Positions 1 through 39,910 of a stretch of DNA of 39,910 bases are shown here, one piece after another. Made by a program: the position numbers and the translations under genes. The stretch comes from Gemmatimonadota bacterium. GTDB taxonomy: Bacteria > Gemmatimonadota > Gemmatimonadetes > Gemmatimonadales > GWC2-71-9. A model generated the notes under the pieces. The model was not told the origin of the DNA, searched no databases, and saw only the letters and a program-made list of their open reading frames with translations. Numbering within the stretch: the stretch's first letter is position 1; each line of letters starts with the position of its first letter. Location: contig QHUJ01000152.1 in NCBI GenBank assembly GCA_003221895.1, positions 1-39,910 on the forward strand. Reading direction: 5' to 3'.

Positions 1-2
1 CG

Positions 3-725
3 CCGAAGCTCCGGACGCCACCTCCGGGCAAGACGTTCGTGCGCACCGGCGGGGATGGGACGCGCCCGCTCGTGACGTGGGACCTCGATCTCTCGCTCCG
101 GGGGCCACTCGTTCTGCCTGGGACGTATAGCGCGCATTTGGTGGTCACGCCCGTGGGAGATTCGACCGCTCCCGCAGTGACGGTGACGCAGTCGGTCACG
201 GTGCTCAAGGATCCGAACACCGCGGGGACCGACGCGGACGTGCAGGCCCAGGGGACGCTCGCGCGCACCATCCGCGCCGAGCAGGACAGCATGGCGCGCA
301 TGATCAACCGGCTCGAGTGGGTGCGCAAGCAGGTGCGCGATCTCGCAGCGCAGCTCCGCGACTCCGCGCTCGTGAGCGACTCGGGAGCCAAGCGCATCGC
401 CGGCCTCGCCGACACCCTCGAGCGGCGCATCATCCGCGTCGAGGCGGTGCTGTTCGACGTCAATCTGACGGGCGCGCGGGAAGACGCGTTCCGCAATCCC
501 ATGCAGCTCTACGGCCGGCTCGCTGCCTTGCAGTCGGACGTGGCAGAGAATGGTGCGGACTTCGCGCCGACCACGCAGCAGGTCGCGGTGCACGACCTGC
601 TCGCGCAACGGCTCGCCGACGCCACGACGCGCTTCGCCGACATCATGACGAAGGCCGTACCGGCGTTCACGGCCGAGCTGCGCCGCACGCCGCTGCGGGA
701 TGTGCTCGGGAGCGGTGCGCCGTGA
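3..725 (+). CDS. C-terminal part of a VPS10/sortilin-like BNR-repeat protein (5' end outside window)
   Basis: The frame is open from the first complete codon at base 3, and the protein clearly began upstream, so only about 240 C-terminal residues are seen. The first part is a short beta-rich stretch (LVTWDLDLSLRGP, then LPGTYSAHLVVTP) like the carbohydrate-binding-like tail of exported BNR/sortilin proteins. It is followed by a long helical segment rich in Arg, Ala, Asp and Leu (roughly residues 75-225 of the visible part), likely coiled coil. This arrangement is typical of very large exported 'glycosyl hydrolase' BNR proteins in Gemmatimonadota and Acidobacteria, whose enzymatic activity is usually unproven. 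The propeller itself is not in the window, so the family call is inference. The gene converges on the glycan locus, which ends at 818. Other internal starts (such as GTG at 39) are unlikely to be real. Confidence 0.55.
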   Translation, partial: PKLRTPPPGKTFVRTGGDGTRPLVTWDLDLSLRGPLVLPGTYSAHLVVTPVGDSTAPAVTVTQSVTVLKDPNTAGTDADVQAQGTLARTIRAEQDSMARMINRLEWVRKQVRDLAAQLRDSALVSDSGAKRIAGLADTLERRIIRVEAVLFDVNLTGAREDAFRNPMQLYGRLAALQSDVAENGADFAPTTQQVAVHDLLAQRLADATTRFADIMTKAVPAFTAELRRTPLRDVLGSGAP

Positions 726-764
726 TGCGCATCCATCGTCTGATATCAGGGTGCGGCGGACGAT

Positions 765-782
765 TAGGGTTGCCACCCCCTA
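765..782. terminator. Weak hairpin between convergent genes
   Basis: TAGGG (765-769) can pair with CCCTA (778-782) across an 8-nt loop. It lies in the 92-nt gap between the convergent stop codons at 725 and 818. There is no clear T-tract, so this is only a possible terminator. Confidence 0.25.
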
Positions 783-817
783 GTCGCAGGCGGGACTCGC
801 ATCAACCTCCATGGACC

Positions 818-2689
818 CTAGACCAGCCTCCAATACACCGCATAGCGCTCATCAAAAATCGTGTGGAACGGCACGAGCGTAACTTGGCGTGCCTGACCCA
901 CAGTGCGGAACTCGAGCTCTCGGTCGGATCCTCGCTGGATCGACGCGCTTAACTCAGACCCCCGCGTCCGCAGCTCCGGCGCCGCAATCGGCTTCTCTTT
1001 GTACTCAGGCACTGTGCGCGGCTTCGTCGGCTCGGCACGCAACACGTCGGGCGTCAGCCCATCAGTCCCCAACCGCCCCACCAACACCAGCGGTCCATAC
1101 ATCACGGCCGCTAGCGTCGCATCGTCCGGCATCGCGTGCAGGTGCAGGCTCATGGGAAGCTTCACTGCGACCGTGTCGCCGTTGCGCCAGGTGCGATCGA
1201 GCACGAAGTAGCCACCCGGCGCCGCGAAGCCATCGAGCAGATGGCCGTTGAGCGCCGCGGTTCCACCGGTCGTCCAGTAGGGCACACGAATGCGGAGCGC
1301 AAATCGAACCGGCTTGCCCGTCTGAATCCGGAGCGTGGTTCCTTCTTCTTGTGGGAAGCGCGTCTCCTGTACCAGCCGGACGCCACGCTCCCGCCACTGC
1401 AGGTCGGACGCAACGAAGAGATTGACGTAGACGCCGGCGTCGTTGTGGAAGTAGATGGAGTCCCCGAACTGGGAAAACGCTTCACTCATTGTTCCGGTAC
1501 AGCACCAGTAGTCCTGCGTCGGTGTCCCAAACAACTTCCAGAGCCCCGCCGCCAGATTGACGTAGTACAGCTTCTCGCCGTCACGCGGGTGCTGGCTGCC
1601 GAGGATTCCATTGAACAGCGCGCGTTCGTAGTAATCAGCGCAAGCCGGATCCGCCGTCCATCCGAAGATGTGGCGTGTCAGCTTCAGCATGTTGTAGGTG
1701 GTGCAGTCTTCCTGCGTGTAGCCCGAGAGCTCGGTCGAGAGGACGCCGGGTTCGGTCTCCCACCCCTCACCGTTCGACGTGCCGCCGGTGCAATACGCGC
1801 GCTGCGTCGTGACCTCACGCCAGAAATACTCGGCGATCCTGCGATAGCGTTGCTCGCCAGTCAACTCGTAGCGGCGCGCGGCGCCGATGACCTTCGGGAT
1901 GTTCGTGTTCGCGTGTAGGCCCTTCAGCTCGTCGCGGCCCTGGGCCAGCGGTGCGAAGAATCGCTCGTGGTCAAACCGATGTGCCAGCTCGCGATAACTA
2001 TCGCGGGCCGTCACCGCCGCGAGGTTATACAGCAGCTCGTTCATGCCGCCGTACTCTCGCTCGAGCACGCGCGCCATGTGCTCGTCGCCGAGCGGCTGCG
2101 CCCACCGCCCGGTCCAGCGCGCCATGCCCTGCAGGACGTCGAGCGCCTGCGCGTTGCCGGCCAGCGTATGCATGTCGAGCAGGCCGGCCATGATCTTGTG
2201 GAGCGTGTAGAACGGCGCCCACACCGGCTTGCCGTCGCGCAGCCGGTCAAAGAATTCCTCCGGAAAGGCGCTGAGGTAGCCGTTGCCGATCCGTTGCTGG
2301 CAGGCGGCCAGCTCGGCAACGAGGCGGTCCCCGCGTGCCTTGAGGTCGGCATCGCCGAGGCTTTGCGACATCTTGGCGAGCGCCGAGAGGTAGTGGCCGA
2401 GGTAGTGACCGCGCAGCTCGTTCACCGGCGCCTCCCACCCGCCGAGGGGCTCGGCGGTGGAGGGAAGACCGGCGGTGACGCGGAACATGTGCAGCAGCCG
2501 GTTTTCGTCCTGGGCCAGGAGGAAACGGCGGTTCACCTCGAGCGCATCCAGGAACGGGCCGGGCAACAGTCGCACGCGATCGAGATCGAATGGCCGGGCT
2601 AGCAGCGGAGGCGCATCGGATACCGGCACGTGCAGCGCGGCGAGCCCGCCTACGGCCGCTAGCGTAGAGATGAAGTCTCGACGTTTCAC
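818..2689 (-). CDS. GH127 (DUF1680) beta-L-arabinofuranosidase, Tat-exported
   Basis: A 623-residue protein beginning GTG, with a twin-arginine-like leader (KRRDFI followed by an Ala/Leu/Gly-rich segment), so export in folded form is likely. The body is a complete DUF1680/GH127 domain. This family removes terminal beta-L-arabinofuranose from plant glycans, such as the arabino-oligosaccharides on hydroxyproline-rich glycoproteins, using a Zn-bound cysteine nucleophile. The zinc/catalytic set is visible: E327-x-C329 (in TQEDCTTYN) and the pair C396-C397 (in DYWCCTGT). These match the Glu, Cys and Cys-Cys ligands of the characterised enzyme HypBA1. The start overlaps the upstream gene's TGA by four bases (GTGA, 2686-2689), which implies translational coupling. 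Longer upstream extension of the frame is a shadow of that gene. Confidence 0.88.
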   Translation of the reverse strand: MKRRDFISTLAAVGGLAALHVPVSDAPPLLARPFDLDRVRLLPGPFLDALEVNRRFLLAQDENRLLHMFRVTAGLPSTAEPLGGWEAPVNELRGHYLGHYLSALAKMSQSLGDADLKARGDRLVAELAACQQRIGNGYLSAFPEEFFDRLRDGKPVWAPFYTLHKIMAGLLDMHTLAGNAQALDVLQGMARWTGRWAQPLGDEHMARVLEREYGGMNELLYNLAAVTARDSYRELAHRFDHERFFAPLAQGRDELKGLHANTNIPKVIGAARRYELTGEQRYRRIAEYFWREVTTQRAYCTGGTSNGEGWETEPGVLSTELSGYTQEDCTTYNMLKLTRHIFGWTADPACADYYERALFNGILGSQHPRDGEKLYYVNLAAGLWKLFGTPTQDYWCCTGTMSEAFSQFGDSIYFHNDAGVYVNLFVASDLQWRERGVRLVQETRFPQEEGTTLRIQTGKPVRFALRIRVPYWTTGGTAALNGHLLDGFAAPGGYFVLDRTWRNGDTVAVKLPMSLHLHAMPDDATLAAVMYGPLVLVGRLGTDGLTPDVLRAEPTKPRTVPEYKEKPIAAPELRTRGSELSASIQRGSDRELEFRTVGQARQVTLVPFHTIFDERYAVYWRLV

Positions 2690-4449
2690 GGAGTCCCCCA
2701 GGCCTTCGCCTGTGCGATCACCGCAGTCATCTGATCGCGGTACTTGGTGAAGGTATCGTCCACGACATTCAATGTCGGAATCAGTCCTTCGCGCTCGGAC
2801 AGCGACAGGGTCGCCGCGTCCCAGCGGCTGAACCCCGACTCGTGCACGCCCGACGAGCCGCGTCCCGGCGCGGGATGCGAGAGATGTGAGAAAAATCTGG
2901 CGTAAGGGACGCCGTGCGGTGAGTACACATGATAGAGCGGAATGAACTCGAGCAGTGCGTCGTAGAGGAATTCGCCGCAGGCGAGCACTCGTGGATAGCG
3001 CGTCCGCAGCTCGGTGATGAGCGCCCGGGCGCCCTCGTGCATGTCGGCTTTCGTGTTGTTCACCCAGCCGCCGATGATATCCAGGAAATAGGCATCGACG
3101 CCGTACCGGTGGATGACGTCGCCAATTCGGTCTGTGAGCCAGCGCCGCCACGACTCGACGCCGAGGTTCATGTACACCCCAAAGCCTTCCTGGTGGCGGT
3201 CATTGTCCCAATCGACCCAGTTCAAGCTGAACGGATCGCCGTCGATGCGCGCGGTCGCTCCATCCGCGAAGCTCGAGAAGTTCGGCAGCTTCCGGTTCGA
3301 CGCATTCGCGCCAAACATCGGCATGATGCGGAAACCCAGCCGCTGCCCCTCTTTCACGAGCCGCTGGAACCCGGCTTCTCCTCCCATGCGCGGCGCCGCC
3401 TGGTAGGTCGGATAATCCCAGTAGTAGCGCCCGTCCCACGCCGCGATGAATGCGAGCACGCGGTCGGCGGGGATTTGTGTCGCGATCCAGCGCAGGATCT
3501 CGAGCATCCGGGTGTAGTCGTTGAAGATGTACCCGGTGAAGTGCATGCCGTGCAGCGTCACGACGAGCTGCGTGCGCCGCAGCCAGTCAGGCACATCGGC
3601 GCGGGTCTCCCAGCGCGGGAAGCGATACGCCCGCTCGAGATGCGCGTAATGCGGCGCGACCGCTGCGTCGAGCGATGTGGCGTGCCCGATGCGCCAGGTA
3701 GGAACCTGAACCATGCGTCGGTCGAGCCAGCCTTCGACTTCATGGACCAACTCGACGCGGTAGCCCTGCTCGCCCGGTTGGAAGTAGAACCGCTTGGTGC
3801 GCACGCGATCGTCCAGTGAGGAAAGGGCGAGGAACTCTTGCTCACTTCGCTGGACAACGGTGAGCGGCGTGCCCATCCCCCACGCGGTATTGTCGCCGAA
3901 CAGATCGCCGCCGCCGAAGGGATAGCCCCACAGCACCTCGTCGTCGTGCGGGTCGAATGGGGCGGCCCCGCCCGAGGAGAGCTTGCCGCGCGGCACGCCG
4001 CGCACGATGACGGTGAGCGCTTTGATCGGCTGATCGGCTTCGGCGGTCACGTCGCACAGTACGGCATCACCGTCGCGGCGCAGCCGGGCGGTGACGCGCC
4101 CCGCCGTGCTCTCCTGGCCCCCCGCCCAGACGAGCCGGGTCGCCGTGACGACGACCGCGTCGCCGGATGTTTCGGCGGTCATCGCGCTGGCGTGCAGCCC
4201 GTACGTATTCTCTCGCGTGAACACCAGAAACCCGAATCGCATTCCCGCGAATTCGACAGACGGTTCGGGAAAGTCGAAGCTGAATTTCTGGAACGCGCGC
4301 CCGCGTGGTGGGACGAACACCTCGCTCGTCGATGTCAGCGGGACAATTGCCGCGCCGGGGGAACGCGGGACGGGGGACGGGACCAAGGATCCCGCGCCAA
4401 TGGCGCCCATAGCCATCAGCCAATCTCGACGTGAAATTGAGTCGCTCAT
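2686..4449 (-). CDS. Tat-exported TIM-barrel glycosidase-like protein (DUF6259-like)
   Basis: 587 residues. It starts MSDSISRRDWLMAMGAIGAG, a twin-arginine signal (SRRDWLM) with a short hydrophobic stretch, followed by an Ala/Pro linker. Residues about 45-270 look like an N-terminal beta-sandwich. The remainder looks like a (beta/alpha)8 barrel with glycosidase-like strand ends, such as FGVYMNLGVESWR and the conserved-looking VDAYFLDIIGGW, where D is a candidate nucleophile as in clan GH-D enzymes. I recognise it as resembling DUF6259-type putative hydrolases, but the substrate is unknown. It shares a coupled operon with the GH127 gene. Its start codon directly abuts the symporter start at 4450; GAGG lies about 8 nt upstream as a weak ribosome site inside the symporter gene. 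Confidence 0.6.
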   Translation of the reverse strand: MSDSISRRDWLMAMGAIGAGSLVPSPVPRSPGAAIVPLTSTSEVFVPPRGRAFQKFSFDFPEPSVEFAGMRFGFLVFTRENTYGLHASAMTAETSGDAVVVTATRLVWAGGQESTAGRVTARLRRDGDAVLCDVTAEADQPIKALTVIVRGVPRGKLSSGGAAPFDPHDDEVLWGYPFGGGDLFGDNTAWGMGTPLTVVQRSEQEFLALSSLDDRVRTKRFYFQPGEQGYRVELVHEVEGWLDRRMVQVPTWRIGHATSLDAAVAPHYAHLERAYRFPRWETRADVPDWLRRTQLVVTLHGMHFTGYIFNDYTRMLEILRWIATQIPADRVLAFIAAWDGRYYWDYPTYQAAPRMGGEAGFQRLVKEGQRLGFRIMPMFGANASNRKLPNFSSFADGATARIDGDPFSLNWVDWDNDRHQEGFGVYMNLGVESWRRWLTDRIGDVIHRYGVDAYFLDIIGGWVNNTKADMHEGARALITELRTRYPRVLACGEFLYDALLEFIPLYHVYSPHGVPYARFFSHLSHPAPGRGSSGVHESGFSRWDAATLSLSEREGLIPTLNVVDDTFTKYRDQMTAVIAQAKAWGTP

Positions 4450-4452
4450 ATG
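4447..4452. promoter_or_regulatory. Abutting divergent start codons (CATATG)
   Basis: The minus-strand gene starts at 4449 and the plus-strand symporter at 4450, so no untranslated DNA lies between them. Weak GAG/GAGG motifs sit about 8 nt ahead of each start, within the other gene. Both starts are supported by signal or membrane topology: the Tat leader on one side and a typical first symporter helix on the other. Any promoters for the two operons must therefore lie inside the opposite coding sequence. Confidence 0.7.
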
Positions 4453-6213
4453 GCCGGCCTCGATTGGGTCATCATCGCGTTTTATTTCGCCGTGCTGCTG
4501 GGAGTCGCGTGGTGGGTGGCCCGGCGCAACCGCGACACCGCGGACGATTACTTCCTGGCGGGCCGCAACCTCGGCTGGTTCCTGGTGGGCGCGTCCATCT
4601 TCGCGTCCAACATCGGTTCGGAGCACGTGGTCGGATTGGCGGGCGCGGGCGCGACGAGCGGCGTCGCACTCGCCCACTACGAGTTGCATGCCTGGTGCCT
4701 GCTCGTGCTGGGGTGGGTCTTCGTCCCATTCTATTCCCGCGCCCTCGTCTACACCATGCCCGAGTTCCTCGGCCGGCGCTTTTCCCCCACGGCGCGCTGG
4801 GTGCTGTCCGTCATCACCCTGGTGGCGCACGTGTTCACGAAATTCGCCGTCTCGATCTTCGCCGGCGGCGTCGTGTTCGCAACGTTGTTGCCGGAGGTCT
4901 CGTTGCACGTCGGAGCCACGACATTCAACAGCTTCTGGATTGGCTCCGTCGTCGTCCTGCTGCTCACCGGAGTCTATACCGTGCTGGGTGGAATGCGCGC
5001 CGTCGCGTACACGGATGCGCTGCAGACCTTCATCCTCGTGATGGGATCGGGCTTGCTCACGCTATTCGGTCTGGCAAAGCTCGGCGGCTGGCATGAGCTG
5101 CGCCGCGTGCTGGACCCCGACCTCTTCAATCTGTGGAAACCGCTCGTGCCGGCGGGAATGGAGGGCACGTGGGCGCCGGTGAAGGAAACCGGCCGCATCG
5201 CGTGGTACTTCAACGGCAATTACCCATGGCTCGGCATGCTGTTCTGCGCGCCGATCATCGGCCTGTGGTACTGGTGCACCGATCAGTACATCGTGCAGCG
5301 GGCGCTGGGGGCGAAGGATGAGCGCGCGGCGCGGCGCGGCAGCATCTTCGCCGCGTATCTCAAACTCTCGCCCGTCTTCCTGTTCATCATTCCGGGATTG
5401 ATCGCGCTCGCGCTCGCGAAAACGGGCAAGGTTCCGGGGCTCGGCGGCATCGTGGATGCGCAAGGACACGCGATCCCGCAGGCGGCGCAGGCGGCGTTCC
5501 CGTTGATGGTGAAGGACCTGCTCCCCGCGGGTCTCCGCGGGATCGTGGTCGCCGGTCTGCTCGCCGCGCTCATGAGCTCGATGGCGGGCGCCTTCAATGC
5601 GTCGTCCACGCTGTTCACGATGGACCTCTACCAGAAGTTCCGGCCGCAGGCTTCACAACATCGGCTCGTGTGGGTGGGTCGAGCCGCCACCGCGGCGATG
5701 GTCGTGATCAGCCTGCTCTGGATTCCGGTAATTCAAGGCGCGCGCGGCCTCTATGATTACCTCCAGGGCGTCCAGGGCTATCTCGCTCCTCCGATTTTCA
5801 CGGTGTTCGTCTTCGGCATCTTCAACCGGCGCCTGAACGCCAAGGGCTGTCTCGCCGCGCTGCTCGTGGGCTTCGTGCTGGGCGTCTTCCGGTTGGCCGT
5901 GGACACGCCCGTGAGCCTGCACCTCGCGGGATTCGCCGACGGCTACACGCCCGGCTCGTTCTTGTGGATCGTCAACAATCTCTACTTCCAGTATTACAGC
6001 CTGCTTATCTTCATCGTCTCGGTCGTGGTCATGGTCGCGGTGAGTTATGCGACGGCGCCGCCGACGCCGGAACAAGTGGCGGGGCTGACCTACGGGACCG
6101 TGACGACGGAAGATCGTGCCCAGTCCCGCGCCAGTTGGAGCGACCGCGAGGTGATCGCGTCCGCCGTGGTGCTGGTTCTGATCCTCGCCGCCTACCTCTA
6201 CTTCCGAGGCTGA
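4450..6213 (+). CDS. Sodium:solute symporter (SSS/SLC5), Na+/sugar type
   Basis: 587 residues with about 14 predicted transmembrane helices. It starts with a short N-terminus leading straight into helix 1 (LDWVIIAFYFAVLLGVAWW). The conserved SGLT-type core motif is present around residues 50-75 (FASNIGSEHVVGLAGAGA), together with the characteristic YTVLGGMRAVAYTDALQ. These place it near the Na+/glucose-type branch of the family, in the inner membrane. Context (a GH2 gene 4 nt downstream, GH127 and a TIM-barrel enzyme divergently) suggests it imports the sugar released outside the cytoplasm by these enzymes. The actual sugar (arabinose, galactose or other) cannot be read from sequence. It is the first gene of a three-gene operon. 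Confidence 0.88.
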   Translation: MAGLDWVIIAFYFAVLLGVAWWVARRNRDTADDYFLAGRNLGWFLVGASIFASNIGSEHVVGLAGAGATSGVALAHYELHAWCLLVLGWVFVPFYSRALVYTMPEFLGRRFSPTARWVLSVITLVAHVFTKFAVSIFAGGVVFATLLPEVSLHVGATTFNSFWIGSVVVLLLTGVYTVLGGMRAVAYTDALQTFILVMGSGLLTLFGLAKLGGWHELRRVLDPDLFNLWKPLVPAGMEGTWAPVKETGRIAWYFNGNYPWLGMLFCAPIIGLWYWCTDQYIVQRALGAKDERAARRGSIFAAYLKLSPVFLFIIPGLIALALAKTGKVPGLGGIVDAQGHAIPQAAQAAFPLMVKDLLPAGLRGIVVAGLLAALMSSMAGAFNASSTLFTMDLYQKFRPQASQHRLVWVGRAATAAMVVISLLWIPVIQGARGLYDYLQGVQGYLAPPIFTVFVFGIFNRRLNAKGCLAALLVGFVLGVFRLAVDTPVSLHLAGFADGYTPGSFLWIVNNLYFQYYSLLIFIVSVVVMVAVSYATAPPTPEQVAGLTYGTVTTEDRAQSRASWSDREVIASAVVLVLILAAYLYFRG

Positions 6214-6217
6214 GGCA

Positions 6218-8608
6218 GTGCTCGCGCTCCTGCTGGTGCTGCTGGCGCAACGCGAAACCCAGAGTTTCGATCGTGGGTGGCGCTTTCATCTCGGCGACGT
6301 GCCGCGCGCGCAGGAGCCGGGATTCGCCGACACCGCCTGGCGCAGGCTGGATTTGCCCCACGACTGGAGCATCGAGGGACCGTTCAGCGAGCAGAACCCC
6401 GCGGGCGTGGCCGGTGGCGCACTCCCCGGCGGCATCGGCTGGTATCGGAAGGCGTTCACACTTCCCGCCGGCGACACCGGCAAGGTCGTGTTCATCGAGT
6501 TCGATGGCATATATCGCAACAGCGAGGTCTGGATCAACGGCCAGTACCTCGGCAAGCGGCCGTATGGCTATAGCTCGTTCCGCTACGAGCTGACCCCGCA
6601 CCTCCGCTATGGGAAGCAACGCAACGTGATCGCGGTGCGGGTGGACAACTCCCAGCAGCCGAACTCGCGCTGGTACTCGGGTTCCGGGATCTACCGGCAC
6701 GTGCGTCTGGTCAAGACGAATCCCGTTCACGTCGATCAGTGGGGCACGTACGTCACGACGCCGGCGGTGAGCGCGGAATCGAGCCAAGTCACGATTCGGA
6801 CGACGGTGCGCAACGAGCGACAAGCGGCGCAACCCATCGCGCTGCGCACGACCGTGTACGACTCCGCGGGGAAGGAAGTCGCGGCAGTATCGGCCGACGG
6901 CAGGGTGGCAGGCGATTCGGCCGTCGAGATGACGCAAGCGGTGACGATCCCCAATCCAGTGTTGTGGTCGCTCGAGCGCCCGTATCTGTATCGCGTCGTG
7001 TCGCGGCTGATGTGCGGCGCGACGGCGTGCGACAATTACGCCACGCCGTTCGGCGTTCGCTCGTTCATCTTCAGAGCCGATTCAGGTTTCTATCTCAACG
7101 GCAAGGCGGTAAAGATCCGCGGCGTGTGCTTGCACCACGATCTGGGCGCGCTGGGCGCCGCGGTGAACACCCGCGCGATCGAGCGACAGCTCCAGATCAT
7201 GCGGGCGATGGGCGCCAACGCGATCCGCACGTCGCACAACCCCCCCGCGCCCGAGCTGCTCGATCTGACCGACCGGATGGGCTTCATCGTAATGGACGAA
7301 GCGTTCGACATGTGGAAGAAGGAAAAGACCAAGTACGACTACCATCTCGATTGGGACGCGTGGCATGTGCGCGACCTGTCGGACATGGTGTTGCGCGACC
7401 GCAATCATCCCAGCGTCTTCATTTGGAGTATCGGCAACGAAGTGATGGAGCAGTGGGCCGACAGCGACAAGACGGCCGCACCGATCGCGCGTGAGCTGGC
7501 CGGCATCGTGCACGCGCTCGACCCCACGCGCCCGGTCACCCAGGCGGCCAACAACGGCAGTCCCGCCAATCCGGTCTTTCACGCCGGGGCGCTCGACCTA
7601 CTCGGCCACAACTATCACCACGAAGTGTGGAAGGATTTCCCGACGCAGTACCCGGGTGAGAAATTCATCATTACCGAAGCGATGTCGGCGTTGAACAGTC
7701 GCGGCGTCTATGAACAGCCCTCAGACAGCGTCGCGAGCTACGAAACACCCTATGTGAAGAATCACGGGCCACAGCCGAACAAGGATTACCGGCTTTCATC
7801 GTACGACAACCGCAAAGCGTTCTGGGGCTCACTGCATGAGGAGTCGCTCAGTCTCTTCGAGCGCTATCCCTTCCTGTCAGGGATGTTCATCTGGCAGGGA
7901 ATCGACTATCTGGGCGAGCCGACGCCCTACGAATGGCCGGCGCGCAGCTCCTATTTCGGGGTCGTGGATCTCGCCGGATTCCCCAAAGACCCGTTCTACC
8001 TGTACCAGAGCGTGTGGACCCCCGGCGAGCGGCCGATGCTGCATCTCTTTCCCCATTGGAACTGGGCGCGAGGCGATACAGTCGATGTGTGGGTCTACAC
8101 GAACGCCGAGCAGGTGGAGCTCTACCTGAATGGCGCTTTTCAAGGCGTGAGGCGCAAGGAGGGGAAAGTCGGCCACCTGATGTGGCGGGTCGCATACAAG
8201 CCTGGGATGCTGCGAGCCGTGGCGCGCACCGCCGGGCTCGTGACGACGAGCGCGGTGGTCAGGACCACCGGCAAGCCCACGCGCATCGCGCTCGCCCCCG
8301 ACCGCTCGCGCATCCGCGCGAATGGGGACGACCTCTCGTTCGTCACGGTCACGGTCCGCGATCGACAGGGCCGCGCGGTGCCCACGGCGGAGCCCCTGAT
8401 CCGGTTCCGAGTCAGCGGTGGTGCGCGGATCGTTGGCGTGGACAACGGTGATCAGATCAGCCACACGTCATTCCAGGCGAAGCAGGTGCGGCTGTTCAAC
8501 GGCAAGGCGCTCGTTATTGTACGCGCGGGCAGGAGCCCGGGAACGGCGACGCTGACGGCAGAAGGGAAGGGGCTCGCCCCCGCCACCGTACGTATCGCCA
8601 TCAAATAG
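6218..8608 (+). CDS. GH2 family beta-galactosidase-like enzyme, secreted
   Basis: 796 residues from GTG, 4 nt after the symporter stop, with a GAGG ribosome site over that stop. A very short hydrophobic leader (LALLLVLLA) suggests export. In order there are the GH2 sugar-binding sandwich (about 20-185), an immunoglobulin-like domain (about 190-290), a TIM barrel (about 295-590), a DUF4982-like domain (about 610-680) and a C-terminal Ig/Big-like domain. The acid/base glutamate is E408 in IWSIGNEV, and the nucleophile is probably E487 in FIITEAMS. The tail domains are typical of beta-galactosidases and relatives acting on plant oligosaccharides; beta-glucuronidase or alpha-L-arabinopyranosidase activity is possible. 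It is expressed with the symporter and an aldo/keto reductase. Confidence 0.85.
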   Translation: MLALLLVLLAQRETQSFDRGWRFHLGDVPRAQEPGFADTAWRRLDLPHDWSIEGPFSEQNPAGVAGGALPGGIGWYRKAFTLPAGDTGKVVFIEFDGIYRNSEVWINGQYLGKRPYGYSSFRYELTPHLRYGKQRNVIAVRVDNSQQPNSRWYSGSGIYRHVRLVKTNPVHVDQWGTYVTTPAVSAESSQVTIRTTVRNERQAAQPIALRTTVYDSAGKEVAAVSADGRVAGDSAVEMTQAVTIPNPVLWSLERPYLYRVVSRLMCGATACDNYATPFGVRSFIFRADSGFYLNGKAVKIRGVCLHHDLGALGAAVNTRAIERQLQIMRAMGANAIRTSHNPPAPELLDLTDRMGFIVMDEAFDMWKKEKTKYDYHLDWDAWHVRDLSDMVLRDRNHPSVFIWSIGNEVMEQWADSDKTAAPIARELAGIVHALDPTRPVTQAANNGSPANPVFHAGALDLLGHNYHHEVWKDFPTQYPGEKFIITEAMSALNSRGVYEQPSDSVASYETPYVKNHGPQPNKDYRLSSYDNRKAFWGSLHEESLSLFERYPFLSGMFIWQGIDYLGEPTPYEWPARSSYFGVVDLAGFPKDPFYLYQSVWTPGERPMLHLFPHWNWARGDTVDVWVYTNAEQVELYLNGAFQGVRRKEGKVGHLMWRVAYKPGMLRAVARTAGLVTTSAVVRTTGKPTRIALAPDRSRIRANGDDLSFVTVTVRDRQGRAVPTAEPLIRFRVSGGARIVGVDNGDQISHTSFQAKQVRLFNGKALVIVRAGRSPGTATLTAEGKGLAPATVRIAIK

Positions 8609-8618
8609 GACGGCAACG

Positions 8619-9602
8619 ATGAAACAAAGGCCACTCGGCAACACCGGCTATCGCGTGAGCGAGATCGGCTTTGGCGCCTGGGGCATCGGCGGCGCCATGT
8701 GGCGCGGTGTCGATGACAACGAAGGGCGCAAGGCCCTGCGCGAGGCGGTCGATCAGGGCATCACCTGCTTCGACACGGCGCTCGCCTACGGCGACGGCCA
8801 CAGCGAGCGCGTGATCGGCGAAGTGCTGAAGGATGACATCCGCGCCGGCCGCGTCGTCGTTTCTACGAAGATTCCGCCGATGAACCAGGAGTGGCCGGCC
8901 AAACCGAGCTACAAGCTCACGAGCGTATTTCCCGCCAAGCACATCGCGTCGTCCACCGAACAGTCATTGAAGAATCTCGGCATGGAAGCCCTGCACGTGC
9001 AGCAGCTGCACGTGTGGAACGACGTGTGGCTCTCGGATCCCGAATGGCAGAAGTCGCTCGAGCAGATCATGCGGCTCAAGAAGGACGGGAAGGTGCTCCA
9101 CTGGGGCATCTCGATCAACGATCACGCGCCCGAAACGGCGCTGCAGGTATTGACCGACCCGATTTTCGAGACGGCGCAGGTGATCTACAACATCTACGAT
9201 CGCTCACCCGAGAAGGCGCTGTTCGCCCTCGCCAACAAGAAGCCCCTCGGCATCATCGTGCGCGTGCCGTTCGACGAAGGCGCGCTCACCGGTCAGATCA
9301 AAGCCAGCACCGTCTTCCCCGCGGGCGACTGGCGCGCCGCCTACTTTGCGGGCGACCGCAAAGCCGAGGCGGAGCGGCGGGGCAAGGCTCTCGCCGGCCT
9401 GTTGAACGACCAGGTCGAAACCCTGCCCGAGCTCGCGCTGCGGTTTTGTCTCTCGTCGCCCGAAGTGTCGACGGTCATCCCCGGCATGCGGCGGCCCGCA
9501 CACGTGCGGCAGAACGCGACCGCATCCGCCAAGGGCGCGCTGCCGGCCGCCATGCTCTCACAGCTCAAGCCGCACGCGTGGGACAAGAACTGGTATGCCT
9601 GA
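8619..9602 (+). CDS. Aldo/keto reductase
   Basis: 327 residues with an AGGA ribosome site and a 10-nt gap after the GH2 gene. The full NAD(P)H-dependent AKR barrel is present with the catalytic tetrad: D52, Y57 (in DTALAYGDGHSE), K84 (VVVSTKIPP) and H131 (QQLHVWND). The C-terminal cofactor-binding segment (LRFCLSSPEVSTVIPGMR) is intact. As last gene of the sugar operon it probably oxidises or reduces a released aldose, comparable with L-fucose or D-threo-aldose dehydrogenases, in the cytoplasm. The sequence alone does not define substrate or direction. It is convergent with the sigma factor gene across a 48-nt gap in which I see no clear terminator. Confidence 0.85.
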   Translation: MKQRPLGNTGYRVSEIGFGAWGIGGAMWRGVDDNEGRKALREAVDQGITCFDTALAYGDGHSERVIGEVLKDDIRAGRVVVSTKIPPMNQEWPAKPSYKLTSVFPAKHIASSTEQSLKNLGMEALHVQQLHVWNDVWLSDPEWQKSLEQIMRLKKDGKVLHWGISINDHAPETALQVLTDPIFETAQVIYNIYDRSPEKALFALANKKPLGIIVRVPFDEGALTGQIKASTVFPAGDWRAAYFAGDRKAEAERRGKALAGLLNDQVETLPELALRFCLSSPEVSTVIPGMRRPAHVRQNATASAKGALPAAMLSQLKPHAWDKNWYA

Positions 9603-9650
9603 TTAAGTCGCTGGCGCTGAGCTGGATCACAACCAGCAGAGCGAGCACGT

Positions 9651-10844
9651 CTACGTCGTCGCCTGTACGCCCAATTCTCTCAAGCGGCGTTGGAGCAGGC
9701 GCCGTTCGGGTTCCTCGACGGCGAGCGCGAGCGCCTGCTGGTACGCGGCGATTGCTTCGGGCTTCGTGCCGAGCCGGCGAAAGAGATCGGCGCGCGCCGC
9801 GTGGGCGAGATGATACTCCGTCAGCTCTTTTCGCGCGAGGATTTCGTCGATGAGCGTGAGCCCGTGTTCCGGCCCGTCACGCATGGCGACCGCTGCCGCA
9901 CGATTGAGCTCGATCACCGGCGATGGATCTGCTCTCATCAACACGTCGTACAACCCGACGATTTCGGTCCAGTCGGTATCCGCGGGCGTCGCGGCTTCGG
10001 CGTGCACCGCTGCGATCGCCGCCTGCAGCTGAAACGGACCGATCTGTCGCAATCCAAAGGCGCGCTCGACCAGCGAGACCCCTTCCTGTATCTGCTCGCG
10101 GTTCCACAGCGAGCGATCCTGCTCCTCGAGCGGAATCAGCTCACCGGTCGTCGTCGTGCGCGACTGGCGGCGCGCGTCGTGGAGCAGCATCAGGGCGAGC
10201 AGCCCGATCGCCTCCGGCTCAGGCAGCAGCTCGGCCAGCAGCCGTCCGAGCCGGATCGCCTCCAGCGCGAGATCGGCCCGCCTGAAGTAGCCCTGATTGA
10301 AGACGAGATAGACGACGTGCAACACGCTCGCCAGGCGCTCGGGCAGATCGCGCTGCTCGGGCACTTCGTAGGGAATTCTCGCGTCGCGAATCTTCGCTTT
10401 GGCGCGGACGATACGCTGCGCCAGCGTGGGTGGATTGGTGAGAAAAGCCGCCGCAACTTCTTCAGTTGTGAGACCACAGATTTCGCGGAGCGTCATCGCG
10501 ACTTGCGCGTCGGGATTCAGAGCCGGATGGCAGCAGGTGAAGATCAGGCGCAGCCGGTCGTCGACCAGATCGTACGGCTCTTCGGGAAGCTCGGCGATCA
10601 CCTCCACGTCGGCATCGACCTCGCGGCGTGTCTTGCGCAGCCGGTCGATCGCCTTGAATCGCCCCGTCGAGATGAGCCACGAGCGGGGATTGGTGGGAGT
10701 CCCTTCGATCGGCCAGCGCTCGACCGCCGCGGCGAACGCATCCTGCAACGCCTCCTCGGCGAGATCGAAATCGCCGAGGAGGCGGATGAGGGTCGCGAGG
10801 ACGCGTCGAGACTCGGCGCGATAGACAGACTCGATCGTGTCTAC
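9651..10844 (-). CDS. ECF42-type RNA polymerase sigma factor with DUF6596/TPR extension (start codon unclear)
   Basis: About 397 residues. Homology begins near DTIESVYRAESRRVLATL, then sigma region 2 (AEEALQDAFAAAVERWP, SWLISTGRFKAIDRLR), region 4 (MTLREICGLTTEEVAAAF) and a long DUF6596/TPR-like C-terminal extension typical of ECF42 factors, which lack an anti-sigma factor. Two YCII genes lie upstream, the known genomic partner of this group. No ATG, GTG or TTG exists in frame between ATG 11162 (deep inside the YCII gene, implausible) and the conserved domain. The best-placed codon is GTA at 10844-10842, overlapping the YCII stop as GTAG; an ATC follows three codons later. The segment after VFNQGYF is a few residues shorter than usual for the family. 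Confidence 0.8.
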   Translation of the reverse strand, partial: VDTIESVYRAESRRVLATLIRLLGDFDLAEEALQDAFAAAVERWPIEGTPTNPRSWLISTGRFKAIDRLRKTRREVDADVEVIAELPEEPYDLVDDRLRLIFTCCHPALNPDAQVAMTLREICGLTTEEVAAAFLTNPPTLAQRIVRAKAKIRDARIPYEVPEQRDLPERLASVLHVVYLVFNQGYFRRADLALEAIRLGRLLAELLPEPEAIGLLALMLLHDARRQSRTTTTGELIPLEEQDRSLWNREQIQEGVSLVERAFGLRQIGPFQLQAAIAAVHAEAATPADTDWTEIVGLYDVLMRADPSPVIELNRAAAVAMRDGPEHGLTLIDEILARKELTEYHLAHAARADLFRRLGTKPEAIAAYQQALALAVEEPERRLLQRRLRELGVQATT

Positions 10845-11197
10845 GGCTGGTCGAACTCCATCACGGGCCGTACTTCGACCGTACCGTGCTTCGCGCCGGG
10901 AATCCGTGATGCGACTTGAACGGCTTCGTTCAGGTCCTTCGCCTTGATCAGGTAGTAGCCGCCGAGCTGCTCTTTCGTCTCGACATACGGACCGTCGGTG
11001 GTCGAGAGCTTGCCGTTCCGCACACGGACCGACGTGGCCGACTTGGTCGGCTGGAGCGCTTCGCCGCCGATGTAGTTGCCCGCCTTCTTGATGCTTTCGG
11101 TGAACCCGTTGTACTCGGCCATCCCCTGCTGCAGGTCTGATTGCGTCGCCTTGTCCCACCACTTCTCATCCTCGTAGATCAAGCACAGGTATCGCAT
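10841..11197 (-). CDS. YCII/DGPF-domain protein, copy 1
   Basis: 118 residues with a strong ribosome site (GGAGGA, 4 nt before ATG). The family signature is present: MRYLCLIY at the start and STTDGPYVETKEQLGGYYLI in the middle (the 'DGPF' motif), with a ferredoxin-like fold expected. Members are small cytoplasmic proteins of unknown biochemical role, regularly encoded next to ECF42 sigma factors and often their main regulon. This copy is adjacent to and overlaps the sigma gene, and is paralogous to the next upstream gene with the same length and motif order. A perfect hairpin lies just ahead of its ribosome site. Confidence 0.9.
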   Translation of the reverse strand: MRYLCLIYEDEKWWDKATQSDLQQGMAEYNGFTESIKKAGNYIGGEALQPTKSATSVRVRNGKLSTTDGPYVETKEQLGGYYLIKAKDLNEAVQVASRIPGAKHGTVEVRPVMEFDQP

Positions 11198-11216
11198 CGG
11201 TTCCTCCGTGATGGAA

Positions 11217-11235
11217 CCCGGGCTCAGAGCCCGGG
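11217..11235 (-). repeat. Hairpin CCCGGGCT-cag-AGCCCGGG between the YCII genes
   Basis: A perfect 8-bp stem with a 3-nt loop, about 19 nt ahead of the ATG of YCII copy 1. A smaller hairpin (GCCCT-ctc-AGGGC, 11247-11259) precedes it on the transcript. The same stem, with loop cgt, recurs at 37371-37389. It lacks a T-tract and may be an mRNA-processing or attenuation element or a dispersed repeat. Confidence 0.6.
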
Positions 11236-11263
11236 CTCGTTGTCGTGCCCTCTCAGGGCGCGA

Positions 11264-11620
11264 TTACTTTCCGGTTTGCGACCAGACAGGACGCACTTCA
11301 ACCGAACCCCACTTCGCCGACGGGATCCGGCTCGCGATCTGAATCGCTTCGGTGCGATCCTTCGCTTCGATCAGGAAGTACCCACCGAGCTGCTCTTTGG
11401 TTTCGGCGAACGGCCCATCGGTCGTGGAGAGCTTGCCGTTGCGGACGCGCACGGTCGTCGCCTGATCGGTGTGTTGCAGCCCGTGCGATCCGACGTAATT
11501 GCCGCTCTTCTGGATATCGTCCGTGAACGCCCAATAGTCCCGCTTGGCCTGCTCGATCACGTCCTTGGGGACGTTGACCTCCTCTTTTTCTTCCTGATAA
11601 ACCAGGCACAGGTATTTCAT
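11264..11620 (-). CDS. YCII/DGPF-domain protein, copy 2
   Basis: 118 residues, paralogue of the downstream YCII gene: MKYLCLVY start, then STTDGPFAETKEQLGGYFLI with the canonical DGPF. GGAGGA is 5 nt ahead of the ATG. It is first in the YCII-YCII-sigma operon. About 46 nt upstream of its start is a sequence matching the reported ECF42 promoter (see the entry at 11666), so the operon is probably switched on by its own sigma factor. Longer reading frames extending upstream are not supported because the conserved N-terminus is at this ATG. The biochemical role is unknown. Confidence 0.9.
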   Translation of the reverse strand: MKYLCLVYQEEKEEVNVPKDVIEQAKRDYWAFTDDIQKSGNYVGSHGLQHTDQATTVRVRNGKLSTTDGPFAETKEQLGGYFLIEAKDRTEAIQIASRIPSAKWGSVEVRPVWSQTGK

Positions 11621-11665
11621 AGGATTCCTCCAGGTGGTTCTGAAATATGCCCGCGACACTGAATG

Positions 11666-11692
11666 GACGTTTGGGGACACGGGAATTCGACA
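11666..11692 (-). promoter_or_regulatory. Candidate ECF42 promoter (TGTCGA-N17-CGTC)
   Basis: On the minus strand TGTCGA (11692-11687) is followed after 17 nt by CGTC (11669-11666), ahead of the YCII-YCII-sigma operon. Studies of the ECF42 group describe TGTCGA at -35 and CGA/TC at -10. The position would give a 5' leader of about 40 nt with a good ribosome site. I infer autoregulation. Confidence 0.6.
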
Positions 11693-11710
11693 AGACGCTA
11701 ACTTTTGGTC

Positions 11711-12223
11711 ATGCCACGGTATGCAGCGTTCCTGCGAGGCGTCATGCCCATGAACTGCAAGATGGCAGACCTTCGGGCTGCCTTCGAGGCTGCAGGATTC
11801 ACCGATGTCAGGACTGTCTTGACGAGTGGCAATGTCGTGTTCGACGCCCGCAGCACATCGGAGGCGGCCCTGGAGCAAAAAGCCGAAGCGGCCATGCATG
11901 AGCGCATGGGCAAGGCATTTCTGACGATCGTGCGGCCCATCGAGGAGCTCCGGGGGCTGCTGGCGACCGACCCCTACCGCGCATTTCGCGTCAGTCCAAA
12001 AGCGAAACGTATCGTCACGTTCCTGAAAGGCCGCCCCAGGGTCAAGATCAAGCTCCCCATCGAGGCCGACGGGGCCCGAATCCTCACGATGAAAGGCAGT
12101 GAGATCTTCACCGCCTATCTCCCGACTCCCAAGGGCCCCGTGTTCATGTCGCTGCTCGAAAAGACGCTCGGCAAGGATCAGACGACCCGTACGTGGGACA
12201 CCATCGCGAAGGTGGCCCGCTGA
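11711..12223 (+). CDS. DUF1697 family protein
   Basis: 170 residues. It begins MPRYAAFLRGVMPMN, the usual DUF1697 opening, followed by the family's characteristic block LRAAFEAAGFTDVRTVLTSGNVVFDA. Small cytoplasmic proteins of unknown function. I chose ATG 11711 over TTG 11705 because the conserved N-terminus starts there. There is no Shine-Dalgarno; instead TAACTT lies 6 nt ahead of the ATG, compatible with a leaderless mRNA. It is divergent from the YCII operon and 15 nt upstream of the DUF1707 gene, so it may lead a three-gene transcript up to 13154. Confidence 0.85.
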   Translation: MPRYAAFLRGVMPMNCKMADLRAAFEAAGFTDVRTVLTSGNVVFDARSTSEAALEQKAEAAMHERMGKAFLTIVRPIEELRGLLATDPYRAFRVSPKAKRIVTFLKGRPRVKIKLPIEADGARILTMKGSEIFTAYLPTPKGPVFMSLLEKTLGKDQTTRTWDTIAKVAR

Positions 12224-12238
12224 GATAGATTCGACCAC

Positions 12239-12796
12239 GTGTCCCTGAACCCCCTTCCGGACCCGCTCCCTTCTGCCGCGCGTGAGCGTGTCATCGAGCT
12301 GTTGACGCGCCACTTTGCCAGCGACGAGCTCACCGAAGCGCAGCTCGAGGCTCGACTTCAGGATGTGTACGCGGCGCGCACCACGAGTGACCTCGATGCC
12401 ATCGTCGCGGGCCTTCCCTCACAGGCTCTGGGACACCGGATGGATACGAGCATCAGCGCGACGTTCTCCGGGCAGGAGCGCAAGCTCGCCGGCCTCGTGC
12501 CAAGCCAGTTGACCCTGAACGCGCGGATGGGGTATGTGGAGCTCGATTTGACCGACGCGACGTTAGCCCCCGGCATCACGACAATCGACGTCCACTCGTT
12601 CATGGGTTACGTGGAGATCCGCCTGCCGGAGGGCGTGCGGGTCGAGAATCACGGCCGCGCGCTGTTCGGCTATGTCGCTGTAAAGGGCCTGGAGGAAGAC
12701 TCAGAGCGCGTTGTGCGCATCACCGGCAGAGCGGTCTTCGGATACGCGGAGATCCTCCTGCCGGACAACGAGTACGACCACGAGGACGAGGAGTAA
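12239..12796 (+). CDS. DUF1707 / LiaF-like protein
   Basis: 185 residues from GTG. The N-terminus (about residues 12-65, ARERVIELLTRHFASDELTE ... LQDVYAARTTSDLDAI) is a DUF1707 (SHOCT-like) domain. The C-terminal half (about 90-180) has the repeating GYVELDL / GYVEIRLPEGVRVENHG / FGYAEILLP pattern of the LiaF 'cell-wall-active antibiotic response' beta-helix. The two domains are normally joined by membrane segments; here none is evident, so the protein may be soluble. LiaF proteins modulate envelope-stress signalling, but no partner kinase is adjacent. The stop is one base from the next ATG, so the two are co-translated. Confidence 0.75.
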   Translation: MSLNPLPDPLPSAARERVIELLTRHFASDELTEAQLEARLQDVYAARTTSDLDAIVAGLPSQALGHRMDTSISATFSGQERKLAGLVPSQLTLNARMGYVELDLTDATLAPGITTIDVHSFMGYVEIRLPEGVRVENHGRALFGYVAVKGLEEDSERVVRITGRAVFGYAEILLPDNEYDHEDEE

Positions 12797-12797
12797 C

Positions 12798-13154
12798 ATG
12801 CCGCACGGAAAGGTCTGCTATCTCGAGATGCCGGCCAAGGACATCGAGGCCTCCAAGCGCTTCTACACCACGATCTTCGGCTGGAAGGCGCGCATCCGCG
12901 ACGATGGCTCCAACGCGTTCGACGACGGAATCGACAATGTCAGCGGCACCTGGATGAAGGACCTCAAGCCCTCCGCCGACGACGGCATCATCATCTCCAT
13001 CATGGTAGACGACATCGACGACACCCTGAAGCGGGTGAAGGCCGGCGGCGGCCGTGTTGTGTTGCCCCGGCAGGAGCTAGGGGGCGGAGCAGCCTACGCG
13101 AGGTTCCTCGATCCGGCGGGCAATTTGCTCAGTCTGTATCAAGAGGGCAGGTGA
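12798..13154 (+). CDS. VOC-fold (glyoxalase/bleomycin-resistance-like) protein
   Basis: 118 residues, one VOC domain of two beta-alpha-beta-beta-beta modules: KVCYLEMPAKDIEASKRFYTTIFGW at the start and ARFLDPAGNLLSLYQ at the end. This subfamily (WDGxxN-free, 'glyoxalase-like') is usually of unknown substrate. The 1-nt spacing from the DUF1707 gene and a Gly/Ala-rich purine ribosome site inside that gene's end (GAGGACGAGGAG) indicate one operon. A small hairpin follows the stop at 13158. Confidence 0.85.
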   Translation: MPHGKVCYLEMPAKDIEASKRFYTTIFGWKARIRDDGSNAFDDGIDNVSGTWMKDLKPSADDGIIISIMVDDIDDTLKRVKAGGGRVVLPRQELGGGAAYARFLDPAGNLLSLYQEGR

Positions 13155-13157
13155 TCG

Positions 13158-13170
13158 GAGCTAGCAGCTC
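13158..13170 (+). terminator. Small hairpin after the VOC gene
   Basis: GAGCT-agc-AGCTC begins 3 nt after the VOC stop. The 5-bp stem has no T-tract, so it is a weak terminator candidate. Confidence 0.3.
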
Positions 13171-13212
13171 GGGCTGAGCCACCCACCCAAACACGATACT
13201 CGCACGTGCCGG

Positions 13213-13237
13213 GGCTGCCTGGCGATTCGGGGCAGCC
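13213..13237. terminator. Hairpin in the gap before the alpha/beta hydrolase
   Basis: GGCTGCC (13213-13219) pairs perfectly with GGCAGCC (13231-13237) around an 11-nt loop, with a few extra G/C pairs possible. It is located in the 124-nt gap between the VOC and hydrolase genes. Either a terminator or part of a leader. Confidence 0.3.
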
Positions 13238-13278
13238 GGAAACCAGCGGTGTACCTGACTACGTTTAGTTAGGCATCC

Positions 13279-14145
13279 ATGAGCACAACTCTACGATTGA
13301 AGCGCGCGGCGTTCGGCGCCGTGCAACGGGCCGCGCCCGATCTCGCCGCGCGCTGGGCCGAGCGCATGTTCTGCTCCCCACCGCGCCGCCCGATCAGCGA
13401 ACGGATGGCGGCCTGGCTCCGAGATGGACGACGCTTCGATGTGATCGTGGGCTCTTCCCCCCCCCGCCGCCCCCGCCCCCGCCCCCGCCCGGTGACGGCC
13501 TGGACCTGGGGCGAACGCGGACCCGCGGTGCTGCTGGTGCACGGCTGGGGCAGTCGCGGCGCGCGGTTTGTGGATCTGGGCGGCGCCTTGCTCGCCGCCG
13601 GACATCGCGTCATCACCTTCGACGCGCCCGGTCACGGCGCGTCACACGGCCGGCTCAGCTCAGGGCCTGAATTCGCGCGCGCCGCGATTGCCGTGGCCGC
13701 GGCGGTCGGGCCGGTGAGCGCGGTGGTCGGTCATTCGTTGGGCGGATTCGCCTCGGCGCTCGCGATGCATCGCGGGCTGAGCGCGCGGCGCGCCATTTTC
13801 ATTTCACCCTCGGCGAACGTGAACAGCTACAGCGCGCAGTTCGCTGCTCTGCTCGGCGTGACACCGCCGGTCATGAACACGATGCGTGAGCGGCTGGCTC
13901 GGCGTCTGGACTTCAGTTGGAGCAGCATGGATGTCCCAGCGTTTGCTCCGAGCATGCGCGCGCCGTTGCTGGTAATCCACGATCGCGATGATCGCGAAGT
14001 GCGCTGGAGTGACGGCGCCGCGATTGCGGCCGCCTGGCCCGGTGCGGAGCTGGTGACCACCATGGGCCTCGGTCACCACCGCATCGTCAGTGACGCCGAG
14101 GTGATCGCGAACGTCGTGTCGTTCTTGCGCGCGTCCCTGCAGTGA
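13279..14145 (+). CDS. Alpha/beta hydrolase
   Basis: 288 residues. An N-terminal helical segment is followed by a Pro/Arg stretch (residues about 60-72, PPRRPRPRPRP) and the alpha/beta hydrolase core. The oxyanion-hole motif LLVHGWG is near residue 90 and the nucleophile elbow is GHSLGG with S153. The acid is near VIHDRDDREV (about 235) and the histidine in GLGHHRIV (about 269). Substrate is unknown; the closest look-alikes are esterase/lipase-type cytoplasmic proteins. The Pro/Arg stretch is encoded by a C9 run (13457-13465) plus CCCCCG repeats, a likely slippage site that could shift the frame before the catalytic residues. The strong terminator at 14216 lies downstream. Confidence 0.85.
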   Translation: MSTTLRLKRAAFGAVQRAAPDLAARWAERMFCSPPRRPISERMAAWLRDGRRFDVIVGSSPPRRPRPRPRPVTAWTWGERGPAVLLVHGWGSRGARFVDLGGALLAAGHRVITFDAPGHGASHGRLSSGPEFARAAIAVAAAVGPVSAVVGHSLGGFASALAMHRGLSARRAIFISPSANVNSYSAQFAALLGVTPPVMNTMRERLARRLDFSWSSMDVPAFAPSMRAPLLVIHDRDDREVRWSDGAAIAAAWPGAELVTTMGLGHHRIVSDAEVIANVVSFLRASLQ

Positions 14146-14210
14146 TCTTGCGCTGGCTCTTCGCGAGCCTGCATCTCCTCATGCTGCCGATCGATAAACG
14201 CAGGTTATGA
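14142..14210 (+). pseudogene. Short remnant of a membrane-protein N-terminus
   Basis: A 22-codon frame from GTG overlapping the hydrolase stop (GTGA). The translation LRWLFASLHLLMLPIDKRRL begins like the first helix of small membrane proteins and then stops. It looks like truncated debris rather than a functional peptide, although a coupled micro-ORF cannot be excluded. Confidence 0.35.
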
Positions 14211-14215
14211 CGAGC

Positions 14216-14245
14216 AGCCGGCTCGGCAGTCGCGCCGAGCCGGCT
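14216..14245. terminator. Strong bidirectional terminator hairpin
   Basis: A perfect 12-bp stem, AGCCGGCTCGGC (14216-14227) with GCCGAGCCGGCT (14234-14245), and a 6-nt loop, followed by GTTTC on the plus strand. It lies between the alpha/beta hydrolase (plus) and the LLM oxidoreductase (minus), so it can end both transcripts. Confidence 0.75.
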
Positions 14246-14253
14246 GTTTCCGT

Positions 14254-14367
14254 TGGACCTCCGTCGCCCGATTCCGTGCCGGCGAGCGGGTGGGCTTCAG
14301 TCGCATGAGCGACGACGATCTGCGCGCGATCTACCGCTACCTGCGCACGGTGCGGCGTGTTACGTGA
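14254..14367 (+). pseudogene. Remnant resembling a cytochrome c C-terminus
   Basis: The frame 14254-14367 ends with FSRMSDDDLRAIYRYLRTV before TGA. This resembles the last helix of a class I cytochrome c ('MSDEDLRAIYAYLRSLPP'). No start, no CxxCH haem motif and no upstream body are present, and it overlaps the last bases of the LLM gene on the other strand. I read it as decayed gene debris. Confidence 0.45.
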
Positions 14368-15400
14368 TCGGCACTTTGCGAACCTCCGGCGCAACGCGTG
14401 TTCCCAGTAGCTCGATTGCTTCCATGAGCTTGGTATGCGGCAGGGAAGTCACATTCATCTGGAACGTGATCCGATCGATCCCGCCCAACACGTCGTCGTA
14501 GTGCCGGATTTTCTCCACCACGTATTTCGGATCACCGATCAGTAGCGCGCCTTCCGGTCCACGTTGCGCGTCGAAGCCGGCGCGTGTCATCGGCGGCCAG
14601 CCACGCTCCCTGCCGACGGTGGCGATTGCACTCGCGTAGCCGGGATAGAAAGCGTTCGCCGCGTCATCTGTGGTTCGTCCCACAAACCCGAGCGCGTGCA
14701 CGCCGACCTTCAGGCGATCGGGGGAATGCCCGGCCTGCGCGCCGGCTTCGCGGTACAGATCCACGAGCGGCCGGAAGCGGCGCGGCTCGCCACCGATGAT
14801 CGCGACCATGAGCGGGAGTCCCAAAGCACCAGCCCGCGCGAACGACTGAGGTGTTCCACCGACGCCCACCCAGATGGGTAACGGGTCCTGGTAGGGCCGC
14901 GGGTAGATGCCCTGGCCGGTGAGCGCCGGCCGGAACTTGCCCGACCAATGCACGCGCTCATTCTCCCGGATCTTGAGCAAGAGCTCGAGCTTCTCGGCAA
15001 ACAGCGCGTCGTAGTCTTCGAGCCGAAAGCCGAACAACGGAAACGCCTCGATCGACGAGCCGCGGCCCACGACCATCTCGGCGCGGCCCTGCGACAGCAG
15101 ATCGAGTGTCGCAAATTGCTGAAACACCCGCACTGGGTCCGCCGCGCTCAGCACGGTGACGGCGCTCGTCAGGCGGATGTGACGTGTCCTCGCTGCCGCG
15201 GCGGCGAGAATCATGGCCGGCGCCGAATCGAGATACTCCTTGCGGTGATGCTCGCCGATCCCAAAGACGTCCAGTCCTACCTGATCGGCGTGCTCGATTT
15301 CTGCGACGAGCTCACGGATGCGATCCGACGGACTTACTGCGCGGGCTTCCTCGAGGTAGGCCGCCGCGAAACTATCAATGCCAACCTGCACATCCCTCAC
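14360..15400 (-). CDS. LLM-class flavin-dependent oxidoreductase
   Basis: 346 residues from GTG (a second in-frame GTG is three codons later). A luciferase-like monooxygenase (beta/alpha)8 fold: [20 protein letters not shown] near residue 50, [17 protein letters not shown] near 100, and [19 protein letters not shown] near 175, all hallmarks of the FMN/F420-type LLM family. Substrate unknown; it is a cytoplasmic oxidoreductase. GGGA precedes the start. It lies 24 nt downstream of the HxlR regulator on the same strand and so is probably co-transcribed and under its control, as are many flavin oxidoreductases next to HxlR redox/electrophile sensors. Confidence 0.85.
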
Positions 15401-15424
15401 GCTCCCAACGGAAAGAGTGACCAG

Positions 15425-15760
15425 TTAACGCCGGCGTGGTGCTTCCGCTGCCACCAGCTCGCGGCCCCAGCGTTCGATGGCCTGAGCCAGCTCGCCAAAT
15501 GTGCGGCCGGTGCGCGTCAGCTCGTAGCTCACGCGGACCGGCGGCCCGGCGTCGACCTGCCGCACCAGCAACCCGCGCGCCTCGAGCTTTTTCAGCCGAG
15601 CCGAGAGGACCTTGTCGCCCGGGCCCTGGGTCCGCTCCGACAATTCGCTGAACCGGAGCGGTCCGCCCTGCAGCACGTTGAGAATCAAGGCGTTCCACTG
15701 CTGGCCCAGCACTGCGATTGCGGTCTGGAACGCCTGGCATTGTGAATCGACGCTTTTCAT
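15425..15760 (-). CDS. HxlR-family winged-helix transcriptional regulator
   Basis: 111 residues, a complete HxlR domain: QCQAFQTAIAVLGQQWNALIL, FSELSERTQGPGDKVLSARLKKLEARGLL as the winged helix, and ELTRTGRTFGELAQAIERW at the end. A single N-terminal cysteine (C8) sits where redox- or quinone-sensing members such as YodB and HypR have theirs. It most likely represses itself, the LLM oxidoreductase downstream and the divergent DoxX gene. Two operator-like palindromes lie in the intergenic region. There is no ribosome site; a TAGAAT -10 hexamer is 6 nt ahead of the ATG, suggesting a leaderless transcript. Confidence 0.88.
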   Translation of the reverse strand: MKSVDSQCQAFQTAIAVLGQQWNALILNVLQGGPLRFSELSERTQGPGDKVLSARLKKLEARGLLVRQVDAGPPVRVSYELTRTGRTFGELAQAIERWGRELVAAEAPRRR

Positions 15761-15766
15761 GCTGCC

Positions 15767-15784
15767 ATTCTAAGGTAGTACCTT
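15767..15784 (-). promoter_or_regulatory. HxlR promoter -10 (TAGAAT) with operator AAGGTA-G-TACCTT
   Basis: On the minus strand TAGAAT (15772-15767) is positioned as a -10 with the ATG 6 nt downstream. The perfect odd-length palindrome AAGGTAGTACCTT (15772-15784) abuts it, where a bound repressor would block polymerase. It contains the AGTA/TACT core seen in HxlR-family operators. Confidence 0.5.
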
Positions 15785-15800
15785 CCCAAAAGAAAGCCCC

Positions 15801-15847
15801 TTGACAATGGAGAGTGTAATGGCCACATTACTAGCCGTTAGATAGTA
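15801..15847 (+). promoter_or_regulatory. DoxX promoter region with second HxlR-type operator
   Basis: TTGACA (15801-15806) is a perfect -35; the -10 is indistinct (CACATT at 17 nt). Downstream lies the inverted repeat TACTA-N9-TAGTA (15829-15847), the TACT/AGTA arrangement of HxlR operators, ending about 30 nt before the DoxX start. This would allow repression of DoxX by the divergent regulator. Confidence 0.45.
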
Positions 15848-15876
15848 CCACTCCAACAGAAAGCGATAGGGAATTT

Positions 15877-16380
15877 ATGGCAATTGGTCTCTTGATCCTG
15901 CGGCTGGTGGTCGGCCTGACGTTGGCCGCGCACGGCGCGCAGAAGCTGTTCGGCTGGTTCGGTGGGTATGGGCTGAGCGCCACTGGTGGCCTCCTGGAGC
16001 AGCTTGGTTTCGTCCCCGGACGGCGCAACGCGCTGCTTGCCGGGCTCGCGGAGCTGGGTGGCGGTCTCCTGTTGGCTCTGGGCCTTGCGACGCCGGTCGC
16101 GGCGGCGCTGATCGTCGCGGTCATGACCGTGGCGGCCGTGAGCGCACACCTGAAGCAGGGCTTTTTCAACCACAACCAGGGCTACGAATACACCCTGATC
16201 CTGGCGATCGCGGCGGTCAGCCTCGCGTTTACGGGTCCAGGCCCCTTGTCGCTCGACGCAAGGCTTGGCGTGCACGACGCCGGTTCCGTCTGGGGTCTCG
16301 CGGCGCTGGTGCTCGGTGTTGTGGCCGGTGCGATCCGGCTCGCGCGGCGCCAGGTGCCCGCAGCTCAGAAGGTCAACTAG
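15877..16380 (+). CDS. DoxX family membrane protein
   Basis: 167 residues with four predicted membrane helices. Typical DoxX features are ILRLVVGLTLAAHGAQKLFGWFGG at the start, LAGLAELGGGLLLALGLATPVAAALI in the middle and HLKQGFFNHNQGYEYTLIL. Family members sit in the inner membrane and are linked to quinone, thiosulfate or oxidative-stress processes; the exact reaction is not known for this type. Start ATG 15877 is preceded by AGGGA about 4 nt upstream. It is divergent from an HxlR regulator with operators in between, a common arrangement in which electrophile or redox stress induces DoxX. Confidence 0.88.
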   Translation: MAIGLLILRLVVGLTLAAHGAQKLFGWFGGYGLSATGGLLEQLGFVPGRRNALLAGLAELGGGLLLALGLATPVAAALIVAVMTVAAVSAHLKQGFFNHNQGYEYTLILAIAAVSLAFTGPGPLSLDARLGVHDAGSVWGLAALVLGVVAGAIRLARRQVPAAQKVN

Positions 16381-16461
16381 TCTCGCAGTACGCCTGACCA
16401 ACGAGTCGAATCGAGTGTTTCTTTGTCTGTTCACAACCATCCATCGGCAAGGAGACACTCG

Positions 16462-16635
16462 ATGAGAACCTATCTGATCACCACGGGCCTGCTGTTCGCC
16501 GTTATCGGCGTGCTCCACATCTGGGAGATCGTCGATCGTGGTCATTTTGTGATCGAAGATCCTATCGTAGTGCTGGCGGGCGCCGGACTGTCGGTCTGGG
16601 CCTGGACCCTCAACGCGCGCCTGAAGACCACTTAG
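16462..16635 (+). CDS. Small two-helix membrane protein, function unknown
   Basis: 57 residues, MRTYLITTGLLFAVIGVLHI followed by a second hydrophobic segment (IVVLAGAGLSVWAWTL). AAGGAG lies about 7 nt before the ATG, which settles the start against a longer frame from 16423. It lies 82 nt after DoxX and 9 nt before the next gene, so it could belong to either transcript. Similar short proteins with an LHIWEI motif after helix 1 are recurrent in environmental bacteria, with no known role. Confidence 0.7.
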   Translation: MRTYLITTGLLFAVIGVLHIWEIVDRGHFVIEDPIVVLAGAGLSVWAWTLNARLKTT

Positions 16636-16644
16636 CTTTAAGCC

Positions 16645-19320
16645 ATGCTTATTGCCGTCCTGGCCCTCCTCCAGGGTGTGCAGGCACCCGCTCCACCGCG
16701 CCGCGAGATTCCCGATCCCGGCGCCATCGCCACCGATCAGCGCGTCACGCCCGCCGGGGTGCAAAGCGTCTTCACCGACCGCGTCTTTGGGGTGCGCTTT
16801 GGCGCGAAGCCCGGCGAGGTCTGGGTTTCGATCCACGGCGCTGCCTATCGGCTGGGTTGGCGCAACAACGCCGTGCTCGGCAGCGCGGCGTTCGACGGCC
16901 GCGCGGGAGTCCAGGGCGTCGCGATCGATCCCGTCAATGGCCGGACGCTCGTCACGTCCGTGGGTCTTCTGCCTACCGACGTCGCCCTCAGCCGGACCCC
17001 GGGCTCTGAGGACCTCGCGCGCACGAAATCGGTCGCGCATCTCACGGCCTATGACGGCGACAGCGTGGCCGTGCGCATGACGTCTCCGGCGCTCGGTGCC
17101 TACATCGTCGGTGCGCCGGCCGTGGCACGGAGAGCCAACGCCTCGGGCCACCGCGTGGTCGTTGTGCCGCTCTCGGCGAACGACTCGCTCGCCGTGCTCG
17201 ACGCCGACGCGGGCACATTACTGAAGAAGATCCCGCTCGGTGTGCTGCCGGTGGCCGCCGTGATCAGCGCGGATGGATCAGTCGCCTACGTCTCGAACCT
17301 CGGCGGCCCGAAGCCGACGGTGAAGGATCGCGCGGCAAAGCAGTGCTGCGATCCGTTCGCCGAGTTGGTGCGCGTCGACCAGCGCGGCAGGGCAGAGGCG
17401 GGAAGCGTGATGCGCGTCGATCTCATCGCCGGCGCAGTGACCAAGGTCTTCGCCGTCGGCCGCCATCCCACCGGCATGGTATGGGATGAACAGAACTCGC
17501 GCCTGTTTGTCGCCAACGGCAACTCGGACGCGGTGAGCGTCATCGACACGCGCCGCGAGGCGGTGATCAGGACACTTGCGATCGTGCCGTTCCGGGAGCG
17601 CAAGATGGGTCTCGCACCGACCGCCGTGGCGCTGTCGCCCGATGCGACGACACTCTATGTCACGCTGGGTGGCGTGAACGCCGTCGCGGTCTACTCGATT
17701 CCGAGCGGGCAGCTGCGCGGCTTGATTCCTACGGGCTGGTATCCCACGAACATCGACGTCAGCGCCGATGGCCGCACCATTGCGGTGGGATCGCTGTTCG
17801 GAGTCGGTTCAGGCAACGGGGGTGTGTCGGGTAAGACCGGGCGGTACGTGCATTCCTACCGCGGCTCGGTCAACGTGATCGAGGTACCGACGGACGCCCA
17901 GCTCGCCGCGTACACGGCGTCAGTCGCCCAGAACAACCGGCTCACACTCGGGCAGCCGCAAGCCGCGCCGTCCCCCACCGGTGCCAAAGCCGCGGCACGC
18001 GCGGTTCCCGAACGTCCCGGCGATTCATCCCTCGTCCAACATGTCGTCTACATTATCCGCGAGAACCGGACGTTCGATCAGGTATTTGGGGACATCGGGA
18101 AAGGGGCGAGCGACAGCTCGCTGTTGCAATACGGCCGCGACGTCACGCCCAATGCACACGCCCTCGCCGAGCAGTTCGTGCTGCTCGATCATTTCTTCGC
18201 GTCCGGCGGCAACTCGGCGGACGGGCATAACTGGCTCACGCAAGCGAACGAGACCGAGTACCCCATGTGGCCGCTGTACACCGGGCGCAGCTATCCCTCG
18301 GAGGGCGTGGACCCCCTCGCCTACTCGGCGGGCGGATTCTTATGGGAGGCGGCGGCATCCAGGGCGAAGACGGTTCGTGTCTTCGGCGAATACGCGCCCG
18401 GGCCAACCGTCTACAGCGACTCCGTGCGGTCGGACCTGATCAAGCGCTACCTCGACACGCCATCGAAGGCAGCTGACTATTTCCGCGACGTATTCACGAA
18501 GCGGTACAACACGCACTCTGCTATCGTTTCGCTCGACCGGGTTCTGGTGCGGGAGTATCCCGGTTGGACCATCGAAGTGCCGGACGTCGCCAAGGCCGAC
18601 GTCTTCCTCGGGCATCTGCGCGAATGGGAAGACCGCAATGCGATGCCCAGCCTCGTGATGATGAATTTGCCGAGCGATCACACGGAGGGAACCAGCCCCG
18701 GCTGGTGTACTCCCAAAGCGTGCGTCGCGGACAACGATCTGGCGCTCGGGAAGATCGTCGAAGGCCTTTCGCACAGCCGGTTCTGGAAGTCGATGGCGAT
18801 TCTCGTCGTCGAGGACGACGCGCAGAACGGCGTAGATCACATCGACGGGCATCGCACCGTGGCGCTCGTCGCGAGCCCGTATGCCAAGCGCGGCGTCATC
18901 GATCCGACTTTCTATTCCCAGCCGAGCATGGTGAAGACGATCGAGCTGATGCTCGGCCTGCCGGCGATGAGCATCTTCGATCTCGTGGCGACCGACATGC
19001 GTGCCAGCTTCATTGAGCCGAACGAAGCGCCGAACCTCGCGCCATACACCGCGCTCGTGCCCGCGCAGTCACTGATCGAAGTCAATCAGCAAGTCGGGTC
19101 GATCACGGGGCCGCATGCGGCGGAACGCCGCCAAGCGGCGCGCGCGTCAGCGCGGATGAACTTCGGCGATCCCGACGCCGCGCCGAGCGACCGCTTGAAC
19201 CTTATTCTGTGGCACGATGCGCGCGGTTGGGGCAAGCCCTATCCAGCAGTACAGCGATCGCTGTTTTTCCCGATGGCGGTGGACTTGGAGGATGACGAGC
19301 GGGAGGAGCGCCCACACTAA
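16645..19320 (+). CDS. YVTN beta-propeller / phosphoesterase (phospholipase C-like) fusion, exported
   Basis: 891 residues. A short hydrophobic leader (LIAVLALLQGVQA) is followed by a YVTN/lactonase-like beta-propeller (about 40-435; repeats such as AVISADGSVAYVSNLGG, NSRLFVANGNSDAVSVIDT and ALSPDATTLYVTLGGVNAVAVY). The C-terminal half from about residue 465 is a phosphoesterase-family domain of the alkaline phosphatase clan: YIIRENRTFDQVFGDIG, VLLDHFFASGGNSADGHNW and VVEDDAQNGVDHIDGHRT, with conserved metal-ligand Asp/His residues. It probably hydrolyses a phosphodiester or phosphomonoester outside the cytoplasm. TAGCTT lies 6 nt before the ATG, and only 9 nt separate it from the small membrane protein. 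It is convergent with the EamA transporter. Confidence 0.85.
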   Translation: MLIAVLALLQGVQAPAPPRREIPDPGAIATDQRVTPAGVQSVFTDRVFGVRFGAKPGEVWVSIHGAAYRLGWRNNAVLGSAAFDGRAGVQGVAIDPVNGRTLVTSVGLLPTDVALSRTPGSEDLARTKSVAHLTAYDGDSVAVRMTSPALGAYIVGAPAVARRANASGHRVVVVPLSANDSLAVLDADAGTLLKKIPLGVLPVAAVISADGSVAYVSNLGGPKPTVKDRAAKQCCDPFAELVRVDQRGRAEAGSVMRVDLIAGAVTKVFAVGRHPTGMVWDEQNSRLFVANGNSDAVSVIDTRREAVIRTLAIVPFRERKMGLAPTAVALSPDATTLYVTLGGVNAVAVYSIPSGQLRGLIPTGWYPTNIDVSADGRTIAVGSLFGVGSGNGGVSGKTGRYVHSYRGSVNVIEVPTDAQLAAYTASVAQNNRLTLGQPQAAPSPTGAKAAARAVPERPGDSSLVQHVVYIIRENRTFDQVFGDIGKGASDSSLLQYGRDVTPNAHALAEQFVLLDHFFASGGNSADGHNWLTQANETEYPMWPLYTGRSYPSEGVDPLAYSAGGFLWEAAASRAKTVRVFGEYAPGPTVYSDSVRSDLIKRYLDTPSKAADYFRDVFTKRYNTHSAIVSLDRVLVREYPGWTIEVPDVAKADVFLGHLREWEDRNAMPSLVMMNLPSDHTEGTSPGWCTPKACVADNDLALGKIVEGLSHSRFWKSMAILVVEDDAQNGVDHIDGHRTVALVASPYAKRGVIDPTFYSQPSMVKTIELMLGLPAMSIFDLVATDMRASFIEPNEAPNLAPYTALVPAQSLIEVNQQVGSITGPHAAERRQAARASARMNFGDPDAAPSDRLNLILWHDARGWGKPYPAVQRSLFFPMAVDLEDDEREERPH

Positions 19321-19343
19321 TCATAGACGGTGCGCGGCACCGG

Positions 19344-20249
19344 TTACCGGCTGCGCGTCGCCGCGAGAGGGGCGGGCTCTCTGCGCGCGATGTAGACGCC
19401 CACCAGGCACAGCGCTCCACCGAATACCGCAATCGCACCCGGCACTTCTCCTAAAATCAACCAGCTCAACACGATCGTGATCGGCGGCACGAGGTAGGCG
19501 GTAGCCACCACTCGTCCCGCCGTGCCGCGCGCCAGCGCGTATGCCCACGTCGTAAACGCGATCGACGTCGGAAAGATGCCGAGGAACAGCAGCCAGCCGA
19601 TGCCGCTCGCGGATGCGGCCTTCAGCTCGCGCACGAGCAGCGGCGCGAAGGGGAGGCAGATGATCGCGCCCACCGTGCAGCAGGTCCACGTCACCTGCAG
19701 TGCGGATATCCGATTGAGGACCGGCTTCTCCGCGACCACACCCACCGCGGAAGAGGCAGCCGCGACGATACAGAGAATCACCCCGGCGAGTGGCGCGTGG
19801 TGGGATGTCGTCGCGACGCCGATCAGCACGACGCCCGCAAACGCGAGCACGCCGCCCAGGAGGAGATTGGGCGTGGTGCGCTCCTTCAGGAAAACAGCCG
19901 CGAGCGCCACGACGATGATCGGCGCGATCAACACCAGCATCGCGGCGGTTCCCGCGTCGACCTGCCGCTCGGCGCCGTTCAACGCGATGTTGTAGACACC
20001 GAACCAGAGCAGCCCGGCAAGGACGAGCAGCAGGAGCTCGCGCCGAGTCGGGCGGACAGAAGGCCGCATGGCGGCTATCGCTCCCAGGAGCACGCTGCCG
20101 ATCGTGAGCCGGCCGAGCGCCAACGCGCCCGGTGAGAATGAGCGACCCGCCGCGCGGATGCCGACGAACGCTCCGGCCCACAGGACCACCGAGACTAATG
20201 CCGCGGCGAGCGGCAGCCACGTTTCGAACGACGTATTCTTGGCTGTCAT
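19344..20249 (-). CDS. EamA/DMT-family transporter
   Basis: 301 residues with ten predicted membrane helices in two EamA repeats (about 12-140 and 155-290). Signature segments are LVSVVLWAGAFVGIRAAG, LIAPIIVVALAAVFLKERTT and YLVPPITIVLSWLILGEVP. It is an inner-membrane drug/metabolite exporter of unknown substrate. Start ATG at 20249 fits helix 1 and overlaps the GH29 start on the other strand (CATG). No ribosome site; TATTCT lies 8 nt upstream (minus-strand 20263-20258), consistent with leaderless transcription. An upstream extension of the frame is a shadow. It is convergent with the phosphoesterase gene; a small GGTGC/GCACC hairpin (19329-19341) lies in the 23-nt gap. Confidence 0.85.
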   Translation of the reverse strand: MTAKNTSFETWLPLAAALVSVVLWAGAFVGIRAAGRSFSPGALALGRLTIGSVLLGAIAAMRPSVRPTRRELLLLVLAGLLWFGVYNIALNGAERQVDAGTAAMLVLIAPIIVVALAAVFLKERTTPNLLLGGVLAFAGVVLIGVATTSHHAPLAGVILCIVAAASSAVGVVAEKPVLNRISALQVTWTCCTVGAIICLPFAPLLVRELKAASASGIGWLLFLGIFPTSIAFTTWAYALARGTAGRVVATAYLVPPITIVLSWLILGEVPGAIAVFGGALCLVGVYIARREPAPLAATRSR

Positions 20250-20264
20250 GGAGATGAAGAATAC
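20233..20264. promoter_or_regulatory. Symmetric bidirectional promoter spanning two overlapping start codons
   Basis: GTATTCTT (20233-20240) and AAGAATAC (20257-20264) form a perfect 8-bp inverted repeat whose centre coincides with CATG (20247-20250), where the EamA (minus, 20249) and GH29 (plus, 20248) starts overlap. Each arm contains TATTCT, a plausible -10 exactly 8 nt ahead of its own ATG. Transcription in both directions would begin at or next to the start codons, giving leaderless mRNAs. The arms could alternatively bind a dimeric regulator. Confidence 0.55.
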
Positions 20265-21714
20265 TCGGCGCGAGTTCATTGCGACGGCACTCGCGGTTGC
20301 CGGCCTTCCGCTGCGCGCCATCGGCGATGATCCTCCCGCGCCATACGGCCCGGTACCGACGAAACGTCAGCTGGCCTGGCATGAGCTCGAGTTCTACGGG
20401 TTCCTGCACTTCACCGTCAACACGTTCACCAACCGCGAGTGGGGCGATGGTGACGAGTCGCCGGCCGTGTTCAATCCGACTGCCTTCGACGCCGATCAGA
20501 TCGTCGAGTCGGCCCGTGACGGCGGAATGAAAGGGCTCATTCTCACCTGCAAGCACCACGACGGGTTCTGCCTCTGGCCATCGCAGTACACCGCGCACTC
20601 GGTCAAGAACAGTCCGTTTCATCGCGATGTCGTGAAGGAAATCTCGGACGCGTGCGCGAGACATAGCGTGCGCTTCGGTATCTATCTGTCGCCCTGGGAT
20701 CGCAACCACCCCGACTACGGCAGGCCGGAGTACCTCATCTACTATCGCAATCAGCTGCGCGAGCTGTTGACCGGCTACGGACCGATCTTCGAGATCTTCT
20801 TTGACGGCGCGAACGGCGGCGACGGCTACTACGGCGGCGCGTACGAGCGCCGCGAGATCGACAACCGCACCTACTACGACTGGCCGAACACCTGGCAGCT
20901 CGTGCGCGAGCTGCAGCCCGAGACCGTGCTGTTCAGCGACGCGGGTCCCGATATCCGCTGGGTGGGCAACGAGAACGGCATCGCGGGCGAAACCTGTTGG
21001 GCGACGTCAAATCGCGAGGACTTCGTGCCTGGCCGGGCGGACGTGGCGCGGCTGAACCACGGTGACCGTCCGGGCACCCACTGGGTGCCCGCCGAGTGCG
21101 ACGTCTCGATCCGGCCTGGCTGGTTTTATCACAAGCACGAGGATGAGCAGGTCAAGACACCCGGGCAGCTGGTCGATCTCTACTACTCGTCGGTCGGGCG
21201 GGGCGCGTCATTTCTGCTCAATCTTCCGCCCGATCGCCGCGGGCGGATTCACGACAACGATGTCCACGCACTGCGTGAATTCCGCCGCATCATCGACGCC
21301 ACGTTCGCGACCAACCTTGCGGCTGGCGCGCGAGTGACCGCCAGCAACTCGCGCGGCAATGGCCGCGACCGGCGGTTCGTGCCCGGCAATGTGTTGGATG
21401 GCAGTCGCATCACCTACTGGGCGACGGACGACGGCGTGCTAACGCCGAGCCTCACGCTCGAGCTCGCCCGCGAGGTCACGTTCAGCGTCGTTCGGCTGCG
21501 CGAGTATCTGCCGCTCGGCCAGCGTGTCGAGGCGGTGGCGCTCGACCAATGGCAGAGCGGCCAGTGGGTGGAGTTCGCTCGCGCGACGAGCGTCGGGAAC
21601 TGTCGCTTGATCAGAGGTCCGCGTATCACGACCACGCGCGTGCGCTTGCGCGTCACGCAGGCGCCGGTCTGTCCGGCTATTGCAGAGATGGGACTGTTTG
21701 CTGAACCGGCTTAG
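20248..21714 (+). CDS. GH29 alpha-L-fucosidase, Tat-exported
   Basis: 488 residues from ATG 20248 (486 if ATG 20254 is used). A twin-arginine leader (TRREFIATALAVAG) is followed by a GH29 barrel: YGFLHFTVNTFTNREWG, TCKHHDGFCLWPS and the nucleophile aspartate D186 in FEIFFDGANGG. The C-terminal approximately 140 residues resemble an F5/8-type discoidin domain (GNVLDGSRITYWATDDG). The layout fits subfamily B enzymes, which act on alpha-1,3/1,4-linked fucose in branched glycans. The start overlaps that of the EamA gene on the other strand, with a mirrored -10 motif. It is convergent with the DUF4384 gene after a 12-nt gap. Confidence 0.88.
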   Translation: MEMKNTRREFIATALAVAGLPLRAIGDDPPAPYGPVPTKRQLAWHELEFYGFLHFTVNTFTNREWGDGDESPAVFNPTAFDADQIVESARDGGMKGLILTCKHHDGFCLWPSQYTAHSVKNSPFHRDVVKEISDACARHSVRFGIYLSPWDRNHPDYGRPEYLIYYRNQLRELLTGYGPIFEIFFDGANGGDGYYGGAYERREIDNRTYYDWPNTWQLVRELQPETVLFSDAGPDIRWVGNENGIAGETCWATSNREDFVPGRADVARLNHGDRPGTHWVPAECDVSIRPGWFYHKHEDEQVKTPGQLVDLYYSSVGRGASFLLNLPPDRRGRIHDNDVHALREFRRIIDATFATNLAAGARVTASNSRGNGRDRRFVPGNVLDGSRITYWATDDGVLTPSLTLELAREVTFSVVRLREYLPLGQRVEAVALDQWQSGQWVEFARATSVGNCRLIRGPRITTTRVRLRVTQAPVCPAIAEMGLFAEPA

Positions 21715-21726
21715 AGTAAAGCCTGG

Positions 21727-22971
21727 TTAGTGCCGGCGTCCTCCGACGCCACGGCCGCCGCCAAACCCGCCGCGGCTGCCGCTGAACCCACCGAACCCTC
21801 GGCTGATTCCGCCGAAGCTTCTACTGAAGCCGTCCCCGCCCCGGCTACCGCCCAACAAGCTGCCCAATGAGTGCGATCCGCCCCGGCTCGGCGAGATGCT
21901 CGGCCCGCTGGACATCCGGGACGAGCCGCCGCGGGGCGCGATGCCGCGTGGTTGGATGCTACCACGACTCCGGGGCTCGATGGCGCGACCGCGCTCGCTG
22001 TTGCGACTGCGCGGTTCGACGGTGCGAACCCGAGGCTCGACGCTGCGAGTCCCACCGAAGCTGCGCGTCTCGAGGCTGCGGCTGCGGACCGAGATGGGGT
22101 CGCTCAACGTGCGGTTGCCGATCGCGACTGGTTGGGTGAAGCTGCCGCGAGGGCGAGGCTGCAGCGGCGCGAACCGACCCTGCCCGCCGACGTCCTTGCG
22201 CGTGAAGCCTGCCGCGTAACCGCCGGTGAACACGATCGGCCCAGGACTAAACGGGTGATAACCCGAAGACGGGTAGTACGGATAACCGTACCCGTATCCG
22301 TACCAACCCCAGAACGGCACAAACGAGAACGGTGCGTAATACGGATAGCCGAACGCGAAGCCCACCCCGAAGGGATAGGGATAGCCGAACGAAAGGCCGA
22401 TTCCAAAGTGAGAGTGCGAGTACCCGTCGCCGTCCTCGGACGCGTAGTGCGGCGAGTTGACGATATACGTGGTTACGTCGTAATCGAATTTATTCGCGCG
22501 CGCCATGTTGTTCACGATCTCGAGCAGACCGGCGAGCGGATCGTTCTTCACGCTCTCGTCGGGGCCGCCGAGCGCGGCGAAGTCCCAGTGACCGTTGCGG
22601 GTCAGCTCGTCGAACGTGAACGCGTCGGCCGAGTAGGCAGCGAGGATGGTGCCCGTTCCACCTTCATAGTCGATCTGCAGCGCCTCCCGGTCGGAGCGAC
22701 TCCGCAATTCGAAGTCTCGCTCGCCACGAACGAAGTTGTCCTCGCCCGGATCGATTGGGAACAGCACCCGAACCCGGCCGAGTGGGTCGGCATGCAGAAT
22801 GACCACGTAGCCATCGCGGTCGGTTCTGACGTAGATCCGCGCGCGGTTACCGACGTCGTATGTCTCGTGATCCAGCCGGACGATAATGGGAGGATCGTCG
22901 ACCCGTGCGAACGTGGCGGGGGAGGCGGGGGCAATTATCGGTGCAGCAGCCAACAGCAGCGGGAGCAGCAT
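21727..22971 (-). CDS. DUF4384-domain exported protein with Gly/Arg/Ser-rich tail
   Basis: 414 residues. A signal peptide (LLPLLLAAAPIIAPASPA) is followed by a DUF4384-like beta domain (about 25-110; YDVGNRARIYVRTDRDGYVVILHADPLGRVRVLFP), then a Tyr/Pro/Phe/Gly-rich stretch with repeated GYPY units. The final 150 residues are almost only Gly, Ser, Arg and Pro, ending GGFGGGRGVGGRRH, and are probably disordered. DUF4384 proteins are envelope proteins of unknown role, often near kinases. There is no ribosome site; TATATT is 6 nt ahead of the ATG (22983-22978), suggesting a leaderless mRNA. It follows the TPR lipoprotein gene on the same strand by 46 nt. Confidence 0.7.
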   Translation of the reverse strand: MLLPLLLAAAPIIAPASPATFARVDDPPIIVRLDHETYDVGNRARIYVRTDRDGYVVILHADPLGRVRVLFPIDPGEDNFVRGERDFELRSRSDREALQIDYEGGTGTILAAYSADAFTFDELTRNGHWDFAALGGPDESVKNDPLAGLLEIVNNMARANKFDYDVTTYIVNSPHYASEDGDGYSHSHFGIGLSFGYPYPFGVGFAFGYPYYAPFSFVPFWGWYGYGYGYPYYPSSGYHPFSPGPIVFTGGYAAGFTRKDVGGQGRFAPLQPRPRGSFTQPVAIGNRTLSDPISVRSRSLETRSFGGTRSVEPRVRTVEPRSRNSERGRAIEPRSRGSIQPRGIAPRGGSSRMSSGPSISPSRGGSHSLGSLLGGSRGGDGFSRSFGGISRGFGGFSGSRGGFGGGRGVGGRRH

Positions 22972-22977
22972 ATGAGC

Positions 22978-22983
22978 AATATA
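22978..22983 (-). promoter_or_regulatory. Candidate -10 (TATATT) of the DUF4384 gene
   Basis: TATATT on the minus strand, 6 nt upstream of the ATG at 22971, with no Shine-Dalgarno between. It is in the 46-nt gap after the TPR gene stop. Confidence 0.45.
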
Positions 22984-23017
22984 CCCCCTGAACCCCTATG
23001 CTGCTCCCGTCATTTCA

Positions 23018-24550
23018 CTATGAGGCAACGGACGCCTTCGCCTGAGCCTCTTTCCTGATCAACGCGTAGCCCAGGCTGTTGAAGTTGTAAACGGCGAGGG
23101 CCTGGAACATGGGTTTTGCCTTGGCCGACTGGCCGGAGGCATCGAGCGCCGTCGCGTATTGATACTGGATGTAGGGATCCTGCAGGTTCCCCTGCGCAAA
23201 GTGGGCCGCGGCGTCCGCCTGCTTGCCCTGGTAGGCGGCGATGAACCCCGCCAGTTGATGGAATGCCTCCATCTTCCGGGGGTTGGCGTCAGGCGCGACG
23301 ACCGTCGCGTAGCGGTCTGCCTCACGCTTGGCCGTGGCGTAATCACCCTTCCGGGCAGCCAGCCACGCGTTGAAGTACGCACCGTTCGCTTCAGTCGCGC
23401 GGCGGAAGCCGGCACTCCCGCTCTTGTCGGCCTGCTCCCTGGCGAGCGGCATGCGCTGCTTGAGCGCGGCGTCCGCCGCCGGGAAGTCACGCGTCGCGAT
23501 GGCGATCACCGCCACGTTGGTCAGCGCGTTCACCTTCACCGCCAGCGGATCCGGCAGGCTCATCCCATCGGCCTCTGCGGCCAGCTTGTTGAGCTCGGCG
23601 ATCGCGCCCGGCGGGTCCCCGGCGTACACACTCACGTAGGCCCGGAACGGCGCAAAGAAGCCACGCTCGTTACCCCCCCCGAGCGCCATCGAGGAGTCGT
23701 AGTCCGCGCGCGCGGCGGCAAAATCGCTGGCGAAGGAATTGACGTGGCCGCGCTGTTGGAGCAGCGACGCATCGCGTGGATTCAGCTCATGACCCCGCGT
23801 GTATTCGACGCGGGCGGCGGGCAAATTGTTGAGCGCGCGCTGCGCATCGCCCAGCACGTCGTGCATCGCGGGCTCATTGGGCGCCAGCGCTTCCGCCGCC
23901 TGGAAATGCTGCAGCGCCTTCTGGAAGTCCTTCGGCTCGCCGAGCAGGTAGGAGTTGCCGATGTCGAGATGCACGGCGAGGAATTTCGGCGCGAGCGCCA
24001 ACGCTTTCTCGTCGGTCGCCCGGTTGTCCGCCTGCCGGTTCAGGCCGCCCTGAATGCCGGAGAGAATGAGTAGCGCGCGCGGACTCTGGGGAAACTTCGC
24101 GACGAGCTGTTGGGCCAACGCGAGCTGGCCGCTGACGTCATTCTCGAAGCCCTTGCGCACGATCTGAATCTGGATCTGCTCGGCCTCTGAAGCGCCCCCC
24201 GACGTTGCGAAATGCTCGGCCCGCGCCAGGTTGGTCTTGAAGTCCTCGAGCGAGTTGCTGGTCGTCGCGACGTTGAGATAGCCGATCGCGAACGTCGAAT
24301 CGGCCGCGACCGCGGCCTTGAAGTGCTCTTGCGCGTCGAAGGCGCGCGACAGGTCGACTTCGCGCTCGCCCTGGAGAAAGTGGTTACGCGCGCCGGCGGA
24401 AGAGGTCGTCACCGGTAAGCCGGAGATGCTGCTCGTGACCGCGTCGAGGGCGGCCAGGTCACGCGAGTTTCCCTGCGGTGGTGCGGCGCCGCACGATGAC
24501 AACACGACGGAGACTGCAACGGGGAGAAGCGGGCGATGGAAGCTCGACAT
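23018..24550 (-). CDS. TPR-repeat lipoprotein
   Basis: 510 residues. A lipoprotein signal ends in the lipobox LSSC, so the protein should be anchored to a membrane on the outer side. The rest is a series of tetratricopeptide-like helical hairpins (about 60-500), for example AFDAQEHFKAAVAADSTFAIGY, FQKALQHFQAAEALAPNEPAMH and LPAARVEYTRGHELNPRDASL, implying a protein-interaction scaffold. AGGAG is 6 nt ahead of the ATG. It is downstream of the Ser/Thr kinase (157-nt gap with a 16-bp palindrome) and upstream of the DUF4384 gene; the three may form an envelope-signalling group. A C8 run at 23673-23680 encodes GGG within the gene. Confidence 0.75.
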   Translation of the reverse strand: MSSFHRPLLPVAVSVVLSSCGAAPPQGNSRDLAALDAVTSSISGLPVTTSSAGARNHFLQGEREVDLSRAFDAQEHFKAAVAADSTFAIGYLNVATTSNSLEDFKTNLARAEHFATSGGASEAEQIQIQIVRKGFENDVSGQLALAQQLVAKFPQSPRALLILSGIQGGLNRQADNRATDEKALALAPKFLAVHLDIGNSYLLGEPKDFQKALQHFQAAEALAPNEPAMHDVLGDAQRALNNLPAARVEYTRGHELNPRDASLLQQRGHVNSFASDFAAARADYDSSMALGGGNERGFFAPFRAYVSVYAGDPPGAIAELNKLAAEADGMSLPDPLAVKVNALTNVAVIAIATRDFPAADAALKQRMPLAREQADKSGSAGFRRATEANGAYFNAWLAARKGDYATAKREADRYATVVAPDANPRKMEAFHQLAGFIAAYQGKQADAAAHFAQGNLQDPYIQYQYATALDASGQSAKAKPMFQALAVYNFNSLGYALIRKEAQAKASVAS

Positions 24551-24644
24551 GTCGGCTCCTGGTCAGGATATGAGGAGCCTGCCCGCTCGTGCGGTCCCTC
24601 ACAAGGCGAAGACTTGGCGAAGTCTGTCAGGCTTTGGTGTGCTG

Positions 24645-24653
24645 CCCCCCCCC
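24645..24653. repeat. Run of nine cytosines upstream of the TPR lipoprotein gene
   Basis: C9 homopolymer about 95-103 nt ahead of the TPR gene start on the transcript, next to the palindrome at 24663. Such tracts vary in length by slippage; at this position it could tune promoter spacing. Confidence 0.5.
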
Positions 24654-24662
24654 GCACGATAC

Positions 24663-24678
24663 TTCAAGAATTCTTGAA
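24663..24678. promoter_or_regulatory. Perfect 16-bp palindrome TTCAAGAATTCTTGAA
   Basis: An uninterrupted palindrome in the 157-nt gap between the kinase stop (24708) and the TPR lipoprotein start (24550). It is AT-rich in a GC-rich background and has no loop, so it suits a dimeric repressor or activator site better than a terminator. The cognate regulator is unknown. Confidence 0.5.
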
Positions 24679-24707
24679 ATGTCCGGCGATGGACAGGAGC
24701 CCCTCAG

Positions 24708-26249
24708 CTAGTGCAAATCTCCCGTCCGAAACAGCAGTCCCACGATCCCCGTGGTCGCATTCGCCTGTGCTCCAAGGTTTTGGAAGGTCGCCGACCGATC
24801 GTTCGCCTCGGCTCGTACCGTAGAATTTTGATACAAGGGGTAATACCCGATCATCATCCGCTGCGCACCCGGCGGGATCGTGCACCCGCAACGCGTTGAT
24901 CCCGCTAACCCAGCGTTGACAATGATAGAAAGGGACTGCCCAGTCTCGTTCGTGATGACTGGTGCGAAATAGGCGCCGTGTCTGGGACTCGCGGTGGCTG
25001 CGACGCGCACGGTGCCGCGCGGCCGCGGGAGCGCGATCGTGTCGCCCAGCGGGACGCCAAGCCGTGGCACGAGCTGCCACGACACATCGAGCCGCCGGGC
25101 GCGATCGACCTTGAGTGTGAACGACCCACCCGGCAGAATCCGTCGCTCCTCGCCGGCGACTTGCACCGTCACCATGTCGTTCAGCTTGTTCTCGAACACC
25201 AGCGTGGGTTGTCTAAAGAACAAGGCGCCGGCGCCTAGCGCGAGGAGTGGCAGGGCGATAACCAGGAGTACCCAACCCAATCGTCTGGGTCGTGCCGCCG
25301 CGCCAACGTGCCGGCGTGTGGACTTCGTAGTCGCTCCGCTCACCAGCAATTCAGTCGCTGCCGCTGCCGCCGAAGCCCGCGACCTCACTGTGCTCGGCTG
25401 CTTGTCGCTCTCGAGCGCCCCAATCACCTCGGCCGCCGAGTGGAACCGATCCTTCGGCTGCTTCTGCAGCAGCCGCAGAATCACATCCGACAATTCGCGC
25501 GGCACTTTCGCATTCACGTCCGACGCGGCGGGCGGCGGATCGGCGATGTGTTTGCCGACGATCTGCTGCGACGAGTCGCCGTCGAATGGTGGCGCGCCCG
25601 TCACCATCTGGAAGAGTACGGCGCCGAGCGAGTAGAGATCCGACGCCGGGCCGAGATTGGGATCGCCGAGCGCTTGCTCGGGACTCATGTAGTGTGGCGT
25701 GCCGATTACGAGTCCCGTCTGCGTGAGTCCGGGTCCCGCCTTACTGTCGAGCCGTCGCGCGATGCCGAAGTCCACGAGCAGCGGCCTGCCGCGCGCGACG
25801 TCGAGCATGATGTTATCAGGCTTGATGTCGCGGTGGACCAGACCCGCTTTGTGTGCATGATCGAGCGCGTCGAGAATCGGAATGATGATCGCGAGGGCAC
25901 GCTCGGGGGGCAGCGCTCCCGATCGCTTCAATAATTCACCCAACGACATGCCATCGACGAAGGGCATCGCGTAGTACACGAGTCCCTCGCCCTCACCGAC
26001 AAAGTGAATCGGCAGGATGTTGGGATGCTCGAGTCGCGCCGCGGCGCGAGTCTCGCGCTGGAATCGCTCGATCATCCCCGAAGTCCAGGCGACATCGGGG
26101 CGCAGCACCTTCACCGCGAGCCGGCGCTCAAGGTCTTTATCCCACACCTCGTAGACCTCGGCGAATCCCCCGGAACCGATGAGCCGGCGGACCTCGTACT
26201 TGGGGCCGAGGGCGCGAGACAGACTGGCGAGGGTGGCGGACTCGGTCAT
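24708..26249 (-). CDS. Transmembrane serine/threonine protein kinase (PknB type)
   Basis: 513 residues. The kinase domain spans about 18-280: glycine loop GSGGFAEV (25-32), lysine K47 in AVKVL, catalytic HRDIKPDN (139-146, D141), DFG (160-162) and the activation segment to YMSPEQ (187-192), so it should be active. A basic juxtamembrane linker leads to one membrane helix (about 324-345, GWVLLVIALPLLALGAGALFF). A 165-residue extracytoplasmic domain follows, without PASTA repeats and with a CGCTIPPG motif. A sensor role is inferred. There is no ribosome site; TATAGT is 7 nt ahead of the ATG. The TPR lipoprotein and DUF4384 genes follow on the same strand. Confidence 0.9.
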   Translation of the reverse strand: MTESATLASLSRALGPKYEVRRLIGSGGFAEVYEVWDKDLERRLAVKVLRPDVAWTSGMIERFQRETRAAARLEHPNILPIHFVGEGEGLVYYAMPFVDGMSLGELLKRSGALPPERALAIIIPILDALDHAHKAGLVHRDIKPDNIMLDVARGRPLLVDFGIARRLDSKAGPGLTQTGLVIGTPHYMSPEQALGDPNLGPASDLYSLGAVLFQMVTGAPPFDGDSSQQIVGKHIADPPPAASDVNAKVPRELSDVILRLLQKQPKDRFHSAAEVIGALESDKQPSTVRSRASAAAAATELLVSGATTKSTRRHVGAAARPRRLGWVLLVIALPLLALGAGALFFRQPTLVFENKLNDMVTVQVAGEERRILPGGSFTLKVDRARRLDVSWQLVPRLGVPLGDTIALPRPRGTVRVAATASPRHGAYFAPVITNETGQSLSIIVNAGLAGSTRCGCTIPPGAQRMMIGYYPLYQNSTVRAEANDRSATFQNLGAQANATTGIVGLLFRTGDLH

Positions 26250-26255
26250 TTGCGG

Positions 26256-26265
26256 TACTATAGTA
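26256..26265 (-). promoter_or_regulatory. Kinase promoter -10 (TATAGT) within palindrome TACTATAGTA
   Basis: TATAGT on the minus strand (26262-26257) is 7 nt ahead of the kinase ATG, which would put the transcription start on the start codon. It lies in a 10-bp perfect palindrome. No Shine-Dalgarno is present. Confidence 0.5.
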
Positions 26266-26365
26266 ACTGGCGACTTGATCCTCGCCTAACCTCTGCGGCT
26301 CTCCCCCAGCGAGGGCCCACGCGAGGCAAAGGGGGGCGCACTCCCGGATCCGTTTCCTGTCGATT

Positions 26366-26424
26366 CCTTTTGCGTCGCTGCGCGCGATGCTGCTGGGGGG
26401 CGTCCGCCGCGGCCGAGCAAAAGG
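26366..26424 (+). promoter_or_regulatory. Inverted repeat CCTTTTGC/GCAAAAGG over the ribosome site of the next gene
   Basis: CCTTTTGC (26366-26373) is exactly complementary to GCAAAAGG (26417-26424), with a 43-nt GC-rich loop. The right arm overlaps the AAGGGG ribosome site of the gene starting at 26433, so a closed stem would hide it. The rest of the 183-nt gap 26250-26432 shows nothing else I can name. Confidence 0.35.
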
Positions 26425-26432
26425 GGACTCCA

Positions 26433-27089
26433 ATGACCGTCAATAAAGACTTCAAGCGCCTGGTTCGTGCGCGCATGCTGAAGACTGGCGAAGCCTACAC
26501 CACCGCCCGCCGTCGCATCCTCGAGACAAAAACCCAACCGGTTAAAATCGACTACGCCACGCTCGCCGGCATGAGCGACGCGACGATCAAGGCGCGCACC
26601 GGCTGCACCTGGAAGCGTTGGGTGGGTGCGCTCGACTACGTCGGCGCGGACACATGGGAACATGGCAAGATCGCGACGTACGTTCACGAGAAATTCAAAA
26701 TCGCCGGCTGGTGGGCGCAGAACGTCACTGTCGGGTACGAGCGCATCAAAGGCCTCCGCGCCATCGGCCAGCGACGCGACGGCAGGTACGAAGCGTCGAA
26801 AACCAAGATCTTTCCGGTCTCACTCGCCAGGCTGTATCGCGCGTGGTCGGATGCCAAGGCTCGCAAAGGATGGTTGCCGGATGAGTTCACCGTGACGACC
26901 GCGAATCGCAACAAGACGATGCGCATCAGATGGCCGGATGGGTCGAACGTCGCCGTCTATTTCTATGGCAAGGGAGCTGGCAAGGCGCAGGTGAATGTCC
27001 AGCACATGAAGCTGAATAAGGACGGGCAGACTAGAATGAAGGCGTTCTGGACGGAGAAGCTGGGGCGTCTCGACAAAACCCTGCAGTAA
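26433..27089 (+). CDS. DUF4287/SRPBCC-type hypothetical protein
   Basis: 218 residues. The N-terminal part (MTVNKDFKRLVRARMLKTGE) is helical and is followed by a DUF4287-like segment, GCTWKRWVGALDYVGADTWEHGKIATYVHEKFKI, then WWAQNVTVGYERIKGLRA. The last 90 residues (ASKTKIFPVSLARLYRAW ... MRIRWPDGSNVAVYFYGKGAGKAQVNVQHMKL) resemble the SRPBCC/AHSA1 fold often fused to it. Ligand and function are unknown. The ATG at 26433 has AAGGGG upstream; a frame extending to 26004 is antisense to the kinase gene. Its 3' end meets the decayed cyclase remnant at 27086. Confidence 0.7.
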   Translation: MTVNKDFKRLVRARMLKTGEAYTTARRRILETKTQPVKIDYATLAGMSDATIKARTGCTWKRWVGALDYVGADTWEHGKIATYVHEKFKIAGWWAQNVTVGYERIKGLRAIGQRRDGRYEASKTKIFPVSLARLYRAWSDAKARKGWLPDEFTVTTANRNKTMRIRWPDGSNVAVYFYGKGAGKAQVNVQHMKLNKDGQTRMKAFWTEKLGRLDKTLQ

Positions 27090-27181
27090 CAGCACTTCTA
27101 CGCAGTAGGCGTGCACATCCCTGTGCGCTGGGATACGACCAGCGCCAGGGAGTCACGCTGCTCGTGCCCGACCTGTTGGAA
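27086..27181 (-). pseudogene. Decayed C-terminus of a DisA-like cyclase gene
   Basis: Reading the minus strand from 27181, one frame gives FQQVGHEQRDSLALVVSQR and another, further on, gives HAYCVEVLLL. These match the end of the intact cyclase at 29465 (QFVYEQRDSLALVASQ and QAYRVEALLL). At DNA level, CAGCACTTCTACGCAGTAGG here parallels CAGAGCTTCTACCCGATACG near 29475. About 40 nt between the two blocks is deleted and the frame is broken, so this is a relic of a second cyclase copy. It overlaps the end of the DUF4287 gene by four bases. Confidence 0.7.
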
Positions 27182-27193
27182 CCACATTGGTCC

Positions 27194-27208
27194 CAAAGTG
27201 TCACTTTG
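27194..27208. promoter_or_regulatory. Palindrome CAAAGTG-T-CACTTTG
   Basis: A perfect 15-nt odd palindrome immediately adjoining the Crp/Fnr-type site at 27207, in the 222-nt gap before the lipoprotein gene. TGGTCCCA occurs on both sides (27188 and 27238). Likely a second operator or part of a composite promoter. Confidence 0.4.
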
Positions 27209-27222
27209 TGAGCCTTCTCACG
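27207..27222 (+). promoter_or_regulatory. Crp/Fnr-type site, unit 1 (TGTGA-N6-TCACG)
   Basis: TGTGAGCCTTCTCACG fits the TGTGA-N6-TCACA consensus in nine of ten fixed positions. It differs by only two bases from the site at 30584. It is about 90 nt ahead of the lipoprotein/HD-GYP pair. Confidence 0.6.
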
Positions 27223-27311
27223 GCAATAACCCCGTAATGGTCCCATCATGTACCCCGGTAAAGTCCCATTCAGCCCACTCCGAAGCGCCTATTGAAGGAG
27301 AAGCCCCGCAC

Positions 27312-27857
27312 ATGAAGGCCGTTCGTGCTCTCGCGGTCCTGATTCTGGTCTGCCTCGTCGCACCGTCCTGCGGCGATCGCGGTCCCACAGCACCAGCAAC
27401 GCCGGCAGCTGCCCCGACTCCCATCCCCACGCCTGACGCCAGCCTCATCGGCGGGTTGTTGCAGGCGACGGGCCTCCTCAGCTGCTCCAATCTGCCGTAC
27501 GACTCCGAGACGAAGACGATCGGACCTGAGGGCGGCAGCATGAGCGTCGGGCCGCACGTCTTCGTCGTTCCGGCGGGCGCGCTCGCCGCGCCGACGGCGA
27601 TCACGATGACGCTGCGGACGGGGTTGGGTGTCAATGCCGTCCGGTTCCAGCCGGAAGGGCTGCAGTTCGATCGCCCAGCCTCGCTGACGATGAGTTACTC
27701 GAACTGCAATCTCCTGGGCAAGCTGTTGCCCAAGCGGATTGCGTACACGGACGGCAATCTCAACATCCTGTCGTACCTGCTGTCACTCGACAACCTCTTC
27801 GCCAGGCGCGTCACGGGTCAGGTCAATCACTTCTCCGATTACGTAGTCGCGTGGTAA
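27312..27857 (+). CDS. Lipoprotein with ZU5-like domain
   Basis: 181 residues. A lipoprotein signal ends in APSC, followed by a Pro/Ala/Thr linker (about 25-50) and a compact domain with IGPEGGSMSVGPHVFVVPAGALAAPTAITM, the pattern of ZU5-like domains in exported bacterial proteins, then FQPEGLQFDRPASLTMSYSNC. Probably envelope-anchored; function unknown. GAAGGAG is about 12 nt ahead of the ATG. It lies 22 nt upstream of the first TPR-HD-GYP gene and between that gene and its Crp-type site, a position with no counterpart in the second HD-GYP unit, so it may be a later insertion. Confidence 0.7.
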   Translation: MKAVRALAVLILVCLVAPSCGDRGPTAPATPAAAPTPIPTPDASLIGGLLQATGLLSCSNLPYDSETKTIGPEGGSMSVGPHVFVVPAGALAAPTAITMTLRTGLGVNAVRFQPEGLQFDRPASLTMSYSNCNLLGKLLPKRIAYTDGNLNILSYLLSLDNLFARRVTGQVNHFSDYVVAW

Positions 27858-27879
27858 CACGACGGAGCTGGCGGAGCAG

Positions 27880-29535
27880 ATGACCGCGGTTTCGATCCCC
27901 GGTCCGGGTCGGGCGGGTCCGAGAGCACCAGCTCGTCCGGCCGGGGATTTGTTGCATGAAGCGCGCGACCGTGAGCGCGCCGCCTGCATCCCCGAAGCCA
28001 TTTCTTGTTACGAAGCCGCGATCTCCACGGCCGAGCGGACAGGTGAGCGCGCGGTCCTGGCCGAGGCACAGCGTCGCCTGGCGGTCGTGTTGCATCATCG
28101 CAACGAGTCGCAGCGCGCGCGCGATCTCTGCAATCGTAGCTACAGAGTCGCCTGCGAACTGAAGAACGACGTCCTCGCCGGCGAGGCGTTGAACACGCTG
28201 GGTGGGCTGGCGTTGCGCACCGGCGAAATGGACGAGGCGCGAAGCTTCTTCCTCCAGGCGCTCGAGCGTGGCGGCAGTGCGCGCGCGCTCGAGGCCCGAG
28301 TCGAGCAAAACCTTGGCATTCTCGCGAACATCCACGGCCAGCTCATCGAGGCGGTGCGGCATTACGAGCGCTCGGTCGAGGCGTACCGCGCGGTCAACGA
28401 TGAGCACGGCTCCGCGACCGCGTACGTGAATCTCGGCATCGCCCACACGGATTTGCGGCAGTACGACTGGGCCGACAGCTACTTCAGCAAGAGCTCCGAC
28501 ATTGCCGAGCGTGCCGGAGACGTGCACCTGCAGGGCATGTGTCTCGCGAACCACGCCGAGGCGCATTTCCTGCGCGGCCGCTACGACGAGGCGCGCCGCA
28601 TGTCTGAGGCGGCGCTGGCGATCTTCGATCAGCTCGACTCGCGCGCCGACAAATCCGAAGCCTACAAGCTGATCGGCATGGTGTACCGCGAAACCGGACG
28701 GTCCGCGCTCGCGGAGTCGCGGCTGCGCACCGCGATCGACCTGGCCGTCAGCGCCGGCTCCGTCCTCAACGAAGCGGAAGCGGCGCGCGAGCTGGCGTTG
28801 CTGATGCAGCTCATGGGCCGCAATCAGGATGCGCTCACGCTCCTGAGCACGGCGCACCGGCTGTTCCGGCGGCTCGACGCGCGCATCGACCTGGTGTACG
28901 TCGGCGGCAAAGTCTCCGCGCTCGAAAGCACCTACTTCGACGTCGTGCGCGAGTGGGGCCAGTCGATCGAATCGGCAGACAGCTACACGTTCGGCCACTG
29001 CGAACGGGTGGCGCAGCGCGCCCTGGCAGTGGCGCGCATCCTGATGCTCGACGACACCGCCCAGACCACCATCCGCCTCGGCGCCTACCTCCACGATCTC
29101 GGCAAAGTGCGCGTGCCCCACGAGATCTTGAGCAAGCCGGGTCCGCTGACGCGCGAGGAGTTCGAGGTGGTACAGATGCATCCCATCTGGGGACTCGAGC
29201 TGCTCGCCGCCGTCGAGTTCCCCTGGGACCTGAAGCCCATCATTCGCTGGCATCACGAGCGCTACGACGGCACGGGGTACCCCGACCGGCTGCAAGGCGA
29301 CGAGATCCCGGTGGCGGCGCAGATCGTCGGGATCGTGGACGTGTACGACGCGCTCACGACGGAGCGATCGTACCGGCCGGCACTGCCGCCCGAAACAGCA
29401 ATGGCGGAGATCGAGAAATGCCGTAGCTGGTGGTCGCCACCGGTCTACGACGCGTTTTTGAGTGCTAGAGGAGCAGAGCTTCTACCCGATACGCCTGCAC
29501 TAGCTTCGCGCGCTGCGACCAGCCAAAAACAGTAA
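27880..29535 (+). CDS. TPR-HD-GYP phosphodiesterase-like protein, copy 1
   Basis: 551 residues. Residues about 22-345 form tetratricopeptide-like repeats (AISCYEAAISTAERTGERAV, ARSFFLQALERGGSARALEA, AYVNLGIAHTDLRQYDWADS). The C-terminal HD-GYP domain runs about 365-535: FGHCERV (H373), HDLGK (H405-D406), HPIWGLELL, and HHERYDGTGYP (H458, H459, GYP 466-468), with VDVYDALT after it. The metal ligands are present, so activity is expected; HD-GYP enzymes normally hydrolyse c-di-GMP. It has no membrane segment and is cytoplasmic. About four-fifths of positions match copy 2 at 30634 by eye. Its last 71 bases overlap the end of the convergent cyclase-like gene. GGAG precedes the ATG. Confidence 0.9.
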   Translation: MTAVSIPGPGRAGPRAPARPAGDLLHEARDRERAACIPEAISCYEAAISTAERTGERAVLAEAQRRLAVVLHHRNESQRARDLCNRSYRVACELKNDVLAGEALNTLGGLALRTGEMDEARSFFLQALERGGSARALEARVEQNLGILANIHGQLIEAVRHYERSVEAYRAVNDEHGSATAYVNLGIAHTDLRQYDWADSYFSKSSDIAERAGDVHLQGMCLANHAEAHFLRGRYDEARRMSEAALAIFDQLDSRADKSEAYKLIGMVYRETGRSALAESRLRTAIDLAVSAGSVLNEAEAARELALLMQLMGRNQDALTLLSTAHRLFRRLDARIDLVYVGGKVSALESTYFDVVREWGQSIESADSYTFGHCERVAQRALAVARILMLDDTAQTTIRLGAYLHDLGKVRVPHEILSKPGPLTREEFEVVQMHPIWGLELLAAVEFPWDLKPIIRWHHERYDGTGYPDRLQGDEIPVAAQIVGIVDVYDALTTERSYRPALPPETAMAEIEKCRSWWSPPVYDAFLSARGAELLPDTPALASRAATSQKQ

Positions 29536-30556
29536 AGCGTCTGTCCTGCGATGCGACGAGCGCGAGCGAGTCTCGCTGCTCGTATACGAACTGCGCGGCC
29601 GAGAGATGCCGTGTCCCACCGAGCTCCGCCGCGTTCATCATGGTCGGCTGATGGCCGAGGATCGGCTCGCGTACCAGCACATCCTCGACGAACGGCCCGG
29701 CCTCGGTGCGGCCGATCTTGGCTCCGAACGCGAGCACATCGTAGCGACCGCTCAGCACGACTGCGCCGTCCACCGCCGTGAGCCCGCCGATCGCGTCGAT
29801 CGCCTCCCTGAAGCCGGCATCGCGCGAACCCTTGCGGACCAGGTCACCGAGCTTCGAGAACGGCGGCGCCACGGCGTAGGGAACCGAGACGATCGATTTG
29901 CGCCAGGCATCGCTGCCGTGCGGCACCACCAGCAGCGAGCCGCCGTGCTTGTGCGCCCGCATCGACAGCGCGAGCGGGAGGAGAACATCGTCCGTGTCCG
30001 TTGACGCTTGATCAAACCCGAGCAGCGTCATGACGAAGTCGGGGCACTCGGATGTGATCGTGCCCTCGGCGTCCACGATTTTCACCTGATCCCCTTCGAG
30101 TACCGCGACATTCGCGAATTTGCCGTCCGGATCCGCGCGCCGGTGCTTGATGACCAGCAGACCCGGCTCGATCACTTCGACCACAAAGCAGAGCGGCGGG
30201 ATCGAGCGCGTCGCGCCCCAGACGCGCAGCTCGTTACCATTCGGCCAGACGCCGAGGTGAATGCCCGGCCGCTCGACGGCGGGTGACAGGCGCGTCAGGA
30301 TGGCCGGATCGAGCGGCAGGGGACGCTCGATGAAGAGCGCGGTACCGCCGGCCGGCGGCGGGAGATAGGCCAGGGAGATCGTCGGGGCGCGGCCCTCCTC
30401 CCGCCGCAGACTCGCCCAGAAGGCGGCGCTGATGAGCCGGTCGATCGTTGGCTCGTCGGGAGTCTCGGCGAAACCAGGTGTGGGGGTCCGCTTACGCGCC
30501 GCGTCTAAGTGACGGCGAAAGTGCTCGGTTACGACATGGGCGACCGACTGATTCAT
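29465..30556 (-). CDS. DisA_N-like (putative diadenylate cyclase) protein with N-terminal sensor-like region
   Basis: 363 residues, no signal or membrane helix. The C-terminal part (about 255-350) resembles the DisA_N cyclase domain: LTAVDGAVVLSGRYDVLAFGAKI carries the DGA motif (263-265) and ELGGTRHLSAAQFV carries GTRH, where canonical enzymes have RHR and this one RHL (316-318), followed by ALVASQDRRFTVF. DisA_N enzymes make c-di-AMP from two ATP; the RHL change leaves activity uncertain. The N-terminal approximately 250 residues resemble the DACNV-type sensor region described for such proteins. ATG 30556 is chosen; an alternative at 30592 would read through the Crp-type site. It is flanked on both sides by TPR-HD-GYP genes and overlaps the first by 71 nt. 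Confidence 0.65.
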   Translation of the reverse strand: MNQSVAHVVTEHFRRHLDAARKRTPTPGFAETPDEPTIDRLISAAFWASLRREEGRAPTISLAYLPPPAGGTALFIERPLPLDPAILTRLSPAVERPGIHLGVWPNGNELRVWGATRSIPPLCFVVEVIEPGLLVIKHRRADPDGKFANVAVLEGDQVKIVDAEGTITSECPDFVMTLLGFDQASTDTDDVLLPLALSMRAHKHGGSLLVVPHGSDAWRKSIVSVPYAVAPPFSKLGDLVRKGSRDAGFREAIDAIGGLTAVDGAVVLSGRYDVLAFGAKIGRTEAGPFVEDVLVREPILGHQPTMMNAAELGGTRHLSAAQFVYEQRDSLALVASQDRRFTVFGWSQRAKLVQAYRVEALLL

Positions 30557-30583
30557 GTCGCGGAAACTAGTCGTCCTTTCCCC

Positions 30584-30599
30584 TGTGACCATTCTCACG
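30584..30599. promoter_or_regulatory. Crp/Fnr-type site, unit 2 (TGTGA-N6-TCACG)
   Basis: TGTGACCATTCTCACG lies in the 77-nt divergent gap, about 35 nt ahead of the HD-GYP copy 2 start and 28 nt ahead of the cyclase-like start. It fits the Crp/Fnr consensus in nine of ten fixed positions and is nearly identical to the site at 27207. It could control both genes. Confidence 0.6.
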
Positions 30600-30633
30600 G
30601 TTACCGGCTCCGTCCCCGGGGCATCTTCTACCA

Positions 30634-32205
30634 ATGAAGGCCGCCGTCGACCTGCTGCACGAAGCGCGCTCGCGCGAGCGCGCCGCTTGCCTTCCTGAAG
30701 CAATTGCGTGTTTCGAAGCCGCGATCTCCACCGCCGAACGGACGGGGGAGCACGCGGTCCTCGCGGAGGCGCAGCGCCGGCTGGCGGTGGTGCTGTATCA
30801 CCGCAACGAAACCGACCGCGCCCGTGAGCTGTGCAATCAAAGCTACACGGTCGCGTGCGATCTCAAGAACGACCTGCTGGCCGCCGAGGCGCTCAACACC
30901 TTGGGCGGATTGGCGCTCGCCACGGGCGATATAGAGGAGGCGCGGAGCTTCTTCCAGAGAGCACTCGATCGCGGCGGCAACGCGCGCGAGCTGCAGGCGC
31001 GCATCGAGCTGAACCTCGGCATCCTCGCGAACATTCGGGGCAACCTGGTCGAGGCCGTGAAGCACTACGAGCGGGCAGTGGAAGCGTATCGCGCGACCAA
31101 CGACGAGCATGGCTCCGCCAGCGCGTACGTGAACCTCGGCATCGCGCATACCGACCTGCGGCAGTACGACTGGGCCGACAGCTACTTCAGCATGAGCTTC
31201 AAGATCGCCGAGCGCGCGGGCGATCCCCACCTGCAGGGTATGTGCCTCGTGAATCACGCCGAGGCACACTTTGCGCGCGGCCGCTACGAGCAAGCGCTCC
31301 GCAACGCCGAGTCCGCGCTGGCGATCTTCGACCGGCTCGATTCGCGCAGCGACAAATCCGAAGCGTACAAGATGATCGGCATGGTGTATCGCGAGATCGG
31401 TCGACTGCCGCTCGCCGAATCGCGGCTGCGTACCGCGATCGATCTCGCCGTGAGCGCGGGCTCGGTGCTGAACGAAGCCGACGCCACGCGCGAGCTTGCC
31501 CTCCTGATGCAGGCCATGGGCCGCAATCAGGACGCGCTGGCGCTGCTCAACTCGGCGTATCGCCTGTACGGCCGCCTCGACGCGCGCATCGAGCTCGTCC
31601 ACGTCGCCGGCAAAATGTACGAGCTGGAGACGACGTACTCGGAGCTGGTGCGCGAGTGGGGCCAGTCGATCGAATCGGCGGACAGCTACACGTTCGGCCA
31701 TTGCGAGCGCGTCGCCCGTCGCGCCTTGGCTGTCGCGCGCTACCTCGGCTTGGACGACACCGAACAGACAGCGATCCGCCTCGGCGCCTACCTCCATGAC
31801 CTCGGCAAAGTCCGCGTGCCGCACGAAATCCTCAACAAGCCGGGCCCGCTGACGCGCGCTGAGTTCGACGTGGTGCAGATGCATCCGCTGTGGGGTATCG
31901 AGCTGCTCGCCGCAGTCGAATTCCCCTGGGATTTGAAGCCCATCATCCGCTGGCATCACGAGCGCTACGACGGCACCGGTTATCCCGATCGGCTGCACGG
32001 AGAAGCGATTCCCGTGGCGGCCCAGATCGTCGGCATCGTGGATGTGTACGACGCGCTGACGACGCAGCGCTCCTACCGGAAGGCGCTGCCGCACGAGTCG
32101 GCGATGGCCGAGATCGAGCGGTGCCGCAGCTGGTGGTCGACGAAGGTGTATGACGCGTTCCTCACTTCGGTAGAGCCCGCCGCAAGCATCGCCAAACTGC
32201 GTTAG
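30634..32205 (+). CDS. TPR-HD-GYP phosphodiesterase-like protein, copy 2
   Basis: 523 residues, starting MKAAVDLLHEARSRERAACL, so it lacks the 20-residue N-terminal extension of copy 1. TPR-like repeats cover about 4-330. The HD-GYP domain has HDLGK (H388-D389) and HHERYDGTGYP (H441, H442, GYP 449-451) intact. By eye it matches copy 1 at about four in five positions, highest in the HD-GYP core and the TPR block AYVNLGIAHTDLRQYDWADSYF. It is divergent from the cyclase-like gene, sharing a 77-nt control region with a Crp-type site. The ribosome site is weak (GGGG about 11 nt upstream). Confidence 0.9.
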   Translation: MKAAVDLLHEARSRERAACLPEAIACFEAAISTAERTGEHAVLAEAQRRLAVVLYHRNETDRARELCNQSYTVACDLKNDLLAAEALNTLGGLALATGDIEEARSFFQRALDRGGNARELQARIELNLGILANIRGNLVEAVKHYERAVEAYRATNDEHGSASAYVNLGIAHTDLRQYDWADSYFSMSFKIAERAGDPHLQGMCLVNHAEAHFARGRYEQALRNAESALAIFDRLDSRSDKSEAYKMIGMVYREIGRLPLAESRLRTAIDLAVSAGSVLNEADATRELALLMQAMGRNQDALALLNSAYRLYGRLDARIELVHVAGKMYELETTYSELVREWGQSIESADSYTFGHCERVARRALAVARYLGLDDTEQTAIRLGAYLHDLGKVRVPHEILNKPGPLTRAEFDVVQMHPLWGIELLAAVEFPWDLKPIIRWHHERYDGTGYPDRLHGEAIPVAAQIVGIVDVYDALTTQRSYRKALPHESAMAEIERCRSWWSTKVYDAFLTSVEPAASIAKLR

Positions 32206-32237
32206 TTTCAGTCGACTAATTTCCCAACGGAGTGGAG

Positions 32238-32744
32238 ATGCTGACTATCGTGCTGCGATTTGCGCACGTGGGTTTCGGCGCGCTGTGGGTCGGGATGATG
32301 GCGTTCCAGGTGTTCTTCCTCATGCCCGCACTCATGGACGTCGGACCCGATGCCGGCAAGGTCATGGGAGCACTGATGAAGCGGAAGATGCCCGTGTTCA
32401 TGCCGATCTTCGGGCTGATCACGCTCGTGTCCGGGATGTGGCTGTTCTCGCGAATGTCGGGCGGCAACATCGGTGCGTTGATGCAGACGGCGATGGGAAA
32501 AGCGTTCGGCTTCGGCGGTCTCATCGCGCTGCTCGCGTTCCTCATCGGCGTCATCGTGATGCGCCCCGCGATGATGCGGACCGCGCAGCTGAGCGAGTCG
32601 CTGCCCTCCACGCCGCCGGCGGACCGTCCAGCCGTGCAGGCGGAGTTGCAGAAACTCCGCGACCGCGCGACGCTGCTCGGCAAAGTCGTGATGTGGATGA
32701 TGCTGTTTACGCTCGCGGCGATGGCAGTAGCGAGATATCTGTGA
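32238..32744 (+). CDS. Four-helix membrane protein (DUF2269/CopD-like)
   Basis: 168 residues, four predicted membrane helices: LRFAHVGFGALWVGMMAFQVFF, MPIFGLITLVSGMWLF, FGGLIALLAFLIGVIVM and VVMWMMLFTLAAMAVARYL. A histidine (H10) in helix 1 is conserved in DUF2269/CopD-like proteins, for which haem or copper roles have been suggested. Function is unproven. ATG 32238 is preferred over GTG 32232 because GGAG lies 5-8 nt upstream. It sits 32 nt after HD-GYP copy 2, so could be read from the same transcript, though no functional link is evident. Confidence 0.7.
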   Translation: MLTIVLRFAHVGFGALWVGMMAFQVFFLMPALMDVGPDAGKVMGALMKRKMPVFMPIFGLITLVSGMWLFSRMSGGNIGALMQTAMGKAFGFGGLIALLAFLIGVIVMRPAMMRTAQLSESLPSTPPADRPAVQAELQKLRDRATLLGKVVMWMMLFTLAAMAVARYL

Positions 32745-32889
32745 GCGCGTGCAGAGTGGAACGGTAGCGCAACCGCGGGTCTCGTGACGGTGCTCACGCG
32801 GCGCGTGTCGGCCCCCGTGGAACCACTAAACATCTGGAGGTCATCGGGGTCAAAGGAGGCGCACGAAAACCTCAATGGGAGGTGCGCCA

Positions 32890-33288
32890 ATGCAACGCTC
32901 TTCGATCTTCCTCGTCGCGGCGCTCGGCGTCGCGGGCTGCGCGCCTGGATACACGAGCGCCTCGTTCGTCTACGCCGAGCCGGCTCGGTACGTGTACGTC
33001 GTGCCGGTCGATCGCGTCGTGGTGGTGACGCGCGAGGTGCTGGTCAATCGTGGCTGGACGGTGTATCGCGTCGAGCGCGACGGCCCGAACCGCATCATCT
33101 GGGCGCGGCAGGGCGACGATCACATCGTTCGCATCTTCGCGAATCCCGACGGTGAGCGCGTGGTCGTGCGCGGCCTGGCGGAAGAGCGCAACCGGCATGA
33201 CCGCGGCCGCCATGAAGGATGGGCCAAGCGCGGCGAGCCGCGTGAGATCATCACCGATATCGATGTGAAGCTGCGCGCTCGCGGCTAG
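32890..33288 (+). CDS. Small lipoprotein, function unknown
   Basis: 132 residues. The signal IFLVAALGVAGCAPG ends in a lipobox with cysteine, so it is probably membrane-anchored. The mature part has one beta-rich domain (YVVPVDRVVVVTREVLVNRGWTVYRVERDG, RIIWARQGDDHIVRIFANPDG) and a basic tail. GGGAGG is 7 nt ahead of ATG 32890, which fixes the start and excludes ATG 32875, which overlaps that ribosome site. I do not recognise a named family. The 145-nt gap before it holds nothing I can identify. Confidence 0.7.
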   Translation: MQRSSIFLVAALGVAGCAPGYTSASFVYAEPARYVYVVPVDRVVVVTREVLVNRGWTVYRVERDGPNRIIWARQGDDHIVRIFANPDGERVVVRGLAEERNRHDRGRHEGWAKRGEPREIITDIDVKLRARG

Positions 33289-33372
33289 CGCATAGCCGTT
33301 TTCGGCAGACAACAGGGTCCTTCGGTAAGGTGATCGAGTCACCAACCGGAGGACTCGGTCACATATTAGGGC

Positions 33373-34647
33373 ATCCTCCACGCCTTCGTTCTCGTTCTCG
33401 CCCTCGTTCAAGGCGCCGACTCGGTTCCTGCCGAGCGGCGCGCGGCGCGCGGGTGGTACAGCGACGCCAAGTTTGGGATGTTCATCCACTGGGGGGTCTA
33501 CAGCCAGCTCGGCCAGGGCGAGTGGGTGATGCAGAACCGGCCGATTACCGTCACCGACTATGAGTGGCTCGCCACCACGTTCAATCCCGTAAAATTCGAC
33601 GCGCGCGCGTGGGTCGCGTTGGCCAAGGCCGCGGGCGTCAAGTACATCACGATCACGTCGCGACACCACGACGGCTTTGCGATGTTTGCGACGCGCGCGA
33701 CGCCGTACAACATCGTCGACTGGACGCAATTCAAGCGGGATCCGCTGAAGGAGCTCGCCGACGAGTGCCACCGCCAGGGAATCAAGCTCTTCTTCTATTA
33801 CTCACAGCTCGACTGGCATCACCCCGATTACTGGCCGCGCGGCTCGACCGGTCTCAAGACCGGGCGGCCCGAGAGCGGGGACTGGAATCGCTATCTCGAC
33901 TTCGTGGATGCGCAGCTCACGGAGCTGCTCACGAATTACGGCGCTGTTGGTGGCATCTGGTTCGACGGCATGTGGGACAAGCCGGCGGCCGACTGGCGCT
34001 TGCCGCAGACTTATGCGCTGATCCATCGCTTGCAGCCAGCGGCGCTCATCGTCCCGAATCATCATCAGACGCCGTTGCCCGGAGAGGATGTTCAGACGTT
34101 CGAGCAGGATCTGCCGGGCGCCAATACCGCCGGCTTCAACACCACGACAATTGGCCGGTTACCGCTCGAGACCTCGCTCACGATGAACGATTCGTGGGGC
34201 TTCAACCTCACCGATCATCATTACAAGTCGACGCGCGAGCTGATTCACTACCTCGTGCGCGCGGCCGGCGTGGGTGCGAATCTGTTGCTCAACATCGGCC
34301 CGCGTCCCGATGGCACGATCCCGCCCGAGGCCGAGGCTCGGCTGCGCGAAATCGGTGCGTGGCTTGCGACGAATGGCGGGTCGATCTATGGCACGCGCGC
34401 CGGTCCGATCGCACCGAGGAGCTGGGGTAGCACGACGGAGCGCGGAGATACCGTGTATGTACACGTTCTGGATTGGGCTGATCCTGTGCTCGCGTTGCCG
34501 TCTCTGGGTGCTGGAAAATGGAAGGCCAAGAGTTGGCCGGACGGGCGGGCACTCCATGTGACGCAATCAAACGAGGGAATGACGGTTGACTTGCCGGTCG
34601 GAGACAGTCCGGACAGGATTGTTGTGTTGATCAAGGGAGCTCAATGA
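33373..34647 (+). CDS. GH29 alpha-L-fucosidase, secreted (no canonical start codon)
   Basis: About 424 residues. GH29 barrel: GWYSDAKFGMFIHWGVYS, TITSRHHDGFAMF and the nucleophile aspartate in GGIWFDGMWD (codon 33964-33966), then the C-terminal sandwich. In frame, a signal-peptide-like stretch LHAFVLVLALVQGADS precedes the enzyme, but the only codons between the TAG at 33367 and this stretch are GGC and ATC. The first ATG is 33478, inside the conserved barrel start, and would remove both the signal and GWYSDAKFG. I place the start at ATC 33373, possibly a mutated or misread ATG. GGAGGA lies about 20 nt upstream. The stop overlaps the methyltransferase start (ATGA). Shorter than the other GH29 and without a discoidin domain. 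Confidence 0.8.
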   Translation: MLHAFVLVLALVQGADSVPAERRAARGWYSDAKFGMFIHWGVYSQLGQGEWVMQNRPITVTDYEWLATTFNPVKFDARAWVALAKAAGVKYITITSRHHDGFAMFATRATPYNIVDWTQFKRDPLKELADECHRQGIKLFFYYSQLDWHHPDYWPRGSTGLKTGRPESGDWNRYLDFVDAQLTELLTNYGAVGGIWFDGMWDKPAADWRLPQTYALIHRLQPAALIVPNHHQTPLPGEDVQTFEQDLPGANTAGFNTTTIGRLPLETSLTMNDSWGFNLTDHHYKSTRELIHYLVRAAGVGANLLLNIGPRPDGTIPPEAEARLREIGAWLATNGGSIYGTRAGPIAPRSWGSTTERGDTVYVHVLDWADPVLALPSLGAGKWKAKSWPDGRALHVTQSNEGMTVDLPVGDSPDRIVVLIKGAQ

Positions 34648-35288
34648 GCTGCTGTGAGGCGCCCGCCTGGGCGAATCAGTTCAATCGGCGCAGGGCCGCG
34701 CGAGAACTGCGAGACTACCAGCGGCGTGGTCCCATACCGACGACCAGGGCGCTGATCGGTGCCCTGGTCCGCATGGGCGTGGGACAGAGCACGCTGCTCG
34801 ACATCGGCGGTGGTGTAGGGGCGATCCAGATCGAATTGCTCGCGGCCGGCGCGCGCGGGGCGACGAGCGTGGACGCGGCGAGCAATTACCAGGACATCGC
34901 GCGTGCCGAGGCCGAGCGCCGGGGCGTGACCGATCGAATCACCTACCAGCTGGGCGATTTCGTGGAGTTAGCGCCCGAGGTCGCTGCGGCGGACATCGTG
35001 ACGCTCGACCGCGTGGTGTGCTGTTATGCCCACATGGAGCCGCTGCTCCGACTCTCTGCCCAACGCTGCCGCCGGCTGTACGGTCTCGTCTACCCGCGCG
35101 ATCGCTGGCTCGCGCACGTGGTGGTCGGCGTGGAGAACTTCTTCCGCCGACTGTTGCGTAACCCGTTTCGATCGTTCATCCACTCGATCAAAGCGATGGA
35201 TGAGTTGATCCGTGCGCTCGGATTCACGCTGCGGCACACGGTGCGAACGTTCGCGTGGGAAGTCGTGGTCTACGAGCGGAACGGATAG
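34644..35288 (+). CDS. Class I SAM-dependent methyltransferase
   Basis: 214 residues. The SAM-binding loop is LLDIGGGVGAIQ (51-62), followed by the acidic residue in TSVDAASNY and the motif II/III region DIVTLDRVVCCYAHME. The overall shape resembles small Mg-protoporphyrin O-methyltransferase-like (BchM-like) enzymes, but there is no tetrapyrrole context, so the substrate is open. MSCCEAPAW at the N-terminus carries a Cys pair. The ATG overlaps the GH29 stop by four bases (ATGA), so translation is coupled although a functional link is not obvious. It converges on the membrane hydrolase gene after 9 nt. Confidence 0.8.
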   Translation: MSCCEAPAWANQFNRRRAARELRDYQRRGPIPTTRALIGALVRMGVGQSTLLDIGGGVGAIQIELLAAGARGATSVDAASNYQDIARAEAERRGVTDRITYQLGDFVELAPEVAAADIVTLDRVVCCYAHMEPLLRLSAQRCRRLYGLVYPRDRWLAHVVVGVENFFRRLLRNPFRSFIHSIKAMDELIRALGFTLRHTVRTFAWEVVVYERNG

Positions 35289-35297
35289 GCTACCGTT

Positions 35298-37310
35298 CTA
35301 GAGCTTGGTGGTGAGCCGCGGCGGCGGATTCAGCTTCTTGAGCACGTACGCCGAGACCGCCGCCAGCACGAAGGTTGCGGCGACGATCAGCGCGCCCGCA
35401 CCAACCTCCTCGAGGAGGCCGGTGGGCGCAATGCTGGCGACAGGTTGGTTGATCTTCACGAGGACCAGCATGATCGCGCTGAGCAGCGTGGCCCACACCA
35501 CCGCGCCCATCGCGATCAAGGGCATCGTCTCGATTCCGTGAGGCGATTGGTGGTGCACGACGGCGTACTGCTCCTTCCCCACCCACCAGCGCCACACCGT
35601 GCGGGCCAGAATGTACGCGAGCACGGCGCCCAGCACGATCAGAAAGAGCAGCGTGCCGCGCTCGAGGTCGGGGCGCGCCAGGCGACCCGCAATGAGTCCC
35701 GGGACAACGTCGGCGAGCGTGCCGATCAGGGGGAACTTGTTGTGATAGAGCGCGACCCCCAATCCCACGGCGATCGCGGAGAGCGCGATCCGTACCATAT
35801 GCAGCCACGACACACGCCAGCGCGCGCGCTGGTCGATCGCCGCTGACTCGGTGGGCAGCTTCGCAAGCCACGCGCTCGCGGCAGCCTTCCCGCATGCGCG
35901 CACGACCCGCAGCACGAACTCATCGAGATTGCTCCAGTATCGCACGTGATCCTTGAAGAGCGAGCCCTCGTTCCAGATCTCGTTCTCCTCGATCCGTTTG
36001 TGATCGGTCGTCAGCGTCGGCCCGGACGGCACCGGATCGAGCGATGCATAGATGTCGATCCACCGTCCCAACCCGGGAGGACACCGAACCGTGGTGAGGA
36101 TGCGCTCCCAGCTCCTCGAGAGAATCGTGAAGATCGACTGGCCGAGGATCGCCAGCGCGACCACGATGGCGAGGCCGGGCGCGAACGGGATCCCCAGTCG
36201 CTGGTACGCTTCGTAGAGTGCCAGCATCCCGAGTATTCCCACAACGACGCTCCCGGGAACGGCCACACGCCGCGCACGCGATGCGAGCCGCGGTGCACGC
36301 GACTCGAGTCGCGTGGAAAGCCGGACGCCACCGACTCCGAACGCGACCGACACGATGCCCAGCGCGAGCCACAGCAGGGACGCAAGCAGCAGCTTTGCCG
36401 GCGACAGATTACCGCTCAGCACTTGAATCGTGAGCCAGCCGGAGATGACCGAGATGAAGACCGACGCCACCATCGCCCGTCGCACCGGGTCGGCCCCAAG
36501 TGTCTTCGGCAAGGTCTCCGAGCGCCGCAGCACCGACAGCGGATTGGTCCCCGCGCCGAATGTGATGAGCGTGTCCGGTTGTTTGGCGGGCGGCTCGTTG
36601 AGGCCGGCAATGCCGCCGAGGGCTTCGACGGCGACGGCCGCTCCTTGCGAGTGCGCGACGACGACGGTTCGCTCGCAGCGCCGTTGCAAAGCGTCCAGTC
36701 CTTCGAGAATCCGGGTCTTGATGAGGCCCGCGCGGATCGGACTCTCGATGAAGACGAGACTATCGCCGACCGTGGCGGTAAAGAGGCGTTGCGCGCTGAG
36801 GAGCATGCCGCGTAACGCCGGAATCGGCAGCAGTCCGGCGGCGAGCGCGAGCAACAGCAACAGCAGCACCACCGGCGCGAACAGGAGACCGAGGAAGAGC
36901 TTCAGGAGTGCCAGCGTTACGGCGTACCACTTGGGCGTGCGTCCCGACTTGGCCAGCCAGTAGCGCTGCGCGATGTGGGTCGTGAGGGCCCACGGCAGCG
37001 CGCGCACACCCCAGGAGAAGAACTCGACGTACGTGGGCGCCAGGAACGACTCGGCCCACCATCCTTCCGCCAGCAGCCAGTGCTCGGTCTTGGCCGCGTG
37101 CTCGAGCCGCAGCCGCGCCTCAATGCGCTCGCCGTCGCCGCCCTCGAGATCCTTGCCCGCGCGCTCGACCGTGGCGACAACGCTGCCGTTCGTGGCCTGC
37201 GCGATCGCTTTGATGAGCGTATCGCCCCAGCGCGTGATCGTGTCGCCGGCCGGCTGCGTGCCGATCCCGTGAACGAAGAGAATGCCGAGTTGGTGGTGTG
37301 CGGTCGCCAT
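35298..37310 (-). CDS. Large membrane protein with alpha/beta-hydrolase (lipase-like) domain
   Basis: 670 residues. The N-terminus has the hydrolase opening LGILFVHGIGTQPAGD (HGIG 14-17). A hydrophobic hairpin (about 132-165) interrupts the fold before the nucleophile elbow VVVAHSQGAAVAVEAL (S221). A further eight or so membrane helices follow (about 285-305, 315-340, 365-385, 390-415, 525-545, 570-595, 610-632, 645-665). A soluble loop at about 420-515 separates the helix groups. It looks like an integral-membrane lipase or esterase; lipid-type substrates are likely but unproven. ATG 37310 is chosen as the domain begins there. The upstream neighbour ends 79 nt away, past the CCCGGGCT hairpin. 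Confidence 0.7.
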   Translation of the reverse strand: MATAHHQLGILFVHGIGTQPAGDTITRWGDTLIKAIAQATNGSVVATVERAGKDLEGGDGERIEARLRLEHAAKTEHWLLAEGWWAESFLAPTYVEFFSWGVRALPWALTTHIAQRYWLAKSGRTPKWYAVTLALLKLFLGLLFAPVVLLLLLLALAAGLLPIPALRGMLLSAQRLFTATVGDSLVFIESPIRAGLIKTRILEGLDALQRRCERTVVVAHSQGAAVAVEALGGIAGLNEPPAKQPDTLITFGAGTNPLSVLRRSETLPKTLGADPVRRAMVASVFISVISGWLTIQVLSGNLSPAKLLLASLLWLALGIVSVAFGVGGVRLSTRLESRAPRLASRARRVAVPGSVVVGILGMLALYEAYQRLGIPFAPGLAIVVALAILGQSIFTILSRSWERILTTVRCPPGLGRWIDIYASLDPVPSGPTLTTDHKRIEENEIWNEGSLFKDHVRYWSNLDEFVLRVVRACGKAAASAWLAKLPTESAAIDQRARWRVSWLHMVRIALSAIAVGLGVALYHNKFPLIGTLADVVPGLIAGRLARPDLERGTLLFLIVLGAVLAYILARTVWRWWVGKEQYAVVHHQSPHGIETMPLIAMGAVVWATLLSAIMLVLVKINQPVASIAPTGLLEEVGAGALIVAATFVLAAVSAYVLKKLNPPPRLTTKL

Positions 37311-37370
37311 GCGGTCTCGCTGCTCGCTTTGCGACAGCACATTACAAAACGGGGCAGGGCACCGCCAGCG

Positions 37371-37389
37371 CCCGGGCTCGTAGCCCGGG
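37371..37389 (-). terminator. Hairpin CCCGGGCT-cgt-AGCCCGGG after the barrel-like gene
   Basis: An 8-bp perfect stem with a 3-nt loop begins directly after the TAA at 37390 of the envelope operon. Same stem as at 11217-11235. It is well placed as a terminator or 3'-end stabiliser; a CCCCGTTTTGT stretch follows about 25 nt further on. Confidence 0.55.
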
Positions 37390-38412
37390 TTACGGTTTGC
37401 GAACTCCCGCCGTGACCGTCAGCATCTTGACAGTCTCGTGGCGATCGGAGCTCTGCACCGACGCGTGATCGATGGTGTACGCCAGGGCGAACCAGAACGG
37501 TCGGGACGCCAGGTCGTAGGTCACGCCGAACTCGCCGCCTCGAGCAGTGCCCGAGCCGGGCGGCACGTTGACGCTCAATCCGAGCCCCTGCCACAACAGC
37601 GCGTGCCCGCGCAGGCGCGCGCCCACGATGGGCGCTTCGGTACGCGCGCCGAGTTGCCACATCGTCCAACGCTCGGCTCCGGCGGGCATGTCGTAGCGGC
37701 GGATCAAGGGACCGGCGTGGAGCATGAGCCATGGCGTGGCCACGAACCGCAGCGCCACGGCGCCCTCGACGAGATCGCGCGCCTCGAGCGAGCCTTCCAA
37801 GTAGTGGATGCCGAGCTCGAAGCGTCGCAGTCGGGCGCTCGCCGTCATGCCGAGCACAGTCCCACCCGCACTCGGCAACCCGGCTTCGCTGTGCGCTCGG
37901 ACATTAGCTACCATGCCGCCACCACTTACGGTGATTCTCGTGTGCGTGCGAAACACCTCCGTCGTGTCCGCGGCGGACGATCGCACGGGCGCGGGGACGG
38001 GGGGCGGGGGCGCTGGAGCAGGCGATGGCGGAGCCACCGCGAGCTGCGGCGCTTCAACCTTCGTTCGACTCCGCACATCATCGTACATCCGCGTGATCTC
38101 AGGCGGAAAAACCAGCGTATCAGGCTGATATCGCGGCGCGAGGACGACGAGGCGGCCGAACACCGCCACAGCGGAGTCGTCGCGTGCGCGATAGTGCTCG
38201 GCGGCGCCGAGGTATGTGAGCGCGCGGACGCGGGTCGAGTCGTTGAGGTCGCCCGCCAGGGCGCGCCGCAAGAGGGTGGCGGCGAGGTCGAAGTCGAGAT
38301 TCTGATACGCGGCGATCGCGGGCGCCACCACATCGCCCGCACTCCGGTCCTGTGCCGCTGACGGAATGGGAGCGGCCACGAGCAGCGCGAGAGCCAGAAC
38401 GCGTCGAGTCAT
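37390..38412 (-). CDS. Exported protein with TPR-like N-domain and barrel-like C-domain
   Basis: 340 residues. Signal peptide (LALALLVAAPIPSAAQ), then a short tetratricopeptide-like helical region (about 28-95, AIAAYQNLDFDLAATLLRRALAGDLNDSTRVRALTYLG) and a Pro/Ala-rich linker (about 125-145). The C-terminal approximately 190 residues show alternating hydrophobic beta strands (RFELGIHYLEGSLEARDLVEGAVALRFV, EFGVTYDLASRPFWFALAYTI) of outer-membrane barrel or surface-layer type. Its start overlaps the PEGA gene stop by four bases. Last gene of the PKD-PEGA-barrel operon; function unknown. Confidence 0.65.
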   Translation of the reverse strand: MTRRVLALALLVAAPIPSAAQDRSAGDVVAPAIAAYQNLDFDLAATLLRRALAGDLNDSTRVRALTYLGAAEHYRARDDSAVAVFGRLVVLAPRYQPDTLVFPPEITRMYDDVRSRTKVEAPQLAVAPPSPAPAPPPPVPAPVRSSAADTTEVFRTHTRITVSGGGMVANVRAHSEAGLPSAGGTVLGMTASARLRRFELGIHYLEGSLEARDLVEGAVALRFVATPWLMLHAGPLIRRYDMPAGAERWTMWQLGARTEAPIVGARLRGHALLWQGLGLSVNVPPGSGTARGGEFGVTYDLASRPFWFALAYTIDHASVQSSDRHETVKMLTVTAGVRKP

Positions 38413-38986
38413 CGAATCGGCCGCAGCGTGATGCCGGTCATTTTCACGGTCGCGCCCGGCTCAACCGTGACCCAGGTGGTGTGCGACTCGAAGCCGTCGC
38501 GCGCGAACACGAGCCGATGCCGGCCCGGCGTCACGGAAATCCCGAGCTGCGGCGTATTCCCGACCACGTGCCCGTCGAGCGACAGCAGGGACCACGGTGT
38601 CGAATTGGCCGAGAGGTGACCGGGAAGCAGCGGGCGCGCACGCACTGGTGCTCGGGGCGGCAGGCTGACGGCCGGACGGGCGGACGGGCGGATGGGTGCT
38701 GCAACTGGCGCGGCTGGCGCGTGTGGCAGCGCGGCCTGTGATCGTGCCGAGAGACCGAACTCCGAGTCATCCGGATACCACAACATGCCTCGCGGGGCCG
38801 GTGCCGACGACCGCCCCTCAAAGGGCGCCGCCTGGTTCTGTGCCCAAACGTAGGCGCGGATCGTCACGAACGTCACACAGCCGATGACGAGCGCAGCGAT
38901 AGCGAAAACGCGAGTGCGACGGGGGCGCGGCGGTGGCTCCCAGTCGTCGTCCAAGATCAGAGGCTGGCGCGGCTCGATCGGGGTCG

Positions 38987-38990
<4 letters not shown>
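38409..38990 (-). CDS. Single-pass membrane protein with PEGA domain
   Basis: 193 residues. A Pro/Asp-rich cytoplasmic N-terminus (DDDWEPPPRPRRTR) precedes one membrane helix (about 29-50, VFAIAALVIGCVTFVTIRAYVW). A long Ala/Pro linker follows, then a C-terminal PEGA domain (about 125-190): LSLDGHVVGNTPQLGISVTPGRHRLVFARDGFE and WVTVEPGATVKMTGITL. PEGA domains are extracytoplasmic and often occur on kinases and envelope proteins. The stop overlaps the next start and the start overlaps the previous stop, both as ATGA. Confidence 0.75.

Positions 38991-39910
<920 letters not shown>

Follow-up and report, generated by a model that had tools for sequence, protein, structure and literature searches.

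A DACNV protein with a predicted diadenylate cyclase-like fold and its TPR-HD-GYP gene neighbours in a genus of soil Gemmatimonadota

When a gene for a putative cyclic-dinucleotide cyclase lies beside genes for HD-GYP proteins, do the products share a nucleotide, or is the tie between them of another kind? We met this question in a 39,910-nucleotide stretch of a Gemmatimonadota contig (QHUJ01000152.1; the whole stretch analysed here, hereafter the window), in which two TPR-HD-GYP genes, HDA and HDB, flank an opposite-strand gene, CYC (Table 1). The reading we favour, with a probability of about 0.45, is that CYC is a c-di-AMP cyclase and that HDA and HDB are c-di-GMP phosphodiesterases, the genes being linked genetically and adjusted to each other at the level of expression rather than through a shared nucleotide.

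Table 1. Positions of the features discussed, in window coordinates
Feature	Coordinates	Strand	Basis
Relic of the 3' end of a cyclase gene	27086..27181	-	48-bp match at 79%, above all shuffles; peptides match on both sides of a frameshift
Crp-like site TGTGAGCCTTCTCACG, upstream of the lipoprotein and HDA genes	27207..27222		9/10 half-site match; conserved in most congener loci
Small lipoprotein-like gene upstream of HDA	27312..27857	+	Conserved position, immediately before type-1 TPR-HD-GYP genes, in congeners
HDA, TPR + HD-GYP protein (type 1), exact start uncertain	27880..29535	+	Pfam, HD-GYP motifs
Antisense overlap of HDA and CYC 3' ends, 71 bp	29465..29535		Same length, 71 bp, in each of the seven genomes with an intact pair
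CYC, DACNV + divergent DAC-fold protein, 363 aa, ATG at 30556	29465..30556	-	Pfam, AF2, Foldseek, dN/dS
GTRH motif of CYC, residues 314-317	29606..29617	-	Invariant in 56 homologs
DGA motif of CYC, residues 263-265	29762..29770	-	Invariant in 56 homologs
DACNV domain of CYC	30209..30469	-	PF21751, 99.1 bits
Crp-like site TGTGACCATTCTCACG in the CYC-HDB gap, 43 bp before the ATG of CYC	30584..30599		Same place in G002
HDB, second TPR + HD-GYP protein	30634..32205	+	81% identical to HDA; purifying selection

The N-terminal part of CYC is a DACNV domain (PF21751; E-value 1.5e-27, about 96-99 bits against a cut-off of 27), and the same match was found in all 56 homologs collected. The first-pass annotation had read the C-terminus as DisA_N-like and pointed to DGA and GTRH motifs. 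Both motifs are present, while the Pfam DAC profile (PF02457) scores CYC below its cut-off (E-value 0.036, 14.1 bits against 27) and gives sub-threshold matches in 45 of the 56 homologs, the best at 4.6e-4. Profile-profile comparison of CYC with CdaA was likewise weak, and a sequence search of solved structures returned no DAC match, so that structure comparison was needed. An AlphaFold (AF2) model built with the 56 homologs reached a mean pLDDT of 89.2 and a pTM of 0.86, and the best 50 matches that Foldseek found for it among solved structures were all diadenylate cyclases (DisA, CdaA, DacA, CdaM), with a probability of 1.00 against DisA and CdaA, E-values from 5.8e-5 and TM-scores up to about 0.6 when normalised by target. 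The likeness to DisA_N proteins thus holds for the DAC fold of a predicted model, as opposed to a solved structure, and fails at the level of the Pfam profile. Searches of CYC against defence-system models and NCBIfam gave no match.

Besides, residues D263-G264-A265, G314 to H317, S336 and D338 of CYC are invariant among the 56 homologs. The one departure from the canonical RHR motif lies behind the Arg-His pair (R316-H317), where L318 (residues 314-318 being encoded at 29603-29617) is at least 90% conserved at the position of the second arginine of canonical DACs; the CdaA of the same genus carries the canonical GTRHR. Replacement of the whole RHR motif by alanines abolished the activity of two known cyclases, and activity was lost when the DGA motif of CdaS was replaced (PMC3328451, PMC4568413), entire motifs rather than single residues having been changed in these experiments. 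CYC thus shares the predicted fold, the DGA motif and the Arg-His of RHR with the DAC/DisA_N cyclases (PF02457: CdaA, DisA, CdaS), yet stands outside the canonical family because of its Pfam score and the leucine in third place of the motif. Its DAC domain is C-terminal, and Pfam reports in it neither the transmembrane part of CdaA nor the C-terminal parts of DisA.

Does such a domain still catalyse? CYC could instead bind a nucleotide as a receptor or regulator, having retained the DAC fold but lost the full RHR motif, and both the family-wide leucine and the sub-threshold DAC scores would fit this. However, from Gemmatimonadota through Bacteroidota neither the Asp of DGA nor the Arg-His pair varies, a higher degree of conservation than one would expect had the active site been lost, and we consider a receptor unlikely. 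A dN/dS of about 0.11-0.18 against congeners places CYC under purifying selection. From its model and motifs, CYC is DAC-like in its predicted fold and probably also in its action, and it is a probable second diadenylate-cyclase-like enzyme of the genome.

As to the flanking genes, HDA and HDB were described at the outset as about four-fifths alike, and the alignment bears this out over 511 aa. TPR repeats are found in both, the HD_5 profile matches HDA at 4e-33 and HDB at 2e-32, and each has the complete H...HD...H...HH...GYP...D set (in HDA at residues 372, 405, 433, 457 and 486). The dN/dS between them is about 0.16. The two proteins look catalytically complete and are probable c-di-GMP phosphodiesterases. 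They share the full residue set and the GYP motif with the HD-GYP phosphodiesterases PmGH, Bd1817 and VCA0681, from which they differ by an N-terminal TPR array, likely a sensory or binding part.

To see how regularly these genes keep company, we compared ten genomes of the genus, which consists of uncultured soil Gemmatimonadota and includes the named Gemmatimonadetes MAGs AG16, AG34, AG35, AG38 and AG40. CYC is intact in seven, broken in one (G267) and was not found in two, both incomplete assemblies. In all seven genomes with an intact CYC a TPR-HD-GYP gene is convergent (tail-to-tail) with it, and the overlap, which the first-pass annotation had not mentioned, keeps its length of 71 bp despite two types of HD partner. 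G000, G002, G022 and G298 have the HDA-like type 1, whereas in G195, G138 and G299 the partner is of type 2 (about 64% identical). Most type-1 partners end in a stretch that is nearer to type 2 than their body is, which suggests that the HD body was exchanged while the junction with CYC stayed; the cyclase tree (FastTree, with weak support inside the genus) is too weak for counting such exchanges. On contig 47 of G267 (locus L030) the CYC gene lies in pieces, and this genome also lacks a close TPR-HD-GYP gene.

Linkage of this kind might reflect shared ancestry alone, CYC and the HD-GYP proteins working independently within one genus. The confinement of the pairing to the genus would agree with that, as would the capacity of overlapping stops to lock convergent genes together; since both strands code, the 71-bp overlap may simply be frozen. 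We nevertheless regard ancestry without a functional tie as unlikely: the gene order around the pair has changed between a kinase-lipoprotein and a membrane-protein context, and CYC is paired with either of two HD types. Antisense regulation through the overlap is also possible.

Outside the genus the picture changes. CYC was found in 14 of 298 genomes of a phylum sample, and a scan of genome contigs yielded at least 456 DACNV-DAC loci; the 80 retained come mainly from Gemmatimonadota, Acidobacteriota and Bacteroidota, with about 50-58% identity to CYC outside the genus. In the flanks fetched around 83 outside-genus loci, some of them short, an HD-GYP gene lay near CYC at a single locus (L024) and at none of the other 82. 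Conserved families among the neighbours could be made out only within groups of close relatives, one broad cluster of long multi-domain proteins being the exception. All eight outside-genus genomes that we checked do have homologs of HD-GYP, several of which carry TPRs and are about 40% identical, on contigs other than that of CYC except in the case of L024. The recurring neighbourhood expected from the first reading of the locus is therefore present throughout the genus wherever CYC is intact and was not found among the loci examined beyond it; the pairing is real but local, and it sets CYC apart within the DACNV family, whose profile its N-terminal domain matches far above the cut-off. A literature search for the DACNV family found no tested function or product.

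The history of the locus proved less simple than a tandem duplication of a divergent unit, [cyclase <- site -> TPR-HD-GYP], as had been proposed. Such an ancestral unit was rejected because the HD and CYC genes of congeners are convergent, with the fixed 71-bp overlap; a divergent CYC/HDB pair was seen in this window only, and HDB, which lies here between CYC and a membrane-protein gene, is absent from the congener loci. Nor do the data show HDA and HDB to be recent tandem duplicates, given that their grouping has a support of just 0.48 and that their dS of 0.80 is close to the 0.69 found between species. Derivation of the HDB start from the lipoprotein gene start by deletion was also considered and dropped, the match amounting to 10 bp and the upstream alignment scoring 27, below the shuffle maximum of 30.

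One part of that proposal, a cyclase-like relic to the left of the lipoprotein gene, was confirmed. The match to the 3' end of CYC spans 27128-27175 and scores 56, whereas the highest score among 200 composition shuffles was 40; in translation the relic reads GHEQRDSLALVVSQ, then a frameshift, then HAYCVEVLLL, where CYC has YEQRDSLALVASQ ... QAYRVEALLL. We read it as the trace of an earlier rearrangement in this lineage. A gene at 26427-27089 with no clear Pfam family ends at the relic; it stands between the kinase and lipoprotein genes in this window only and was not seen there in the congeners read. The Ser/Thr kinase gene itself (24708-26249) is a conserved divergent neighbour of the lipoprotein gene and the type-1 HD-GYP gene (lipoprotein-HD1) in the genus, and the small lipoprotein-like product carries what is likely a lipoprotein signal and matches ZU5 weakly.

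The near-identical Crp-type sites noted in both halves of the locus are indeed there: the two TGTGA-N6-TCACG sequences starting at 27207 and 30584 are the sole ones in the window to score at least 9/10 in their half-sites, a score reached in 1.4% of random 270-bp segments. A TGTGA-N6-TCACA-like site is conserved at orthologous lipoprotein-HD1 promoters, at 9/10 in six loci including that of the window and at 8/10 in G266, with none found in the divergent C317 locus of G298; we assign the left site to this promoter. At the CYC promoter the site was found in two genomes, at -43 from the ATG in the window and at -44 in G002, and not in five other congeners. Its presence at the cyclase promoter of G002 speaks against assigning the right-hand site to the HD promoter alone. 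The genome contains one strong match to a Crp-type (Crp_2) HTH domain, and a Crp protein may act on these sites.

Which nucleotide, then, do the proteins handle? The genome encodes CdaA and a PgpH-type domain, besides 16 GGDEF, 11 HD_5 and three DHHA1 matches. Given its many GGDEF domains, together with CdaA and the PgpH-type domain, CYC and the HD-GYP proteins are not required to share a nucleotide, though a common one is possible. The HD-GYP proteins characterised to date act on c-di-GMP, and in some cases on cGAMP, c-di-AMP being cleaved by PgpH, and the HD-GYP protein PmxA is hardly active on c-di-AMP (PMC8177086). The simplest reading is c-di-GMP for the HD-GYP proteins and c-di-AMP for CYC, with any link running through expression.

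Against this stands a module that makes and breaks one signal, in which CYC would produce c-di-AMP or a hybrid cyclic dinucleotide and its TPR-HD-GYP partner would specifically degrade the same molecule. The linkage in seven of seven genomes, a junction that is kept whichever HD type is present, the Crp-like sites that the window and G002 have at both promoters, and the lack of any genus genome with an intact CYC but no TPR-HD-GYP gene all speak for it. However, type-1 TPR-HD-GYP genes occur without CYC at the kinase-lipoprotein locus of G195, G266, G299 and, as far as the contig reaches, G138; G266 (81% complete) has TPR-HD-GYP and no CYC was found in it. The 82 outside-genus loci without an HD-GYP neighbour, the PgpH-type domain available for c-di-AMP and the poor activity of PmxA on that nucleotide count against the module as well, and we hold it to be quite improbable. 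Its most specific form, in which the product of one DACNV-DAC protein with the RHL motif is degraded by a dedicated TPR-HD-GYP enzyme and the pair is tuned by the antisense overlap and a Crp-type regulator, is very unlikely; if it were true and the product were c-di-AMP, it would mean an HD-GYP protein acting mainly on c-di-AMP.

Under the favoured reading, with c-di-AMP and c-di-GMP handled separately, the DACNV domain of CYC, probably a sensor, would control the divergent DAC-fold catalytic domain, which most likely makes c-di-AMP from two ATP molecules; the genome would then have this cyclase in addition to its housekeeping CdaA. HDA and HDB would be phosphodiesterases regulated through their TPRs and most likely hydrolysing c-di-GMP. 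Lying tail-to-tail, the HD-GYP gene and CYC would probably have their expression adjusted to one another, through a Crp-type control that acts on the lipoprotein-HD unit and, in two species, on CYC as well, and possibly by antisense interference.

The DACNV-DAC family, to which CYC belongs, is widespread and shows good conservation, and its members are putative cyclases related to the enzymes that make c-di-AMP. This genus offers a natural pairing of a DACNV-DAC protein with a phosphodiesterase, which bears on what the family produces and on whether an HD-GYP protein serves it.
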